From a virus, in IMG/VR virus record IMGVR_UViG_3300006802_000105, positions 1 to 59,753 of that record: a DNA stretch of 59,753 nucleotides. One strand, given 5' to 3'. How positions within the stretch are numbered: position 1 is the first letter of the stretch; every line of letters starts with the position of its first letter. Below the pieces are notes generated by a model, which was given only the letters and a program-made list of their open reading frames with translations, did not search any database and had not been told where the DNA came from. Position numbers and translations under genes: made by a program. Below are positions 1-59,753 of this stretch, piece by piece.

Positions 1-42
1 AACACCCCCCCGTGCCAAAAATAACACCCCTGCAAAAATTTT

Positions 43-51
43 TGGTATATT
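43..51 (+). promoter_or_regulatory. possible extended -10 promoter upstream of terminase genes
   Basis: Bases 43-51 read TGG-TATATT, an extended -10 element (TGn plus a TATATT hexamer), about 30 bases before the first gene. No good -35 hexamer lies 16-18 bases upstream. The rest of bases 1-81 is AT-rich and holds no gene that I can see. This is a weak call because it rests on one short motif. Confidence 0.3.
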
Positions 52-81
52 CGCCGCATCGCCTCTGGCTGCTTAAAATTT

Positions 82-600
82 ATGCAAACTCCCGATATCG
101 ATACCGATATTCCCTATGCGGACTACCCGCCGACGTTTGAAGACCTTCAGGCTCGGGTAAATGCTGCGTTTAACAGCCTCGCGGAGATTGCGGATGAAGT
201 CGAAGTCACCGACGAAGATATTGCCACCGCCCATGCAGTTTTTACGGGCACCCAGCAGCCCACTGCAACCACACTCTCGTCCCCCGGCTCGGTTGTTCAC
301 ATCAAGGCAATCTTGGACGAGTACGACAAAGTCGTTGTGCAGTCAGCCGCCCAACTGCGAACCTACGTCACAAACAAGCTGATCGTCGATTCGACGAATC
401 CAGACCCCCGCATACGGCTCAAGTGCTACGAACTGCTCGGGAAGATTTCCGACGTTGGGCTGTTCACCGACAAGACAGAAGTGACCATGCGTCACAGGCC
501 GACGGAGGAGCTTGAACAGCTACTGCGGGAGCGTCTGATGCGGACCCTTGAAGCGGATGAGGTGGGTACGCCGCCTGAGCAGCCCCTGCTAAATGACTGA
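82..600 (+). CDS. terminase small subunit (putative)
   Basis: 172 aa, acidic. It lies directly before, and overlaps by 8 bases, an unmistakable large terminase subunit, which is where the DNA-recognising small subunit normally sits. The middle part (about residues 75-150) is predicted helical and ends in a charged ELEQLLRERLMRTLEADE stretch, in keeping with an oligomerisation region. No motif proves the function, so the call rests on position, size and helical character. The ATG at 82 has no clear Shine-Dalgarno sequence. Small subunits bind the packaging site on concatemeric phage DNA and pass it to the motor. Confidence 0.65.
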   Translation: MQTPDIDTDIPYADYPPTFEDLQARVNAAFNSLAEIADEVEVTDEDIATAHAVFTGTQQPTATTLSSPGSVVHIKAILDEYDKVVVQSAAQLRTYVTNKLIVDSTNPDPRIRLKCYELLGKISDVGLFTDKTEVTMRHRPTEELEQLLRERLMRTLEADEVGTPPEQPLLND

Positions 601-2155
601 AGCTGAAGAGGTCAAGCGGCTGCTTGCCAATATCAAGACCATGTCCCATGAGGAGATGGCGAATACGTTGGCGCTGCTGGATGAGTTGGAAGAGCGCAAG
701 CGCACTAATCTGGCGCGGATAGACTTTCTGGCGTTTATTGCAGCCGTAGACCAGAACTACAAGTTTGGAGTTCACCTGAAGCGGCTCGGTGCATTGCTTA
801 TGCAGGTAGAGAGCGGGGTAAAAGACCGGATTGCCGTGTCTATGGCCCCCCGGTTTGGCAAGAGCCAGATGATTTCTATCTATTACCCTGCATGGTATTT
901 AGGCAACCACCCCGACCATAAGATGATTGTGGCCTCCCATACGGTTGATCTTGCCGTGGATATGGCTCGTAAGGTGCGAAACCTGATGCAGACAGCCGAG
1001 TACAAGGCGATTTTCCCCGGAGTAGCCATTGCAGCCGACGCAAAAGCCGCAGGAAAGTGGAATACGACCAAGGGCGGCGAGGTTTACGCCACTGGTGTGG
1101 GTGGTGCATTGGCTGGACGGGGTGCGCATTTGATCGTTGTGGACGATCCGCTGTCGGAACAGGACATAAAAAGCGGGAATACGACCTCTCTCGACGGTGT
1201 TTATGAGTGGTTCCGTGCAGGTTTGCGGACTCGTCTGATGCCGGGAGGGAAAATCTGCATTTTGCACACGCGCTGGCACCAGCGAGACCTGATTGGGCGG
1301 CTGCTGAAGGACGGAAGTCTGAACGAAGACGGTGATCAGTACGAAATGTTCGAGTTTCCGGCCATTATTGAGCGTGCAAACCCCGCAGCGGACCCAAAAG
1401 ACGCCAATTTTGACCCTGACGCCCCCGCAATTCTCCAAAAATCGTTGTGGCCGGAGCAGTGGAGCTTGGAGTCCCTGTTGCGAACCAAGGCGAGTATGCC
1501 TGCGTGGCAATGGAACGCCCAGTACCAGCAAAATCCCACGGCCCAAGAAGCTGCAATCATCAAACGGGACAATATAAAGTGGTGGCCGAAGGAAAACCCG
1601 CCATCCGTGGACTTTATTGTGCAGTCCTACGACACGGCGCTGACGACCAAGGAGCGGTCTGACTATTCGGTGTGCCAGACATGGGGTGTGTGGAAGAATG
1701 AGGACGGGGTTGACAACGTCATTTTGCTCAACCGGGTCAAGGGTAAGTGGGAATTTCCGGAGTTGAAGAAGATGGCCTTGCAGCAGTCGCAGGATTGGAA
1801 CCCGGATAGCTGCATTGTGGAGGCGAAGGCCAGCGGCCAGCCACTGATTGACGAGATGCGCCGCTCGGGGTTGTTTGTGCAGGACTACAGCCCGGGGAAG
1901 GGGCAGGACAAGATTGCCCGTATGAACTCGGTGAGTGATATGTTTATGACGGGACAGGTATGGTTCCCAGAGACTGGGTGGGCGGCTGAGGTGGTCGAAG
2001 AGATACTGGCGTTCCCATCCGGGGAGCATGACGACGATGTTGACGCCATGACGCTGGCGCTGATCCGCATTCGTAAGGGCGGTCTGTTGCGGTTGAACAC
2101 CGACCACGAGGATAATACAGGCCACCACCTGCCACGCAAGGCAGCATACTACTAG
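593..2155 (+). CDS. terminase large subunit (packaging ATPase and nuclease)
   Basis: 520 aa, full length for the family. The N-terminal ATPase shows a Walker A motif APRFGKSQ at residues 85-92 and Walker B LIVVDDP at 180-186. The C-terminal RNase H-fold nuclease has the first metal-binding Asp at 347 (QSYDTA) and an acidic cluster DDDVDAM close to the C-terminus. The enzyme translocates DNA into the prohead at the portal and cuts the concatemer. Its ATG sits inside the end of the small subunit (ATGACTGA), which suggests translational coupling. This is one of the most secure assignments in the window. Confidence 0.95.
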   Translation: MTEAEEVKRLLANIKTMSHEEMANTLALLDELEERKRTNLARIDFLAFIAAVDQNYKFGVHLKRLGALLMQVESGVKDRIAVSMAPRFGKSQMISIYYPAWYLGNHPDHKMIVASHTVDLAVDMARKVRNLMQTAEYKAIFPGVAIAADAKAAGKWNTTKGGEVYATGVGGALAGRGAHLIVVDDPLSEQDIKSGNTTSLDGVYEWFRAGLRTRLMPGGKICILHTRWHQRDLIGRLLKDGSLNEDGDQYEMFEFPAIIERANPAADPKDANFDPDAPAILQKSLWPEQWSLESLLRTKASMPAWQWNAQYQQNPTAQEAAIIKRDNIKWWPKENPPSVDFIVQSYDTALTTKERSDYSVCQTWGVWKNEDGVDNVILLNRVKGKWEFPELKKMALQQSQDWNPDSCIVEAKASGQPLIDEMRRSGLFVQDYSPGKGQDKIARMNSVSDMFMTGQVWFPETGWAAEVVEEILAFPSGEHDDDVDAMTLALIRIRKGGLLRLNTDHEDNTGHHLPRKAAYY

Positions 2156-2162
2156 ACAACAC

Positions 2163-2429
2163 ATGGGAACACAGAAGCATACGGGTGCGAATGAGTTGAT
2201 TGACCGACTGGCTACTCAGGTTGGGAGCCGGGATTTGGCTATTGGTTTGCTGCGTAAGCGCGGGCAGATGGAGCAGGATTCGGAAACCCTTACTGAGGCT
2301 GGGCGGGCACGCAACGCCATGACAGCCAGTGAGCGGGCAAAAGATAGGGCTGCGAAACTCTCCGGCAGGCCCGCAAGCCAGTATAGCTACAACGTGAAAA
2401 CTAACCGCGCGACGCTGAAGCGGCGCTAA
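2163..2429 (+). CDS. hypothetical protein between terminase and portal
   Basis: 88 aa, strongly charged and probably helical, with a basic C-terminus (KTNRATLKRR). It starts 8 bases after the terminase stop and ends 17 bases before the portal gene, so it belongs to the packaging/head operon. No catalytic or binding motif is visible. Its place suggests a role in head assembly or packaging, but that is inference from position only. No good Shine-Dalgarno sequence precedes the ATG. Confidence 0.75.
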   Translation: MGTQKHTGANELIDRLATQVGSRDLAIGLLRKRGQMEQDSETLTEAGRARNAMTASERAKDRAAKLSGRPASQYSYNVKTNRATLKRR

Positions 2430-2445
2430 TGTCTAAAGGATTCCT

Positions 2446-5031
2446 ATGGCAACGAACAGCATGTCCCCGTCTCTTTACGCGGCTCCTTTGGGGCTTGACT
2501 CCATCGTACCGGACAAGTTCGACACTGGCGAAGGGCCTGCTGCGCTTGAAATAGAGATCGAGAACCCGGATCAGGTGACGCTGTCTGACGGGAGTGTGGA
2601 GGTTACGCTGATCCCCGACGCGGAGGAAGGCGAGTCATTCGACTCGAACCTTGCGGAGTACATGGAGGAGAAAGACCTCGCCATGCTGTCCTCCGAGCTA
2701 ATCGCACTCGTAGATGCGGACATCGCGTCGCGCAAAGACTGGGTAGATGCCTACGTCAAGGGCTTGGAAGTGCTGGGCATGAAGTACGACGAGCGTACGG
2801 AGCCTTGGTCAGGGGCCTGCGGGGTGTACAGCACCGTGCTGACGGAAGCGGCCATTCGCTTCCAAGCGGAGATGGCAACGGAGACGTTCCCTGCACAGGG
2901 GCCGGTCAAGACCCAGATTGTTGGTGCCATCGACAAGATGAAGGAAGATGCCGCTGCACGGGTGCAGGAGGACATGAACTACCAGATTCTGGAGAAGATG
3001 CCGGAGTACCGCCCCGAGCATGAGCGCATGTTGTTTAACCTTGGGCTGTCGGGTGCGGCGTTCAAGAAAGTGTACAAAGACCCGTCGCTGGATCGTCAGG
3101 TGTCCGTGTTCGTGCCCGCCGAGGAGATCATCATTCCTTACGGAGCTTCCGACGCCCGGGCAGCAGAGCGAGTTACGCATGTAATGCGCAAGACTCCCAA
3201 CGAAGTACGCAAACTTCAGGTAGCTGGGTTTTACCGGGATGTCGATCTGGGCGACCCCGTGCAGATTTCCACGGATGTGGAGAAGAAGAAAGCCGAGGAG
3301 CAAGGGTATACCCTAACTGATGATGAGCGCTTCCAGCTTCTGGAGATCCACGTTGATTACGACTTGCCGGGGTATGAGGACGACGACGGCATTGCGCTTC
3401 CTTATGTAATCACCATCGAGCGCGGAACGAACGAGGTGCTGGCAATCCGGCGCAACTGGGACGAAGACGACAAGAACCGGATCAAGAACCAGTATTTCGT
3501 GCAGTACACGTACATCCCCGGCTTCGGGCCGTACGGATTGGGGCTGATTAACCTGATTGGTGGCTATGCCCGTGCGGGCACGAGCCTGATCCGTCAGTTG
3601 GTGGACGCGGGGTCGCTGGCTAACCTGCCCGGTGGGTTGAAGTCCAAGGGGCTGCGGATCAAGGGCGACGACACGCCTATCGCTCCGGGGGAGTTCAGGG
3701 ACGTGGATGTGGCCTCTGGGACGGTGCGTGACAACATCATGCCCCTGCCGTACAAGGAGCCTAGCCAGACCCTCTTGGCGCTTCTGAACCAGATCACCGA
3801 CGAAGCCCGCAGGCTGGGTGCCATCTCGGACATGAAGATTAGCGACATGAGCGCTAACGCGCCTGTCGGCACCACGCTGGCGCTCCTTGAGCGCACACTG
3901 AAGACCATGAGTGCCGTGCAGGCTCGGGTCCACGCCTCGATGAAGCAGGAGTTCAAACTTCTGGCGGCAATCATTCGGGATAGCGCCCCTACGGAGTACG
4001 AGTTCGACCCGGCTACGGGCGACCGCAAGGCCAAGCGGGAAGACTACTCGCTGGTGGAGGTTATCCCCGTCAGCGACCCCAACAGTTCCACGATGGCGCA
4101 GCGGATCATGCAGTACCAAGCTGCCATCCAGTTGGCCCAAGGCGCACCGCAGATTTACGACTTGCCGCAGTTGCACCGCCAGATGCTGGAGGTCTTGGGG
4201 ATCAAGAACGCCGCAAAGCTCGTGCCGATTGAAGACGATATGACCCCGCGCGACCCGGTGTCTGAGAACATGGCACTGCTTACCGGCAAACCCGTCAAGG
4301 CGTTTATCTACCAAGATCACGACGCCCACATTGCCGTACACACCGCCCTGATGCAAGACCCGCTCCTGATGGCGCAGATTGGGCAGTCCCCACAGGCGCA
4401 GAAGATGCAAGCGGAGATCATGGCGCACGTCTCTGAGCATCTGGCGTTCGCCTACCGCAAGAAGGTCGAAGAGCAACTTGGCGTGCCACTGCCGCCCCCG
4501 GATGAGGAAATGCCCCCGGCAGTCGAGACCGCGCTGGCGAAAATCGTCGCGCAGGCCGCTCAACAGGTTCTGGCGCAGAGCAAAGGACAGGTTCAGCAAC
4601 AGCAGGCCCAGCAGGCCGCACAAGACCCGTTGGTGCAGATTCAGCAGGCGGAGTTGCAGATCAAGTCTCAGGAAGCCGCTACCAAAGCTAAAAAGGTCGC
4701 GGGCGACCTCGCAGTCAAGCAGGCAGAACTGGCCCTGAAGCAGCAGGAGTTGGCGTCCAAGATTGGCGAAACGCCGGAAATGTTGCAACAACGCCACATG
4801 TTGGAGATGTCCCAGCAGCATGCTCAGATGCAGATGATGCAGGAGAAACACGCCCAAGAGCTACAAATGGCCCAGCAGCAACACCAGCAGGGCATGGCCC
4901 ACGGCGGGCAGGTTCATGGTCAGAAGCTGATGCAGGCCCACCACGCCCACCAGCAGAAGCTATCCCACGCGGAAATGATGGCACAGCGGGCGGCGCAAGC
5001 GGCTGCACAGAAGCCGGAGGCTAAAGAATGA
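2446..5031 (+). CDS. portal protein
   Basis: 861 aa, the size of large podovirus-type portals. The N-terminal two thirds contain the helical wing/stem region (for example FVQYTYIPGFGPYGLGLINLI near residue 360 and a long helix with SDMKISDMSANAPVGTTLALLERTLK). The last 170 residues are extremely Gln/Ala/His-rich and coiled-coil-like, with many MQ and HQQ runs, which fits a C-terminal barrel-like extension. The portal forms the dodecameric ring at one capsid vertex through which DNA passes. The gene follows terminase and precedes the scaffold and capsid genes, as usual. Confidence 0.9.
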   Translation: MATNSMSPSLYAAPLGLDSIVPDKFDTGEGPAALEIEIENPDQVTLSDGSVEVTLIPDAEEGESFDSNLAEYMEEKDLAMLSSELIALVDADIASRKDWVDAYVKGLEVLGMKYDERTEPWSGACGVYSTVLTEAAIRFQAEMATETFPAQGPVKTQIVGAIDKMKEDAAARVQEDMNYQILEKMPEYRPEHERMLFNLGLSGAAFKKVYKDPSLDRQVSVFVPAEEIIIPYGASDARAAERVTHVMRKTPNEVRKLQVAGFYRDVDLGDPVQISTDVEKKKAEEQGYTLTDDERFQLLEIHVDYDLPGYEDDDGIALPYVITIERGTNEVLAIRRNWDEDDKNRIKNQYFVQYTYIPGFGPYGLGLINLIGGYARAGTSLIRQLVDAGSLANLPGGLKSKGLRIKGDDTPIAPGEFRDVDVASGTVRDNIMPLPYKEPSQTLLALLNQITDEARRLGAISDMKISDMSANAPVGTTLALLERTLKTMSAVQARVHASMKQEFKLLAAIIRDSAPTEYEFDPATGDRKAKREDYSLVEVIPVSDPNSSTMAQRIMQYQAAIQLAQGAPQIYDLPQLHRQMLEVLGIKNAAKLVPIEDDMTPRDPVSENMALLTGKPVKAFIYQDHDAHIAVHTALMQDPLLMAQIGQSPQAQKMQAEIMAHVSEHLAFAYRKKVEEQLGVPLPPPDEEMPPAVETALAKIVAQAAQQVLAQSKGQVQQQQAQQAAQDPLVQIQQAELQIKSQEAATKAKKVAGDLAVKQAELALKQQELASKIGETPEMLQQRHMLEMSQQHAQMQMMQEKHAQELQMAQQQHQQGMAHGGQVHGQKLMQAHHAHQQKLSHAEMMAQRAAQAAAQKPEAKE

Positions 5032-5219
5032 CTGAGCTAGACGCGCTGGAAAAGATGATGAACCTCAATGAGGTTGACATGACAGACGCCCTGAAAAACG
5101 GGCGGTGTAAGGACTTTGGTGAGTACCAGAGGATTTGCGGGGTGTTACACGGTCTTAACCTCGTAAAGATGCACATACAAGACCTGCGACGACGATTGGA
5201 AGCAAATGAAGATGAATGA
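5028..5219 (+). CDS. small hypothetical protein
   Basis: 63 aa. The ATG overlaps the portal stop (ATGA), a typical coupled start. The product is charged and helical with one Cys pair (C33, C42 region) and ends in a heptad-like stretch DLRRRLEANEDE. I do not recognise a family. It overlaps the next gene by 14 bases. Confidence 0.7.
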   Translation: MTELDALEKMMNLNEVDMTDALKNGRCKDFGEYQRICGVLHGLNLVKMHIQDLRRRLEANEDE

Positions 5220-5610
5220 GTTTGACGTGAATGCCGTAGACCTTTCGGGGGTACTTGGCAAAACTTCAGAGGAAAAAGCCAGCCAGATTCCGGAGCCTCA
5301 GACGTACCACTTGCTGTGTATGCTGCCTGAAGCTAAAGAGGAATACGAAGGTGGGCTGCTCAAGGCTGGGCAGACGATGATGTACGAGGAGCTTCTCTCC
5401 CCCGTGCTGTTCGTCATGAAGATGGGGCCGGATGCGTTCAAGGACGAGAAGCGATTCCCGTCGGGGCCGTCCTGCAAGGTGGGGGACTTTGTAATCGTTC
5501 GTCCAAACTCCGGTACGCGCATGAAGATTCATGGCCGTGAATTCAGGATCATCAATGATGACTCTGTTGAAGCAACCATCCAAGACCCTCGCGGTGTCCA
5601 GCGTGTTTAA
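5206..5610 (+). CDS. GroES-like co-chaperonin (Cpn10)
   Basis: 134 aa. The core resembles a Cpn10/GroES beta-barrel. A strand opens YHLLCMLPEAKEEYEGGLLKA, a variable mobile-loop-like segment follows, then PSCKVGDFVIVRPNSGT, which matches the 'vGD.Vlf....G' strand pair of GroES, and finally a strand ending in the INDDSVEATI turn. Phage co-chaperonins such as T4 gp31 cap host GroEL so that the capsid protein can fold. The position just before the scaffold and capsid genes fits that use. No GroEL gene is present, so host GroEL would be the partner. The start is either ATG 5206 or ATG 5212. Confidence 0.7.
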   Translation: MKMNEFDVNAVDLSGVLGKTSEEKASQIPEPQTYHLLCMLPEAKEEYEGGLLKAGQTMMYEELLSPVLFVMKMGPDAFKDEKRFPSGPSCKVGDFVIVRPNSGTRMKIHGREFRIINDDSVEATIQDPRGVQRV

Positions 5611-5619
5611 GGAGTAGTC

Positions 5620-6564
5620 ATGGCTGAAATCGAAAAGACCGAGTTTGTATTCCCTGACGAGGCGGAGAAAAAGAATCCGCGCGAGGGCGGTAAGGTAGTT
5701 ACACCCGCCGCCGACACTGAAATCGAGATTGTGGACGATACCCCTGAGAAGGATCGTGGCCGCAAACCAATGGCGGAACCCCCGTCGGACCCCACGGAAG
5801 AAGAGCTTGAGGCGTACTCTGAGAGCGCCAAGAAGCGAATCAAGCACTTTACCAAGGGCTACCACGAAGAACGCCGCGCCAAAGAAGCCGCACTCCGAGA
5901 GAAGGAAGAGGCTGTTCGTGCTGCGCAGGCTATCGCCGAAGAGAACCGCAAGCTCAAAGGCTCCCTGAATGAGGGGCAAAAAGCGCTGTTGGAGCAGGCC
6001 AAGAAGGTAGTTCAGCAGGAGCTTGAGGAGGTTAAGCGCGAATATAAGAATGCATACGAGGCAGGGGATGCAGACGCGCTGGTTGCGGCTCAGGAGAAAA
6101 TGACCGCAGTTAAGATAAAAGCAGACCGTGTAAGTAATTTCCGGCCCGCCCCTGTACAAGAATCTAAACCTGTGGTACAAACACCACAGCCCGCAGCAGT
6201 AGACGAAAAAGCTGCTGCTTGGCAGAGGGAAAATGACTGGTTTGGTTCTGACGACGAGATGACCAGCTTCGCTCTTGGCTTGCACAGCAAGCTAGTAAAA
6301 GAGGGGGTTGACCCACGGTCTGACGAATACTACGAACGGGTTAATTCTCGCGTGCGGCAAGTGTTTCCAGAGAAGTTCGACTCTGAGGAAACCGCTGATG
6401 CTCCTTCTCAGCGCACTAATAAACGGAACGTGGTTGCACCCGCCACAAGGAGTACTGCGCCCAAGAAAGTCGTACTTACCCAAACGCAGGTGAATATCGC
6501 CAAACGGCTTGGAGTTCCTCTGGAACTGTATGCTCGTAAGGTTGCGGAAGAAATGAGGAAGTGA
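5620..6564 (+). CDS. head scaffolding protein (putative)
   Basis: 314 aa, highly charged. A long coiled coil (about residues 80-165; KRIKHF, ERRAKEAALREKEEA, QQELEEVKREYK) is flanked by acidic, Pro-rich linkers. The C-terminal 60 residues are basic (KRNVVAPATRST, then KRLGVPLELYARKVAEEMRK), a common layout for scaffolds, whose C-terminus binds capsid protein. It is preceded by a good ribosome site (AAGGAGTAGTC before ATG) and stands between portal and capsid genes. Scaffolds guide procapsid shape and leave the head; function is inferred from composition and place. Confidence 0.7.
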   Translation: MAEIEKTEFVFPDEAEKKNPREGGKVVTPAADTEIEIVDDTPEKDRGRKPMAEPPSDPTEEELEAYSESAKKRIKHFTKGYHEERRAKEAALREKEEAVRAAQAIAEENRKLKGSLNEGQKALLEQAKKVVQQELEEVKREYKNAYEAGDADALVAAQEKMTAVKIKADRVSNFRPAPVQESKPVVQTPQPAAVDEKAAAWQRENDWFGSDDEMTSFALGLHSKLVKEGVDPRSDEYYERVNSRVRQVFPEKFDSEETADAPSQRTNKRNVVAPATRSTAPKKVVLTQTQVNIAKRLGVPLELYARKVAEEMRK

Positions 6565-6566
6565 AC

Positions 6567-7013
6567 ATGAACGGACCTAAATTGACTCGTGAGAACGAAA
6601 CCCGCGCGAAGCTGGAGCGCCCTGCAAAGTGGATGCCCCCGCAACTGCTGCCCGACCCGCATCCGGAGCCGGGATATGCATTCCGTTGGATTCGTATCAG
6701 CGCACGCGGCGAACCTGATCCCATGAACATCTCCTCGAAAATGCGTGAGGGTTGGGAGCCTGTAAAGGCGTCGGAACACCCCGAGATTCAACTGATGGGC
6801 GCAGGTAAAACCTACCCCGACAGCATCGAGATTGGTGGTCTGCTCCTTTGCAAAACACCCACTGAGTTCACTGAGCAACGCGATGCCTACTACCGGCAGC
6901 AAGCGGACGGTCAGATGAATTCTGTTGACAACAACTTCATGCGTGAAAACGATCCTCGTATGCCGCTCTTCCGTGAGCGTCAGTCCAAGGTTTCGTTTGG
7001 GCGCGGTTCTTAA
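6567..7013 (+). CDS. hypothetical head-region protein
   Basis: 148 aa from the ATG at 6567; a GTG six bases earlier overlaps the scaffold stop, but the GAGG at 6555-6558 is better spaced for the ATG. The sequence has a compact middle (YAFRWIRISARGEPDPMN, GWEPVKASEHPE) and a charged tail with FRERQSKVSFG. This arrangement is common in virion-associated proteins found between scaffold and capsid in phages of this layout. I assign no enzymatic function. Confidence 0.7.
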   Translation: MNGPKLTRENETRAKLERPAKWMPPQLLPDPHPEPGYAFRWIRISARGEPDPMNISSKMREGWEPVKASEHPEIQLMGAGKTYPDSIEIGGLLLCKTPTEFTEQRDAYYRQQADGQMNSVDNNFMRENDPRMPLFRERQSKVSFGRGS

Positions 7014-7027
7014 CTTAGGAGCTTTTT

Positions 7028-7633
7028 ATGGCAGCAACTGCTACTCCTTACGGCTTCAAACCCGTAAACCTAGTGGGCGGTCAGCAATACGCTGGCTCTA
7101 CCCGCTCTCTTCTCATCGACCCGGCAGGGTACGCTTCCAACATCTATAACGGATCGTTGGTCTACGTTCACTCCACCGGATATCTGCAACTGGTTACCGC
7201 AACCGGCGCGGACGCTACCACTAACGCATTCCCGGCAGGCACCGCCCTGACTGGTGCGGTTGGCGTGTTCGTTGGCTGCTCGTACATCAACGCGCAAGGG
7301 CAGCAGATTTACGCCCAGTACTACCCCGCTAGTACCACGGGTGTTGTCACTGCGTACGTCGTTGATGATCCGGATGTCATCCTGCAAGTTCAGGCTGACG
7401 GCTCTGTGGCGCAGGCGAAACTTGGCGAAAACGTCTACATGACCTCTGGCGCTATTACTACCGGCTCGACTCAGAACGGTAACTCCACCGCCTCGGTAAA
7501 CGCTACGTCGATTACCACGACCGCTCCCTTCCGTATTGTTGGTTTTGCGTCTACCCCCGGTGATGCCAAGACTGATTTGCTGGTGAAGTGGAACATCGGC
7601 TGGCATTCGTATAACAACGCCGTTGGCTTCTAA
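7028..7633 (+). CDS. putative capsid decoration or minor head protein
   Basis: 201 aa, poor in charged residues and rich in Thr, Ala, Gly, Val and Tyr, so probably all-beta. It begins MAATATPYGFKPVN, a typical start for small head proteins lying directly upstream of gpT-like capsid genes. It has a strong ribosome site (TAGGAG). The place between scaffold and major capsid protein, with similar strong translation signals, suggests an abundant virion component such as a cement protein. That role is inferred. Confidence 0.65.
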   Translation: MAATATPYGFKPVNLVGGQQYAGSTRSLLIDPAGYASNIYNGSLVYVHSTGYLQLVTATGADATTNAFPAGTALTGAVGVFVGCSYINAQGQQIYAQYYPASTTGVVTAYVVDDPDVILQVQADGSVAQAKLGENVYMTSGAITTGSTQNGNSTASVNATSITTTAPFRIVGFASTPGDAKTDLLVKWNIGWHSYNNAVGF

Positions 7634-7643
7634 GGAGTAAATC

Positions 7644-8561
7644 ATGGCAATTTCACGCGCACAGCTACTTAAAGAACTCCTCCCCGGCCTCAACGCGCTG
7701 TTTGGTATGGAGTATGCCCGCTACGGCGAAGAGCATAAGGAAATCTACGAAACCGAAACTTCTGAGCGTTCGTTCGAAGAAGAGACCAAGCTCTCTGGCT
7801 TCTCCGCAGCGCCTGTGAAGAACGAAGGTCAGGCGATTACTTATGACAACGCCCAAGAGGCATGGACCGCTCGGTACGTCCACGAGACTATCGCTATGGG
7901 CTTCTCTATCACCGAAGAGGCGATGGAAGACAACCTGTACGACAGCCTGTCGGCACGCTACACGAAGTCTCTGGCTCGGGCTATGGCATATACCAAGCAG
8001 ATCAAGGCTGCGGCCATCCTGAACACGGGCTTTACCGGCGCAGGCAACCCCACCTACGGCGACGGCAAGGTTCTGTTTGCTACTGACCACCCGCTGGTCA
8101 GCGGCGGCACCAACAGCAACCGTCCTACCACTGGCGCTGACCTGAACGAGACTTCTCTGGAAGCCGCCGTTATTCAGATCGCTGCGTGGACGGATGAGCG
8201 CGGCCTGCTGATCGCAGCCAAGCCCCGTAAGCTGATTGTTCCTCCGGCTCTCCAGTTCGTCGCAACCCGACTGCTGGAAACGTCGCTGCGTGTCGGCACG
8301 ACCGATAACGACATCAACGCGCTGAAGAACAACGGTTCGATCCCCGAAGGCTACACCGTCAACCACTTCTTGACCGATACGAACGCTTGGTTCCTGACCA
8401 CGGATGTTCCGAACGGCCTGAAGCACTTCGTGCGTACGCCTCTGTCCACTTCGATGGACGGGGATTTTGATACTGGCAACCAGCGTTACAAGGCCCGTGA
8501 GCGTTACAGCTTCGGCGTCTCGGACCCGCTGGGTGCCTACGGCTCCCCCGGTTCGTCCTGA
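7644..8561 (+). CDS. major capsid protein (gpT-like, HK97 fold)
   Basis: 305 aa. It matches the Mu gpT family of major head subunits: an N-terminal helix with ALFGMEYAR, the ETSERSFEEETKLSGF segment, the EDNLYDSL(S)ARYTKSLARAMAYTKQIKAA spine helix, the GDGKVLFATDHPLVSGGTNSN segment and a C-terminal ARERYSFGVSDPLGAYGS end. No separate head protease gene lies upstream, so maturation by cleavage is not evident. A ribosome site (AAGGAG) precedes it and an intrinsic terminator follows, which fits very high expression. Confidence 0.9.
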   Translation: MAISRAQLLKELLPGLNALFGMEYARYGEEHKEIYETETSERSFEEETKLSGFSAAPVKNEGQAITYDNAQEAWTARYVHETIAMGFSITEEAMEDNLYDSLSARYTKSLARAMAYTKQIKAAAILNTGFTGAGNPTYGDGKVLFATDHPLVSGGTNSNRPTTGADLNETSLEAAVIQIAAWTDERGLLIAAKPRKLIVPPALQFVATRLLETSLRVGTTDNDINALKNNGSIPEGYTVNHFLTDTNAWFLTTDVPNGLKHFVRTPLSTSMDGDFDTGNQRYKARERYSFGVSDPLGAYGSPGSS

Positions 8562-8582
8562 TTTATCAGGGTTAGCACCTAG

Positions 8583-8613
8583 AAAAGGCTCCTTCGGGGG
8601 CCTTTTTCTTTTT
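8583..8613 (+). terminator. intrinsic terminator after capsid gene
   Basis: A stem AAAGGCTCC-TTCG-GGGGGCCTTT with a stable UUCG tetraloop is followed by a T-rich run (TTTTTCTTTTT). It lies about 20 bases after the capsid stop codon and would end or attenuate the packaging/head transcript. Confidence 0.85.
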
Positions 8614-8678
8614 GCCTGTGTCGTAACTCTTGTTTACCGTGTCGAACCACACTACCTGTAACTAAGTCCAATACGCTG

Positions 8679-8707
8679 TTGCCCGTAGGGTGAAAACCTG
8701 CTATATT
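8679..8707 (+). promoter_or_regulatory. sigma70-like promoter for downstream structural genes
   Basis: TTGCCC (8679-8684), a 17-base spacer, then TATATT (8702-8707), with TGC just before the -10 giving an extended -10. It sits in the 234-base gap between the capsid terminator and the next gene, the only long gap in the left arm apart from the inverted HNH insert. The pairing of terminator and promoter suggests the following genes are an independently started unit. Confidence 0.55.
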
Positions 8708-8795
8708 GACCCCATTCCGGAAATCCGGCGTAGCAAACTGTTCCGGCAGACGACATACCGATTGCTACGCCTAACTTGTATGTAAGGAAAAAATC

Positions 8796-9278
8796 ATGAG
8801 CTTTGCCTCCTTTTCCGGCCCCCTGCGCGTAGGTACGGTGCTGAACAACCCCGGTCGCAATGCTGGCCTTGTGGTTCTCTCTCAATCGTACGACTCTGGC
8901 AATCTGGCGGGCACCACGACGGGTAACTACGACGTAGCCGCAATGATTCTGCCCGCTGGGGCGCAGATCATCAACATCGTAATTGACCAAGTTGTCGCAG
9001 CCACGGTGGGAACGACCACCGTCTCTGTCGGAACCACGTCTGGCGGCGCTGAACTGTCCGCCGCTGTTGCTACCTCGCTTGGCGGGCGTTTTACGGGCAC
9101 CACGACCGCTGCAACGCAGTTGGCATGGCAGACTTCCACTTCGGCGGATACTACCGTCTACATTCGTAACGTAGTGGGCACTGGCACTCTGGGTGCTGGC
9201 CGCTTTATTGTCACGGTCAACTACGCGCAGAAGGCCGTGAGCGGCACGACGGCGATTGCTAACCCGGTCTCTGCTTAA
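8796..9278 (+). CDS. putative beta-rich virion protein
   Basis: 160 aa, almost devoid of Lys and Glu, rich in Thr, Val, Ala and Gly, and so probably a beta-sandwich virion protein. It starts MSFASFSGPLRVGTVLNN and has repeated short strands such as TVGTTTVSVGTTSGG. It is the first gene after the internal promoter. Its composition is close to the small protein encoded just downstream at 9319. Surface or neck decoration is possible; I see no diagnostic motif. Confidence 0.65.
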   Translation: MSFASFSGPLRVGTVLNNPGRNAGLVVLSQSYDSGNLAGTTTGNYDVAAMILPAGAQIINIVIDQVVAATVGTTTVSVGTTSGGAELSAAVATSLGGRFTGTTTAATQLAWQTSTSADTTVYIRNVVGTGTLGAGRFIVTVNYAQKAVSGTTAIANPVSA

Positions 9279-9283
9279 TTGAT

Positions 9284-9299
9284 GGGGGCTTCGGCCCCC
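9284..9299 (+). terminator. GC hairpin with UUCG loop
   Basis: GGGGGC-TTCG-GCCCCC, a perfect 6-bp stem, just after a stop codon. Only a weak T-run (TGTTTA) follows, so it may be a weak terminator or an mRNA-stabilising or processing hairpin. Confidence 0.5.
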
Positions 9300-9318
9300 T
9301 GTTTACAGGAGATTGAGC

Positions 9319-9597
9319 ATGATGCAAACCGACGTTAAATCCGGCGCTGCGGCTGCTGGAGCTACGACCACAATTTTTGCCGGACCCACCCGAATCAAGG
9401 GCGTGACGATCAGCTATCCTTCGGGCGGCACGGTTGTTCTGAACGACGGTACGGGCGGCACCGCCGTGTTCTCATTCACAGCCCCTGCTGCGATTGGTGC
9501 GCTAAATATCCTGTTCCCCGGCGAGGGCATCAAGTGCAACACTAACGTATCTGCGGTGTGCGCTGCAAGTACGACGGCTATTGTCTTTTATGGGTGA
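9319..9597 (+). CDS. small beta-rich virion protein (putative)
   Basis: 92 aa. I choose the ATG at 9319 because AGGAG at 9307-9311 is 7 bases upstream; a TTG at 9313 would be too close. The sequence is uncharged and rich in Thr, Ala and Gly, with KGVTISYPSGGTVVLNDGTGG, a pattern seen in small phage head or tail decoration proteins. No catalytic motif is visible. Confidence 0.65.
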   Translation: MMQTDVKSGAAAAGATTTIFAGPTRIKGVTISYPSGGTVVLNDGTGGTAVFSFTAPAAIGALNILFPGEGIKCNTNVSAVCAASTTAIVFYG

Positions 9598-9609
9598 GAC
9601 GGAGTAATC

Positions 9610-10188
9610 ATGGCTTTTCAACCGCCCCGGATACCCCTGCGCCCCGCCGAACCGTCGCGGGGAACACGAACCTCCGTACTTTCGCGTGGGGTACAACCTC
9701 CGCGTAGTACGCCTATGCCCCAGCAAGGCTCCGGGTCACCGACAAAGGGCCTCCCACCGCAACTAAGCCCCACACCCCTGCAAGGCTCCGGATTGCCATC
9801 ACCCGGCCTCACGGCGCAGCCAAGCCCCATGCCCCAGCAAGGCTCCGGGTCGCCGACAAAGGGCCTCCCGCCGCAGCCGCAGATGTCTGAATACGAGGCC
9901 GCAAAGCTGCAACGTAACCCCGGCGTGACGTTAGATCAGTTGCGGACCCCGACTCCCGTATCCCCGGAGGCTAAAGTAGCTGAGGCCGCTGCGGCGGCGC
10001 GTAACTACATGCCTAAGCCTTCGTCTTTCGTGTCTCCGGAGGATAAAGTAGCTGGGGCTACCGCAGCGGCAGGTAACTACATGCAGCCCCTTGGAGGGGG
10101 CATGAAAAAAGGTGGTAGCGTCAAGGGGTACAAGGCCGGTGGCCGCGTAACCGGCTACAGGGGCTACGGCATAGCCAAAAAGGTATGA
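9610..10188 (+). CDS. Pro/Gly-rich protein with C-terminal KKGGSV motif
   Basis: 192 aa. The first half is Pro/Ser/Gly-rich with an imperfect repeat around PMPQQGSGSPTKGLPPQ (twice exactly, once degenerate). The second half has two copies of a VSPE.KVA.A.AAA.NYM unit. The last 30 residues are basic and Gly-rich and begin GGGMKKGGSVKGYKAGGRV. Closely similar tails occur on the proteins encoded at 11222 and 12686. It is first in a cluster of small basic genes. Function is unknown; it looks disordered with a tagged C-terminus. Confidence 0.7.
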   Translation: MAFQPPRIPLRPAEPSRGTRTSVLSRGVQPPRSTPMPQQGSGSPTKGLPPQLSPTPLQGSGLPSPGLTAQPSPMPQQGSGSPTKGLPPQPQMSEYEAAKLQRNPGVTLDQLRTPTPVSPEAKVAEAAAAARNYMPKPSSFVSPEDKVAGATAAAGNYMQPLGGGMKKGGSVKGYKAGGRVTGYRGYGIAKKV

Positions 10189-10189
10189 C

Positions 10190-10444
10190 ATGGCTAAATC
10201 CCCGGCATGGCAGCGTAAGGAAGGCAAATCCGAGTCCGGCGGCTTGAACGCCAAGGGGCGGGCGTCCTACAACAAAGCTAACCCCGGTAAGCCGGGGTTG
10301 AAGGCACCGCAGCCTGAAGGCGGGCCGAGGCGGGACTCATTCTGTGCCCGGATGTCGGGCATGAAGAAGAAGCTAACCAGCGCCAAGACGGCGAACGATC
10401 CGAACAGCCGCATAAACAAAAGTCTGCGTGCGTGGAAGTGCTGA
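10190..10444 (+). CDS. DUF6321-like phage protein
   Basis: 84 aa, basic. It begins MAKSPAWQRKEGKSESGGLNAKGRASYNKANPGKPGLK and continues through RRDSFCARMSGMKKKL to a C-terminal LRAWKC. This order (AWQRKEG, GGLNAKGR.SYN, R..SF.ARM, SLRAW) is that of a small phage family which I associate with DUF6321; the family name is from memory. The role is unknown. Bases 10280-10299 inside the gene form a perfect 8-bp hairpin. Confidence 0.75.
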   Translation: MAKSPAWQRKEGKSESGGLNAKGRASYNKANPGKPGLKAPQPEGGPRRDSFCARMSGMKKKLTSAKTANDPNSRINKSLRAWKC

Positions 10445-10445
10445 C

Positions 10446-10631
10446 ATGAAAGAGAATCTTTCGCACCTTGGTGATAACGCAAAGCACATCATCGATGTCT
10501 TGTCGATTGCCACAGTTATAGGAACTCTGGCAGAGATGTTACCTTCCATAGCCGCGCTCTTCACCATCATCTGGACCGGAATCCGTATCTGGGAAACCGA
10601 CACCGTACAGCGTTTGTTTGGGAGAAAGTAA
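10446..10631 (+). CDS. small membrane protein, possible holin
   Basis: 61 aa from the ATG at 10446. A hydrophobic stretch (HIIDVLSIATVIGTLAEMLPSIAALFTIIWTGIRIW, about residues 14-49) can form one long or two short membrane helices. It ends in a charged tail TVQRLFGRK. The 'IIWTGIRIWET.TVQ' ending recalls small holin-like proteins of podoviruses. A second holin candidate is present at 21658, so this one may have another membrane role. The ATG lies 2 bases after the previous stop, and its TAA overlaps the next ATG. Confidence 0.6.
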   Translation: MKENLSHLGDNAKHIIDVLSIATVIGTLAEMLPSIAALFTIIWTGIRIWETDTVQRLFGRK

Positions 10632-10999
10632 TGCCCTCCTCTTCCAAAGCGCAACACAACTTCATGGCGGCTATTGCACACTCACCGTCATTTGCCAAGA
10701 AAGCTGGCGTTCCTATGAGTGTGGGTAAAGACTTCACAGCGGCTGATAAGGGCCGCAAATTTGCAAAAGGCGGTGATGCTATGGCTACCAAGGGTATGAA
10801 CCTGTTCAAGGGTAAGGAGACTTACGGCGAAGAGCTTAAGGAAGCCAAGGCCATCAAGTCCGGCAAGATTACTCCGCAGCAGTACGCGCGGGGTGAGAAG
10901 ATGGAAGAGGCCAAGAAGATGGCTAAAGGTGGTGGTGTAGAGTCCAAGGGTAAAACCAAGGGCAAGATGATCGCTATGAAGAAAGGTGGGAAGTGCTAA
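10631..10999 (+). CDS. basic protein with SSKAQHNFMAA N-terminus and KKGG tail
   Basis: 122 aa, very Lys-rich. The first 40 residues (SSSKAQHNFMAAIAHSPSFAKKAG, then DFTAADKGRKF) match a small family common in phages and reminiscent of DUF3008. The rest includes AKGGDAMATKG, MAKGGGVESKG and a terminal MKKGGKC, so it carries three of the Gly-Gly motifs repeated through this cluster. Function is unknown. It starts at the stop of the membrane protein and ends overlapping the next ATG (TAATG). Confidence 0.7.
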   Translation: MPSSSKAQHNFMAAIAHSPSFAKKAGVPMSVGKDFTAADKGRKFAKGGDAMATKGMNLFKGKETYGEELKEAKAIKSGKITPQQYARGEKMEEAKKMAKGGGVESKGKTKGKMIAMKKGGKC

Positions 11000-11211
11000 T
11001 GGGACGCCCTACAGACCAAGAGATTAAAGATATCATCAACGCGCCTAAGCTTGAGAAGGCGTATCAAAAATCTTTGACCTCCACCGAAGAAGCCCCTATG
11101 GATACCCCATCCCCCCTGCGGGACAAGATTCGCGGGCAGCGCGGCTACGCCAAAGGCGGCTCTATTGATGGGTGCGCTCAACGCGGTAAGACTCGCGGCA
11201 GGATTTGCTGA
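10999..11211 (+). CDS. small basic protein with KGGS motif
   Basis: 70 aa, starting at the ATG of TAATG at 10999. An acidic-neutral N-terminal half (PTDQEIKDIINAPKLEKAYQKSL) is followed by a basic tail KIRGQRGYAKGGSIDGCAQRGKTRGRIC. The tail contains the cluster motif (AKGGSI) and two Cys. No known family is recognised. Confidence 0.7.
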   Translation: MGRPTDQEIKDIINAPKLEKAYQKSLTSTEEAPMDTPSPLRDKIRGQRGYAKGGSIDGCAQRGKTRGRIC

Positions 11212-11221
11212 AAGGCAATGT

Positions 11222-11743
11222 ATGGGACGCCTTAATAAGCCTGAAATTCCCGGGTATCGGTATCGGTCTCCGGGGCAGACAAATGCAAACGACCTCACGC
11301 CAAATTTGTATGAGGACGTAGTCGCGTCTCAGAGAGCCGATGCCGACCGCATTAAACGCGGCCTAGATACCGCCGATACCCGCCCCCAGAACCGTACGCG
11401 GTCCCAAGAGGCTGGGGGTAGAGCTATTCTTCGTTCGGTAGGCAGAGCAGGGTTAGCTAACGCAGCGCTGCAAGGCGGCTATGATCTGGGTAGGGATATT
11501 GACGAGCGTACCGGGCTTGGAAAAAGTTTAGTTAATAAGTCTAGCGTTCTTAAGTCAATTGCAGACAAACTAGGTAGTAGCAGCCGCGTAGAGTTGTCAG
11601 AAGACGCTAAAGACCGAATTGCCCACGAGGAAAATTCTAAAGCGCTGCGTGACATAGACGCAGAACGTACCGGTATGAAAAAAGGCGGTTCTGTAAAAGG
11701 CTGGGGAATGGCACGCGGAGCGCGGTCAGCGAAAATCGTATGA
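11222..11743 (+). CDS. hypothetical protein with C-terminal KKGGSVKGWGMARG motif
   Basis: 173 aa from the ATG at 11222, with AAAGG at 6 bases. The N-terminal half is polar (GRLNKPEIPGYRYRSPGQTN). An Ala/Gly helix (SVGRAGLANAALQGGYDLG) follows, then a charged region. The C-terminus is MKKGGSVKGWGMARGARSAK, nearly the same as the end of the protein at 12686. Bases 11510-11650 are noticeably AT-richer than the flanks. Function is unknown; the shared tail suggests a common partner or destination. Confidence 0.7.
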   Translation: MGRLNKPEIPGYRYRSPGQTNANDLTPNLYEDVVASQRADADRIKRGLDTADTRPQNRTRSQEAGGRAILRSVGRAGLANAALQGGYDLGRDIDERTGLGKSLVNKSSVLKSIADKLGSSSRVELSEDAKDRIAHEENSKALRDIDAERTGMKKGGSVKGWGMARGARSAKIV

Positions 11744-11988
11744 GACCGTCCCGTGGGATGGGGGCTATCGCCCCCTCCAAAATGCCGAGGGGCACGCGCA
11801 AGGCGAGGCGTGACAATACGGACTTCACGCAGTATGCGGAAGGCGGGGAGGTTGGGCTGTATGCAAACATCAACGCAAAGCGTAGGCGAATCGCTCAGGG
11901 CTCTGGCGAAAAAATGCGCTCTGTGGGGCAAAAGGGTGCGCCTACAGCTAGTGCTTTCAGGCAATCTGCGAAGACGGCTAAAGGGTAA
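11740..11988 (+). CDS. small basic hypothetical protein
   Basis: 82 aa. The ATG overlaps the previous stop (ATGA). It is Arg/Lys-rich, with SKMPRGTRKARRDN near the start and a central YAEGGEVGLYANI, which carries the Gly-Gly core of the cluster motif. The tail is basic and Ser/Ala-rich. A frame starting at 11753 is also open over the same DNA, but this frame has the motif and the coupled start, so I prefer it. Confidence 0.6.
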   Translation: MRPSRGMGAIAPSKMPRGTRKARRDNTDFTQYAEGGEVGLYANINAKRRRIAQGSGEKMRSVGQKGAPTASAFRQSAKTAKG

Positions 11989-11991
11989 GTA

Positions 11992-12684
11992 ATGGCAACC
12001 TCTGGAACGTCTACCTTCAACCTAGACCTCAGTGAGATAGTTGAGGAAGCGTTTGAGCGCTGCGGCTCGGAGCTACGCTCGGGTTACGACCTTCGCACGG
12101 CTAGGCGGTCCATGAACCTGCTGTTTGCAGACTGGGCGAATCGCGGGATTAACATGTGGACTATCGAGCAAGGCTCGATCCCACTGGTGCAGGGGACTGC
12201 AACATACTCGCTGCCGGACGCCACCGTTGACCTGATTGAGCATGTCATCCGCACTGGAGCGGGGAGCGTATCGACGCAAGCAGACCTGACCATTACCCGG
12301 ATTAGTGTATCTACGTACTCCAGCATCCCGAACAAGCTGACGCAAGCTAGGCCAATCCAGATCCTGATTAACCGTTTGGAGGCCCCGAGCGTGACCGTTT
12401 GGCCCGTGCTAGATGGGTCGCAGGCGTACACTTTGGTGTACTGGAGGCTGCGCAGGATTCAGGATGCAGGCAACGGCGTGAACACGATGGATGTGCCGTT
12501 TCGCATGATTCCAGCAATGGTGGCGGGCTTGGCGTACTACCTGTCCATGAAACTCCCCGGTGCGCTAGACCGGATGCAGATGCTCAAAGCCCAGTATGAC
12601 GAGGCATGGAACCAAGCATCTGACGAAGACCGCGACAAGGCTGCGGTGCGGTTTGTACCCCGACAGATGTTTATAGGGGGGTGA
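11992..12684 (+). CDS. head-tail adaptor / tail tubular protein A-like
   Basis: 230 aa. It has a helical N-terminus (LDLSEIVEEAFERCGSELRSGYDLRTARRSMNLLFADWANRGINMWTI), then a beta-rich middle with TYSLPDATVDLIE and YTLVYWRLRRIQD, then a helical end (RMIPAMVAGLAYYLSMKLPG). This build is that of podovirus adaptor proteins placed between portal and nozzle, such as T7 gp11. It would sit below the portal ring. The call is by architecture and synteny. A second adaptor-like gene is at 13879. Confidence 0.65.
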   Translation: MATSGTSTFNLDLSEIVEEAFERCGSELRSGYDLRTARRSMNLLFADWANRGINMWTIEQGSIPLVQGTATYSLPDATVDLIEHVIRTGAGSVSTQADLTITRISVSTYSSIPNKLTQARPIQILINRLEAPSVTVWPVLDGSQAYTLVYWRLRRIQDAGNGVNTMDVPFRMIPAMVAGLAYYLSMKLPGALDRMQMLKAQYDEAWNQASDEDRDKAAVRFVPRQMFIGG

Positions 12685-12685
12685 T

Positions 12686-13123
12686 ATGAGTGACTCCGAC
12701 GAAAACATCGTCATGCGAACGCATAAGTACCTCAAGAATAACCACCCCCTTGCGTACGAGGCGGCACAGATTTTTCCGCCGGTTGGCATGACCGCAGCCG
12801 CCCTAGAAGGCGCGGACGCAATAAAAGCCGGGGACTACAACGAACTTGCAAAAGCGGCCCTGTCCGCAATCCCTGTTACTAGGGCGTATCGTGTTGGTGA
12901 CAGAGTGGCCCGGGCGGCAAGAGATGTCGTTGGCTCTGGAACTGCTTTGCAGAAAGCCAAAAAAGTAGTCGGCAAAGCGGGTGCTGGAGAGAACGTAGCG
13001 GAAGCTGGCGAAGCAGGATACAAACAAGGTGAACTGGCAAAAGGTGAGCAGGACTATAAGCGCGGTGGTTCTGTGCGCGGCTGGGGCATGGCTCGTGGCG
13101 CGAAGAAAGCTAAGTACCGATGA
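12686..13123 (+). CDS. hypothetical protein with C-terminal RGGSVRGWGMARG motif
   Basis: 145 aa. The N-terminal 70 residues are reminiscent of a membrane-active or toxin-pre-domain-like segment (NHPLAYEAAQIFPPVGMTAAALEGADAI). A basic Ala/Gly-rich stretch follows, then the shared tail YKRGGSVRGWGMARGAKKAK. It lies between the two adaptor genes. The same tail at 11222 suggests duplication or domain shuffling. Function is unknown. Confidence 0.7.
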   Translation: MSDSDENIVMRTHKYLKNNHPLAYEAAQIFPPVGMTAAALEGADAIKAGDYNELAKAALSAIPVTRAYRVGDRVARAARDVVGSGTALQKAKKVVGKAGAGENVAEAGEAGYKQGELAKGEQDYKRGGSVRGWGMARGAKKAKYR

Positions 13124-13476
13124 GTAATCGGTTTACCCTTGGCAATAAGGCTATCGCGGAGTGCGATAGGTGCGGCATTCGAGTCAAGCTGAAAGACCTG
13201 AAGAAGCTCATCATCAAGACGAAGCAGACATCCATAAAGGTTTGCAATGAGTGTTGGGAAGAAGATCATCCGCAGTTGCAACTTGGTATGTACCCGGTTG
13301 CTGATCCACAGGCTGTTCGTGAGCCACGTCCTGATTTTGCTGGGTACGTTCAGAACCGGGACATTCAGTGGGGCTGGAATCCTGTAGGTGGGTCGAAGTT
13401 CTTTGATTCCGTGCTAACGCCAAATACCTTGGTGTCAGTCGGTTATGTTGGTATAGTTACGGTGCAAACCTCTTAG
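13120..13476 (+). CDS. zinc-ribbon protein
   Basis: 118 aa, coupled by an ATGA overlap to the previous gene. Two Cys pairs (C15/C18 and C42/C45, CDRC and CNEC) separated by 23 residues form a clear zinc-ribbon. It is followed by EEDHPQLQLGMYPVADPQ.VREPRPD. Proteins of this form occur beside tail adaptor genes in many phages. The C-terminal part (WGWNPVGG, then a hydrophobic VSVGYVGIVTVQTS end) may be a virion beta-strand. The exact role is unknown. Confidence 0.75.
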   Translation: MSNRFTLGNKAIAECDRCGIRVKLKDLKKLIIKTKQTSIKVCNECWEEDHPQLQLGMYPVADPQAVREPRPDFAGYVQNRDIQWGWNPVGGSKFFDSVLTPNTLVSVGYVGIVTVQTS

Positions 13477-13484
13477 GAGACGAT

Positions 13485-13619
13485 ATGGCTACTCAAGGTG
13501 CAAAGACCGCTCCCATCCAAAAGGGTGGCAAGGGTGGATTCGGCGGCAAAACCAACGAAGACATGAAGAAACTTGGCCGCAATCTGGCTAAGGTCGCTGC
13601 TCAAAAAAGGGGCAAGTAA
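13485..13619 (+). CDS. 44-residue Lys/Gly-rich protein
   Basis: A short gene in the gap between 13476 and 13619. The ATG at 13485 follows a Shine-Dalgarno sequence (AGGAG, 13475-13479), and the TAA overlaps the next ATG (TAATG). The product is 44 aa, starts MATQGAKTAPIQKGGKGGFG and ends KRGK. It is strongly basic, with the KGGKGG version of the cluster motif. Sequence, start signals and overlap all support a real gene. Confidence 0.7.
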   Translation: MATQGAKTAPIQKGGKGGFGGKTNEDMKKLGRNLAKVAAQKRGK

Positions 13620-13882
13620 TGGCTACGTTTAGCAAAAAGATGATGGGCAAGGAAGTCGGCAACGCTGCCGTCTACGCCAAGCCGCACACTATGAGTGGTG
13701 GAAAAGTCAGCCTGAAGAACGCTGGGTACGACGGCGGGGATCGCGGCACGCTCGACGACCTAGCAGTATCTGTGGGCGGCGTCCGCAGCCAGCCGTACAA
13801 GGAGCCAAAGACCAACGGCATTAAAATCCGGGGTACGGGCGCGGCTACCAAAGGTGTAATGGCTAGAGGACCGATGGCGTGA
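13619..13882 (+). CDS. small basic hypothetical protein
   Basis: 87 aa, starting at the ATG that overlaps the previous stop. It begins MATFSKKMMGKEVGNAAVYAK, has a Gly/Asp-rich middle (NAGYDGGDRGTLDD), and ends in a basic Gly-rich tail IKIRGTGAATKGVMARG. The 'MARG' ending resembles the tails of the proteins at 11222 and 12686. It overlaps the GTG start of the adaptor gene by 4 bases. Function is unknown. Confidence 0.7.
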   Translation: MATFSKKMMGKEVGNAAVYAKPHTMSGGKVSLKNAGYDGGDRGTLDDLAVSVGGVRSQPYKEPKTNGIKIRGTGAATKGVMARGPMA

Positions 13883-14532
13883 ACTACGCTGACTTGTGTG
13901 CCAATATCGCTGATATCTGTGAAAACCAATTCACAGCGGACGAGTACAAGCTGTTTACGCAGCAGACCGAGCAGCGCATATACAACACAGTTCAGCTTCC
14001 TTCGCTTCGCAAGAACGTCACGGGGACTTTGACGGCCAATAACAAGTACCTGTCTGCCCCGTTGGACTTCTTGTCCGCCTTCTCTCTTGCCATCATCGAC
14101 CCGGTTACGCAGGACTACACGTATCTCCTGAACAAGGATGTGAACTTCATCCGCGAAGCCTATCCGTCAGCAGCGGATACTGGAGCGCCCCGGTACTACG
14201 CCATCTTTGGCCCCCGTTCTGACCTAGCTAAAGAGTTGAGCTTTATCGTTGGCCCGACTCCAGACGTTGCGTACGCGGCGGAACTGCACTACTACTTCTA
14301 CCCGGAGAGCATTGTCACTGCCAGCGAGACGTGGCTCGGCGACAACTTTGACTCGGCGCTACTGAACGGTGCGCTGGTTGAGGCTATTCGCTTCATGAAG
14401 GGCGAACAGGATATGGTCAAGCTGTACCAAGATATGTACGCGCAGTCCATTGCTCTGCTCAAGAACCTTGGCGACGGCAAGCTGCGGCAAGATGCATACC
14501 GGGACGGGCAGCTTCGGATTGAGGTGAACTGA
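13879..14532 (+). CDS. phage adaptor / tail-completion protein (putative)
   Basis: 217 aa with a GTG start overlapping the previous stop (GTGA). An N-terminal helix pair (LCANIADICENQFTADEYKLFTQQTEQRIYNTVQLPSLRK) precedes a beta-rich core (NNKYLSAPLDFLSAFSLAII, HYYFYPESI). It ends in a helical region typical of podovirus head-tail connector proteins (DSALLNGALVEAIRFMKGEQDMVKLYQDMYAQSI). With the gene at 11992 it probably forms the connector/tail-tube interface. The assignment is from architecture, not from a unique motif. Confidence 0.65.
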   Translation: MNYADLCANIADICENQFTADEYKLFTQQTEQRIYNTVQLPSLRKNVTGTLTANNKYLSAPLDFLSAFSLAIIDPVTQDYTYLLNKDVNFIREAYPSAADTGAPRYYAIFGPRSDLAKELSFIVGPTPDVAYAAELHYYFYPESIVTASETWLGDNFDSALLNGALVEAIRFMKGEQDMVKLYQDMYAQSIALLKNLGDGKLRQDAYRDGQLRIEVN

Positions 14533-14960
14533 TGGCAATCACCCAAGGCCAGACTGACAGCTTCAAGGCGGAGCTTCCGCAGGCGGTGCATGACCTCCTG
14601 ACGGACGTAATCAAGATCGCCCTGTACACAAGTAGCGCTTCGCTGGATCAGACGACGACCGCCTACACGAGCGCAGACGAAGTTGTAGCGTCGGGGTACA
14701 CCGCTGGCGGGGTGCAGCTTACGGGCGTGACGATAAACACCGCAGTTACCCCGTCGGCGCGGACTACGTATATAGACTTTAACGACGCATCTTGGACAGC
14801 GGCACTTACCGCCCGGGGCGCGTTGATTTACAATTCCAGCAAGGGCGGCAAGTCAATCGCGGTGCTGGACTTTGGGGCTGACAAAACGTCAACCACCACC
14901 TTTTTGGTCACTATGCCTGCCAACGCCGCAGACAGCGCGGTGATCCGAATGGTCACTTAG
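14532..14960 (+). CDS. tail or fibre-associated structural protein
   Basis: 142 aa, beginning MAITQGQTDSFKAELPQAVHDL, followed by a Thr/Ala/Val-rich beta domain (VIKIALYTSSASLDQTTTAYTS, then GYTAGGVQLTG). It shares the general plan of the next gene's product: a short helical N-terminus, a 'GYTAGG' turn and a beta-sandwich. The start overlaps the adaptor stop (TGATG). It is likely a small virion protein of the tail. Confidence 0.7.
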   Translation: MAITQGQTDSFKAELPQAVHDLLTDVIKIALYTSSASLDQTTTAYTSADEVVASGYTAGGVQLTGVTINTAVTPSARTTYIDFNDASWTAALTARGALIYNSSKGGKSIAVLDFGADKTSTTTFLVTMPANAADSAVIRMVT

Positions 14961-14969
14961 GAGCTATAA

Positions 14970-15380
14970 ATGGCAGTATATAACAAGTACACGTCGGCGA
15001 TTGAGCCGCTGTTGGAAGGCATTAACGCGGGTTCGGATGCGTGGAAAGTAGCCCTTGCCGCCACGGTCAACGCTGCGGATACCACGTTTACCCCCGGTAC
15101 GACTGATCTTGCGACGGGCGGTGGGTATACCGCAGGGGGGAATGCTGCTACGGTAACGTCCGCAACTGTGTCCACAGGTATATATACCCTGATACTCAGC
15201 AGCCCCGCTGTGTGGACTGCTACGGGTGCGGGCTTCACCTTCCGGTACGCCATCCTCTGGGACTCCACGACCAGCACCCCTGTCGGGTACTGGGACTACG
15301 GCTCTTCGCAGGCGGTTGCCGCTGGCGAAACCGTTACGGTGACTCTCAACGGCACTACCGGCGTCTTCCAAGCAACCTGA
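14970..15380 (+). CDS. tail or fibre-associated structural protein, relative of the preceding one
   Basis: 136 aa. The order of elements mirrors the upstream protein: a helical start (YNKYTSAIEPLLEGINAG), WKVALAATVNA, GGGYTAGGNAATVTSAT, a WTATGAGFTF strand and a final strand TVTLNGTTGVFQAT. It is probably an ancient duplicate used in the same tail or fibre assembly. A ribosome site (TTAGGAG) lies before the ATG. No receptor-binding motif is visible. Confidence 0.7.
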   Translation: MAVYNKYTSAIEPLLEGINAGSDAWKVALAATVNAADTTFTPGTTDLATGGGYTAGGNAATVTSATVSTGIYTLILSSPAVWTATGAGFTFRYAILWDSTTSTPVGYWDYGSSQAVAAGETVTVTLNGTTGVFQAT

Positions 15381-15383
15381 TAA

Positions 15384-16745
15384 ATGGCTGATAACGTCAC
15401 TCTCCCAGGAACAGGCTCGGTTGTCGGCACCGACGATGTTGGTGGCGTACAGTACCAGCAGGTCAAGCTGGTCGATGGCACGCTTGATTCCTCCACGCCT
15501 ATCGGCACCAACAGCAACCCGCTGAAGGCCACCGGCCCCGACTGCGTTTCCCTGCTATCGACAACGATTACGGTAGAGGGCGCGTCGGCGTCGATGGACA
15601 CTTCTGGATACGGCGCGGTGGTGGCGCAGATCAGCGGTGTGTGGCAGGGCAATTGCACGTTCGAGGCCAGTAACGACGGGACTGTCTGGGACACGGTTCT
15701 GGTGTTCAGTCGCGACAATTTGTCCTTGCAAGACATCATCACCAGCGGCGGGCTTTTCACCGTGCGCCCGAGCGGTCGGTACTTGCGCATCAATGTGCAA
15801 GAGATAAACGGATCGATGGTCATCAACGCGCTGGGCCGCGCTGCAGAGGGTATTGCTGCTGCAGACATTTTGTCGCTGGCGATGGATCGGCAGAACAATA
15901 CGCCGCTGAATGTCTCGCTGCTGGGCACAAAACAAGACGCTCAGGGTGCGTTGATTCCTAGCGATGCGGCGGGGCCGTTTTATGCGACAGCAGTTGGGGC
16001 TATAAATTCAACCGTCATTGACACGCAAGGCTATCCATCTTTGACAGTTTCTGCGGTTGTTGGCGCTGGCACCGTTCAAGTTTATTTCTCTGATGATCAA
16101 AGATCATGGACAAATATTGTTCCAGCCGTTTACGGACAGGCAACCGGAGTAAATATGCCCAACGGAGGCACAGTTAGTGTTTCCGCAACAACTCCTTTAG
16201 TTGGTCAATGGCCGTGCGTTGGGCGTTACGCGCAAATACGATTCGGTTCTGTAACAACCGCACCCTGCACTGTTGTGGCCTATCTTCGCGTACATCCTAC
16301 GCCACAGCAGATCGGCTTTAACGTAGCCGGGGGTGTTACCAATGTTTCATTGAGTGCCAGCACAACCTTGCTAGGTGATTTTGGACTTCAATATCGCGCA
16401 TCTGCCACGGGCGCCGCCACGATCAGCAAATTTACCGCAGCAGCAACAACAAATGCTGCAAGCATTAAAGCATCTGCGGGTCGCGTGATTGGCTGGCACC
16501 TGTACAACACGACCGCCAGCGCCAAGTATTTTCGATTTTTCAACAAAGCATCGGCCCCAACGATGGGGACAGACTCGCCTGCCTTTGTGGTGGTAATTCC
16601 GGCCAACTCACAAGCGTTCAGTCAATACGCCGGTGGGCTTGCATTCGCCACTGGCATTGCCATCGCGTGTACGGGCGCGGTGGCCGACTTGGACACAACC
16701 GTCACTGCTGCGAACGATGTTCTCGGCGCATTTTTCTACGCATAA
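15384..16745 (+). CDS. putative tail fibre / virion surface protein
   Basis: 453 aa, low in charge and beta-rich. The first part includes VQYQQVKLVDGTLDSSTPIGTNSNPLKATG, commonly found in phage surface proteins. The next segments resemble discoidin-like sandwiches (CTFEASNDGTVWDTV, PSGRYLRINVQEINGS). The last 130 residues (RVIGWHLYNTTASAKYFRFFNKA to FATGIAIACTGAVADLDTT) match a module widely used in phage virion proteins. Bases about 15960-16560 are AT-richer than the flanks, so the C-terminal half may come from another source. Confidence 0.65.
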   Translation: MADNVTLPGTGSVVGTDDVGGVQYQQVKLVDGTLDSSTPIGTNSNPLKATGPDCVSLLSTTITVEGASASMDTSGYGAVVAQISGVWQGNCTFEASNDGTVWDTVLVFSRDNLSLQDIITSGGLFTVRPSGRYLRINVQEINGSMVINALGRAAEGIAAADILSLAMDRQNNTPLNVSLLGTKQDAQGALIPSDAAGPFYATAVGAINSTVIDTQGYPSLTVSAVVGAGTVQVYFSDDQRSWTNIVPAVYGQATGVNMPNGGTVSVSATTPLVGQWPCVGRYAQIRFGSVTTAPCTVVAYLRVHPTPQQIGFNVAGGVTNVSLSASTTLLGDFGLQYRASATGAATISKFTAAATTNAASIKASAGRVIGWHLYNTTASAKYFRFFNKASAPTMGTDSPAFVVVIPANSQAFSQYAGGLAFATGIAIACTGAVADLDTTVTAANDVLGAFFYA

Positions 16746-16760
16746 CGAAAGGAGAGCAAT

Positions 16761-17384
16761 ATGCTTTCGCAAGGACAAGTAGGACCAATCACATCTACTG
16801 CAGACGGTGTACAGGTTGCTTTGCGGCAAGGCAAGCTGGGCGACCAGATCGTCAGCGAACTGCACGGCCGTTACTACGAAACGTGCTATCGCCGCAATCA
16901 GTTTTTTGCGGCAAACCCCACGGGCGTTACAACCGTTGCGTTCACCTCTGGTACGACCACGGCTCTGCTTGGAGTATGTGTGTCGAACCCGGTTGGATCG
17001 TCAATCAACTGCGTTCTTAACAAGTTTGGGTACTCATTTCCCGTGATAAACACTACGGTGAATGAGGTGCTGCTGGCCGTTGGTTATAACGCCGCAACAA
17101 ACGTCACGCATACGACCGCTTTGACGACCCGCAATGGGTTTATTGGAGTTGGGGCCGCATCAGTTGCCTTTGCGGATGCGTCGTGGACATGCCCAACAGC
17201 CCCGAATACTTTGATGCTGCTTACGTCCATGCCATCAGCAACCACATTGCCTGCTGATACATACGGCGACTTTGAAGGCTCAATTATTTTGCCGCCCGGT
17301 GCATATGCCATGATTATCACAAGCGCGGCATCGGCGGTATCTGGTTTCAAGGCCAGCCTCGGCTGGGAGGAAGTCCCGGTATGA
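16761..17384 (+). CDS. putative tail fibre / virion protein
   Basis: 207 aa with a strong ribosome site (AAAGGAG). It opens MLSQGQVGPITSTADGVQVALRQGKLGDQIVSELHGRYYE, typical of a short N-terminal arm. A beta-rich domain follows (TTVAFTSGTTTALLGVCVSNPVGSSINCVLNKFG), ending GASYAMIITSA-like at SIILPPGAYAMI. It lies between two other fibre genes. I infer a trimeric surface protein; no enzymatic motif is seen. Confidence 0.65.
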   Translation: MLSQGQVGPITSTADGVQVALRQGKLGDQIVSELHGRYYETCYRRNQFFAANPTGVTTVAFTSGTTTALLGVCVSNPVGSSINCVLNKFGYSFPVINTTVNEVLLAVGYNAATNVTHTTALTTRNGFIGVGAASVAFADASWTCPTAPNTLMLLTSMPSATTLPADTYGDFEGSIILPPGAYAMIITSAASAVSGFKASLGWEEVPV

Positions 17385-17707
17385 GTCTGAACTACGACGG
17401 GTCTCAGGTCGGCGTACCCTATGTCCGCGCGCCGCGCATCACCATCAACTACGCAGCAGACCGACGCACCACCGCGACCATTGAGCAGGCGCTTGCCGTC
17501 AAGCTGGCAGACGGAACGGTGCGAAACATTGAGCCTCTGCCGCCCATTACATGCGAGCTGGACTTCGCTGCAGACGGCGACACGCCCGTGCCAATGATCT
17601 CGCCCGACAACGCCGCCCCGCTGGGGACGGACACCACGCTCAACCAAGCGTTTTTGGCAGTGCTTGCCATCGTCCACGACCGGCAAATAAAGGCCGAGCA
17701 GGCTTAA
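17381..17707 (+). CDS. small tail-associated protein
   Basis: 108 aa. The ATG overlaps the stop of the fibre gene by 4 bases (ATGA). The product looks like a compact alpha/beta protein (VRAPRITINYAADRRTTATIEQALAVKLADGT, then NQAFLAVLAIVHDRQIKAEQA). It sits within the fibre operon. It may be a fibre chaperone or attachment protein, but this is inference from position. Confidence 0.6.
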   Translation: MSLNYDGSQVGVPYVRAPRITINYAADRRTTATIEQALAVKLADGTVRNIEPLPPITCELDFAADGDTPVPMISPDNAAPLGTDTTLNQAFLAVLAIVHDRQIKAEQA

Positions 17708-17725
17708 AGTTAAAGGAGCGGCAGT

Positions 17726-18817
17726 ATGTCGCTGCTGCTTTTATTTAACCAACCAGCAGGCGGGGCGTATGTCCTCGCAGGCGATACTGGTAACTATTCG
17801 GTAACGGGCCAAGCGGCCACGCTGCTCCGCAGCACGCTGGTTACCTCTGACAGCGGCGCGTACTCCGTTACTGGGCAACCGGCGACGATTACTAAGTCGC
17901 GTATCCTTACCGCTGATAGTGGGTCATACCTCCTTAGCGGGCAAGCGGCTACGCTGCTGCGTTCCAGAGTCCTGATTGCGGAAACTGGCTGGGCCACCGG
18001 GGCTTGGGGCCAGAACGTATGGAACGTAGGTGTTTGGGGCGGGCTACCAAGTACTGGCTACAACCTAACAGGGCAAGCGGCTACTCTTAGCAAGGGGAAG
18101 TCCTTAGTAGCAGACAGTGGCTCGTACGCAGTTAATGGGCAACCGGCGACGATTACCAAGTCGCGTATTCTTGTCGCCGCCAGCGGCTCGTACTCGGTCA
18201 ATGGTCAGGCAGCTACCCTTAGCAAAGGAAAGACCCTTGTAGCCGCCAGCGGCTCGTATTTGGTCAGCGGGCAGGCAGCTACGCTGCTGCGTAGCAAGCT
18301 ACTTACTGCCGCCAGCGGCTCGTATTTGGTCAGCGGGCAGGCGGCTACGCTGCTGCGTAGCAAGCTACTTACTGCCGCCAGCGGCTCGTATTTGGTCAGC
18401 GGGCAAGCAGCCGCTCTTAACAAAGGGAAGACCCTTGTAGCTGCCAGCGGCTCGTATTCAGTCAATGGTCAGGCAGCTACCCTTATTAAAGGCAGGGCGA
18501 TATCCGCCGCCAGCGGCTCGTACTCGGTCAATGGTCAGGCGGCTACCCTTAGCAAGGGGAAAATACTAGCTGCTGAGAGTGGTTTGTATGTTGTTGTCGG
18601 GCAGTCGGCAACGATTCGACCGCGTGTCTGGGAGCCGATTGACGACACCGAAACCGCTAACTGGGTGGATATAAACAACACGCAGGCACTGGGTTGGGTG
18701 GATATAAGCACTCCCCAAACCCCCGGGTGGACGCCTATAATTGGGGAACCGGCTCCGTCATGGAGCGACATCGACGACACTGAGACTGCCGACTGGCAGG
18801 AAATCCAGACCGTTTAG
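17726..18817 (+). CDS. tandem-repeat tail protein with 12 copies of a 22-residue unit
   Basis: 363 aa. Residues 22 to about 300 are 12 copies of a 22-residue unit of the form GSYxVxGQAATLxxxxxLxAAS, interrupted once by a Trp-rich insert (GWATGAWGQNVWNVGVWGG). The last 60 residues hold spaced W-x-(D/P)-I repeats (NWVDI, GWVDI, GWTPI, SWSDI, DWQEI). The repeats probably form a beta-structured shaft and the C-terminus a docking domain. It lies directly upstream of the main fibre gene. Repeats 7 and 8 differ by a single base, a sign of recent copy-number change. Confidence 0.7.
   Translation: MSLLLLFNQPAGGAYVLAGDTGNYSVTGQAATLLRSTLVTSDSGAYSVTGQPATITKSRILTADSGSYLLSGQAATLLRSRVLIAETGWATGAWGQNVWNVGVWGGLPSTGYNLTGQAATLSKGKSLVADSGSYAVNGQPATITKSRILVAASGSYSVNGQAATLSKGKTLVAASGSYLVSGQAATLLRSKLLTAASGSYLVSGQAATLLRSKLLTAASGSYLVSGQAAALNKGKTLVAASGSYSVNGQAATLIKGRAISAASGSYSVNGQAATLSKGKILAAESGLYVVVGQSATIRPRVWEPIDDTETANWVDINNTQALGWVDISTPQTPGWTPIIGEPAPSWSDIDDTETADWQEIQTV
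17789..18627 (+). repeat. 66-bp tandem repeat array in a tail gene
   Basis: Twelve units with a 66-base period, each encoding one 22-residue repeat. One 69-base insertion separates units 3 and 4. Units at 18251-18316 and 18317-18382 are almost identical. There are no spacers, so this is not a CRISPR array. Confidence 0.9.
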
Positions 18818-18825
18818 GAGCAAGT

Positions 18826-20898
18826 ATGCCGTATACATCTCTACTGGGGCTTTCCCTTCCGACTACAGGCAGTCTGTCTGGTACATGGGGCGATGAGGTC
18901 AACAACGCTATTACGTCGCTGCTAGACTCGGCAGTTGCCGGAACCACCACGCTATCGACTGATGCAGATGTAACGCTGACCTCCACTGACGGGTCTGCAA
19001 ACCAAGCACGCTCGGCAGTTATCCTGTGGACAGCAGGCGGCTCGGTAACCCGCAACGTCACGGCACCGGCCCGAAGCAAAGCCTACGTTGTCATCAACGC
19101 CACCTCCGGGTCGCAGTCCATCGTTATTCGGGGGTCGGGGCCGACAACCGGGGTCACGGTTGTGGCGGCGGAAAAAGCAATTGTTGCGTGGAACGGGTCG
19201 GACTTTGTAAAGATTAGCAGTAGCGCAGTATCTGGTAGCGCACTAAGCGCAGTCACCGCAGCTACCACCTCGGCTACGATTGCCAATGGCAACAACCCGA
19301 TTGCGTGGAACTGGACTCAGACCACCGCGTCTCAAACCGGCTTTGCAATTGGCGAGACGACGGCGAGTACCGGCGGCGCGGGCAGTCAGGTGCTGCACAA
19401 AATTGGAACGCTGGCGGCATCGACTGCCGACCCGTTGCAGGTTCAAACGCGAGGTGTAGACACGATTCGCATTTCACGAACCGGCACGGTAACAATTACG
19501 GGCCTTAATGGGGCTACTGGTGGAGGCGCGGCAGGAAGTGACGTAACAATTACTGCTGGGCAAGGCGCGGCTACATCGAATGGCGGCACCGCCTATATTA
19601 CCGGCGGGGCCGGGGGGGCTACTTCAGGCTCTGGGGGGGCTGCAGGTGTTTATGGTGGGAACGCAACAGCAGGGACATTTAGTGGTGGGTCTGCGAGTGT
19701 AGTAGCGGGGGCTGGTTCAGGCGGGTCTTCGGGCGGTAATGTGGATATTACTGGGGGTATAGGCGGTGCCACGGGCCAAGGGGGACTAGTAAATATTACG
19801 TCCGGTGCCGCTGGAAATAGTGGCGCTGGTGGGCCTAGTGGGGCTATAACCATAACCAGTAACGCGCTAGGTACAGCCTCTGGAAATGTAAATGTTTCTG
19901 TAGCTACGCCGTCTAGTGCAACTGGACTTGCCGGAATTTTGACGCTGCAAGGTGGCTCATCAAAGACCACCCAAAGTGGCAATTCAGGCGGCGTAGTCAT
20001 TAATGGCGGAAACGCTGGTGCAGTTGCCTCCATTGCAGGCGGTCCTGTGGTAATTGCTGCTGGGGCAGGCTCGACAACGACTACTGGTGGTGTGGGGGGC
20101 GCGTTGACTCTCACTGCTGGTACAGGTGGCCTTGCTGTTGCCGGAGGCGCTGTATCTATTACTGGGGGCACAGGCGGAGCATCTGGCGGCTCTGGTGCCC
20201 AAGGCGGAGCAGTATCCTTAACCGGAGGTACAGGAGGTGGGTCTTCTGGTCCGGGTGGGGATGTAACAATTGCTGGCGGCTCTGGTGGCGCTACAGCTTC
20301 CCAAGGTGGTACCGTAACAATTTCTGGCGCTAATGGGAAAGGTGCAAACCTTTCTGGCTACGTGACAATTAACGCGGGAAGTTCAACTGGAACTGGTTTA
20401 GCCGGAATATTAGCATTAAATGGCGGGACATCAAGAGCCGCCCAATCTGGTAATTCCGGTGGCATCGTCTTAACCGGCGGCGCTGCCGGTCCGATTGCTT
20501 CCGTTGCCGGTGGTCCTATTGTTCTCACCGCTGGCACAGGCTCCACAACCACAACGGGTGGCGTAGGTGGAGCCGTAACCATCACTGCGGGTGCTGGGGG
20601 TCTTGCAGCTACGGGGGGCGCAGCGACATTAGCCGCAGGCAATGGAGGCGCAACTGGTGCAGGCGGAGCGGTAGCCATCACAGCGGGCAACGGTAACAGT
20701 GCAGCAGGCGGCGACATCACCCTGACAACCGGCACGGGTTCTACCAACGGCGCAGTAAACTTCGTGAACACGAACGTGGCAAATGGCACCGTGGCAACTA
20801 CACTCACCTCGCTTGGGCCAACGGGTGCAAGCACAACCGTCGTCGGCTGGCTGAAGATCAAAGTCGGCGGCACCACTCAATACATTCCCTACTGGTAA
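18826..20898 (+). CDS. glycine-rich tail fibre protein
   Basis: 690 aa. The N-terminal 130 residues are a typical phage tail domain: MPYTSLLGLSLPTTGSLSGTWGDEVN, TARSKAYVVINATSGSQS-like strands and KAIVAWNGSDFVKI. Residues about 225-650 are extremely Gly-rich with a repeating G-G-x-(V/I/L)-x-I-x-(A/T)-G pattern, as in glycine-rich beta-helix or polyglycine-II fibre shafts and tips. The protein ends WLKIKVGGTTQYIPYW, a common fibre C-terminus. It is the most likely receptor-contacting protein. A 91-residue block is present twice. Confidence 0.75.
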   Translation: MPYTSLLGLSLPTTGSLSGTWGDEVNNAITSLLDSAVAGTTTLSTDADVTLTSTDGSANQARSAVILWTAGGSVTRNVTAPARSKAYVVINATSGSQSIVIRGSGPTTGVTVVAAEKAIVAWNGSDFVKISSSAVSGSALSAVTAATTSATIANGNNPIAWNWTQTTASQTGFAIGETTASTGGAGSQVLHKIGTLAASTADPLQVQTRGVDTIRISRTGTVTITGLNGATGGGAAGSDVTITAGQGAATSNGGTAYITGGAGGATSGSGGAAGVYGGNATAGTFSGGSASVVAGAGSGGSSGGNVDITGGIGGATGQGGLVNITSGAAGNSGAGGPSGAITITSNALGTASGNVNVSVATPSSATGLAGILTLQGGSSKTTQSGNSGGVVINGGNAGAVASIAGGPVVIAAGAGSTTTTGGVGGALTLTAGTGGLAVAGGAVSITGGTGGASGGSGAQGGAVSLTGGTGGGSSGPGGDVTIAGGSGGATASQGGTVTISGANGKGANLSGYVTINAGSSTGTGLAGILALNGGTSRAAQSGNSGGIVLTGGAAGPIASVAGGPIVLTAGTGSTTTTGGVGGAVTITAGAGGLAATGGAATLAAGNGGATGAGGAVAITAGNGNSAAGGDITLTTGTGSTNGAVNFVNTNVANGTVATTLTSLGPTGASTTVVGWLKIKVGGTTQYIPYW
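19918..20661 (+). repeat. internal duplication in the tail fibre gene
   Basis: Bases 19918-20190 and 20389-20661 encode two homologous blocks of about 91 residues, offset by 471 bases. Both contain GLAGIL, QSGNSGG, GGP(V/I)V and STTTTGGVGGA in the same order. The DNA copies have diverged clearly, so the duplication is not recent. Confidence 0.8.
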
Positions 20899-20902
20899 AA
20901 AC

Positions 20903-21094
20903 ATGACTGATGAACTCGAACTGAACGCGCGTTTTGAACTGCTGATTGCCCAGCGCAACAACGCCCTGAACCAAAACGTACTGGACGCCGGGACGATTGC
21001 GTCCCTGCAAGCAAAGATTAAGGCGCTTGAGGCGATGGCCCCAGCACCAACCCCCGAAGACAAAGCTAACGCAAAGGAGCAGATTGATGGCTAA
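20903..21094 (+). CDS. small coiled-coil protein
   Basis: 63 aa, mostly helical (LNARFELLIAQRNNALNQNVLDAGTIASLQAKIKALEAMA) with a Pro/Ala tail. It starts 4 bases after the fibre stop and overlaps the next gene by 8 bases. Small helical proteins after a fibre gene often help fibre trimerisation or assembly; here that is only a suggestion. Confidence 0.65.
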   Translation: MTDELELNARFELLIAQRNNALNQNVLDAGTIASLQAKIKALEAMAPAPTPEDKANAKEQIDG

Positions 21095-21401
21095 CTATCA
21101 AGAGACTCAAGTCACCGGCACCAAGTGGCAGCGATGCAATCAGGTGCTTATCAACAACCCGTACAACACGACCCCCGCCGTTGCGTTCAAAGAAGAGACG
21201 GTTGTTGTTCTGGACAGCGGCGTTTTCATTCAGTCGCAATCGGGACTGGCCTGCGACTTCGATCCGCAGGGGGTTATCAACCTGCGCGACCCGGCCACTG
21301 GTGCGCTAACCGGCCAAACGATGTCGCAGCAAGACGTTTATGTCGCTCTGTACAGTATGTACCTCCAGCTTGCAGAGCAGCGTGATCAAGCCGCGCCGTG
21401 A
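21087..21401 (+). CDS. hypothetical protein in fibre-lysis junction
   Basis: 104 aa from the ATG at 21087, with a GGAG ribosome site inside the previous gene. It has a beta-rich N-terminal half (KWQRCNQVLINNPYN, AFKEETVVVLDSGVFIQ) and a helical end (QDVYVALYSMYLQLAEQRD). I do not recognise it. Its stop overlaps the GTG of the next gene (GTGA). Confidence 0.65.
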   Translation: MANYQETQVTGTKWQRCNQVLINNPYNTTPAVAFKEETVVVLDSGVFIQSQSGLACDFDPQGVINLRDPATGALTGQTMSQQDVYVALYSMYLQLAEQRDQAAP

Positions 21402-21661
21402 ACTGGTCTGACGCACTCAAAGCCGTAATCCCTATAGTGGTAGCCAGCCTAGCGTGGCTACTCGGCGAAGTGTCGTCCTTCAATACCCGCCTGACCAAGA
21501 TTGAGGGCAACATGCCCGCCCTGATTACCGCCACCGGGGTGCCGACTGACAGCCCCATCTCGGCAGAAAAGCGCCACGCACTGAAGGAAGAGATTTACAG
21601 GGACCTCCACGACTTGCAGGTTCGCCTCAAGCTGATGGAAGAAAGAGCGAAGGTGAAATGA
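21398..21661 (+). CDS. membrane-anchored coiled-coil lysis-region protein
   Basis: 87 aa with a GTG start overlapping the previous stop. One N-terminal membrane helix (AVIPIVVASLAWLLGEV, residues 9-25) is followed by a polar helical region (RLTKIEGNMPALI; KEEIYRDLHDLQVRLKLMEERAKVK). One N-in membrane helix plus a periplasmic coiled coil is the plan of inner-membrane spanins. It lies just before the holin and lysozyme genes. No partner outer-membrane spanin is obvious, so the spanin idea is tentative. Confidence 0.6.
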   Translation: MNWSDALKAVIPIVVASLAWLLGEVSSFNTRLTKIEGNMPALITATGVPTDSPISAEKRHALKEEIYRDLHDLQVRLKLMEERAKVK

Positions 21662-22128
21662 TGTTTGCTGCACTGTTGTCGTTTCTGGGCGGGTCTGTAT
21701 TCCGGATGATCTGGGGCGAAGCCTCGGCATTCATCAACAAGAAGCAGGACCACAAGCATGAAGTCGAGATGCTGCAACTCCAGTCCGAGCTTGACGACAA
21801 GGCCCACCAGCGTGCGCTGGAAGCGCAGCGTGTGCAGGCTGAACTGGGCATCAAAACCATCGAAGCACAGGCCATAGCGGCAGTAGATAAGTCAGAGGCA
21901 GACGCATTTGGTATGGCAGTCGCGCAGGCGTTCAAGCCTACTGGGTACTCTGTCGTAGATATTTGGAACGGCGTCATTCGCCCCTGCGCTGCAACAATCG
22001 CGCTCACCCTCTGGGTAATGAAGCTGTATGCCAACAAGTTTGTGATGGACGACTGGGACCGCGAACTTGGCGGCGCAGTGCTTGGCTTTTTCTTTGCTGA
22101 CAGGTCATTAGGGAAGCGCGGAAAATAG
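21658..22128 (+). CDS. 3TM-type holin (GTA_holin_3TM-like)
   Basis: 156 aa (or 155 from the second ATG at 21661). A short N-terminal hydrophobic segment (LLSFLGGSVFRMIWG) is followed by a long charged helix (KKQDHKHEVEMLQLQSELDDKAHQRALEAQRVQAEL). Two hydrophobic segments follow near residues 112-130 and 139-149 (IRPCAATIALTLWVMKLY; LGGAVLGFFFADRSLGKRG). The FKPT..SVVDIWNGVIRP to FFFADRSLGKR stretch matches the three-TM holin family that I know from gene transfer agents. It would open the inner membrane for the lysozyme encoded downstream. Confidence 0.8.
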   Translation: MMFAALLSFLGGSVFRMIWGEASAFINKKQDHKHEVEMLQLQSELDDKAHQRALEAQRVQAELGIKTIEAQAIAAVDKSEADAFGMAVAQAFKPTGYSVVDIWNGVIRPCAATIALTLWVMKLYANKFVMDDWDRELGGAVLGFFFADRSLGKRGK

Positions 22129-22695
22129 TCAGGCCGCATCCTCCGGTAGGTCTTTCCACCGAACATTGTCTTTTATAAGGTCTATCGTGCTAGATGAAAC
22201 ACCGGCCACAACGGATAATGCATTTGCGCTTACGCCTTGGCGAAGAAGCCTTCTAATGTAGACAACTTGTTTGCTTGTAAGTTTATGATTGGGTTGCATT
22301 TCTCCGCGAAGGCTTACCAATCCTGTACGCCACTGATGCTTTGTGTTGTCCGCAAGGCTAATCCACTCCAAGTTTTCAATGCGGTTGTCAGTTTTTACGC
22401 CGTTTATATGGTTTATGGTAAGGTCTTCGGCGTATCCCGGAACGAACGCCATGCCGATAAGACGATGCACAAGATGCTTAATGCGCTTACCGTTTTTTGC
22501 CGCAGAAACTTCCAGATAGCCAGTTCTGGTTTTTGTTTGTGCCAACGGCTTTTCTTGAAAAGAGGCTGTAAACGTCTGGTTTTTTCCGTTTCGCGTTCGC
22601 GTGTACGTACTTGTGTGCGCTGGAGTTCTAATTTCACCAGTGGCACAAACAATCCAGTCAATTCCTTTAGAGTGAATAGTGGTAGGGGCGCTCAT
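22129..22695 (-). CDS. HNH homing endonuclease with NUMOD4-like and HTH parts
   Basis: 188 aa from the ATG at 22695, 5-6 bases after GGAGGA. The N-terminus (GIDWIVCATGEIRT) is NUMOD4-like. The HNH core shows VHRLIGMAFVPG (H77), then INHINGVKTDNRIENLEW (H96, N98, N104, N108). The C-terminal third (KLTSKQVVYIRRLLRQGVSANALSVVAGVSSSTI) is a helix-turn-helix for DNA binding. It is the only reverse-strand gene in the left arm, lies exactly between the holin stop and the lysozyme start, and is AT-richer than its neighbours. It is a mobile, self-spreading gene and is not needed for lysis itself. Confidence 0.9.
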   Translation of the reverse strand: MSAPTTIHSKGIDWIVCATGEIRTPAHTSTYTRTRNGKNQTFTASFQEKPLAQTKTRTGYLEVSAAKNGKRIKHLVHRLIGMAFVPGYAEDLTINHINGVKTDNRIENLEWISLADNTKHQWRTGLVSLRGEMQPNHKLTSKQVVYIRRLLRQGVSANALSVVAGVSSSTIDLIKDNVRWKDLPEDAA

Positions 22696-22719
22696 AACTG
22701 TCCTCCAAGTACAGTTGGG

Positions 22720-22728
22720 ATTATAGCA
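22720..22728 (-). promoter_or_regulatory. extended -10 promoter for the inserted HNH gene
   Basis: On the minus strand TGC-TATAAT, a consensus -10 with extended TGn, lies 25-33 bases before the HNH start. No clear -35 is seen, as is usual for extended -10 promoters. It overlaps the lysozyme start codon region. An own promoter is needed because the gene runs against the late operon. Confidence 0.55.
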
Positions 22729-23189
22729 TGGCAACAGTAAGAGATGACGCGTTACTAATTGCGGCTGCACTATGTCGTAGATTTGAGGGCCTTTACCTTC
22801 GTCCTTACTTGTGCCCCGCCGGAATTCCCACAATTTCTTATGGGACCACAGCCTACGAGAACGGCGTCAAGGTAACGCTGGCAGACCCCCCGGTGACCAA
22901 AGAGCGTGCAGAGCAGTTGCTTATGCACGAACTCATGGACATCTACCCCAAGGTACTCAGGCTCTGCCCCGGTCTGTCGGAACTCGGCCCCGGCCCTACG
23001 GCGGCTATTCTGGACTTCACATACAACCTCGGTACTGGTAGACTTCAGTCCTCAACACTCCGTAAGAAGATCAACTCCGGAGAACTTGAAGCGGCGCGAG
23101 AAGAACTTGGGAAGTGGGTGCGCGGTGGGGGCAAGGTTCTCCCCGGACTGGTCAAACGCCGCGACGCCGAAGCCCTATTGTTGAGGTAG
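22728..23189 (+). CDS. GH24 (T4-type) lysozyme endolysin
   Basis: 153 aa, full length for single-domain GH24. The catalytic signature is E20, C29 and T35 with the spacing E-x8-C-x5-T, followed by SYGTT. In T4 lysozyme the middle residue is Asp20; here it is Cys, a substitution that keeps activity in T4 (established for D20C). PGPTAAILDFTYNLGTGRLQSSTL and WVRGGGKVLPGLVKRRDAEALL are the usual C-lobe motifs. It cleaves the GlcNAc-MurNAc bond of peptidoglycan. No signal peptide is seen, so holin-dependent release is expected. Confidence 0.93.
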   Translation: MATVRDDALLIAAALCRRFEGLYLRPYLCPAGIPTISYGTTAYENGVKVTLADPPVTKERAEQLLMHELMDIYPKVLRLCPGLSELGPGPTAAILDFTYNLGTGRLQSSTLRKKINSGELEAAREELGKWVRGGGKVLPGLVKRRDAEALLLR

Positions 23190-23191
23190 CC

Positions 23192-25333
23192 ATGCCCTTA
23201 CAGAAGATCACACTCAGGCCGGGTGTAAACCGAGAGAACACGCGCCTGACTAACGAGAATGGTTACTACGAGTCGGAGAAGATTCGTTTTCGGCAGGGCA
23301 CGCCAGAGAAGATCGGCGGCTGGCAGCGTATCTCCAACAATACCTATATCGGTACGTGCCGCTCACTGTGGAACTGGACCACGCTGGCTGGCGCAAACCT
23401 CATGGGTGTCGGTACAGAGAGCAAGTTCTACATCGAACAGAGCGGTTCGTACTACGACATTACCCCGCTGCGGGCAACTGTTTTGCTGGGCACAAACCCG
23501 TTTACGACGGTACTGAACTCACCTACGGTCACCGTGACAGACGCCGCCGGGGGGTTCTCCGTTGGAGACTACGTTACGTTTTACGGGGCCACGGCTGTCG
23601 GCGGGCTGACGCTGAACGGCGAGTATAAGATTCAGACCGCGCCTACTAGCTCCACGTACACCATCACTGCGTCGGGCAACGCTTCGGCCAACGCGTCGGG
23701 TGGGGGTACTGCCGTCTACGCTGCCTACCAGCTTCATATTGGAGACGGCTTGAATACCCCGGCGGCAGCTTGGGGTGCGGGGGCATGGAATTCTGGTAAC
23801 TGGGGCGGTGCGGGTCTGTCGGCGGCGTCTACGCTGCGTATCTGGTCGCAGTACAACTTTGGCGAGAACCTGATCTTCGGGCCGAAACAGGGAGCCATGT
23901 ATTACTGGGCGGCGGGGTACGTTCCTAATCTCGCGTCCCCAACAACCTGCACGATATCCAACGCAACGCCGGGGCTTGTGACCTTGACGACCAACACAGG
24001 CTACCCGATTCCGGCCAATACGCCAATCATGTTCAATACGACGGGGGCGCTTCCCGCGCCGCTGATTCCGCAGACGATTTACTACACCAAGTACGTAACG
24101 GCAACCACGTTCAACCTAGCCACAACTTCGGGCGGGGCGGCTATCAATACGACGACCGTGGGTTCTGGTACGCACACCATCTCCATCCGGGCCGTGCCGG
24201 TATCGTCGCTCACAGGAGCCAACTCCGTCCCGCTCACTCAGAACACGCTGATTGTGTCGGACACTAGCCGCTTTACGCTCATCTTTGGAACCAACGACTA
24301 CCTCAGTACCGTGTACGACCCTATGCTGGTGCGGTGGTCTGATCAGGAGAGCGTGACCGAGTGGGTGCCCGCTGCAACTAACCAAGCGGGCAGTATCCGC
24401 CTTTCGCATGGTTCGCTGATCACCAGCGTCTTGCAGGCTCGACAGGAAATCTTGGTCTGGACGGACGCGGCGGTGTATTCGTTGCAGTACCTCGGACCTC
24501 CGGGCGTGTGGAAGACGCAGCTTCTGTCCGACAACATCTCGGTAGCGAGTCTTAACGCCACTGCGTACGCCAGCGGCGTGTCCTACTGGATGGGTACGGA
24601 CAAATTCTATAAGTACGACGGTACGGTTCAGACGCTTCGCTGCGACCTTCGGCAGTACGTCTACGGAGACATAAACAAGGCGCAGGCGTCGCAGATCTTT
24701 GCGGGGACTAACGAGGGGTTTAACGAAGTCTGGTGGTTCTATTGCTCCTCTACCAGCAACACCATAGACAAGTATGTCGTCTATAACTACGCAGAAGATT
24801 TGTGGTACTTTGGTTCGATGGCGCGTACTGCATGGCTAGATACGTCGCTTAGGGATTACCCTGTAGCGGCCACCTACAGTCAGGTCTTGGTGAACCATGA
24901 GTACGGCGTTGATGACGGGGAACCGGCTGTTCCTATTGCCATTGACTCTTACATCACGACTTCGCAGTTCGACATTGGCGACGGGCACAACTTTGCGTTT
25001 GTCTACCGGCTGCTGCCTGACTTGACGTTCAGGGGGTCTACGGTGGATGCGCCATCCGTGACGATGTCTTTGCAGCCGTTGAAGAACTCCGGTTCGGGGT
25101 ACACCACCCCGCCATCTGTGGGCGGCATAAGCACTAGCGCGGATGCAACCGTTTCGCAGACTGCGGGGACTACCCCGCCGGTCACCTCTGTGCAAGTTGA
25201 CCAGTACACCGGGCAGATCTACATCCGCATCCGCGCACGGCAGATGTCCATGAAGTTGCAGGCTAACGGGCTTGGAGTGCAGTGGCAGATGGGTTCCACG
25301 CGCATCGACCTCCGAAACGACGGCAGACGCTGA
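23192..25333 (+). CDS. tail nozzle / stub protein (P22 gp10 / T7 gp12-like)
   Basis: 713 aa from the ATG at 23192, preceded by GAGGTAGCC. The start MPLQKITLRPGVNRENTRLTNENGYYESEKIRFRQGTPEKIGGWQ is the hallmark opening of P22 gp10-like tail stabilisation proteins. The body is a beta-propeller-like chain (WNWTTLAGANLMGVGTESKFYI, RWSDQESVTEWVP, LVWTDAAVYSLQYLGPPGVW, YWMGTDKFYKYDGTVQTLRC, EDLWYFGSMARTAWLD). The C-terminus ends VQWQMGSTRIDLRNDGRR. It closes the DNA channel at the end of the short tail. It is strong support for podovirus morphology. Confidence 0.85.
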   Translation: MPLQKITLRPGVNRENTRLTNENGYYESEKIRFRQGTPEKIGGWQRISNNTYIGTCRSLWNWTTLAGANLMGVGTESKFYIEQSGSYYDITPLRATVLLGTNPFTTVLNSPTVTVTDAAGGFSVGDYVTFYGATAVGGLTLNGEYKIQTAPTSSTYTITASGNASANASGGGTAVYAAYQLHIGDGLNTPAAAWGAGAWNSGNWGGAGLSAASTLRIWSQYNFGENLIFGPKQGAMYYWAAGYVPNLASPTTCTISNATPGLVTLTTNTGYPIPANTPIMFNTTGALPAPLIPQTIYYTKYVTATTFNLATTSGGAAINTTTVGSGTHTISIRAVPVSSLTGANSVPLTQNTLIVSDTSRFTLIFGTNDYLSTVYDPMLVRWSDQESVTEWVPAATNQAGSIRLSHGSLITSVLQARQEILVWTDAAVYSLQYLGPPGVWKTQLLSDNISVASLNATAYASGVSYWMGTDKFYKYDGTVQTLRCDLRQYVYGDINKAQASQIFAGTNEGFNEVWWFYCSSTSNTIDKYVVYNYAEDLWYFGSMARTAWLDTSLRDYPVAATYSQVLVNHEYGVDDGEPAVPIAIDSYITTSQFDIGDGHNFAFVYRLLPDLTFRGSTVDAPSVTMSLQPLKNSGSGYTTPPSVGGISTSADATVSQTAGTTPPVTSVQVDQYTGQIYIRIRARQMSMKLQANGLGVQWQMGSTRIDLRNDGRR

Positions 25334-25336
25334 CCT

Positions 25337-26713
25337 ATGGCCCTGATCGTCACCTCCGACTACGAGCTACAGCACACGGTAGCCCCACGCCTGCCCAAAG
25401 CACCGCCGCAGTACCAAGCGCAATACCAAGACCAACTGACTAATGTCCTGCGGCTGTACTTCAACCAACTCGACCAAATCATAGGGCAGCTTATGACCGG
25501 CACCACTTCGACTGTTCCGGTAAGCATCGACGGAACCAATACCGACGCCTTTGGGCGGTTGCGGGTCAGCAGCCCGTATACCCTCTTCGATAGCCAGAAC
25601 CGCTTCGCTGCCGACAACCAGTTTGATACGGCACTGACGGGCACGGGTTCATCTACGTGGCAAGTCAACAAGTCTGCGGTGGACATGGCGGTTACTGCTG
25701 GTGGAGTTGGCTCCGTTGTACGGCAGACGTACAGGGTTTTCCCTTACCAGCCCGGTAAAGGTTTGTTAGTGCTTGCTACGTTCGTAATGGACGGCAGCAC
25801 GGCCACGACGCTTACGCAGCGGGTAGGCTATTTTGGCACCCAGAACGGCGTGTTCTTCCAGAAGGTTGGCAGCACCAACTCTTTTGTCCTGCGCTCATAC
25901 ACATCTGGCTCTGTCGATGATTCCCGCACGGTTAACCAGTCTGCATGGAACGGCGACAAGCTGGACGGCACAGGGGATAGTGGGTATGTGCTGGACCCCT
26001 CCAAGTCGCAGATTCTGTGGATGGACTTCGAGTGGCTGGGCGTTGGGTCAGTTCGGTGCGGGTTCATCATCGACGGGCAGTACATCGTCTGCCACACGTT
26101 CAACAACGCCAACTCCATCACTGGCGTGTATATGACAACCGCAATCCTGCCCGTGCGGTACGAGATAACCTCAACCGTCGCCGTTGCGGCTACGCTGACC
26201 CAGATATGCTGTTCTGTAGTCTCTGAGGGCGGGTACGAGCAGACATCAATCGCCCACGCAGCTAGGCGCACAGCCGTACTGACTACGATTGGAACTACCT
26301 TCCTTCCGCTGGTGTCTATCCGTATCGCGTCCACTGCACTGGGTGCTGTGGTGCTGCCAAGCACGATTTCTGTAATACCAACCACCAGCCAAAACTACGA
26401 GATTGCTTTGGTGAAGAACCCCACCCTGACGGGCGCGTCTTGGGCTTCGGTTCCAACGGACAGCAATGTGCAGTACGATGTGGCTGCTACCGCAGTTACC
26501 GGCGGCTCCATTGTGCAGACGCAGTACGTTACTTCCAGCGGCAGCGGCGGAACCGGCACGGTGAGCGTACCTACTGGGTACAACTGGGACTTGCAGCTTG
26601 GCGTTTCGTTGACCAGCGTTAGCGATATCTACACTATCCAGATCAGAACTGTTTCTGGAGCTACGACGGGTGACGCTTTTGGAACCCTGTCTTTCTACGA
26701 CTTGACGCAGTAG
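25337..26713 (+). CDS. tail-tip structural protein (putative)
   Basis: 458 aa starting 3 bases after the nozzle gene. The N-terminal 90 residues are helical and Gln-rich (PPQYQAQYQDQLTNVLRLYFNQLDQIIGQLM), then VDGTNTDAFGRLRVS-type strands. The remainder is a beta-sandwich, lectin-like domain (FVMDGSTATTLTQRVGYFG, QILWMDFEWLGVGSVRCGFIIDGQYIVCHTFNN). Proteins with this N-terminal 'FGRLRVS.P.T.FDS' motif are found in many phage tails. It is probably attached to the nozzle and may bind the cell surface. Confidence 0.7.
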   Translation: MALIVTSDYELQHTVAPRLPKAPPQYQAQYQDQLTNVLRLYFNQLDQIIGQLMTGTTSTVPVSIDGTNTDAFGRLRVSSPYTLFDSQNRFAADNQFDTALTGTGSSTWQVNKSAVDMAVTAGGVGSVVRQTYRVFPYQPGKGLLVLATFVMDGSTATTLTQRVGYFGTQNGVFFQKVGSTNSFVLRSYTSGSVDDSRTVNQSAWNGDKLDGTGDSGYVLDPSKSQILWMDFEWLGVGSVRCGFIIDGQYIVCHTFNNANSITGVYMTTAILPVRYEITSTVAVAATLTQICCSVVSEGGYEQTSIAHAARRTAVLTTIGTTFLPLVSIRIASTALGAVVLPSTISVIPTTSQNYEIALVKNPTLTGASWASVPTDSNVQYDVAATAVTGGSIVQTQYVTSSGSGGTGTVSVPTGYNWDLQLGVSLTSVSDIYTIQIRTVSGATTGDAFGTLSFYDLTQ

Positions 26714-26745
26714 CTGCACTAAAACACGAACAAAGGTAGAACGAC

Positions 26746-29700
26746 ATGGACGGCGGGTCAAAAACAAAGGGCGTGCAGCATTTCGAAGGTGGGGGCAGCG
26801 CTGAGAACTTTGATAACTCAACCGGCCTTCCACTGGGGTACTACTGGGTTGGTAGTGGTGAATCCGGTCACATGGAGCAGATTCCGCTGCCTGATTTCCC
26901 CGGTCAATATGACCCCGAAAAAGACCCAAATCTTTTGCCGGGTGGTTGGGCATATGGCGGCTATGGCCCAATTATTGCAAATATGCCAACTGGGGGAGGA
27001 GGTAGCCCGGACGCGGGGTACGAGCCGAGGTTTCAATCTGCTCCGATGGAGTTGACCGGGTACAGCAGGTATCTCGGCAACAATATGGTCGCGGTGTACG
27101 ACACCTCTGGTAAGTATCTGTACTCCTACGACCAAGGTGGCGACGGTTTAGGGGCACTTGGGTTCATACTTATAGTTGGCGCAGCAGTCCTTGGCGCACC
27201 ATATATCGCGGAGCTTATCGGCGGCTTTGGAGCACCTACTGTTGGAAGTGCCCTTACGGAAATGGGCGTTGCAGAGCTTGCAGGCTCAATGTCTGCTGAG
27301 GCGTTAGCTACAGCCGCTACAGAATTGACCGTAGCCTCGGCTTCGCCCACGGTGGCGGCTACGATTGAAGCAGCGCAACTTGCCGGACTGACCGGGGCGA
27401 CTACAGCGGCGGAAGCAGCGGGGCTGACTGGAGCTACAACGGCTGCGGAGACTGCGGCAGCTACAACGGCTGCGGAAACTGCGGCAGCTACAACGGCTGC
27501 GCCCGCAGCTACAACGGCGGCAACAACTGTCGCACCGGCGGCGGCAGCGGCCCCAGCGGCAACTCCGGGGTTCACGTTCTCCAACTTGGTTTCAAACCCC
27601 GGGCTGACCATTGGAAAAGCGCTCGGTATAACAAACCCCATTGCGGCGCAGTTCGTAGGAAATACCATTGTCAATACCGCCATGAACGGTGGCGACATCG
27701 AAGCGGCGGCAAAGGGTGCCATCATCAGCACCGGCATAGGCGTTGCCGCAGACAAACTCTCCCCCGCCCTCACTACGGCGCTCAAAGACGTAGACCTACC
27801 CCCTGCCGTCAAAGAAGCTGTAGTAAAAGGAACGACTAACGCGGCCAAGGCGGTAGCCACCGCAGTAGTTACCGGGCAAGACCCCGCCGCTGCGTTTATT
27901 AACTCGGTAGCTACATCCGCCTTCTCAGAAGTTTCTAAGCAGATGGGCGGCACGGGGCTTCCGCCCCAAGCGCAGAACGTGGCAATGGCCGCAGCGGTTG
28001 CGTCTTTGCGGGGCCAAGATATTACGCAAGCTACGCTTAACGCGGCGCTGAAAGAAGCAATCAAGACCACAGCAGACTACGCTGACAAAGCGCTCGGCTT
28101 GGGCGGGCTGACTCCAGAGCAAATCTCCGCCGCGTACCGCGATGCTAGTCGCCGTCTGGATGTTCCGCAGACAGCTATCCCTGCCCAGCAGGTAGACGCC
28201 GCAGTTACCACCATTATTGCGGAAAACGAGCTTCCACCCCTCCCCCCGCCACAAGAAACGGCGGCTGCGGAGCCTGCTATTGAGACCGTCCTGACAGACG
28301 CCGGATTGGTTCCGGGCCTGCCGCAAGGGATCGACACAGACTTTAAGCTGACTCCGGACTTGCCGCAAGAGACAGTCAATGCCATTTTAGGCCCCCAGAC
28401 CCCTGCCGAAGGGACGCAGTACGCCGCAGTAGATTCTGGGGTGGTATCCGATGCAGGCCCGCAAGGGGAGCCGACGATTGCACCTGAGCCTCCACCTGAG
28501 CCGGAATTAGTAGCCACTGACATAACGGGCGAACCGGCTACCAGCAATACGGTTTCTAATGCTGCGAACCAAAACCTGCTGGCTGATGCGGGCGACACTG
28601 ACGCGCAGGCTACCTTGATATCGGAGCCTACCACGGTCATTGCGGTCGATGCTGATACGGGTACTGCTCTGGTAACTACGCCAGATGGAAGTGTAAATAT
28701 CGTAGAAAACCCGGATAACGTATTCCAAGTTGGCGACACTATTCCTGTAGATGTAACCCCGCCAGTTAGCTCGGAGACGTTCTACAACGAATACGCATCT
28801 GGGGAGCCTCCACCTGCGGAACAGCCGTTGGAGATGAGCGACCTATTTGGGCCTCCCGAGCCTCCACCTGCGGAACAGCCGTTGGAGATGAGCGACCTAT
28901 TTGGGCCTCCCGAGCCCCCACCTGCGGAACAGCCGTCGGAGACGTTCTACGACCAATTTACGGGTATGGAGCCCCCACCTGTAGATGTAACCCCGCCAGT
29001 TAGCTCGGAGACGTTCTACGACCAATTTACGGGTATGGAGCCCCCACCTGCGGAACCCACACCTCCGGATTTGAGCGAACTTTACGGGCCGCAGCCCGTA
29101 TCTAACGCGGCAAACCAAAACTTGCTGTCAAACGAAGAGGCGCAGACCAGCTACATAACCGGCCCGACTACGGGTTCGGATGACTTCCCCAACGCTACGA
29201 CTACGGAGACTATCACCGATAGCCCGCAGAGCGACTACATAACCGGCTCACTTACAGGTACTGACACCGAGCCAAACGCTACGACTACGGAGACCATCAC
29301 CAGCCCGACTGCGGACCCGACGGACGCACAGACCACGTACATAACCGGCCCAACTACAGGCGCGGACACTTTCCCCAACGCCACGACTACGGAGACTATT
29401 ACCGACAGTCCGCAGACCACGTACATAACTGGCCCAACGACGGGGGCAGATACCAAGCCAAACGCCACGACTACGGAGACTATTACCGAAGGAGCGCAGG
29501 CTACGCCTATAACCGGCCCAACCACGGGCGCGGACACTTTCCCCAACGCCACGACCACGGAAACCATCACCAGCCCAACTGATGATCCGACGGGTGCGCA
29601 GACCACATACATAGGCGATTCCAACGCGGCGAACCAGAATACCATCACCAGCCCAACTGATGATCCGACGGGTGCGCAGAGTGACTACATAACCGGCCCA

Positions 29701-30156
29701 ACTACGGGCGCGGATACGCCGCCCAATGCGACGACTACGGAAACCATTACTGGCGGGACGGGGGGTACTGGGGGTACTGGGGGTACTGGCGGTTCCGGTA
29801 CTGGCGGGACGGGTGGCTCGGGTACTGGGGGTACTGGTGGCTCGGGCGGCGGCTCGGGTGCGGGTACGCGGACAGTTCTTATGCCGTTTGGAACCGCGCA
29901 GGCTCCACTGGCTGCACCTAAAGAGCCAAAACTCGCCGGGGCCGCAGGTTGGGCGGATGAAGAGGGGCCGATTGACTACACACCCTTCGAGTACGTAGCC
30001 CGCAAAATAGCCGCCGATGAGGCTAAGAACACTACTAAAATGGCACAAGGTGGCTCTGTGGACGAAATACTTGCGCTTCTCGGTGTTACCAGCCAAGATG
30101 ACGCTTATTCCACAGGCGATGCGTACCTCGATGAGTTACTGCGCACACTACGATAG
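26746..30156 (+). CDS. large repeat-containing virion protein, possible ejection protein
   Basis: 1136 aa. The N-terminus (GSKTKGVQHFEGGGSAEN) carries the Gly-Gly motif. Then come a hydrophobic segment (GALGFILIVGAAVLGAPYIAELIGGFG, about residues 136-162), an Ala/Thr low-complexity tract and helical amphipathic regions. Pro-rich repeats (EPPPAEQPLEMSDLFGPP, FYDQFTGMEPPP) precede six or seven YITGPTTGADTFPNATTTETIT repeats, a GGTGGTGGSG linker, and a tail with KMAQGGSVDEILALLG. It starts the block of giant genes after the nozzle, where ejection proteins are expected. The role is inferred. Confidence 0.65.
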   Translation: MDGGSKTKGVQHFEGGGSAENFDNSTGLPLGYYWVGSGESGHMEQIPLPDFPGQYDPEKDPNLLPGGWAYGGYGPIIANMPTGGGGSPDAGYEPRFQSAPMELTGYSRYLGNNMVAVYDTSGKYLYSYDQGGDGLGALGFILIVGAAVLGAPYIAELIGGFGAPTVGSALTEMGVAELAGSMSAEALATAATELTVASASPTVAATIEAAQLAGLTGATTAAEAAGLTGATTAAETAAATTAAETAAATTAAPAATTAATTVAPAAAAAPAATPGFTFSNLVSNPGLTIGKALGITNPIAAQFVGNTIVNTAMNGGDIEAAAKGAIISTGIGVAADKLSPALTTALKDVDLPPAVKEAVVKGTTNAAKAVATAVVTGQDPAAAFINSVATSAFSEVSKQMGGTGLPPQAQNVAMAAAVASLRGQDITQATLNAALKEAIKTTADYADKALGLGGLTPEQISAAYRDASRRLDVPQTAIPAQQVDAAVTTIIAENELPPLPPPQETAAAEPAIETVLTDAGLVPGLPQGIDTDFKLTPDLPQETVNAILGPQTPAEGTQYAAVDSGVVSDAGPQGEPTIAPEPPPEPELVATDITGEPATSNTVSNAANQNLLADAGDTDAQATLISEPTTVIAVDADTGTALVTTPDGSVNIVENPDNVFQVGDTIPVDVTPPVSSETFYNEYASGEPPPAEQPLEMSDLFGPPEPPPAEQPLEMSDLFGPPEPPPAEQPSETFYDQFTGMEPPPVDVTPPVSSETFYDQFTGMEPPPAEPTPPDLSELYGPQPVSNAANQNLLSNEEAQTSYITGPTTGSDDFPNATTTETITDSPQSDYITGSLTGTDTEPNATTTETITSPTADPTDAQTTYITGPTTGADTFPNATTTETITDSPQTTYITGPTTGADTKPNATTTETITEGAQATPITGPTTGADTFPNATTTETITSPTDDPTGAQTTYIGDSNAANQNTITSPTDDPTGAQSDYITGPTTGADTPPNATTTETITGGTGGTGGTGGTGGSGTGGTGGSGTGGTGGSGGGSGAGTRTVLMPFGTAQAPLAAPKEPKLAGAAGWADEEGPIDYTPFEYVARKIAADEAKNTTKMAQGGSVDEILALLGVTSQDDAYSTGDAYLDELLRTLR
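29149..29750 (+). repeat. tandem repeat array in the 1136-residue gene
   Basis: Six full and one degenerate copies encode ITGPTTGADxxPNATTTETIT, with variable linkers (DSPQ or SPTxDPTxAQ), in about 600 bases. Directly after it, 29752-29868 encodes a simple GGTGG/GGSG repeat. Both are recombination-prone. Confidence 0.85.
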
Positions 30157-30167
30157 AGAGGCGAGAT

Positions 30168-32126
30168 ATGGATGACGAATATAACTACGTTCTTGACGAG
30201 CCTACTGACACCTCTACGGACACCCCTACTTACACCTATACTGACACCCCTACCGACACTTCCGGTACGCTATCCGCCGGGGATCAAGAGTTCCAAGACT
30301 TTATGTCTGGCGCTGCGGGGGACCAAGAGTTCCAAGACTTTATGTCTGGCGCTGCGGGGGATCAGGACTTCGAGGATTTCATGACTGAGGCCGCAAAGGC
30401 CGATCCAGCGGCTAAAGGGATTTTGGCATCCGCAATTAAAGCCTTTGGGGCGGGGGCGAAAGATTTCATAAAAAAATACTTCTACAACTCAGAGACAGGG
30501 AAGTTTAATTTTGCGGGGGTAGCCACTGCGGGGCTTGCGCTTTATTCCCTGCTTGGAAAAGGCAGTGAAGTTGAAAAAGGCGGTTACAACACGCCTGTAC
30601 CTACGTTCACGGCAACGCGCAAGCAAGTACAATACGACGATACCAACCGCCGCCCCGGCGCAGGCGGACGGAGTTACTTTACCCCCACGCAATTCACTGC
30701 GCCCGCAGATGCTGGTACAGCGCAGTCCACAGCCGACACGCAGGCTCAGGGCATCCTAGCGGGGTACACTCCCCGTGCTGCGGAAGTAAACCCCTATGCG
30801 GGCAAATTCAGGACGCCGTGGGAAGCCCCCCCGGCGGCTACCGCCCCCGCTGCAACGGCCCCAGCCTCTGGGGTGGCGCAACTCATGCCGGTTCCCAACG
30901 CAGCGACCTACGATCCAGTAACCGGAGTTAAGACTATGGCAGACGGTGGTATTGCTGCATTGGCGCGAGGCCGGTACCTTGCGGGTAAGACTGACGGTAT
31001 GGCGGACAAAATCCCAACGTCCATTGATGGCAAAGACCCCGCTGCCTTGAGCCACGGTGAGTTCGTTATCCCCGCCGATGTAGTGTCGCATTTAGGCAAC
31101 GGAAACTCTGAAGCTGGCGCAGAAAAGCTCTACGCCATGATGGACAAGGTTCGCAAGGCCCGTACCGGCACTACCCAACAAGGCAAACGGATTAACCCGG
31201 ACAAATTTATGCCGGGAGGTCTGGCGGGGTATGCGGGCGGCGGCGCGGTGAAGAAGTTTGATGGAACCTCCGGAAGTCTTGTACCTACGACAACGTCAAC
31301 GACAGCGCCAACGACGACCGCGCCAAATATGTCCACCTCATCCAGTCTGTCTCCGTGGGCGGGTCCGTATGTCACTAACATGCTAGGCAGGGCCGAGGCT
31401 TTGGGTTCGGAGCCGTACCAAGCGTATACCGGCCCCCTGTCTGCTGGGGCGTCTGATCTTCAAAACCAAGCCTTTGCAGGTATCGGTACGCTGGCAGGTG
31501 CAGGGTACACCCCCACTACCTACTCGGGCGGCACGTTCGGTGCCCAGCAAGCCCAGCAGTACATGAACCCCTACATCCAAGCTGCGCTCGACCCCCAGTT
31601 GGCGGCAATGCGTCGGGAGGCCGACATTCAGCGTACCAATAGGGCGGCGAAAATGACCCAAGCAGGCGCGTTTGGCGGCACCCGGCAGGCTGTTGAGGAC
31701 GCGCTGGGTACTGAATCGTTGCAGCGGCAGCAAGCCCAGACTATTGGAACCGGCTACCAAACTGCTTTTGACAAGGCAATGGGGCAGTACAACACGGATC
31801 AGGAGCGCAGGCTGGGTGCAGAGAAAGCTACCGAAGCCTCCCGGCAGTACAGTTCGGACTTCGGTCTCAAGTCGCTGGACGCTATGGCGAGGTTGGGCCA
31901 GACACAGCGTGATATTGAATCTGAGGGCATTGCAGCAGATAAGGCTGAGTTCGAGCGGCAGCGTGACTACCCGGCGTCCATGATTAAGTTCCAGCGCGAT
32001 CTGGTTACGGGGCTTCCGATTACCACTACGGATACGTCTGCAACCACCGATGCAATTGGCCGAATCAGCGGGCAGATCAACGACTTAGTTGGGCTGTATA
32101 AGACTCTCTCCGCGCTGGGTCAGTGA
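30168..32126 (+). CDS. virion protein with Thr/Asp-rich repeats, possible ejection protein
   Basis: 652 aa. It begins with Thr/Asp/Pro repeats (PTDTSTDTPTYTYTDTPTDTS) and two exact copies of DQEFQDFMSGAAG plus a degenerate third. A central domain TMADGGIAALARGRYLAGKTDGMAD to DGKDPAALSHGEFVIPADVVSHLGNG is widely shared by large phage virion proteins. KFMPGGLAGYAGGG follows. The C-terminal 230 residues are a long helical region (DPQLAAMRREADIQRTNRAAKMTQAGAFGGTRQAVEDALG and onward). It lies with the other giant post-nozzle genes and is probably packaged in the virion. Confidence 0.65.
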   Translation: MDDEYNYVLDEPTDTSTDTPTYTYTDTPTDTSGTLSAGDQEFQDFMSGAAGDQEFQDFMSGAAGDQDFEDFMTEAAKADPAAKGILASAIKAFGAGAKDFIKKYFYNSETGKFNFAGVATAGLALYSLLGKGSEVEKGGYNTPVPTFTATRKQVQYDDTNRRPGAGGRSYFTPTQFTAPADAGTAQSTADTQAQGILAGYTPRAAEVNPYAGKFRTPWEAPPAATAPAATAPASGVAQLMPVPNAATYDPVTGVKTMADGGIAALARGRYLAGKTDGMADKIPTSIDGKDPAALSHGEFVIPADVVSHLGNGNSEAGAEKLYAMMDKVRKARTGTTQQGKRINPDKFMPGGLAGYAGGGAVKKFDGTSGSLVPTTTSTTAPTTTAPNMSTSSSLSPWAGPYVTNMLGRAEALGSEPYQAYTGPLSAGASDLQNQAFAGIGTLAGAGYTPTTYSGGTFGAQQAQQYMNPYIQAALDPQLAAMRREADIQRTNRAAKMTQAGAFGGTRQAVEDALGTESLQRQQAQTIGTGYQTAFDKAMGQYNTDQERRLGAEKATEASRQYSSDFGLKSLDAMARLGQTQRDIESEGIAADKAEFERQRDYPASMIKFQRDLVTGLPITTTDTSATTDAIGRISGQINDLVGLYKTLSALGQ

Positions 32127-32142
32127 TAGCTAAAGGACTGCC

Positions 32143-34080
32143 ATGAATCTTGTACGACTCCAAGACGAACTCCGGGGACTTCCGCTCCCCGTGTTGGACG
32201 CGAAAGCCAAAGGGCAAGACCCGCAGACGCCGCCGTGGCTGGCTACCGCTGTTCTGAACGAACGGCTGGCTGCGAATGAAAAAGCTGACCTAGCCCGAGG
32301 GGCCGCGCAGGGAGATAAACCTAGCGTTGCGGAACAGCTTCAGCAAAAGGCCGGACTTATGGCCCTGCAAGATCAGCAACAGCAGCAAGCCCAGCAGCAA
32401 CTCATGCAGCAGATGGCCCAAGCCCCGCAGCCCGCGCCAGAAGGCATTCCCCAGCCGGAAGCCCAGCCTCAACCCGCGCCGTTTATGGCCGCTCGTGGGG
32501 GCCTCGCACGGCTACCCGTAGACCCCCGGATGTTTAACTACAAAGAAGGCGGCGTGATTGGGTTTGCTACGGGCGGAGATCCAAACGCAGCGCTACGGGA
32601 GTTCCTAAAAAGTATTGGTAAGACTGCGTCCGAGTTTGCGAATGCTGACCCGGGCACGCGGAAGTCAATTCTTGACGCATTCAGAGCCGCCACACAGGGA
32701 CCGCCTGCCCCTGCTCCTGCTCCTGCTCCTGCTCCTGCTGCGGTGCCTAGAGGGGGGTACGCGCAGCAGCCCAACCCGCGCGGGCTTGAAGTTCTTAGGA
32801 CCGCGCTAAAACCCGGGCCGCTTGCAGGGCTTGCCGCTGGCGCGGGACTAAGCTATGGGGCCGCTAACGCTTTGCAGAATATGTCTCCGGAGCAGCGAGG
32901 GATGCTGGAAAGTGCTGGCGGCGGGGACGATACGGCGTTTGCGGCTGCGATTCTGAACGCGGCACAACCCTCTGAAGCAGCGGCGAAAGCCCCAAAAGCC
33001 GCACGCGCCGCTCCGAGCCTCCCCCCTGAGAGTGGTGATATGGGTGCTAGGGATATGAGCCGTGGGTTGCCTGCCGCGCCCGCCGCCTTGGGGGGCGTCC
33101 CCCCGGAGCGTGGTGATATGGGCGCTAGGGATATGCGCCGTGGGCTACCCGCAGCCCTTCCAAAAGTCCCCGCCGCTATGCCCCCCGCTGCACAAGCACC
33201 CGCAACTCAGCCTCCGGCAGCGCCAACCGAGCTTGAACGGATGCAGTTGGAGACGCTTAAGGCCGAGCCAAAAGCGATGACGGTAGATGAGGCGAGGAAA
33301 GAATTCAACGCTACTAGGCCCGACTTGCTAAAGACGCCCGCTGGGCTGGAGCAGCTTGCACGGCTTAAAGCGCAGCAAGAAGCCTACGACAAGACTAAAG
33401 AAGATCGTGGGGTTGAGCGCCTTATGCAGGTTCTGAGCGCCCGTGCGCGGGGCGGACTTGGTGGGTTTGGTACTGGCTATCTGAATGCAGTCACCGGAGA
33501 GCGTGCAGCCGATGCAGCGCAGGCCGCGTACCAAGACAAGGTAATGACCGCCGTTGAAGCCGCGCGTCGTGGCGAAGCTACTAAGGAGCAGGAAGAGCTT
33601 CTGAAGACCTTGGGCGAAAGCCGTAAGACCGCCGCAGAGAACCAGCGTAACCGTACAACTGCGCTTACCAGCGCGGTGGGTCACGAACTGACAGCACGGT
33701 CTGCAAGAGAGCAAAACGCATCTCAAGAAAGAATTGCAGAAGCCCGAAACGCGACGAGCCTCCAAGTTGCGAGAATACAGGATGCAGCTACAAGATTTGC
33801 GGCTGAAGGCCGTATCGGTAGCGCCGATGCTAGACAGACTTTGGCCACAGCAAGAGCGCAACTGGATAGCGTGCAGAAAGAGCTTACTGAACTGTCGAAG
33901 AACGCCTTTATTAAGGCGAACGCAGAGCGCATAAAAGAGCTTCGCCCACAGCTTGACTCGCTGCGCCAAGCAATTGCGGTATTGGAAGGCGGCGGTACAA
34001 TGCCCGAACGCCCCGGCGCGGCAACAACAAAAGCAGCCCCGGTGTTGAAGTACAACCCCGCAACGGGGAAGATTGAATGA
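32143..34080 (+). CDS. Gln/Ala-rich helical virion protein, possible ejection protein
   Basis: 645 aa. The Gln-rich N-terminal region (residues 60-125) is followed by the Gly-Gly motif segment YKEGGVIGFATGGDPN. Then come Pro/Ala linkers with a duplicated unit (GDMGARDMSRGLPAAPA and GDMGARDMRRGLPAALP). The last 250 residues are long helices (KAQQEAYDKTKEDRGVERLMQVLSARARGGLGGFGTGYLNAVTG, then a coiled coil to EGGGTMPERPG). The RGGLGGFG..Y segment is typical of large phage internal proteins. It ends 8 bases before the polyvalent protein gene. Function is inferred. Confidence 0.65.
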   Translation: MNLVRLQDELRGLPLPVLDAKAKGQDPQTPPWLATAVLNERLAANEKADLARGAAQGDKPSVAEQLQQKAGLMALQDQQQQQAQQQLMQQMAQAPQPAPEGIPQPEAQPQPAPFMAARGGLARLPVDPRMFNYKEGGVIGFATGGDPNAALREFLKSIGKTASEFANADPGTRKSILDAFRAATQGPPAPAPAPAPAPAAVPRGGYAQQPNPRGLEVLRTALKPGPLAGLAAGAGLSYGAANALQNMSPEQRGMLESAGGGDDTAFAAAILNAAQPSEAAAKAPKAARAAPSLPPESGDMGARDMSRGLPAAPAALGGVPPERGDMGARDMRRGLPAALPKVPAAMPPAAQAPATQPPAAPTELERMQLETLKAEPKAMTVDEARKEFNATRPDLLKTPAGLEQLARLKAQQEAYDKTKEDRGVERLMQVLSARARGGLGGFGTGYLNAVTGERAADAAQAAYQDKVMTAVEAARRGEATKEQEELLKTLGESRKTAAENQRNRTTALTSAVGHELTARSAREQNASQERIAEARNATSLQVARIQDAATRFAAEGRIGSADARQTLATARAQLDSVQKELTELSKNAFIKANAERIKELRPQLDSLRQAIAVLEGGGTMPERPGAATTKAAPVLKYNPATGKIE

Positions 34081-34088
34081 GGTAGGTT

Positions 34089-37000
34089 ATGCCGTATACG
34101 GTTGCTTTGCCCGACGGGCGCATAGTCGAGTTTCCTGACGACGTATCGAGGGACAAAGCAGCCGCAATAATCCAGCAACAGTTCCCGGCGCTGGCACCCA
34201 AACCCGCTCCAACCACGATGTTGGGGCAGGCCAAAGAGTTTTTCAAAGGCATCCCAGCCGGGGCCGTAGGTCTGCTTGAGAGCGCCGCTACGGGCGCGTC
34301 CGCGCTGCTGCCCGAGGAAACTGAGAAAGCTGCCCGGGAGAAAATCAAGAGCGTAGCCACTGCGGCGAAGCAGCCGTTTGCTGCGACCCCGGGGTATGAG
34401 GAGGCGGTTGGTAGGAAATTTGGAGAAGCCGTCGGGTCTACCGTGCCGTTCTTTGCAGCAGGCCCGCTTGGTACCGCAGGTAGGGTAGGTGCTACTGCCT
34501 TGGGTGTGGGTGCCGGAGCAGGCGAAGCCCGAGTACGCGCCGAAGAAGGTAAAGCAGAAGCCGGGGGCCGGGGCACCGCCACCGCGCTGGGCGCAGTAGT
34601 GGGTGCTACTGAGATGCTGCCGGTGTTTAAGTTTATCGAGCATCTCGGTAAACCGCTGGTGGATGGTATTACAAGCCAGATTCGCCGTGCCCTAGCAGCA
34701 GGTGGCGCAGAAGCCGCACAGGAAGCCGCCGCACAGATTGCTCAGAACCTTATTGCCAAAGGCATTTACAAACCCGAGCAAGCCGTCATCGAAGGTACCG
34801 GGGAGGCCGCTGCTTATGGCGGTGCTACTGGTGCGCTTATCCAAGCGCTTACGGATATGGCTCTCGGGCGACGCGCAAAAGCCCCCGCCCCTGCAACGCC
34901 ACCCACGCAAGAACCCGTAGGTACCCAAGGTGAGATGTTTAGCCCCGCAGAAATGGGTCAGGGTCGAGCGCCGAGAGTTAGCCAACCACCTGCCGCACCC
35001 ACGCCCCCTGAAAAACCGGCGGTTCCGGAAGGGCAGATGGACCTTGGGTTGGACTATCAACGAGACGTAGAGCAGTTGTATCTTGAGCGGGAACGCCTTA
35101 AGCAGGGCGCGCAAACTCCAGAGGTAAAGCAGCGGATTGCGGACCTTAGCGCTCAGATTCGCAGCTACGAGGAAATGAGCGTTGCAGAGCAACGCGCACA
35201 GGTAGCGGCTGATGCAGAGCAGGCTCGACAAGACGAACTTACTCGCAAGAAGTTCCCAGCGCTTGCTAACGCCCCAGATTTAATTGCCGCGTCGGATGAG
35301 GTTAAGGCCCGCACCCAAGGTAGTCTGTTTACGCCCGAAGAGCTTGGTGGGGAATTCGCAGGGCCGCAGATACCCGCTGCGCCAGTTAGCGTGGAACCCA
35401 CTGAACCGACCCCCGCGCCACCATACGCACGTACGGGTCCGTACCAGTATAAGTTGCCGCTGCGCCAAGCATCCGAAGGCCAGCCAACAGCTACGAAGCC
35501 CACACCGCCCACACCGCCCACACCGCCCAAGGCGGAAACTCCTGCTGCGCCGCCCACACCTCCCGCAAAGCCCGGTGCAATTACTGCTACGGAAATCAAG
35601 CAGTTTGGAACGATGTCCAAAGCTAACCGGCGGTGGCTGATTGATAACGTAGAAGGAAAGACTCCTGATGAAGTGCGGGATATGGTGGAAGCCGACCCCA
35701 CGATACTTACCACCCGCAAAGGCGTTGCCGCCGCACTGCGCGAGATCATTGCGAACGCCACACCCAAGGAGGCTCCCAGTGCCCCGACTCCCAAAGTTCC
35801 TGCAACTAAGTTGCCAGTTAAGCCCCGAGGAAGTAAGCCAAGCGTGGGAGTACCTAGTGAGCCTGCCGGAGCCGTCCCAAGTGAACCCGGAACCGGAGGA
35901 ACCGCCACCACCACAACGCCTACAACGCCTGACAACAGTGGACTGGTTCCTACTGAGCAACCTGCTGGAGAGGGAAATGCACCTCAAGGAGCAGAACCCG
36001 CTGCACTGACGGTAGAGACGGCGATACCTGCGCTACAAGACCTAATCAAAAACGCTGGAACGGCCCTTGCCCGAAAGCGGGCGGCTACCAATGCTCTTGC
36101 TGCGCTGCAAGATCCCAAGCTAAACGAAACAGCAGAAGACCGTGCGGGCAACTTGCGCCTAGCCGCGCAGATACTGGGCCGAAAGATGGCCCCAGCGGCT
36201 CCAGTCAAAACCACTATTGCCGCGCAACCAACCGCTCCTAAGCCAGCAGTCCCTGCGGGTATGTTTGGGGCGCTCGTCAAGCCCGGAACGCCCGACTTGA
36301 CCGAAGAGGAAGCTGCGCCCCCAGCACCCCCGGCACCCCCGGCACCCAAAACTACTGAACCTAGCGTCTGGGAAGGTAAGGGGGAAAGCAAAATTGGGGC
36401 GGACCTCAAGACGACTTCGGAAGACAAGCAGTCCGATGCCGCTGCGCGTCGCGCCGAACCTCCGTCGCCTACCGCAATCACCCCAACGCCTCCTGCACAG
36501 GAAACTACAGGGGCTGCAAAGCCGACGGAAGCTGCGAAGCCCGCAAAGCCCGCGAAGCCGACGGAAGCTGCAAAGCCCGCTACGCCACCTACGCCAAAAG
36601 GCCCGCGCACGGAGTTGGAGACCGCCAACATACTCAACGGGATGAACCTGCTGGATGCGGCTCGGTGGGGTGCAGCGAACTTCACTGACCCAGACTTCCG
36701 TTTGATTGCGCAGCGTGTAGCGGACACCTTGCAGATACTCAAGAACGTAGGGTTGCAGATTGGGTCCATCACGGTTACTGACCCAGACAAGCGCATTGCC
36801 AGTGGTGCAAAAGGCGTAACTTCTTATAAACTCGACAGGGCTGGGGGGCCATCGCTTGTCAGGATCACGCTTAACCACCCGAACAACGGGAAAAACTCAG
36901 GTACGACAGACGCAGTAATCCTGCACGAACTGATCCACGCTGCGACGATAGGGGCAACCCGGATCGGCAATCTACAAAGAGCGAAAGGCACCCGGGTAGC

Positions 37001-40000
37001 CAAAACCGTTTCGGAGTTGTACGCCGTAAGCAACGCCGTTTTCGCCCATGTAGATGCCAAAGCCGCGCGGGGCGAAACGCTATCTACGACCGAGAAACGG
37101 CTACGTACAAATTACATGCGGGACGTAGACGAGGTTCTGGCATGGGCTCTGACTGACCGGGACATGCAGGCGTACATGGAAACGGTGCCATACAAAGGTA
37201 CGACTGCATGGGACAAGTTTGTAACGCTCATCCGCGACATGCTCGGGTTGACGCCGAAGGCAGATACCGCCCTTAGCGAGATTCTGCGTATCGGTGGGGA
37301 ACTAACCTCTTTGACTGACGCCGACCTTGCGGAAGCAACTAAAGCAACCGGAAGACAATTCTCCCTCTCCCCCACAGCCGAGTCGCTCATTGCAGGCTCC
37401 GGTGCCGTAGACCCGGTGGAGGTGGGTGCGCTCAAGCGCATGATCAACGTCATCAAAGGCACGCCGAATGTTGACTACGCTACGAAGTTCCGCACACAGG
37501 TAGCAGATATCGCAGCAACGATTGAGGCGCGGCTTACAAGGACGTTTGATGGTGCCGTACGAACCTCTCTTGGTGAACTTAACCCGATGGGGCTGTACCG
37601 TCAGGCACAGGACTACACCAAGATGCTGCTGGAGTTCTTCCAGCAGGGGTCGCTCGTAAAGAACCCAACCACCGGGCTGTGGGAAGTTACACGGAACAAA
37701 GAAGTACGCGCCCCGGCAGAAGTCTATAAGCTCGTTGAGAATTGGGGTAGGCAAAACGGCTGGACCCGCGAAGAGGCTACGCAACGCGCAAGCCGGATTC
37801 TGGAGGCTGTGCGGCTTGACGGTCTGCGAACTGCAAACAATACGCAGGGTGCGTCATTCACGCTGCACAAGATCGACCCCACATCAGCACTTTCCATCGA
37901 CCAGCAGATCGACACGCTGCTTGCAGAATACCGGGCTGACCCGGCGCTGGCTGAGATGAACACGCTGATGGACGAGTCGCGTAAAGCCTTGGTAGACCAC
38001 TTGGTGGATGTGGGGCGGCTGTCGCCGGACCAAGGGCAGGACTGGAAAGAAGTAATCGGATACGTGCCGTTTGACCGACTGAGTCCGGATTCTCTGGAGG
38101 AGTTTAGCAAGGTCAAGCGCATCAGCGGCAGGGGCTTGGCGCAGGTTGGCAAGCTGCCAGAACTCGAAGGAACGACCCGGCTTGCAGTGGGTAACGTGTT
38201 CAACAACTACATCGACACGATGGGCTGGATGGTTGGTCAGGTAGTCAAGACCGATGCCACCGTGCGTACGCTGCGCAGCTTGGAGAGAGTCACCTCTGCT
38301 AGGTTCCTCGGGCAGTCTAAGCAGGGTAGGCCCAACACCGTGGGGATGTATGTTAAGGGCGTGATGAACTATTGGGAGTTGCCGTCCAAGTACGACGTGA
38401 TGGCCTTCAAAGACCTGAACCCGCCAAAATCTAACTGGCTGCTACAACTGGGCGCGTTCTCAAATGTGTTGCGTAAATCCATCACTGCCTTGCCTCCCTT
38501 TGCGTTAAAGCAGGTAACCGACGACGTGCAGCGGGCGATCTTTACGTCGGGTGTGAAGAACCCCGGAGCGCTGCTGCGGATGGCGCTGACCAACTTCCCC
38601 AAGCTGGCTATCGCAGAACTGCGCGGCATCCAGCACCCCACGGTGCGTGAGTTTGGCGCTATGGGGCTGACGGGTGAGTACGACTTCCAAGCGGGCAAGC
38701 CTGCGTCCTCTCTGCTCAAGGATATCGGCGTGCTTAAGCGTGGCAAGTGGGAGACCCTCATGCACCGGCTTGACGGCATCACCCGTGCGTCGGACTTGGC
38801 GGTACGCAAGGCCATCTACGACCAGACCATGAAGGAGTCCGGCAACGACACACTGCTGGCGCAGACTCGGGCGCGGGAGTTCATCAACTTCCGTAGGCGC
38901 GGAGCGAGTGAGTTTGTCGGCGCGATGGTGACTACGATCCCGTTCTTTAATGCGTACGTACAAGGTATGGACGTGCTGTACCGCGCAGCGTCCGGCAAGG
39001 ACTCAAGCGCGTCAGTGGGGCGGGCGCAAGCACGCAGGATGTTCTGGAGCCGCATGGCTATCGCCGCTACGCTGAGTTCGCTCTACGCACTTGGAAAGGA
39101 CGACGACGATGAAGAGTACAAGAACATGGACTTGCGTGCCCGGGATAGCAACTGGGTTCTCGGTAACGGGTTTAAGATCCCTGTGCCGGGGGAGCTTGGT
39201 GCCATCTTCAAGGTGATCCCCGAGCGCATCGTCGAGTACATGCGGCGGCAAGGAACTCCGGAGGAGCAAGAGGCTTTTGAAGCGGTACGTACCACGCTGG
39301 CTTACATGTTCGAGCAATACGCTGGGCGTATGACTCCAGTACCGCAAGCTATCAAGCCCGTCATGGAAGCATGGGCTAACAAGTCATTCCTGACCGGGCG
39401 TCCATTGGAAGGCTTCCACCAGCAGATGATGGACCCCAGTGCAAGAACTACCGAACAGACCTCGGAGCTTGCAAGGGCCATTGCGAACTTTAGCCGCGAC
39501 GTACTCAAGACTGAGTTTTCGCCCATCATGATTGACAACGCGCTGCGCGGCTACTTTGGCTCTACGGCTGCGCTGCTGACTGCCGTCACTGACAGCTTGC
39601 TGAACCCCACGCGGATCGACCGCCCCTTGCACAAATGGGCGCTGTTGAGCAACTACATGTATGACCCGGTTGGTACGCGCCGGACAACGGAGTTCTACGA
39701 TGAGCGGCAGACAATGGGCCGTGCCAACTCTACGCTCAACGATCTGGTGAAGACTGATACCGACCGTGCAGTCAAGTATGCAGAGGAGCATCAGGACGAT
39801 CTGGTCTTTGAGTCCGCCATCAACTCGACGCTGGAGCAGCTAGAGCGCACTCGGGCATACCGCAACTTTCTGAACAGCCCAGAAGGGGCTAAGGAGATGC
39901 CAGCTACAGAGCGCGAAGCGGAAATGAAGGAGGTAAAGAAGTATGAAGCGGAGTTGGTGAAGTGGGTGCGAGAGGCCAAGACCGCCTACGAGAAGTCCAA

Positions 40001-40007
40001 ACCCTAA
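34089..40007 (+). CDS. giant polyvalent / ejection protein with zincin motif and LPD38-like region
   Basis: 1972 aa, the largest gene. It begins MPYTVALPDGRIVEFPDDVSRDKAAAIIQQQFP, an N-terminal module common in phage ejection proteins. An Ala/Gly amphipathic helical part (AGAVGLLESAATGASALLP) is followed by long Pro-rich linkers. A zincin-type HELIH motif lies at residues 946-950 (TDAVILHELIHAATIG). From about residue 1400 to the end it matches the LPD38-type large polyvalent protein region (SITALPPFALKQVTDDVQRAIF, FINFRRRGASEFVGAMVTTIPFFNAYVQGMDVLYRA). Such proteins are thought to travel with the DNA into the cell. The protease activity is unproven. Confidence 0.75.
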   Translation: MPYTVALPDGRIVEFPDDVSRDKAAAIIQQQFPALAPKPAPTTMLGQAKEFFKGIPAGAVGLLESAATGASALLPEETEKAAREKIKSVATAAKQPFAATPGYEEAVGRKFGEAVGSTVPFFAAGPLGTAGRVGATALGVGAGAGEARVRAEEGKAEAGGRGTATALGAVVGATEMLPVFKFIEHLGKPLVDGITSQIRRALAAGGAEAAQEAAAQIAQNLIAKGIYKPEQAVIEGTGEAAAYGGATGALIQALTDMALGRRAKAPAPATPPTQEPVGTQGEMFSPAEMGQGRAPRVSQPPAAPTPPEKPAVPEGQMDLGLDYQRDVEQLYLERERLKQGAQTPEVKQRIADLSAQIRSYEEMSVAEQRAQVAADAEQARQDELTRKKFPALANAPDLIAASDEVKARTQGSLFTPEELGGEFAGPQIPAAPVSVEPTEPTPAPPYARTGPYQYKLPLRQASEGQPTATKPTPPTPPTPPKAETPAAPPTPPAKPGAITATEIKQFGTMSKANRRWLIDNVEGKTPDEVRDMVEADPTILTTRKGVAAALREIIANATPKEAPSAPTPKVPATKLPVKPRGSKPSVGVPSEPAGAVPSEPGTGGTATTTTPTTPDNSGLVPTEQPAGEGNAPQGAEPAALTVETAIPALQDLIKNAGTALARKRAATNALAALQDPKLNETAEDRAGNLRLAAQILGRKMAPAAPVKTTIAAQPTAPKPAVPAGMFGALVKPGTPDLTEEEAAPPAPPAPPAPKTTEPSVWEGKGESKIGADLKTTSEDKQSDAAARRAEPPSPTAITPTPPAQETTGAAKPTEAAKPAKPAKPTEAAKPATPPTPKGPRTELETANILNGMNLLDAARWGAANFTDPDFRLIAQRVADTLQILKNVGLQIGSITVTDPDKRIASGAKGVTSYKLDRAGGPSLVRITLNHPNNGKNSGTTDAVILHELIHAATIGATRIGNLQRAKGTRVAKTVSELYAVSNAVFAHVDAKAARGETLSTTEKRLRTNYMRDVDEVLAWALTDRDMQAYMETVPYKGTTAWDKFVTLIRDMLGLTPKADTALSEILRIGGELTSLTDADLAEATKATGRQFSLSPTAESLIAGSGAVDPVEVGALKRMINVIKGTPNVDYATKFRTQVADIAATIEARLTRTFDGAVRTSLGELNPMGLYRQAQDYTKMLLEFFQQGSLVKNPTTGLWEVTRNKEVRAPAEVYKLVENWGRQNGWTREEATQRASRILEAVRLDGLRTANNTQGASFTLHKIDPTSALSIDQQIDTLLAEYRADPALAEMNTLMDESRKALVDHLVDVGRLSPDQGQDWKEVIGYVPFDRLSPDSLEEFSKVKRISGRGLAQVGKLPELEGTTRLAVGNVFNNYIDTMGWMVGQVVKTDATVRTLRSLERVTSARFLGQSKQGRPNTVGMYVKGVMNYWELPSKYDVMAFKDLNPPKSNWLLQLGAFSNVLRKSITALPPFALKQVTDDVQRAIFTSGVKNPGALLRMALTNFPKLAIAELRGIQHPTVREFGAMGLTGEYDFQAGKPASSLLKDIGVLKRGKWETLMHRLDGITRASDLAVRKAIYDQTMKESGNDTLLAQTRAREFINFRRRGASEFVGAMVTTIPFFNAYVQGMDVLYRAASGKDSSASVGRAQARRMFWSRMAIAATLSSLYALGKDDDDEEYKNMDLRARDSNWVLGNGFKIPVPGELGAIFKVIPERIVEYMRRQGTPEEQEAFEAVRTTLAYMFEQYAGRMTPVPQAIKPVMEAWANKSFLTGRPLEGFHQQMMDPSARTTEQTSELARAIANFSRDVLKTEFSPIMIDNALRGYFGSTAALLTAVTDSLLNPTRIDRPLHKWALLSNYMYDPVGTRRTTEFYDERQTMGRANSTLNDLVKTDTDRAVKYAEEHQDDLVFESAINSTLEQLERTRAYRNFLNSPEGAKEMPATEREAEMKEVKKYEAELVKWVREAKTAYEKSKP

Positions 40008-40237
40008 GCTATCCGCCACACCCGCACGCCGTAGTAGCCAAACTCGCAGCGGTTGTGGGCGCGTAGCGTTATCTGGAAGTGCTTCTCGGCATTGCGAAGC
40101 CGCTTGGTGACCTCGGCGGCGCTGGCTGTTGTCTTTAGAAAGAAAGAGTACCCGGGGAGCATCTGCTCCCACCGTATAAAGTACGGCACGCCGTAGAGGT
40201 TTATGTGCCGAACATCGTCAGGTACTCGTCGCGCCAT
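40004..40237 (-). CDS. small hypothetical protein after the primase gene
   Basis: 77 aa from the ATG at 40237, which overlaps the end of the primase-helicase gene by 20 bases. The sequence MARRVPDDVRHINLYGVPYF then IRWEQMLPGYSFFLKTTASAAEVTKRLRNAEKHF and FGYYGVRVWRIA looks like a compact alpha/beta protein. It is the last gene of the right arm. Its TAG overlaps the TAA of the 1972-residue gene on the other strand. No family is recognised. Confidence 0.7.
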   Translation of the reverse strand: MARRVPDDVRHINLYGVPYFIRWEQMLPGYSFFLKTTASAAEVTKRLRNAEKHFQITLRAHNRCEFGYYGVRVWRIA

Positions 40238-43085
40238 TGGTGAATGCGTCGTTGTCGATACCCACCTCGGTGCCGTCAATGCAGTAGCACCGCACCCCCA
40301 TAGACTCGAAGCTGCCCACCGCCCCAGCACCGATACGCTTGGTGACAGCGGCTCCGTTGTGCTTGAGTATCTTGGCCGCAGTAAGCTCCTTGATGGCTTG
40401 CTGGAAGTCCACCTGACGGGCGACGAACACGTCGCGCAACGCCGCCGCAGGAATCCACAGTTCGCGGGTGTCTGGCTCGTACCGCAGCCGCAGCGCACCG
40501 TGGGGCATCTTGATGGGTGCGTGCGGGGTGCCGTTGTTCTTTACGCCGTTGATGACCAGCGCGTTGTTCGTGTTCTCGTTGATGTAGGTAGTCAAAGTCT
40601 CTTGCGCGGCAAGCTCCGTATCGGACGCGGGCTGCACCACGTCCCGCCGAATAGTGTCCATCGTGCTGAGTGCGTACTGGTAGACCCGCTGCACGTTGAT
40701 GTTGTGCAGACCGAGCCGCGCGGCTATGGTGCCTCCGGCAAACGCGCAAGCCAGCACGATAGAGTAGAAGCGGTCTGACTGGTCGAGGTTGAGGTCTCGG
40801 TCTAGCTTGCGCTGAATCTTGCGGGCCAGCGCCTCCACATCCGGTATTGTCTTGAGTACATGCTGCATATACACCGGCCCTGCAACGCCGTAGTTTTCTT
40901 CGAGGGCTCCAAACACCTGATCGGACTCCTGCTTGGAAACCTCCACAGGGCGGTTGATCCGCAACTCTATAAGTCTGCGCAACTCTCCATCCGACGTACT
41001 CTTTAGCCGCCGCAGTTTGTCGTAGAGCGATGAGTTGCTGGACATGATGACGAACGTAGCCCATGCGATTACGTTGGCCCGCAGCTTGTTGGAACTAGCC
41101 TCCATGCGGTGCTTGCCACGCCCTTGCGGAATGTCGTAGACAAGTTCAGAAAGCTCTTCGTCTTCAAGGTTCGTAACCTCGTCCATCGTCGCCGCAATGC
41201 TGTTGAGCATACCCATCCACTGCACCTTGGACATGGTGGTATCGGACTTCTTCATAAGCAGTTCGCTAGGGTGCCCGAAGATCGAGTTGACTACCATCTG
41301 CGCAGTAGTCTTGCCCGTGCCTGACTTGTTGGACATCAGGTTGATTGCCGCGCCACGCACGGTGACCCCGCCAATAAGGCGCAGGAGCGGAGCCCCAAAG
41401 CCAAAGAACACAGCCAGCGCGTGCGCCTCCATGCCGGGACGGTCGTAGAAGTTCACCATCTTCGTCCACTCGGTCAGGGTGCCCTTGGGGATCATCATGG
41501 GGGCCATGATCTTGGTGCCGCTTGCAGCGGGAGCCAGCCGCGCTCCGTTCGCTGTGTACTCAAGCTCACCAACAACAAACCCAGAGTTATCCGGAGTCCA
41601 CCCCATCTGACTGCGCGTGCGGTCAGAAGCAAACATCTTTTGCAGGTTACGAATGGAGGATGCGAAATACGCCATGATTGAGTCCAAGTCTTTGTTGATT
41701 GCGATAACTCCGTGCTTGAGCAAGGTATCCCGCATCTTCTCCTTTGTTAGTAGCGTAGCTACGGGCGATACGATGCGACGAATCCCGTCGTGGGGCGTGT
41801 GCAGGTTAACCCCCACCATCTCCCCCTCACCTTCACCTTGCTCGTTGATGTCGTAGAACCGTGATGTCAGGTACAGGTCATGCTTGTAAATCTCAACCTC
41901 AACGGGGTCGCCGTCGGCATCCTTTGTTTTAAGGTACACACCGCCGTGGATGCCACGGAAATAGGGGAAGGGGTACGCAGGTATGGATACCTGCACGGTC
42001 TGGGGTGTGGATGTGTATACGTTGTCAGCTTCCAACTGCTGCTCGACCACATAGGCATCCCCGACAATCTGCGCCTCTTCAACCTTACGCCCGATAGTGA
42101 TGGGACTGGTGCAGCGCTGCGTACAGCCCGTGCATAGGGCGCTGTAGTTGTTTTTGTACCACTCACAGGTCATGGGGCCTACGGTAGCCTCGGCCTTGCG
42201 TAGCGTGTTTTCAAACGTGTAGTCTGGGTGCGCTCGGGACAGGGTGTGTATGGCAGTCTCGGCGTCCGTACACCGCCAAGCGATAGAGAGCGCAGCCCGC
42301 CAGAGCGGCTCCTCCAGTGTCGCGGCGTCCTGCACAGCGTGGGCTATCTGGGCGCAGCCCCTGCCCTTAAGACTGCGGCGCACGATGCGTGCAAACTCCG
42401 TAGGAGGGAAGTCCCCACCGGCCAGCGCCCGCGTCATCTCGTCGGGGCCATACTCCCGCGCAGCACTCAGGTCAACTTCAGACGATACTGGCAGTAGCCC
42501 TATAAGCACGGCGAGATCAGACACGACACCTGCGCTAATCAACTGCACGGGCAGCGGCGGCTCTTGCTTGAAGTTCTCTGTATCCAGCATACGCAGGATA
42601 CGCGCGGCGTCTGCGGTGACTGCCGGGTCGATGCGTAGCTTGTTCTCTATGCAGAGTTGCTTAAAGCGCCGCGACAGTGGTCGCCATGTCGTCAGGTTCA
42701 GGACTTCATGGAACGGCCAGTAGACGTGCAGCCCGCGCCCAGAGTTGACGACGAACGGCTCCGGTAGCTTCGTAGTTTGCAGGAACTCACGCAGCGCAAC
42801 AGCGCCCGCTGCCTGATCTTCGTAGGGCTTGCCAGCGCCGCAGTCTATGTCAGCAAAGAAACAACGAAAGCTCTTGGCGTTCTCAGCCTTGCGGCCATCC
42901 GCAGGGTCTATATAGCTTGCCAGCGCAAAGTACGTATCGAATCGTTTGGCGTGTAGCTCGGTGCCGTGGGCCAGAAGATCGGAGATCGTAGTGTGGAAAC
43001 TTGGGACTACTTTGTCTTGCGATATCCCTACGGCACAGTAGGGGCCATCCGGAGGAAGGACGGCTGTGTAGAAAGAATAATTCAC
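40218..43085 (-). CDS. primase-helicase (AEP primase fused to DUF927-like helicase)
   Basis: 955 aa with a GTG start 3-5 bases after GAGGA. The N-terminal archaeo-eukaryotic primase has the metal-binding DxD at D79/D81 (FFADIDCG), SGRGLHVYW at 115-123 and RILRMLDTEN near 162-171. A Cys cluster (C307, C318, C321, C325; CTGCTQRC) is probably a zinc site. The C-terminal helicase has Walker A SNKSGTGKTT near 585-594 and a DUF927-like ATPase layout. Together these would unwind DNA and prime lagging-strand synthesis for the family A polymerase encoded upstream. Confidence 0.88.
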   Translation of the reverse strand: MNYSFYTAVLPPDGPYCAVGISQDKVVPSFHTTISDLLAHGTELHAKRFDTYFALASYIDPADGRKAENAKSFRCFFADIDCGAGKPYEDQAAGAVALREFLQTTKLPEPFVVNSGRGLHVYWPFHEVLNLTTWRPLSRRFKQLCIENKLRIDPAVTADAARILRMLDTENFKQEPPLPVQLISAGVVSDLAVLIGLLPVSSEVDLSAAREYGPDEMTRALAGGDFPPTEFARIVRRSLKGRGCAQIAHAVQDAATLEEPLWRAALSIAWRCTDAETAIHTLSRAHPDYTFENTLRKAEATVGPMTCEWYKNNYSALCTGCTQRCTSPITIGRKVEEAQIVGDAYVVEQQLEADNVYTSTPQTVQVSIPAYPFPYFRGIHGGVYLKTKDADGDPVEVEIYKHDLYLTSRFYDINEQGEGEGEMVGVNLHTPHDGIRRIVSPVATLLTKEKMRDTLLKHGVIAINKDLDSIMAYFASSIRNLQKMFASDRTRSQMGWTPDNSGFVVGELEYTANGARLAPAASGTKIMAPMMIPKGTLTEWTKMVNFYDRPGMEAHALAVFFGFGAPLLRLIGGVTVRGAAINLMSNKSGTGKTTAQMVVNSIFGHPSELLMKKSDTTMSKVQWMGMLNSIAATMDEVTNLEDEELSELVYDIPQGRGKHRMEASSNKLRANVIAWATFVIMSSNSSLYDKLRRLKSTSDGELRRLIELRINRPVEVSKQESDQVFGALEENYGVAGPVYMQHVLKTIPDVEALARKIQRKLDRDLNLDQSDRFYSIVLACAFAGGTIAARLGLHNINVQRVYQYALSTMDTIRRDVVQPASDTELAAQETLTTYINENTNNALVINGVKNNGTPHAPIKMPHGALRLRYEPDTRELWIPAAALRDVFVARQVDFQQAIKELTAAKILKHNGAAVTKRIGAGAVGSFESMGVRCYCIDGTEVGIDNDAFTNGATST

Positions 43086-43175
43086 GAGTCCTCACGGTCG
43101 GAAATTACGGGAGAAAGGTGGGGCAGCGGCCCGTGTTCCGCTTTGTCGGGGAGAGATCAAGTCCCCCAAGCCCCG

Positions 43176-43200
43176 GACCGGGACTATACCCGGTCTTTTT
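43176..43200 (+). terminator. intrinsic terminator on the + strand inside the right arm
   Basis: GACCGGG-ACTATA-CCCGGTC, a perfect 7-bp stem with a 6-base loop, is followed by TTTTT on the + strand. It lies over the 3' end of the minus-strand HTH gene, 3.2 kb past the last + strand gene. It would stop late transcripts that run on into the replication genes. In the minus direction there is no T-run. Confidence 0.65.
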
Positions 43201-43432
43201 GGTGCGCCTCAAGCATTTGTGTGATGCCGTCCACAAATTGCCGTGTTGGCTTGTACTTGCCCGTGAACCACCAGTACACCGTCTGCCGCGTTACACCGAA
43301 CTGTTTTGCAACATGCATTACAGGGATGTCCCGCTCGACGCACATACGTCCAAGCTGGACCCCTAATAGTTTGGAGTCCGCAGCTAGGATGGCTTTAACA
43401 AGGGCGTACGAATAGCCCCGGGCGTCACTCAT
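43184..43432 (-). CDS. small helix-turn-helix DNA-binding protein
   Basis: 82 aa. A helix-turn-helix of the Cro/XRE or YdaS-like kind covers about residues 32-62 (VERDIPVMHVAKQFGVTRQTVYWWFTGKYKP). A short C-terminal helix follows. The start overlaps the stop of the ssDNA-binding-like gene by 8 bases. It is a candidate regulator of the right arm, possibly reading the inverted repeats at 44312, 56258 and 57971. That link is a guess. It could also be a DNA-binding replication accessory protein. Confidence 0.75.
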   Translation of the reverse strand: MSDARGYSYALVKAILAADSKLLGVQLGRMCVERDIPVMHVAKQFGVTRQTVYWWFTGKYKPTRQFVDGITQMLEAHQKDRV

Positions 43433-44300
43433 CGTCCGAACCCCACTCGTCCAGCACCGCGCTCACATCCTTGGTAGGTGCAACGGGCTCCGGCTTCTTG
43501 GACGCACGCTTGGTGGGCTGTGCGGGTGCCTCTTCTGCCTCTGCTGCGGGCTTTGCAAACGCAGGGGGCAGCGCAGGTGCAGCCTGTTCCTTCGGGGGAG
43601 CCAGCTTGAACTCGATGGCCTGACGCGCATCGTCCGATGCACCTTGGCTACGTGCGACAGCCAACTCCTCGCGGCTCAGGGGGCGCACTGCGCGGAACTT
43701 CAGCACCGGCACAGACACCGACGTATCGAACCGAGCTTCAGTAACGATGCCAGACAGCGGAACGCCATGCCCCGACAGGAACCGAGCGTAGGCTTGCATG
43801 GGCATCTTGTCGCCCTCGGGCTTGCCAAAGATCGACGTAGCCGGAAGCTGCAAGCGATACACATTGCCGCTCAGGTCATGCTCAAGGATCACCGCAAACC
43901 GTTGGTTGAAGCGGCACGCACGCGAGTCCCCTTGGCCCGAGCCAGCTACGTTCTGCGGGCAGGTAGCGCATGACTTGCTCTGCGGGTTCTTGATGGACGG
44001 GTCTGGCGTCTTGCCGTCGCCCGATGCGCAGACAGGGCTGGCTGCTTCGCCCTTCACGTACGCACCAACGTAGTACGTCCGAGAGACATCCTTGGCAGCG
44101 TTGACGAACACCATGTTCATGGAACGGTCTTCGTTCTTGGCGATCTCGTCGCCGCCCACGATCATGCGGAACACGCCGCCCTCCGTGGAGATGGACTTGC
44201 CAGCGTTCCCGCCAGCAAGCCGCTTGGTCATCTCATCAGGCTCCGAGCGCAGGTAGTCGGGGAGCATGGCACCAGATTTGAAAAGAGTAAGTTCTGACAT
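43425..44300 (-). CDS. ssDNA-binding-like protein with zinc site and acidic tail
   Basis: 291 aa. Cysteines at 91, 111, 114 and 129 (CASG, CATC, CRFN) can bind zinc. The region AVILEHDLSGNVYRLQLPATSIFG looks like an OB-type strand set. The C-terminus is a flexible Ala/Pro/Lys linker ending in the acidic DEWGSDDE, which is typical of phage ssDNA-binding proteins (T7 gp2.5, T4 gp32) that contact polymerase and helicase. It lies among replication genes. The ATG has no clear Shine-Dalgarno, and an inverted repeat lies 11 bases upstream. The function is probable but not certain. Confidence 0.65.
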   Translation of the reverse strand: MSELTLFKSGAMLPDYLRSEPDEMTKRLAGGNAGKSISTEGGVFRMIVGGDEIAKNEDRSMNMVFVNAAKDVSRTYYVGAYVKGEAASPVCASGDGKTPDPSIKNPQSKSCATCPQNVAGSGQGDSRACRFNQRFAVILEHDLSGNVYRLQLPATSIFGKPEGDKMPMQAYARFLSGHGVPLSGIVTEARFDTSVSVPVLKFRAVRPLSREELAVARSQGASDDARQAIEFKLAPPKEQAAPALPPAFAKPAAEAEEAPAQPTKRASKKPEPVAPTKDVSAVLDEWGSDDE

Positions 44301-44311
44301 ATTGATTGGTA

Positions 44312-44324
44312 TCTAACGGTTAGA
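44312..44324. promoter_or_regulatory. inverted repeat, probable operator (copy 1)
   Basis: TCTAACGGTTAGA, a perfect 6-bp palindrome around one central base. It ends 11 bases upstream of the ssDNA-binding-like start codon. It is identical to the copies at 56258 and 57971. Read on the minus strand, it shares AACTTTCTAACCGTTAGAT with the 57971 copy. Confidence 0.65.
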
Positions 44325-44356
44325 AAGTTGCTTAAGAATTGATGTGATGGCGTAGA

Positions 44357-44761
44357 TTACTTCGTAGCTCTCCTTACGGTTATGGAATACTTGGAATCGA
44401 CATTCAGCCCGTCGGGCAGCAAGCCCGGGTTCTCGTTCAGGAACGTCTTCATGTTGGTCTGTGCAACCCGGCGCTCCAAAAGCTCCACAGCATCGTGCTG
44501 CTTGATGAAGCGATACATGGCGTCCCAGTCGTTCGTCCAGTAGCGGGTCTTGACGGTGCGCGTAAACGAACCGTGTGCGGTCTTGCCGCCATCTTGCCCC
44601 GTAGCCTTGCAGATCTCCAGAAGTTCGTTCTCGATGAGTTCCATCTTCCCTTCAAGCTCAAGTATCTTGGCGTCATGGTCGGCCACCATCTGCGCTTTGG
44701 CGTCGCGCATCTTGATGTAGACCTTTACGAGCTTGTCAGCGTCTGCGATTCTTTCGGTCAT
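44357..44761 (-). CDS. conserved phage protein in replication operon
   Basis: 134 aa. An N-terminal coiled coil (ADADKLVKVYIKMRDAKAQMVADHDAKILELEGKMELIENELLEICK) is followed by a beta-rich part (GSFTRTVKTRYWTNDWDAMYRFIKQHDAVELLERRVAQTNMKTFL) and a short NVDSKYSITVRR strand. I know this arrangement from many phages, next to helicase and ssDNA-binding genes, without a proven role. It has an AAGGAG ribosome site 6 bases before the ATG and is the first gene after a consensus promoter. Confidence 0.75.
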   Translation of the reverse strand: MTERIADADKLVKVYIKMRDAKAQMVADHDAKILELEGKMELIENELLEICKATGQDGGKTAHGSFTRTVKTRYWTNDWDAMYRFIKQHDAVELLERRVAQTNMKTFLNENPGLLPDGLNVDSKYSITVRRATK

Positions 44762-44786
44762 TTAGTTCTCCTTGGTTGGTTCAGTC

Positions 44787-44814
44787 ATTATACAGAGTCA
44801 ATTGTCAACGTCAA
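44787..44814 (-). promoter_or_regulatory. strong sigma70 promoter for the replication operon
   Basis: On the minus strand TTGACG (44814-44809), a 16-base spacer, then a consensus TATAAT (44792-44787). It overlaps the last codons of the SNF2 helicase gene and lies 26 bases before the 44761 start codon. It would drive the 134-residue gene, the ssDNA-binding-like gene, the HTH gene and the primase-helicase. It is the best promoter in the window. Confidence 0.8.
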
Positions 44815-46361
44815 GCTATTTCTTGTCTATAGAGGTCTACCAGCCCTTGATGAAGGTCGATCTTCCCGTCCAGCAGGGCGTACATCCGCCGCTCCACCGG
44901 GCTCCCTTGCAGTCGCACGACGGTGACCTTGTTGGTCTGCCCCGCACGGTGGGCACGGGCGTTGCCTTGGATGTACAACTCCGCTGACGGCACTGGCCCC
45001 CACCACACTACGGTGTCTGCACGGGTGAGGGTAATCCCATGTGCAGCAGCTTGCGGGATAAGCAGGATGACCTTGGGGTCTACCTCCGTTTGGAACTGCT
45101 TAATGAAGTCCGCCCGCTGCGCCGCAGGGGTTCCGCCGTGGATAGCACGGAACGACACTCCAGCCTTTGCAAGCTCTTGCTCCAGCATCTCCAGCGTGTG
45201 CCTGAACGGCACGAACACGATGACCTTGTGGGCGGTCTGTGCAACCACATCGAGCAGTTCGTTTACTCGGTTGCTGACATCGAACTCAACAACTTCTTTC
45301 TCGGTGGTGTACGCGCAGCCCGCGCTGACTTGCAGGAGTTTGTTAAGTAGCCCCGCTGCGTTTACCGCCGTGATTTCGGCACCTGCGGCTTGCGCGACCA
45401 TCGACTTCTTGATTACGTCATAGTAATGTTGCTGCTGCTTGGTAAGCGGGACTTCGCGGTTGGTGTACAACATATCGGGAAGGTCTAGGCACTCTTCCTT
45501 CGTAAAGCGAATCGCGGGTTGCAGTACCTTGAAAACTGTATCCTGCGCAGTACGCTTTGGTGCCCATTTGAACTGCGTAACTTTGTACATCACCATGTCT
45601 CGGAATGCTCCGGCAAAGCGCGGCACCGCTGCTGGGTTCACCAGCTTGGCAAGCCCATACGCATCTACGGGTGACTGCGACGCAGGTGTGCCCGTCATGA
45701 GCCACAGGCGCGTCGCGGGCGTAACCAGACTGTTGAGTGCCTTCCAACGGTCGGTGCTTGTGGACTTGATGGCAGAGGCTTCGTCCACAATGATGAGGTC
45801 GAACTTAGCCGCTGCTAACTCCTCACGAACAACCTTTACGCCGTCGAAGTTGATGATGACAAACTCGTAGCCACCGTTGATGACGCGCAGCCGCTTGTCG
45901 CGTGCCCCCGATGCAATCGCCACCGTGCGATGCATAACCGTCTTGAACAAGTCCGAGCGCCACGCAGTGTCCATGATGGACACAGGGCACACCACCAGAA
46001 CGCGGGTTACTTCGCCTTGGCGCATCAGGTAGTCCGCAGCCCACGCTGCTGCACTGGTCTTGCCCGTCCCTGCTTCGGATAGCACAAGGCACTTAGGATG
46101 CGTTGCCAAGAATGCGGCGGTCTCTCGTTGGTGCGAGAACGGGGTGTAGACCCCGGGCCATTTGTACCGCCCGATGATGGGGTGCGGCACATCTTTGATT
46201 TGCAAATTGCGGAGCAGCTTCGCTTCGTTGTGCCCCCAGTTGACGATGATTCGTGCTTTGTCGCCGTTGCGGGCGATGACCTTGCTCTTGGGTATCAGGG
46301 CAGTGATCTGGTCTGCCTTTCGTGTCACAAACTGCAAAGCCCGGTTGTCTATTATTTCCAC
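44811..46361 (-). CDS. SNF2-family DNA helicase / translocase
   Basis: 516 aa with a GTG start and AAGGAG 5 bases upstream. Motif I EAGTGKTS lies at residues 96-103, motif II DEAS at 193-196, motif III LMTGTPASQSP, and the C-terminal helicase lobe has KVIVFVPFRHTLEMLEQEL, VILLIPQAAAHGITLTRADTVVWWG and motif VI QGNARAHRAGQ. This set defines SNF2-like superfamily 2 enzymes, which are common in phage replication modules. It probably remodels or unwinds DNA during replication or recombination. An intrinsic terminator precedes it. Confidence 0.92.
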   Translation of the reverse strand: MEIIDNRALQFVTRKADQITALIPKSKVIARNGDKARIIVNWGHNEAKLLRNLQIKDVPHPIIGRYKWPGVYTPFSHQRETAAFLATHPKCLVLSEAGTGKTSAAAWAADYLMRQGEVTRVLVVCPVSIMDTAWRSDLFKTVMHRTVAIASGARDKRLRVINGGYEFVIINFDGVKVVREELAAAKFDLIIVDEASAIKSTSTDRWKALNSLVTPATRLWLMTGTPASQSPVDAYGLAKLVNPAAVPRFAGAFRDMVMYKVTQFKWAPKRTAQDTVFKVLQPAIRFTKEECLDLPDMLYTNREVPLTKQQQHYYDVIKKSMVAQAAGAEITAVNAAGLLNKLLQVSAGCAYTTEKEVVEFDVSNRVNELLDVVAQTAHKVIVFVPFRHTLEMLEQELAKAGVSFRAIHGGTPAAQRADFIKQFQTEVDPKVILLIPQAAAHGITLTRADTVVWWGPVPSAELYIQGNARAHRAGQTNKVTVVRLQGSPVERRMYALLDGKIDLHQGLVDLYRQEIA

Positions 46362-46380
46362 GGGTCTCCTTTCACAGACG

Positions 46381-46410
46381 AAAAAAGCACGGTAAGGTTA
46401 GCTACCGTGC
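46381..46410 (-). terminator. intrinsic terminator between HNH protein and helicase genes
   Basis: On the minus strand GCACGGTA-GCTAACCT-TACCGTGC, a perfect 8-bp stem, followed directly by TTTTTT. It ends the transcript coming from the polymerase/nuclease genes. The 102-base gap 46362-46463 holds nothing else that I see. The helicase therefore depends on read-through or on a promoter not visible to me. Confidence 0.85.
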
Positions 46411-46463
46411 AATCAATTACCAATCAGGGAGAAGCCAACTTGCGTTGGCGTCGCCAGTTTACA

Positions 46464-46742
46464 CTACCTAGTCGCTTCGCGCTTGCTAATTTGCGACTTC
46501 ATGGCACCAGTTTTGGTGCGGGAAAAACTACGGTTGGCGGAGCGCGATGCCGCCCGCAGGTTGCCGAGATCGGACGAACCGCCCTTGGACATAGCCTTCT
46601 TGTGGTCTACATCCACATTGTCCGGCAGCGTGCCATGCGCCTTCTCGTACGCCCGTCGAGCCTTGTGCCGCTCTGACTGCGCGGCAAGTTGCTTCGGGGT
46701 GCCTTGGTACCGCTCATATTCGAGCTTGTAATTTCTCGCCAT
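46464..46742 (-). CDS. small HNH nuclease-like protein
   Basis: 92 aa from the ATG at 46742, 4-5 bases after TAGGAGG. The centre reads LPDNVDVDHKKAMSKGGSSDLGNLRAASRSANRSFSR. DVDHKKAMSKGG carries the paired D-H of the HNH beta-alpha-metal fold and NLRAASRSANRS the final helix. The N-terminus is basic and helical (LEYERYQGTPKQLAAQSERHKARRAY). Such small HNH proteins occur in phage replication regions and may nick DNA. Not every HNH residue can be assigned with certainty. Confidence 0.75.
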   Translation of the reverse strand: MARNYKLEYERYQGTPKQLAAQSERHKARRAYEKAHGTLPDNVDVDHKKAMSKGGSSDLGNLRAASRSANRSFSRTKTGAMKSQISKREATR

Positions 46743-46750
46743 ACGGCCTC

Positions 46751-47410
46751 CTACCTGTGATGTTCGCACGTTGTAACGGGGCAAAAGCCGCACAAGCCAC
46801 TCGGGCGTGCGTTCCATACACCACCGTCCAGCGCAGCCTCGATCATACTCGCGTGCCCTGCCCATTTGGAGAAAATCTCAGGGAGTTGCGCTCGTGTGTA
46901 CTCGGCTTTCACAATGTCGTTTGCAACAACAAACAGCAACGCACCCTTGACCGAATTGATCTTGGGGTAGTGCGCCATCACCATTGCCGCCATAAGCTCC
47001 AACTGCTCCGTGTCCGCATAGCGGCTCGACTTACCTGTCTTGTAGTCCCCAATGCGGGCGATGCCCTTCTCGTGGTTGAGGGCTAGGTAGTCAGGGACGC
47101 CCCGGAACCATACGTCCTTTGCAAAGAACTCGCAGGGTGAGAAGTCGCGCCTGATGCCGAGCTTGAGTTCGCATTTGAGTTCCCCCGCGACCCGGGCGAG
47201 AGGCTCCACAAAGCGCTCGTAGTGCTTAAGATTTTCTGGAAGGGGTGTTCCGTTTTGGATGTAGAGTTCAAAGGCTTTATGCACACGCTCCCCGTAGAGC
47301 GTGGCTTCCGTGGGTGATGATTTGAAGTTCTTGAGAATGCGAACTTCGTGGTACCTGCGCTGGCATCCAAGGTAGTCTTTGATAGAGCTATAGGAATGTG
47401 CAAGCGCCAT
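46751..47410 (-). CDS. Cas4/RecB-type PD-(D/E)XK exonuclease with Fe-S cysteines
   Basis: 219 aa from the ATG at 47410 (MALAHSYSSIKDYLGCQRRYHE). The nuclease core shows H44 (GERVHKAFELY), D107 (RGVPDYLALN) and D122-Y-K124 (IGDYKTGKSS). Four cysteines, C16 near the N-terminus and C207, C210, C215 at the C-terminus (CGFCPVTTC), match the Fe-S cluster of Cas4 and AddB nucleases. A single-stranded DNA exonuclease in replication or recombination is likely. It lies between polymerase and HNH genes. No cas genes or CRISPR arrays are near. Confidence 0.88.
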   Translation of the reverse strand: MALAHSYSSIKDYLGCQRRYHEVRILKNFKSSPTEATLYGERVHKAFELYIQNGTPLPENLKHYERFVEPLARVAGELKCELKLGIRRDFSPCEFFAKDVWFRGVPDYLALNHEKGIARIGDYKTGKSSRYADTEQLELMAAMVMAHYPKINSVKGALLFVVANDIVKAEYTRAQLPEIFSKWAGHASMIEAALDGGVWNARPSGLCGFCPVTTCEHHR

Positions 47411-47448
47411 AGGTTTTTTCTGCGTTGAGTGGGCGCTAATTGTAGCGG

Positions 47449-50190
47449 TTAGCACTCCCCATAGGAATAGCCGACGCCCGACTCGCAAGCCAGCGGCAAG
47501 CCTGCCGCCCATTTGGGGTTCCATGACATGCACTCCTCTACGTATGCTCTTGCTTCTTTAGCATCTGACTCCTTGGCAATGATGGCAACCGCGTCATGCA
47601 CGGTCAGCACCACCTTGTACCGCTTGGCGATACGCAGCATCTGCTCCGCAACAACGCAGCGGGCGACGGCCTGAGTGAAGTTCTCCACGCAGTTATGAAC
47701 TAGAAATGGTCCCTCAGAACCTCGGACCACGAAGCGCGTTCTGGGTCCTGCATTGAGGAGGTCATAGACAGGTTCCGGTGCCATCGGTATAGAAGAGTGG
47801 ATCGCGGCACCCCCGTTATGGACTGCGCTTTCGCCATGTCTATCGGTAGCGCTCCGCGCCGATTCCCCGCTTGTATTTTGTACGACACCCAACGGCAGTT
47901 CTCCGGTGTGTAGTCCCCTGAGTTGTCTGTTCGATCCAACGTCAACCCCGGCTGATACGAAGGCCCCATGTCTGCCCAAAATGCCTCGAACGATTGCTCC
48001 CACCGCGTACACACCCTTATCCCACGCCCGCCGTAGTTGTGCCACGCCTGATGCGAAGGTAGCCGACATCGATCCCTCATAGACCTCCACACCCAATATG
48101 CTGGATGGCCCGAAAGTCCGTGCGATTTCGACTTCTGCCCGACGGCACATCCGCAAGACGGGTTCCCGCCCCGCTTGGCGTACTTCACCACATCTATCGC
48201 GGTGCGCGTTACCAATGTCCCGCACTGGCACTGGAACTCCCAAACTGAACGTCTCTCGGCTCCCGCATACCTCACTGCCGTCAGGCATCCAAAAGTCTGC
48301 CCCGTGTAGTCCCTCGCACGATGATGCACTTTGCCACCCTTCTGTTGTAAGTACGTTGTGATCTGGCGTCATGCGGACACCGTTAAGTACGATGGTAATC
48401 TTTTCACCTTGATATGTCAACCCGCTATGGTTGACCCACTCAACACCGTCCCACACTCGGTCCTGTACCGTAACGGAGGCTATCTGAATCCACCCGCGCT
48501 CAGTGAGCACTTCAGTATCGGCCGCTAGGCACTTGCCGCCGTATATGTAGACCGGCAAGCATTTCGATATGTAGCGCCACTGGTTCTTCTCTTCGCCCTC
48601 GGCGTTCTTCATGAGTACGCGCTTGAGGTCAGGGTATCGGATGAACAACCCGCTTGGTAGCGTCAGCCCTTCGTCAGGTACGACGTTGACGACGCCCGGT
48701 ACATCGACCCGCATTGCATTGCCCATTGCCAGCGCCCGCAGCGCAGCCTCGCCCTGCCTCCACAACTCTGGAATCTTCGGGTACGTGGCGCGGTACTTAT
48801 CGACGATGCGCTTGGCCTCCTCCTCGGACACATCCACCTTGGCTTGCATCTTCAGGAACGCCCGCAGCTTCTTGTGCCCGACACCGTAGCCCGCACCAAG
48901 AATGACGGTCTTGCCCACCTGCCGCTGCCCCGGGTCGATCTGATCCACAGGCACGTCGTAGATGGAGCTTGCCATGATCTTGTACACATCCTGCTTGTCT
49001 GCAAACGCTTGTACCAAGTCATGCTGCCCAGCCAGCCACGCCAGCGTGCGGGCTTCGATCTGCGAAGAGTCGCAGTCAATCACAACATGCCCGGGCGGTG
49101 CCATGATTGCCCTCTTGATGCGCCCTGCGCTGGGTCCACGCGCTGGCAAGTTCTGGAGGTTCACGGAGTCCTGCCCGCTCCACCTACCTGAGTGTGCGCC
49201 GTAGTACCGCAATGGCACAGGGAACGCCCCGCGCTCGGCCATGCCGATGAACCGTTGCGTGCGTGTCTCTTCCAGCGTTGTCTTGTTCCCTAACCGTGCA
49301 GCAACAAGTCCCTGCACATCCGGGTCGGAATGCTCCTCCAACGCCTTGAAATCCTCATCCGTCTTTGCAAACGCATAAGTCATCTTGCCTGTAGTGGGGC
49401 TGCGCTTCATGGGCGGCTCGACGTTGAACCGACGCAGCAAGTCCGCGAACTTGTCATTGGACATCAGCAGCTTCTTGATACCGTCAATGCCCTCGGTGTA
49501 CACCGCATGTACGTAATCCGGGTCACCGCCCGCCAGCATCATGTCGCGTACCCTGTCCAGCAGTGCTTCCTTGCGGTCTACAACATCTTTCAGATGCGTT
49601 TGCAGCGCCGCCTTGTCCAGCACCAGCACGGGCTCCACGAACATCCGCAGCGTAAGGTCGATAAGCTCCAGTTCCTGCCGGGGGAAGCCCATTCCCATGT
49701 ACTTACAGAACAGAGAGTAGGTTAGCTCCGTGTCGTTCTTGCAGTACTCCCCGTAGCGCTCCAAGGCTTCCGTGCCAAAGTCCGCGTAGCGAAGGCCCAG
49801 TGCATGGATTACCTCGTCTCCCTTGGCACCGATGTCGGCCCGCGCGGCTTGCGCTGCAAGGCTATGTGACTGCGCGTGCGGGAACAACGCACGGGACATA
49901 CCCAGCGTATCCAGCCACGCCTTCGGCTGCACTCCGTAGTGCCAGTGCAGAATGGCCGCATCAAACGCCGTGTTCTGGCACACAACAAACTTGCTCGACC
50001 AGTCTATGCTCTTCAGCACTTCGGCTACTTGCGGCTTTGGATACCACTGCGCCGGGGCATCGTCGATCTTGAGGCTGAGTCCAATCACCTCGAACTCCGG
50101 GCTACGAACGTACTCCTCGGTAGTGATCTTGCTAAGACTGAACTCCCTGCTGTAGTAAGTCTCGATGTCGATTGTCACGATCTGGGGCAT
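47449..50190 (-). CDS. family A DNA polymerase containing an intein
   Basis: 913 aa as translated, 633 aa after splicing. The N-extein starts with a 3'-5' exonuclease (D8 and E10 in TIDIETYY). The polymerase fingers and palm follow ([58 protein letters not shown]). After the intein the C-extein resumes at [18 protein letters not shown] and contains the catalytic VHDAV motif C. GGAG lies 5 bases before the ATG. This is the replicative polymerase. The insertion point is just before motif C, a highly conserved site typical of inteins. Confidence 0.95.
47692..48531 (-). mobile_element. intein in the DNA polymerase gene
   Basis: 280 residues between ...YIYGGK and CVENFTQ. Block A is [14 protein letters not shown] with nucleophile Cys1. 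Block B is [14 protein letters not shown] (T-x-x-H at intein residues 55-58). Block F is [16 protein letters not shown]. Block G ends LVHN with a terminal Asn, and Cys is the +1 residue. All residues for self-splicing are present. Between blocks B and F the frame shows no LAGLIDADG or HNH motif. Instead the +1 frame of that DNA encodes an HNH-family protein (47700-48329). Confidence 0.93.
47700..48329 (-). CDS. HNH-family homing endonuclease nested out of frame inside the intein
   Basis: 209 aa in the +1 frame relative to the polymerase, wholly inside the intein. The GTG start follows AGAAGG at 8 bases. Two CxC pairs (C34/C36 and C59/C61) form a zinc site. The core shows [36 protein letters not shown] and [17 protein letters not shown], the consensus order of a common HNH/AP2-associated phage and bacterial family. 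A C-terminal helix-turn-helix-like tail ([15 protein letters not shown]) follows. Its coding overlaps blocks F and G of the intein. It probably cuts polymerase genes that lack the intein. Confidence 0.88.
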
Positions 50191-50326
50191 TGGTTCTCCA
50201 AGGTTGGTTTGTTTTGAGCGCGTACCGCTTACGGTCGCGCTCTCGTTTTGCAGCTAATTGCTGTTCTTCTTTAGCAGCGGCAACGGCTCCACCTTGGAGC
50301 GCGTTGCGTACATCTTTGATGGTCAT
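50132..50326 (-). CDS. small basic protein upstream of polymerase
   Basis: 64 aa. The ATG overlaps the stop of the VRR-NUC gene (ATGA). The sequence starts MTIKDVRNALQGGAVAAAKEEQQLAAKRERDRKRYALKTNQPWR, helical and basic, and may bind DNA. The last 59 bases overlap the start of the polymerase gene in another frame, which is longer than usual here, so the true end is as given but the C-terminus may be unconstrained. No family is recognised. Confidence 0.6.
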   Translation of the reverse strand: MTIKDVRNALQGGAVAAAKEEQQLAAKRERDRKRYALKTNQPWRTNAPDRDNRHRDLLQQGVQS

Positions 50327-50619
50327 GGCCGCTTCTTGAGCGTCTCGATTGTATGGGGCAGCGCCGCCACCCCATCCTCGTTTACCACTATCGCCACGCC
50401 ACCTGCCTTGGTAATTGCGGCGATCTCTCTGTCTTGCAGCACAGTCGTCTTACCCGCACCCGCCTTGCATTCGATAGCCAAGTAGCGCCCATCCACGCAG
50501 CAGATGATGTCGGGGATGCCGACCCGCCCGTAGCCATTGGCGGCGGGGGAAAAATGGTACACCCCATGTGCGTCAAGGATCTTCTTTACCGCAGTCTTAA
50601 CCTTTGCTTCAGGGGTCAC
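50323..50619 (-). CDS. VRR-NUC domain nuclease
   Basis: 98 aa, the length of stand-alone phage VRR-NUC proteins. The motifs are NGYGRVGIPDIICCVDGRYLAIECKAGAGKTT, with G-x-PD (catalytic Asp in IPD) and the E-x-K pair in AIECKAG, then a Gln-containing helix (VLQDREIAAITKAGG) and the VVNE end. This PD-(D/E)XK family includes Holliday-junction-type and structure-specific nucleases. It is coupled to both neighbours by 4-base overlaps. A role in resolving replication or packaging intermediates is likely. Confidence 0.9.
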   Translation of the reverse strand: MTPEAKVKTAVKKILDAHGVYHFSPAANGYGRVGIPDIICCVDGRYLAIECKAGAGKTTVLQDREIAAITKAGGVAIVVNEDGVAALPHTIETLKKRP

Positions 50620-50816
50620 TTCCAGTCATCCTCCGCGTTTTTGGCACGCTGCCGCAGCATCTTCATGGCGTCTTTGAGGTCGAGCCTGAGTTGCTCGATT
50701 GCTGCCTCCTGAGCTTGCAGCTTCAGGTACGCATCCTGTGCGAACCGCACAAGTGTTTCAAGATTCCACGCGCCAAAGTTGGGGATGTCAGGTTTATCCC
50801 GCTGCCCTTGAGTCAT
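50616..50816 (-). CDS. small coiled-coil protein
   Basis: 66 aa from the ATG at 50816, which overlaps the previous TGA (TGATG). The N-terminal GQRDKPDIPNFGAWNLETLVRFAQDAYLKLQAQEAAIEQL, then LRLDLKDAMKMLRQR, predicts one long helix and likely a coiled coil. Similar short proteins with 'NFG.WNLETL.RFAQDAYLKLQ' occur in other phages next to DUF3310 genes. Function is unknown. Confidence 0.7.
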   Translation of the reverse strand: MTQGQRDKPDIPNFGAWNLETLVRFAQDAYLKLQAQEAAIEQLRLDLKDAMKMLRQRAKNAEDDWK

Positions 50817-51031
50817 CACGCATCTCCTTTCAGTTCGAGTTCGATTAACTTCTCCAGATAGTGCCTCGCCTTGCGTAGGTCTTCGACGCCGCCCTTGTCG
50901 CGCCACCTCGAAACGTACTTAACGATGTTGCCCTCGAAGTACCCTAGCTTGTTAGCTGCGATGTAGTCCCACGGCTGAATCGCTTGCCCTTTATAGTGGA
51001 TGCCGCCGACTTGCGTGCTGTTTGCTGTCAT
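50816..51031 (-). CDS. DUF3310 family protein
   Basis: 71 aa from the ATG at 51031 with GGAG 5 bases upstream. It contains the full short motif of DUF3310: GGIHYKGQAIQPWDYIAANKLGYFEGNIVKYVSRWRDKGGVEDLRKARHYLEKLIELE. The family is widespread in phages and has been discussed as nucleotide-kinase-like or regulatory, but its function is not settled. The overlap with the upstream gene (41 bases) is longer than elsewhere in the cluster. Confidence 0.9.
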   Translation of the reverse strand: MTANSTQVGGIHYKGQAIQPWDYIAANKLGYFEGNIVKYVSRWRDKGGVEDLRKARHYLEKLIELELKGDA

Positions 51032-51176
51032 GACTTCTCCGTTGTTTGTCAGGCACAACGATCTCCTGCGTTGTAAACCTGTGCTTGTTGCCGCACTCAT
51101 ACCTGCGCCGCTTGCCCTTGGGGTTCGTGCGCGTCTCCATGACTTCCGTCCACGCCCCGCATTCGGGGCATCTCAC
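50991..51176 (-). CDS. zinc-finger protein, NrdR/Ogr-like
   Basis: 61 aa with a GTG start overlapping the previous stop (GTGA). C3 and C6 (CPECG), C28 and H32 (YECGNKH) form a zinc-finger, followed by RFTTQEIV. The pattern 'MRCPECGAWTEVMETR....RRYECGNKHRFTT' is that of short phage zinc-finger regulators related to the NrdR/Ogr N-terminal domain. It may bind DNA or RNA. Confidence 0.8.
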   Translation of the reverse strand: MRCPECGAWTEVMETRTNPKGKRRRYECGNKHRFTTQEIVVPDKQRRSHDSKQHASRRHPL

Positions 51177-51349
51177 TTGTTGTCCCTAGCGGGGTTATAC
51201 ACCGGGCGCGTCCACAAGTTGTTTTCCGGCGGCAGCGCCTCATGGGGGTGCCGCACACGCGGTACGTAGTCTCCCCACTTCGTGATGCGTCGCGCCCTTG
51301 CACTGAGTACGTGCGGCTTTTCCTGTGTGGGTTTGCTTGGTGGTTTCAT
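51173..51349 (-). CDS. 58-residue conserved-looking phage protein
   Basis: 58 aa. The ATG at 51349 overlaps the stop of the upstream gene (ATGA), and the TGA overlaps the GTG of the next (GTGA). The sequence begins MKPPSKPTQEKPHVLSARAR, then RITKWGDYVPRVRHPHEALP, then ENNLWTRPVYNPARDNK. The 'W..YVP..RHP...P.ENNLWTRPVY' pattern is known to me from small proteins of other phages. Start and stop overlaps on both sides support it strongly. Its role is unknown. Confidence 0.75.
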   Translation of the reverse strand: MKPPSKPTQEKPHVLSARARRITKWGDYVPRVRHPHEALPPENNLWTRPVYNPARDNK

Positions 51350-51561
51350 GTATCACTCCTTGCTCGGATAGCTTTGGCGCACCGCCTTGCCTCTGCATCT
51401 TCGCGGTTACCGTGGCCTAAGTCTCGGGCTTCACAGACCTTTGCACACGCCTCGCGCTCATTCTGGGCAACAAGAGCGGCAAAGGCAAGCAAGTTGTCGG
51501 AGGCGCACAGAAGATCAAGCCCGTTGTACCTCGCCAAGCTCGTAATTTCGTCGCGGGTCAT
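51346..51561 (-). CDS. small helical protein, paralogue family member 1
   Basis: 71 aa with ATGA overlaps on both sides. The sequence MTRDEITSLARYNGLDLL, then FAALVAQNEREACAKVCEARDLGHGNREDAEARRCAKAIRAR is closely related to the 88-residue protein encoded at 53003, sharing FAALVA..EREACA..CEARD.G..NREDAEARRCA.AIRA. It also shares its opening with the 77-residue protein at 52253. Such 'EREACA..CE' proteins are frequent in phage accessory clusters. Function is unknown. Confidence 0.75.
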   Translation of the reverse strand: MTRDEITSLARYNGLDLLCASDNLLAFAALVAQNEREACAKVCEARDLGHGNREDAEARRCAKAIRARSDT

Positions 51562-52256
51562 GCTGCAACCTCATAATCTTTAAACACGGCACCCAAGGAC
51601 GCATCACCCACTTTGCACGGGCGTACCCAGACGTTCTTACCGCTTCGCAGCCGCCTCAGATGTCCACGCCTGTCATGCAGCCGAGGTGATGCATGGGTTC
51701 CTCCTTGTGGCTCCGCCTTTGACTGCGCCGGTTTGATGACGACAGTACGCCAGTCATAAGTCGGAGCTTTTCCGGCTGCGATCTTTCGTCGGTTTGTCCA
51801 GGTAGGCTGTAGTCTAGGACTATGCATTTCGCACCCGGCAGACATGGCTGCGTACCACTTTGACAGCAAGCCAAGGATCGTCCTTGCTACATCCTCGTCC
51901 ATCTGATCGTTCTCATTTGCAGGCCCGTACTTGATAACGTCTCCATCAATGGCGTAGACAAGCATTGGGAAATCCTTTGGCATTTGTCCATACGGCCCCT
52001 TCCACATCGTGACCACAATGCCCTCATGCGGATCTTGTCCAGCAACAATCATCATGAGGTCATAAACAACATGATTTCTGGACGGCCCACGGTAAACGAC
52101 AAAATTCCTCTCGAACGGCGGGCGACACTCCATCAAAAAGTCTCTTTCGCCAGGCCCATCATCCAACGCGGATATGTCAAACCATTGCAGTTCGCTCGGG
52201 TCAAGACCGCCATCAATGACTAAGCCCATGGCATCTCTAATTGCTTGAGTTGTCAT
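51558..52256 (-). CDS. hypothetical protein, largest in the small-gene cluster
   Basis: 232 aa. A globular alpha/beta N-terminal part (LVIDGGLDPSELQWFDISALDDGPGERDFLMECRPPFERNFVVYRGPSRNHVVYDLMMIVAG) is followed by a helix around DEDVARTILGLLSKWYAAMSAG. The basic C-terminus contains HASPRLHDRRGHLRRLRSGKNVWVRPCKVGD. The RRGHLR...G..VWV.P..VG pattern recurs in other phage proteins without known function. It is coupled to both neighbours by ATGA overlaps. Confidence 0.75.
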   Translation of the reverse strand: MTTQAIRDAMGLVIDGGLDPSELQWFDISALDDGPGERDFLMECRPPFERNFVVYRGPSRNHVVYDLMMIVAGQDPHEGIVVTMWKGPYGQMPKDFPMLVYAIDGDVIKYGPANENDQMDEDVARTILGLLSKWYAAMSAGCEMHSPRLQPTWTNRRKIAAGKAPTYDWRTVVIKPAQSKAEPQGGTHASPRLHDRRGHLRRLRSGKNVWVRPCKVGDASLGAVFKDYEVAA

Positions 52257-52486
52257 ATCAAACCCGGTTCAATCACTGTCCAACCGGCCTCGCGCAGCGC
52301 CTTGTTCTCAACAGCAATCCTGCTCCCATCTTGCCGCAATGCATCGATCTCGTCGGCTAGCGGAGCGCATTCAGCAGCGGCGACAAGGGCAGCGAAGTAA
52401 TGCTGCTGCGTCGTAAAACCAAGGCGCATGCCTTCAGCATCATCTTGGCTTTGCAGCCACATCTTGTTTATGTCGTCGCGGGTCAT
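52253..52486 (-). CDS. small helical protein, paralogue family member 2
   Basis: 77 aa. It starts MTRDDINKMWLQSQDDAEGMRLGF, then YFAALVAAAECAPLADEIDALRQDG and a short C-terminal REAGWTVIEPGLI. The first 45 residues match the layout of the 71- and 88-residue relatives, but the ACA..CEARD half is replaced by a leucine-rich helix. It looks like a recombined family member. Its start lies inside the repeated junction sequence described at 52483. Confidence 0.7.
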   Translation of the reverse strand: MTRDDINKMWLQSQDDAEGMRLGFTTQQHYFAALVAAAECAPLADEIDALRQDGSRIAVENKALREAGWTVIEPGLI

Positions 52487-52506
52487 GCTTGCCCTCCTTG
52501 CTTGAT
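52483..52506 (-). repeat. repeated gene-junction sequence (copy A)
   Basis: On the minus strand this 24-base junction encodes the end IKQGGQA of the upstream gene, contains AAGGAGGG as ribosome site and the ATGA start of the next gene. An identical 24-base copy is at 53490-53513, a near copy is at 52668-52694, and a diverged one is at 54234-54260. Confidence 0.75.
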
Positions 52507-52671
52507 GCGCTCCATGTGCGCGAAATACTCACGCGGAAGGGCGTTGTGTTTGTAGAGGTCGCGCAACAGCGGCATGGACAAATCCGGAATGGATTCCAGC
52601 ATGACCTCCGCATATCGACCAAACTCTGGTGACTCGGCGGCGGCTTTGGCGAGGATGGTTTCAAGCCTCAT
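52483..52671 (-). CDS. small helical hypothetical protein
   Basis: 62 aa. MRLETILAKAAAESPEFGRYAEVMLESIPDL, then LPLLRDLYKHNALPREYFAHMERIKQGGQA-like ending: all helical. The ATG overlaps the stop of the 36-residue gene (ATGA). The C-terminal IKQGGQA comes from the repeated junction sequence and is probably not under protein-level selection. No family is recognised. Confidence 0.7.
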   Translation of the reverse strand: MRLETILAKAAAESPEFGRYAEVMLESIPDLSMPLLRDLYKHNALPREYFAHMERIKQGGQA

Positions 52672-52778
52672 GTCTGCCGCCCTCCTTGCTTGATGCCGAC
52701 AGGCTCACCCATGAACGTCGGACTTTCGCGTTCGTGGATGGCGTTCATGGCGCTGCGGTACTCGCCAATCGTCTTCAT
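52668..52778 (-). CDS. 36-residue small protein
   Basis: 36 aa, ATG at 52778, TGA overlapping the next ATG (ACATGA). The sequence begins MKTIGEYRSAMNAIHERESP and ends GIKQGGRQT, again with the junction-derived tail. The N-terminal 'IGEYRSAMNAIHERES.TF' resembles short helical peptides. The ribosome site is weak (GGGACGGGGCG). I accept it because it fills the gap exactly and keeps the overlap pattern of the cluster. Confidence 0.55.
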   Translation of the reverse strand: MKTIGEYRSAMNAIHERESPTFMGEPVGIKQGGRQT

Positions 52779-52790
52779 CGCCCCGTCCCA

Positions 52791-53003
52791 TCATTCAACT
52801 CCGAAATGTTCTTTGATAAATTCTGCCGATGACACGGAGCCATTGTTGTAATTGTCAGCACCGTCAAATTGGTTCTTCATACAAATATCAATACATTCCC
52901 GGACAATCAACTCGGCGAACTTTTCCAATTTAGTAGGAACATTGTTGGGATTATGCACTAACAATCCAGCTTCATTGGCGAGTTCTTTAATTCGTTCGTT
53001 CAT
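52791..53003 (-). CDS. small helical phage protein in an AT-rich patch
   Basis: 70 aa. MNERIKELANEAGLLVHNPNNVPTKLEKFAELIVRECIDICMKNQFDG follows the well-known phage pattern 'MNERIK.LA..AG.......LEKFAELIVREC'. The DNA of this gene and of the first 60 bases of its upstream neighbour's 3' end is clearly AT-richer than the rest of the cluster, a sign of recent arrival. Its start overlaps the previous stop. Function is unknown. Confidence 0.75.
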   Translation of the reverse strand: MNERIKELANEAGLLVHNPNNVPTKLEKFAELIVRECIDICMKNQFDGADNYNNGSVSSAEFIKEHFGVE

Positions 53004-53269
53004 TATTTGGTTCCATAATACTTTTCAACTAACGTAGGTGCTTTTTTACCAATTGCACGAATAGCAGCAGCACATCTACGAGCTTCTGCATCTTCACGGT
53101 TAAAGTAACCCTGGTCTCGAGCTTCACATAGTCGAGCACACGCCTCGCGTTCAGCAGCGGCGACAAGTGCGGCGAAGTTGATGAAAAACGACTCCCACAG
53201 TTCAGGCAGCGGGTTGTCTTTGAACGCGCCAGCCTCCCGCGCTAACTGAATAATTTCTTCATGAGTCAT
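53003..53269 (-). CDS. small helical protein, paralogue family member 3
   Basis: 88 aa. MTHEEIIQLAREAGAFKDNPLPELWESFFINFAALVAAAEREACARLCEARDQGYFNREDAEARRCAAAIRA is followed by a Lys-rich tail IGKKAPTLVEKYYGTK. It is the longest of the three relatives in this cluster (see 51346 and 52253). The N-terminal 'EEIIQLAREAG' plus 'EREACA..CE' form is a frequent phage accessory protein of unknown role. It is coupled to both neighbours. Confidence 0.75.
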   Translation of the reverse strand: MTHEEIIQLAREAGAFKDNPLPELWESFFINFAALVAAAEREACARLCEARDQGYFNREDAEARRCAAAIRAIGKKAPTLVEKYYGTK

Positions 53270-53493
53270 TGTTGATCTCCTTCAATACGTAGGGCGCGGA
53301 GGTCAGTGGCAAACACAGCCCGTGCGTTCCACGCACTGAGGTCGTCATGCACCACGGTGTTTTCGATCTGAGTTGCAGCATGCTCCAGTGCCTCCCTCAT
53401 GGCCTCACGCTGCAAATCTTTGATCTCCGCAAGCGACAGCAATTGGCATTCCTCGTCCTTGTACGGCCAGATCAACTTCGGCAGGGGGATCAT
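53266..53493 (-). CDS. small hypothetical protein
   Basis: 75 aa. MIPLPKLIWPYKDEECQLLSLAEIKDLQREAMREALEHAATQIENTVVHDDLSAWNARAVFATDLRALRIEG predicts a short N-terminal strand and two helices. The start lies in the repeated junction (copy at 53490). The C-terminus runs into the next gene with an ATGA overlap. No family is recognised. Confidence 0.7.
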   Translation of the reverse strand: MIPLPKLIWPYKDEECQLLSLAEIKDLQREAMREALEHAATQIENTVVHDDLSAWNARAVFATDLRALRIEGDQQ

Positions 53494-53513
53494 GCTTGCC
53501 CTCCTTGCTTGAT
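53490..53513 (-). repeat. repeated gene-junction sequence (copy B)
   Basis: This is identical over 24 bases to the junction at 52483-52506. It supplies the IKQGGQA end of the 115-residue protein, the AAGGAGGG ribosome site and the ATG of the 75-residue gene. Confidence 0.75.
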
Positions 53514-53837
53514 GCCGTATTCCTCCCCATCACCCGCCTCTGCCTGCCGAGGGCGGCGGAACGGGCCGCAGAGGGCATACACGGCGTTCTGAACCAGCGC
53601 GTCGGGATCAAAGTCCGGCGCTTGCCCGCGATTCGTTGCGCCGCGCACCGCGTACCTGATTGCAGCGACGACCGTTTCCCGATCCGCCTGCGTCAAGATC
53701 GGATTCGGCAACTCAATTGGTTCGTCCTCGCCATCGCGGTACTCCCAAGGGGCATACAGCCAATGTTTTTGAGGGAGCGGGTACGAGATGACGCCAAAGG
53801 CGCTGCCATCGGGAAGAAGTGTGATTTCATTGCTCAT
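53490..53837 (-). CDS. hypothetical protein
   Basis: 115 aa. The N-terminal part is a small beta/alpha segment (ITLLPDGSAFGVISYPLPQKHWLYAP, then WEYRDGEDEPIELPNP). A helix with RETVVAAIRYAVRGATNRGQAPDFDPDALVQNAVYALCG follows. The 'LPDG.AF....LPL...HWLY' opening is familiar from other phage accessory proteins. It ends in the junction-derived GIKQGGQA. Role unknown. Confidence 0.7.
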   Translation of the reverse strand: MSNEITLLPDGSAFGVISYPLPQKHWLYAPWEYRDGEDEPIELPNPILTQADRETVVAAIRYAVRGATNRGQAPDFDPDALVQNAVYALCGPFRRPRQAEAGDGEEYGIKQGGQA

Positions 53838-54073
53838 AACGCACCCCCAGTCGCCTTGGCGATGGCGGCGCGGGATTGCTCTTTTGCCAACAACCAGTCC
53901 ACCACCTCGGGGTCAAACAGCTTGTGCGCTTCGGTCAACTCGATCCAGCGACCGGAACTGTCCTCAACCCGGCAGACGCCGCCATCATTCAGCAAGAACG
54001 AGTAGCGCGGCAGGGCACACATGGCTTTGCGCAGGGCTTCCACGGCTGCGTCGTACTCTCGTTTCTCGGTCAT
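53834..54073 (-). CDS. small hypothetical protein
   Basis: 79 aa, coupled on both sides by ATGA overlaps. MTEKREYDAAVEALRKAMCALPRYSFLLNDGGVCRVEDSSGRWIELTEAHKLFDPEVVDWLLAKEQSRAAIAKA has a helix, a beta hairpin (YSFLLNDGGVCRVEDSSGRWIE) and two more helices. It looks like a small folded protein. No family is recognised. Confidence 0.7.
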   Translation of the reverse strand: MTEKREYDAAVEALRKAMCALPRYSFLLNDGGVCRVEDSSGRWIELTEAHKLFDPEVVDWLLAKEQSRAAIAKATGGAL

Positions 54074-54237
54074 GACGCCAACCTTTCTCCTGTTTCGTAA
54101 GACTCACGCCCGTCCATTGAGTGATGCACCCAGACATCGGGAAAATCATCGTCTTCGATTGGTTTGCACCAACAGTCCACGCTGGCAATGTGCTCACGCA
54201 GGTCATTGAGCGGCACGACGTGTACGGCTTCGGTCAT
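54070..54237 (-). CDS. 55-residue conserved-looking phage protein
   Basis: 55 aa, ATG at 54237, TGA overlapping the next ATG. The sequence starts MTEAVHVVPLNDLREHIASV, then DCWCKPIEDDDFPDVWVHHS, then MDGRESYETGERLAS. The pattern 'HVVP.NDL.EH..S..C.C.P......W.HHS.DGRE' recurs in small phage proteins. The two Cys and two His could bind a metal. The match and the overlaps on both sides make it secure as a gene. Confidence 0.8.
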   Translation of the reverse strand: MTEAVHVVPLNDLREHIASVDCWCKPIEDDDFPDVWVHHSMDGRESYETGERLAS

Positions 54238-54539
54238 GCTTGCCCCTCCGCTTTCTTGATGGCGGCGCGGCCCAGGTCGATCTCGTCGAGTGCCCGGTTG
54301 AATTCGTCGGACTCCGAAAAGCCTGTGCCATCTATGCGATCAGTTAGCGCATCAAGCGCATGGACGGCGTCGCGCACTCTTTCCAGTAGCATCTGATTCA
54401 CAGCATGCAGGCGGCGCAGTTCGGCGGCGGCGTACAGCGGCTCACACTCGGAACAATCGCTACCCGTTGGGGCATCGTAGTATTCGTACCCGTCCTCATG
54501 CAGGTGGCGGTAAGCCACTGCCTTCTGTTCTGTTGTCAT
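54234..54539 (-). CDS. hypothetical helical protein
   Basis: 101 aa. A short N-terminal domain (AVAYRHLHEDGYEYYDAPTGSDCSECEPLYAAAELRRLHAVNQ) is followed by a long helix (MLLERVRDAVHALDALTDRIDG). It ends KKAEGQA, a diverged version of the junction-derived tail. The 'YR....G.EYYD.P.......PLY' opening is familiar from phage proteins that look like truncated enzyme fragments. Function is unknown. Confidence 0.7.
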   Translation of the reverse strand: MTTEQKAVAYRHLHEDGYEYYDAPTGSDCSECEPLYAAAELRRLHAVNQMLLERVRDAVHALDALTDRIDGTGFSESDEFNRALDEIDLGRAAIKKAEGQA

Positions 54540-54631
54540 AACGGACTCTCCTCGTAGTTGTCCGGGTTAAACGGGATAGGCCGCGCCGGGACAGGCGGCG
54601 GCAGTTTGGTGGGGAAGGGCCACGTACGCAT
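54536..54631 (-). CDS. 31-residue proline-rich peptide
   Basis: 31 aa, ATG at 54631 overlapping the previous TGA (TGATG). Its TGA overlaps the next ATG. MRTWPFPTKLPPPVPARPIP then FNPDNYEESPL. Small size makes it less certain, but it fills the gap exactly, keeps the overlap rule, and its 3' end supplies a GAGGAG ribosome site for the next gene. Confidence 0.6.
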   Translation of the reverse strand: MRTWPFPTKLPPPVPARPIPFNPDNYEESPL

Positions 54632-54825
54632 CACTTCTCCAGCTTCGCAAGAAAAGATTTCAGCCGCTTGCAGCGAGACTCGTTGTAGTCGATGAGCGAC
54701 TGTGCGTATTCCTTATGCGTCATGGCAGTCAGCAGTTCCAGTTCCGCATCGGCAAGTTCTTTGGACGCAACCTCGGCGGGGGTGAGTCGGCGCATGACGC
54801 GCTTGAGTGCGTTTAGTAAAGTCAT
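54631..54825 (-). CDS. small helical protein
   Basis: 64 aa with GGAG 7 bases upstream of the ATG. MTLLNALKRVMRRLTPAEVASKELADAELELLTAMTHKEYAQSLIDYNESRCKRLKSFLAKLEK is one or two helices. The 'A.KEL.DAELELL.A.T..EYAQS...YN..R..RL' form occurs in other phages. It is the first gene of the tightly coupled chain that runs down to the polymerase. Confidence 0.75.
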   Translation of the reverse strand: MTLLNALKRVMRRLTPAEVASKELADAELELLTAMTHKEYAQSLIDYNESRCKRLKSFLAKLEK

Positions 54826-54910
54826 TTGTATTCTCCGTAGTTGGTAAGGGTGCTGGGTTGTGCGTTCCCTGCCCAGCGCAGGGTAGGGGAGCGCAGTGTG
54901 GGGGTACTAG

Positions 54911-55000
54911 CTAGGGGGCCGCACACTGCCATCGCTGTCCATCGTAGACGCACCCATCAGGAGCGACGATGCAAGAACCCCCCTCACTTGTTCGGGTCAA
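54911..55000 (-). CDS. possible 29-residue Cys-containing peptide
   Basis: In the 158-base gap 54826-54983, one frame reads on from a TTG at 55000: MTRTSEGGSC then IVAPDGCVYDGQRWQCAAP. The composition (three Cys, WQC ending) looks protein-like, and it overlaps the previous gene by 17 bases. The start codon is weak and the ribosome site poor (GAGG, 3 bases away). The rest of the gap (54826-54910) holds nothing clear to me. Confidence 0.3.
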   Translation of the reverse strand: MTRTSEGGSCIVAPDGCVYDGQRWQCAAP

Positions 55001-55373
55001 ACACCTCGCGCAGTTGCAAGTACAGGCGACGGGCTTCCGCCAGTGGCAGGGCGTCGATGTCGATCTTGGCGGGTGCGGATGCAGCCACGGGTGCTACAAC
55101 CTCCACGGGTTCCGTCGGGGCCACGGTGGCTACGGGTTTCTCTTTAGACATAGCGCGTTTATCCTCGCAAAAGTAAATGAAGCGAGAGACGCGACGGGCG
55201 TCGGACTCTCGGTAGTAGTGTGCGCGTTCACGGCGCACAAGTTTATACCGCGTCAACCGCAGCATCGTAGTCGCAATGCCATTGGGCGTGCCGCCAAGCG
55301 TAGCGGCAATATCCTCCGAGTCAACGCCGGGGTTCTTGCGGACTTCTGCCAAAATCTCTTTGTACGAAACCAT
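54984..55373 (-). CDS. winged-helix DNA-binding protein
   Basis: 129 aa from the ATG at 55373, with GAGGAG 8 bases upstream. A GTG at 55382 is also possible but too close to that site. The N-terminal 60 residues (SYKEILAEVRKNPGVDSEDIAATLGGTPNGIATTMLRLTRYKLVRRERAHYYRESDARR) form a winged helix. The remainder is a Val/Ala/Pro linker and a short helix (PLAEARRLYLQLREVF). It may regulate phage or host promoters. A replication-origin-binding role is also possible. Confidence 0.75.
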   Translation of the reverse strand: MVSYKEILAEVRKNPGVDSEDIAATLGGTPNGIATTMLRLTRYKLVRRERAHYYRESDARRVSRFIYFCEDKRAMSKEKPVATVAPTEPVEVVAPVAASAPAKIDIDALPLAEARRLYLQLREVFDPNK

Positions 55374-55378
55374 GTCTA

Positions 55379-56236
55379 TCACTCCTCACTAACGACGACG
55401 ATGAACGTCTGGTCGCTAACCTTGATACCGATGTTACGCACCGGCACGTTTCGCTCCACCATCTTCAGGATGTTCATGTTGCGGAACTGTTCGGGCAGTT
55501 CATCCGCTGGGTACTTGGTAACCGCATCCTTGTACTTGACGTACCAACCCTGCGGGGTCACCGCAACAACGGCTACGTCTCCACCTGCCACCCGACGGAA
55601 GTGCTGGATGGTGTCGCGCTTCTCGACCGCTTCGTCGCGCGTTTCGAGCGTCTTGGCAGTATCACGCTTGGCAGCAACGCCGAACGTAGCCTCGTACTGG
55701 ATGAACTGCGCCTTGAACTGGGGCGACATGGCAAACGCAACAGCCGCCTCGGACAGTGCAGCGTCCGCACTATCGACTGCCTTGTCTGCGTAGTACATCG
55801 GAGTGTGCAGCGCACCAGAAACATCACCGGCAACTTCGTCGTACGCTTCCTCGTCAGTGCGTGGGTACACCGCCTCACGAATCTTGCGCAGGATAGGCGC
55901 AGCCTCTGCGTTGGAGAAGACGGTATCCCCGGAGCGTCTACGCCCCAGTCGATGCGCGTTGAGGTGCGGGATGTACGTCGATGCCCGACTCGACCACTGT
56001 ACCTCGACAGAGGCCAACCTTTCTTCGCCGTGGTAGATGAAGATCCGCGTGTCCAGGGTCTTGAACGTCCAGTCACGATGCTCCAGCGCAGCGTTGAAGA
56101 GAATCTTCCGCAGCGTATCGTGGTTGATGACGGTGTCGGCGGCATTTACCTTCACGTTTGGCAGTCCCGCACACATGGCCCACGTTACGTTGTGGATCAG
56201 GTTGTGTCGGGTGCGGGTCTTCTTAGATTCGCTCAT
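55379..56236 (-). CDS. hypothetical protein under the inverted-repeat operator
   Basis: 285 aa with AGGAG 7 bases before the ATG. It has a basic N-terminus (ESKKTRTRHNLIHNVTWAMCAGLPNVKV), a beta-rich middle (HRDWTFKTLDTRIFIYHGEERLASVEVQWSSRASTYIPHLNAHRL) and a helical C-terminal half. The ending is VRNIGIKVSDQTFIVVVSEE. Related proteins occur in phages beside the metallopeptidase-VWA gene, but no function is known to me. An inverted repeat lies 21 bases upstream. Confidence 0.7.
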   Translation of the reverse strand: MSESKKTRTRHNLIHNVTWAMCAGLPNVKVNAADTVINHDTLRKILFNAALEHRDWTFKTLDTRIFIYHGEERLASVEVQWSSRASTYIPHLNAHRLGRRRSGDTVFSNAEAAPILRKIREAVYPRTDEEAYDEVAGDVSGALHTPMYYADKAVDSADAALSEAAVAFAMSPQFKAQFIQYEATFGVAAKRDTAKTLETRDEAVEKRDTIQHFRRVAGGDVAVVAVTPQGWYVKYKDAVTKYPADELPEQFRNMNILKMVERNVPVRNIGIKVSDQTFIVVVSEE

Positions 56237-56257
56237 TTAATTTCTCCTGAAAGGTTT

Positions 56258-56270
56258 TCTAACGGTTAGA
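56258..56270. promoter_or_regulatory. inverted repeat, probable operator (copy 2)
   Basis: TCTAACGGTTAGA, identical to copies 1 and 3. It overlaps the last codons of the MazG-like gene and lies 21 bases upstream of the start at 56236. Confidence 0.6.
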
Positions 56271-56742
56271 TACGGTTGTACAAAACGTCGCGTAGATCAG
56301 GTGCCCTCCAGCCCTCGGGCTTAAGGATCTTGCCGTCGTCGCGCTTACGCACAGCCCCGGTCTTGGCGTCGATCTTGGCGAAGTTGGAGCGCATGACTTC
56401 CTGCCAGCCATCCAGCATGGGGAAGCCGCGCGATAGACCGTATCCGATGCACACGACAATGATGTCGATGATGGCGTCGAACTGCTCCACTTCGTCGTTG
56501 TCGTGTATTGCTTTCTCAAGCTCTTGACTCTCCTCCAGTATCAAGTTCAGGTACAGACGGGCTTGCTCTTCGTTATCCACCGTAGTGGACTGCCCACAGG
56601 CCCTCATGAATGCCGCTTGGTCGTGGAAGACTGACTGCGGCTGCTGCCGCATATCGAGTCGCTCGGCAAGGGCGTGGACGATGCCGCTGTGCCCATCCGC
56701 TTCGCGGATGAGTTCACTGTCGCTCATGTTTTCATAGTTCAT
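56266..56742 (-). CDS. MazG-like nucleotide pyrophosphohydrolase
   Basis: 158 aa. The alpha-helical NTP-PPase signature is visible: EExxE at residues 70-74 (LILEESQELEKAI), then ExxD at 86-89 (VEQFD) and D93 in AIIDIIVVCIGYG. It ends with a NFAKIDAKTGAVRKRDDGKILKPEGWRAPDL segment typical of phage MazG-like or dNTPase proteins, which hydrolyse (d)NTPs to monophosphates. In phages they may clear modified nucleotides or (p)ppGpp-related alarm signals. That last role is debated. Confidence 0.85.
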   Translation of the reverse strand: MNYENMSDSELIREADGHSGIVHALAERLDMRQQPQSVFHDQAAFMRACGQSTTVDNEEQARLYLNLILEESQELEKAIHDNDEVEQFDAIIDIIVVCIGYGLSRGFPMLDGWQEVMRSNFAKIDAKTGAVRKRDDGKILKPEGWRAPDLRDVLYNRI

Positions 56743-57074
56743 TGGGTGTCGCCTACAAAGTCAACAAAGGAATGAAGTGCGGTGCCACCGGAGTCGGTGC
56801 GAAACCACACAATGATGTCGGGGGGTGGGGTAGATACTTGTTTTGCATGGGCTCCAATACGGGATATGTTGATGATGTTGACCAGCCACTCTGGTCTAGT
56901 CTCCAGTAGTCCTTCGCTAGAGGTTTCGTGGCCGTTGTTCCATGTACGCAGCTTGTACTCACCTGCGTACTCTTCGTAGCGGTGTTCCGCTAAGTCTTTG
57001 TGGTGTTTAGTCACTTTGCTAAAGATCATGTTCATTTGGCGGAGCGAGTCCGCCAGTACTTCGCTTCGTTTCAT
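56739..57074 (-). CDS. hypothetical protein
   Basis: 111 aa with ATGA overlaps on both sides. MKRSEVLADSLRQMNMIFSKVTKHHKDLAEHRYEEYAGEYKLRTWNNGHETSSEGLLETRPEWLVNIINISRIGAHAKQ is helical at the N-terminus. A beta segment (DIIVWFRTDSGGTALHSFVDFVGD) ends it. No family is recognised. It lies between the MazG-like and the DUF3150-like genes. Confidence 0.65.
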   Translation of the reverse strand: MKRSEVLADSLRQMNMIFSKVTKHHKDLAEHRYEEYAGEYKLRTWNNGHETSSEGLLETRPEWLVNIINISRIGAHAKQVSTPPPDIIVWFRTDSGGTALHSFVDFVGDTQ

Positions 57075-57325
57075 TCGGAGATCGCCCAGTCAAAGCTATC
57101 CAAGATGGCATCGACCTTACGCTTGGTCTCCAAGCGCGTGCTGTCCTCCTCCCGCAGTTCTTTGGGAGTGACGCCCGTCAGGGCATCGACCAGCTTGCAA
57201 CGGGCACGCTCAAGGTCAGGGTCGTTCGTCACGTTCATGACGGTCAGCAAGTCGCACAGTTCCTCGGCGTTGGTTACCAACGTGTCATGGAACACGCGCT
57301 TCTTGCCATCCTCATCCACGGTCAA
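57071..57325 (-). CDS. hypothetical protein with uncertain start
   Basis: 84 aa from a TTG at 57325 overlapping the upstream stop, or 82 aa from a GTG at 57319. Neither has a good ribosome site, so coupling to the upstream gene is likely. The chain TVDEDGKKRVFHDTLVTNAEELCDLLTVMNVTNDPDLERARCKLVDALTGVTPKELREEDS is helical and acidic. No family is recognised. Confidence 0.6.
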   Translation of the reverse strand: MTVDEDGKKRVFHDTLVTNAEELCDLLTVMNVTNDPDLERARCKLVDALTGVTPKELREEDSTRLETKRKVDAILDSFDWAISE

Positions 57326-57956
57326 GACGGTCGCTCATCTTGGTGAGTGCGGTATGCAAACGATTCCAAGAGTCTTGGTTGGCTTGCGCCAACTGCGCCT
57401 TGGCCCGCGCCTCGTACTGCTCCACAAGTTCACGCTGCACACTGGACTCGATGTCGAGCCTGAAGTCGCCCGCCGTGGGCAGCGGCGTGAACGACGTGTC
57501 GAACGAAAACTTACGCGCCACCTGATCGCGTGTCGGGTACTCCTCACGGTCAAACAGCGTACCGAGTTGGAACGCGGCAGCAGCAACCAGTGTGTCGTAC
57601 TTATCCAAGAACTTGTCCACCAGCGCTTTGAACTCCTGATCGTTCTTGGTCATCACGCCCTGATAGTCGAACAGCGCTTTGGTAGGCAGCAGCCGCTGCC
57701 CGTTGTCTGACCAAGGCAGTGTGAGCCTGTAGTGTTCGTTGCGAACCTTGGCTTGGAACTTGATGATGGCGTCCAACTCTTTGCATTCGGCAAAGAGACT
57801 CTTATAAACGCTGGCGGCTTTGGCCGACCCGCTGCCCTTGGCGGCGACAACCTCCCCCTGCGTCTTCTTATCTTGCTTACGCCCGGAGTACACGCTGATG
57901 GCGAGGTCTACAAGCATGGCCGAACGGGCAATGCCCGCAACTGTCTGAATACTCAT
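57312..57956 (-). CDS. DUF3150-like protein
   Basis: 214 aa with AGGAG 7 bases before the ATG. The N-terminal region (MLVDLAISVYSGRKQDKKTQGEVVAAKGSGSAKAASVYKSLF) and the LPWSDNGQRLLPTKALFDYQGVM segment follow the plan that I recall for DUF3150. In other phages that family neighbours MoxR AAA+ ATPases and VWA proteins, as here. It is helical, and its role is unknown. The inverted-repeat operator is 14 bases upstream. The family name is from memory and should be checked. Confidence 0.65.
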   Translation of the reverse strand: MSIQTVAGIARSAMLVDLAISVYSGRKQDKKTQGEVVAAKGSGSAKAASVYKSLFAECKELDAIIKFQAKVRNEHYRLTLPWSDNGQRLLPTKALFDYQGVMTKNDQEFKALVDKFLDKYDTLVAAAAFQLGTLFDREEYPTRDQVARKFSFDTSFTPLPTAGDFRLDIESSVQRELVEQYEARAKAQLAQANQDSWNRLHTALTKMSDRLDRG

Positions 57957-57970
57957 TTTGATTCTCCTGA

Positions 57971-57983
57971 TCTAACGGTTAGA
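57971..57983. promoter_or_regulatory. inverted repeat, probable operator (copy 3)
   Basis: TCTAACGGTTAGA, identical to the other two copies, 14 bases upstream of the DUF3150-like start and immediately before its ribosome site. The 61-base gap 57957-58017 holds only this element and a possible weak promoter. Confidence 0.65.
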
Positions 57984-58017
57984 AAGTTAATAGTGCGCTG
58001 CGAAACTTACAGATGGC

Positions 58018-58269
58018 TTACTCGGCTTGCGACGCGGTGAAAAACTTGAGCGCGTCATAGTCGTCGTCGGGCATAACCCGCACCACCAAGTTAGAGCGCA
58101 AGTCGTACGGCTGCAACAGATTCATAAAGTCGCTACCGTTGGTGCCCTTGCCCGTGCCCATGTACTTGGCCTGCACCATCTCGCAGCCGCGCAGTACGCT
58201 TGCCAGCGTCTCCAACTGCTCCGCGCTAAGGATGACCGAGCAGCCATCCACGTTTATCGTCAACTTCAT
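58018..58269 (-). CDS. small hypothetical protein next to the VWA gene
   Basis: 83 aa with GGAGGT 6 bases before the ATG. The N-terminal half is MKLTINVDGCSVILSAEQLETLASVLRGCEMVQAKYMGTGKGTNGSDFMNLL, and the C-terminal half has RSNLVVRVMPDDDYDALKFFTAS. It looks like a small alpha/beta protein. Its start immediately follows the stop of the VWA gene, so the two are probably co-translated. No family is recognised. Confidence 0.7.
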   Translation of the reverse strand: MKLTINVDGCSVILSAEQLETLASVLRGCEMVQAKYMGTGKGTNGSDFMNLLQPYDLRSNLVVRVMPDDDYDALKFFTASQAE

Positions 58270-58270
58270 C

Positions 58271-59446
58271 TCACACCTCCAAATGAATCGTCGTACCGTA
58301 GGGAGCGACCATGTCGCTCGTAACTGCCCACAGCGTGGGCCACTCGCTGACCCCCCAAGAGCCTACGTACCCGTCCGTGAACTGCACGATGGCTTGCGGG
58401 TTGATGCGCTTCTCGCGCAGGTAGTCGAACAGAACAGACCCGTCGGTGCCGCCACCGCCACGGGGCTTGAGAGACTGCACAGCAAACTGACCGTCCTCGA
58501 ACACCTGATGACCACGGATGCTGGTGTCCCAATACACAACGTGGAGCTTTCCGGGCTTGATGTCCTCCATGATGTTTGTAATCTCGGATACAAACGCGGT
58601 CATCTCCGTAGTGTTGAAGCACGAACCGGACGTGTCGAAGCCGATCACCAACTCCGCAAGCGTGGTGCCAAGCATGGACGGCATATACACATCGTCAGTA
58701 ATGAACCTACGGTTGGGCTTGCGCCATGAGGACTCGTCGCGCCCTGCACAGGTCTCGGTGATGAAGTCACGCAGCACCTTGCGCCAGTCGATCTTGGAGT
58801 TCAGCAGATCGCCGAACGTACCGTCTGCGCCACCGGAACCCTTACCCTGCATCTTGCGACGCATGAGTTCACCCTGACGCATGGCACGGTCGATTTCCTT
58901 GGCACGATCCTCCGCCGTCTTCTCGTCTGCTTCCTTAGCACCTTCCCAGTCGTGGGAGTCAATCCCATCGTTCCCCGGCTCATCGCCGGGGCCTTTGCCG
59001 GGGCCTTTGCCCTTCTTCTCTTTCTTGAGGTCGTCGAATATCTGGCGCACTGACCAGTTGCGGTACTTCTGATCGGGCTGCACACCTTCCTTGGGCATAC
59101 GCACAAACCCGAAACCTGCGTCCATGATGATCAGAGACAGGTTCACGAAGTGGTCTGCCGCGAGATTGGCAAGTCGTGCGTCCTCATTCCAGAGTTCCCG
59201 CCATACATACAGGTGCCGATACGCTTTGTGCGTCGCCTCGTGCAGCACCAACAAGTTCAACTCGGCATCTGTGAGCTTGTCCACGAACTCCGGGTTGTAC
59301 GTTACGTCCCACCCGTTGGTACAGGCGGTTGGGATGCTGGTGCTTATGACCACCTTGCCACACGCCAGCAAGCCAGCGTAGGCACAGAACTGTTTGTGGC
59401 GCATGATTGCGACATGCGACTTACGAATTCGATCCAATGCGTTCAT
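58271..59446 (-). CDS. metallopeptidase-VWA protein (DUF2201-like)
   Basis: 391 aa. The N-terminal metallopeptidase-like domain has HEATH at residues 69-73 (LLVLHEATHKAYRHLYV). A charged linker with KKEKKGKGPGKGPGDEPGND follows. The C-terminal von Willebrand A domain has the MIDAS motif D271-T-S-G-S275 (VIGFDTSGSCFNTTEM), then RGGGGTDGSVLFDYL and VQFTDGYVGSWG. This is the DUF2201-type architecture that usually works with a MoxR AAA+ ATPase. No MoxR gene is in the window. The ribosome site AAGGAG lies in the end of the next gene. Confidence 0.88.
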   Translation of the reverse strand: MNALDRIRKSHVAIMRHKQFCAYAGLLACGKVVISTSIPTACTNGWDVTYNPEFVDKLTDAELNLLVLHEATHKAYRHLYVWRELWNEDARLANLAADHFVNLSLIIMDAGFGFVRMPKEGVQPDQKYRNWSVRQIFDDLKKEKKGKGPGKGPGDEPGNDGIDSHDWEGAKEADEKTAEDRAKEIDRAMRQGELMRRKMQGKGSGGADGTFGDLLNSKIDWRKVLRDFITETCAGRDESSWRKPNRRFITDDVYMPSMLGTTLAELVIGFDTSGSCFNTTEMTAFVSEITNIMEDIKPGKLHVVYWDTSIRGHQVFEDGQFAVQSLKPRGGGGTDGSVLFDYLREKRINPQAIVQFTDGYVGSWGVSEWPTLWAVTSDMVAPYGTTIHLEV

Positions 59447-59448
59447 GA

Positions 59449-59753
59449 TTACTCCTTAGAAAAAACAATACTTGCAGATAGCAGCAACCAAGCTGCGTGG
59501 TTGTCCGTATCAGATGCGGCAACCAGTCGCAGTGCGTCGGGCTCCAATGTCAGGTACACGGCGCTGTCGTCCCATGCGATAAGCGCAGCTACTGCGTCCA
59601 GTGCTGCGCCCAGTGCTGCGTCCCATGCTTCGTCCCGTGCTGCGCCCAGTGCTGCGCCCAGTGCTGCGCCCAGTGCTGCGCCCCGTGCTGCGTCCAGTGC
59701 TGCGCCCAGTGCTGCGTCCCATGCTTCGTCCCGTGCTGCGCCCCGTGCTGCGC
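59449..59753 (-). CDS. Ala-rich 4-residue-repeat protein, truncated by window edge
   Basis: The last 100 residues of a longer protein whose 5' end lies beyond the right edge. About 53 residues are tetrads of the AALG, AARD, EAWD and AALD kind. A globular tail follows: VAALIAWDDSAVYLTLEPDALRLVAASDTDNHAAWLLLSASIVFSKE. The tail with 'ALIAWDDS..YL...PDALRL.A' is a known ending of phage Ala/Trp-repeat proteins of unknown function. This frame is chosen over the Gly-Arg-Ser-Thr frame because only it reads into a folded tail and a stop directly before the next gene's start. Confidence 0.75.
   Translation of the reverse strand, partial: AARGAARDEAWDAALGAALDAARGAALGAALGAALGAARDEAWDAALGAALDAVAALIAWDDSAVYLTLEPDALRLVAASDTDNHAAWLLLSASIVFSKE
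59594..59753 (-). repeat. 12-bp tandem repeats with 96-bp higher-order period
   Basis: A run of 12-base units (variants of GCAGCACTGGGC on the minus strand), each encoding four residues. A block of five units around 59594-59652 recurs 96 bases (8 units) further on. The array continues past the window edge and may be compressed by assembly. Confidence 0.85.

Follow-up and report, generated by a model that had tools for sequence, protein, structure and literature searches.

We found that the family A DNA polymerase (PolA) gene of a virus contig very probably carries a mobile mini-intein with the gene of its homing endonuclease nested, out of frame, in the intein's own DNA. The contig (IMG/VR record IMGVR_UViG_3300006802_000105, 59,753 nt) is referred to here, in its full length, as the window; its relevant features are listed in Table 1. 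An intein with an overlapping-frame endonuclease had been proposed in an earlier, sequence-only reading of the window, and it is supported by conservation of both reading frames, avoidance of stop codons, selection, a predicted Hint fold and empty insertion sites, all of which were observed computationally.

Table 1. Features of the intein-containing polymerase gene in the window
Feature	Position	Strand	Evidence
PolA ORF, 913 aa, interrupted by the intein	47449-50190	-	PF00476 E=1.3e-37; phrog_17 E=6e-91
Mini-intein, 280 aa, preceded by YIYGGK	47692-48531	-	PDB profile matches to Mtu RecA intein; Foldseek inteins prob 1.00
Intein block A (Cys1 ... G)	48493-48531	-	C1, T6 and G13 invariant in 34 inteins
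Intein block B (TxxH)	48334-48381	-	T55, H58 and W66 invariant in 34 inteins
Shine-Dalgarno-like AGAAGGGTGG within block B, shortly before the HNH GTG	48334-48343	-	anti-SD duplex energy -7.4
HNH endonuclease ORF, 209 aa, GTG start, TAG stop, +1 relative to the intein	47700-48329	-	phrog_374 'HNH endonuclease' E=4e-55
HNH CxC pair 1 (CQC)	48222-48230	-	C34 and C36 invariant in A1 and A5
HNH CxC pair 2 (CGC)	48147-48155	-	C59 and C61 invariant in A1
HNH core NYGGRGI...LDRTDN...NCRW	47889-48038	-	invariant columns in 23 members
Intein block F, overlapping the HNH ORF end	47725-47769	-	D257 invariant in 34 inteins; AlphaFold pLDDT about 95
Intein block G (EGPFLVHN), then Cys+1 at 47689-47691	47692-47715	-	H279 and N280 invariant in 34 inteins

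The polymerase gene and its intein

The polymerase frame contains no stop codon from start to end, and it reads through a complete intein of 280 residues, as had been claimed. The residues of class 1 splicing chemistry, namely Cys1, the TxxH of block B, the terminal His-Asn and Cys+1 (HN/C junctions), are all present, and C1, T55, H58, H279 and N280 were invariant across the 34 inteins compared. In the AlphaFold model, pLDDT was about 95 for residues 1-70 and 251-280, 75-86 for residues 71-90 and below 50 for most of residues 89-246; in other words, the ordered parts were residues 1-88 and 247-280, and the stop-free segment between them (89-246) was mostly disordered. Both well-predicted intein ends agree with a Hint fold, and the top Foldseek matches were inteins. 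The alignments used for structure prediction consisted of the window and the loci fetched in our searches, with the rows from phage records left out. A Pfam search gave an above-threshold match for neither the intein nor the HNH product. The insertion points of the window intein and of those at loci L001, L002 and L003 differ by one to four residues within the motif YGGK-L-VEN-xQA; the insertion point appears to have moved among these four loci.

We also considered the possibility that the insert is an RNA intron and that the open polymerase frame is incidental. Group I introns harbour many HNH genes, and a type I self-splicing intron is the name given to the insert in the record of Sodalis phage SO-1. 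However, the SO-1 insert contains the same intein blocks, the splicing residues are invariant, the structure search retrieved inteins, the polymerase frame has 0 stops and an Rfam search of positions 46400-50400 yielded no match even at E <= 1, which makes an intron highly improbable.

The HNH endonuclease in the shifted frame

The claim of an intact 209-residue HNH protein lying one base off the intein frame was confirmed to the base, together with its two CxC pairs and its GGRGI / LDRxDN / NCRW core. The ORF begins at intein nt 203, immediately past block B, and its stop codon ends 8 nt short of the last base of the intein; the previously noted overlap with the C-terminal splicing blocks is thus real. 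The Pfam HNH model did not match the window protein, and the best fold match of its AlphaFold model (pLDDT 83) was a weak one to PacI (E 0.57); the HNH assignment therefore rests on the PHROG family, which was matched by 23 of the 23 HNH sequences, and on conservation, and the predicted nuclease activity has the same basis. The ORF is intact and is neither an artefact nor a remnant. A small protein with weak HNH similarity is also encoded at 46464-46865 of the window, downstream of the polymerase and exonuclease genes.

Occurrence and frame offsets among relatives

Relatives with the same overlap had been suggested as a check, and the same intein/HNH pair with the same 202-nt offset was found in Caulobacter phage RW, Shewanella phage SFCi1 and the Hamiltonella APSE phages, the offset recurring in homologues at 45-69% HNH identity. 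Further loci, retrieved with the HNH alignment as query, came from virus contigs and from prokaryote genomes, among them Alicyclobacillus, Paenibacillus, Arsenophonus and Novosphingobium. These loci fall into two classes. In class 1 the HNH frame is at +1, and the hosts are PolA and SNF2-type helicase genes (phrog_62); in class 2 a related HNH lies at +2 at another PolA site, as in Pseudomonas phage MR14, EBPR siphovirus 2 and the Salmonella jerseyviruses. The window also encodes an SNF2-type helicase (44811-46361) without an intein; related helicases have a class 1 overlapping intein.

The loci were classed from intein block profiles alone, with stop codons disregarded. Both blocks were in one register for 44 of the 47 intein-block-flanked HNH genes, a set that includes near-duplicates (three APSE phages and an Arsenophonus prophage; L021 and L023; L008 and L090), and the HNH was out of frame in 44/44 (30 at +1 and 14 at +2) and in frame with the splicing domain in 0/44. 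The other three were L024 (contig cut), L092 (HNH N-terminus lost) and L091, an old record in which a 2-nt insertion, probably a sequencing error, disrupts both frames. Compensating indels that would put the HNH in frame with the intein were looked for in the homologues and none were found; loss of the +1 frame was likewise looked for, and the +1 offset is kept. An assembly or frameshift error in the window, itself a virus contig from IMG/VR, is scarcely conceivable: L091 probably holds one such error, but many independent contigs, and isolate genomes as well, have the same offset, and the 202-nt offset is common to distant loci. As to mobility 'regained or kept', the endonuclease was not regained in this phage: the overlap is common to a clade of about 30 loci.

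In the phylogenetic tree, each HNH class forms one clade, +1 and +2 respectively (support 100/99 and 100/100). The maximum-likelihood tree places free-standing HNHs between the two classes, and a joint clade was not rejected (AU test, P = 0.24), so that one origin or two would fit; the differing frame offsets would favour two separate captures.

Several loci show related arrangements. The Arsenophonus copy (L173:3799-4716) has an HNH frame that ends early and an open intein frame, which amounts to decay of the endonuclease only. At L092:2432-6266, one polA gene contains two inteins, one of each class, and the N-terminus of the class 1 HNH has been lost to a stop. In both loci the HNH frame is interrupted and the host frame is not, so that the endonuclease is dispensable to the intein. 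Two further PolA relatives (L270:2112-5090 and L275:1932-4850) are divided by a fractured intein, located at a third PolA site (SGRWSG/C ... HN/S), and in both the N-intein ORF, the HNH ORF and the C-intein ORF are each in a different frame. A candidate from Vibrio phage ICP2 was dropped, as its polymerase is broken into two frames and has no intein blocks.

Stop avoidance and selection on the two frames

We computed the number of stop codons expected in the intein frame by shuffling HNH codons among synonymous positions. For the window ORF, a mean of 4.8 stops was expected and 0 were observed (P = 0.003 for this sequence alone). Class 1 had 0 stops in the intein frame versus 194 expected, compared with 357 versus 342 in the unused frame; the corresponding values for class 2 were 0 versus 56 and 227 versus 215. 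Both classes together thus contain 0 intein-frame stops under the endonuclease, compared with about 250 expected, whereas free-standing HNH relatives exhibited no such avoidance (1858 versus 2018 expected). The class labels in this comparison themselves drew on the absence of stops, and for this reason the block-based classification matters; it recovered the same loci, and no intein-flanked HNH was missed except L024, L092 and L091.

Among 14 distinct jerseyvirus-type inteins, omega for the HNH core was 0.21 among changes nonsynonymous in the intein and 0.11 among those synonymous in it, and the changes cluster at HNH codon position 3. The jerseyvirus endonuclease is accordingly under purifying selection (omega about 0.1-0.2). 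Omega for the intein frame was 0.43, a value based on few doubly synonymous events, or 0.87, which indicates weak constraint. This formal test was done on class 2, and the window belongs to class 1; in three class 1 pairs (75-79% HNH identity), 58-64% of the differences fell at HNH position 3, which is intein codon position 1. Among distant sequences, intein-frame similarity exceeded the expectation from HNH conservation chiefly in two places, beside block B (z 7-11) and over the C-terminal blocks (z 5-12). Since the excess is found mainly at the ends, the middle of the intein resembles a passive linker that must stay open. The earlier statement that two proteins constrain the same bases thus holds mainly at the two ends; in the middle, the chief demand on the intein frame is that no stop arises.

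These results also bear on the view that the HNH frame is a decaying remnant whose expression has been lost. The frame is indeed broken in two copies (L173 and L092), but it is intact in nearly all copies, the low omega holds between strains and the starts are conserved, so that this view is very unlikely; a pseudogene reading of the HNH was rejected on the grounds of stop avoidance and purifying selection.

Predicted start site of the endonuclease

Each of the 26 class 1 loci tested has a start codon (ATG, GTG or TTG) no more than about 36 nt from where the alignment begins. The mean SD duplex energy was -8.0 for class 1, compared with -4.1 for internal starts picked likewise (P = 7e-11), and -10.4 for class 2 (P = 8e-9). 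Loci with CTG or CCG at the usual start codon have an ATG 15-18 nt upstream. In class 2, an ATG lies at intein nt 92-98 in 13/13 loci tested and in 14/14 jerseyvirus-type copies. Part of the SD signal follows from the encoded amino acids, either E-G-W, which is conserved in block B of PolA inteins, or W-D-G-E-E-W-V; in helicase inteins, where the HNH start lies further on, GAGG or AGGAG is mostly present too. These patterns suggest that the HNH is translated separately from its own start.

Alternatively, programmed ribosomal frameshifting from the polymerase frame might yield an N-extein/N-intein/HNH fusion, with no start of the endonuclease's own. Such a mechanism would agree with an HNH frame that is open only shortly upstream of its start and with the weakness of some start codons (GTG, TTG). 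However, an above-background SD and a start codon are kept at every class 1 locus tested while the exact codon turns over, and the conserved class 2 ATG likewise counts against frameshifting, which we regard as unlikely.

Mobility and empty sites

The presence and absence of the intein at the exact site was observed in close relatives, both for the jerseyviruses and for the window, whose relatives are empty. The jerseyvirus polA gene matched 396 phage records, and 151 of these span 80% or more of the gene with its intein. Many other jerseyvirus polA matches are without the intein; exactly 897 nt are absent and the empty joint is exact. Divergence of the intein was 0.03-0.10 between phages with an upstream extein divergence of 0.15-0.23. 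The intein is hence more alike between phages than the host gene is, as homing would predict, and horizontal transfer of the intein has occurred in this related class. For the window, Megablast of the polymerase against phages gave no match; in its nearest polymerase relatives (82% identity) the insertion motif is uninterrupted, which represents an empty site.

Proposed mechanism and implications

From the sequences, we infer splicing, separate initiation, cleavage and homing of this element as follows. Ribosomes on polA would produce a precursor containing the intein. The two halves of the Hint domain (residues 1 to about 88 and about 247-280) would fold together around a disordered linker, the product of reading the endonuclease gene in its 'wrong' frame, and would excise the intein by splicing. 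Some ribosomes would initiate at the GTG just past block B, preceded by the SD-like sequence that block B residues E-G-W encode, and thereby make the HNH endonuclease. The endonuclease would then nick or cut the intein-free polA of co-infecting phages, and repair would copy the intein in.

Such an arrangement requires that the endonuclease sequence never introduce a stop into the intein frame, and it decouples splicing from the endonuclease, which can decay while splicing continues. Mini-inteins listed as endonuclease-free may encode one in another frame. As overlapping genes of which one frame is mostly a passive linker, these loci make ideas on overprinting directly testable. Dozens of phages and prophages share the arrangement, and its hosts include the polymerase gene of Salmonella phages that are common and well represented in collections.

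Comparison with known systems

In canonical inteins, the endonuclease domain is fused in frame between blocks B and F. The elements studied here share with them the Hint splicing domain, an endonuclease segment after block B and homing inferred from the data, but they encode the endonuclease as a protein of its own, in a different frame that extends into the C-terminal splicing blocks. Fractured genes were reportedly described by Dassa et al. in 2009, with split inteins and a free-standing endonuclease nested between the N- and C-intein coding parts. The nesting is alike; in contrast, the host frame is unbroken here and the PolA ORF is continuous. It is probable that out-of-frame endonucleases constitute a third standard architecture of mobile inteins beside in-frame fusion and fractured genes, one that arose at least twice, in both frames and in phage PolA and helicase genes, aided by EGW/WDGEEWV codons usable as ribosome-binding sites.

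Members of the two classes are already present in GenBank, namely APSE-1 P45/P46, the PolA intein of Salmonella phage Ent3 and Sodalis SO-1 gp38/gp39; one or both ORFs are annotated in these records, but the overlap design is undescribed. In APSE-1 (L001), the HNH annotation of P46 (3431-3853) has its start about 230 nt too far downstream, homology extending from a GTG at 3203. In Sodalis phage SO-1 (L281:777-3965 and 2261-3019), the insert recorded as an intron contains the class 2 intein blocks together with an HNH at +2. In the open-access literature we found no account of such an overlap as a way of building an intein, and an overlapping-frame endonuclease inside an intein is apparently an undescribed design.

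The nearest published case, and the sole other out-of-frame HNH in a host gene that we found there, is the ShiLan domain, reported in 2025 as an out-of-frame HNH insertion that leaves the frame of its host gene open and has a GTG start (PMC11855218). No self-splicing domain or ribosome-binding site was detectable in it; it was argued to be neither an intein nor an intron, and its distribution was read as homing (PMC11855218). Our elements are similar in that the HNH occupies another frame of the insertion, the host frame is open, a GTG start is present and homing is inferred from distribution. They differ from ShiLan in that a complete Hint intein is present, both frames show selection and the start is preceded by SD-like sequences.
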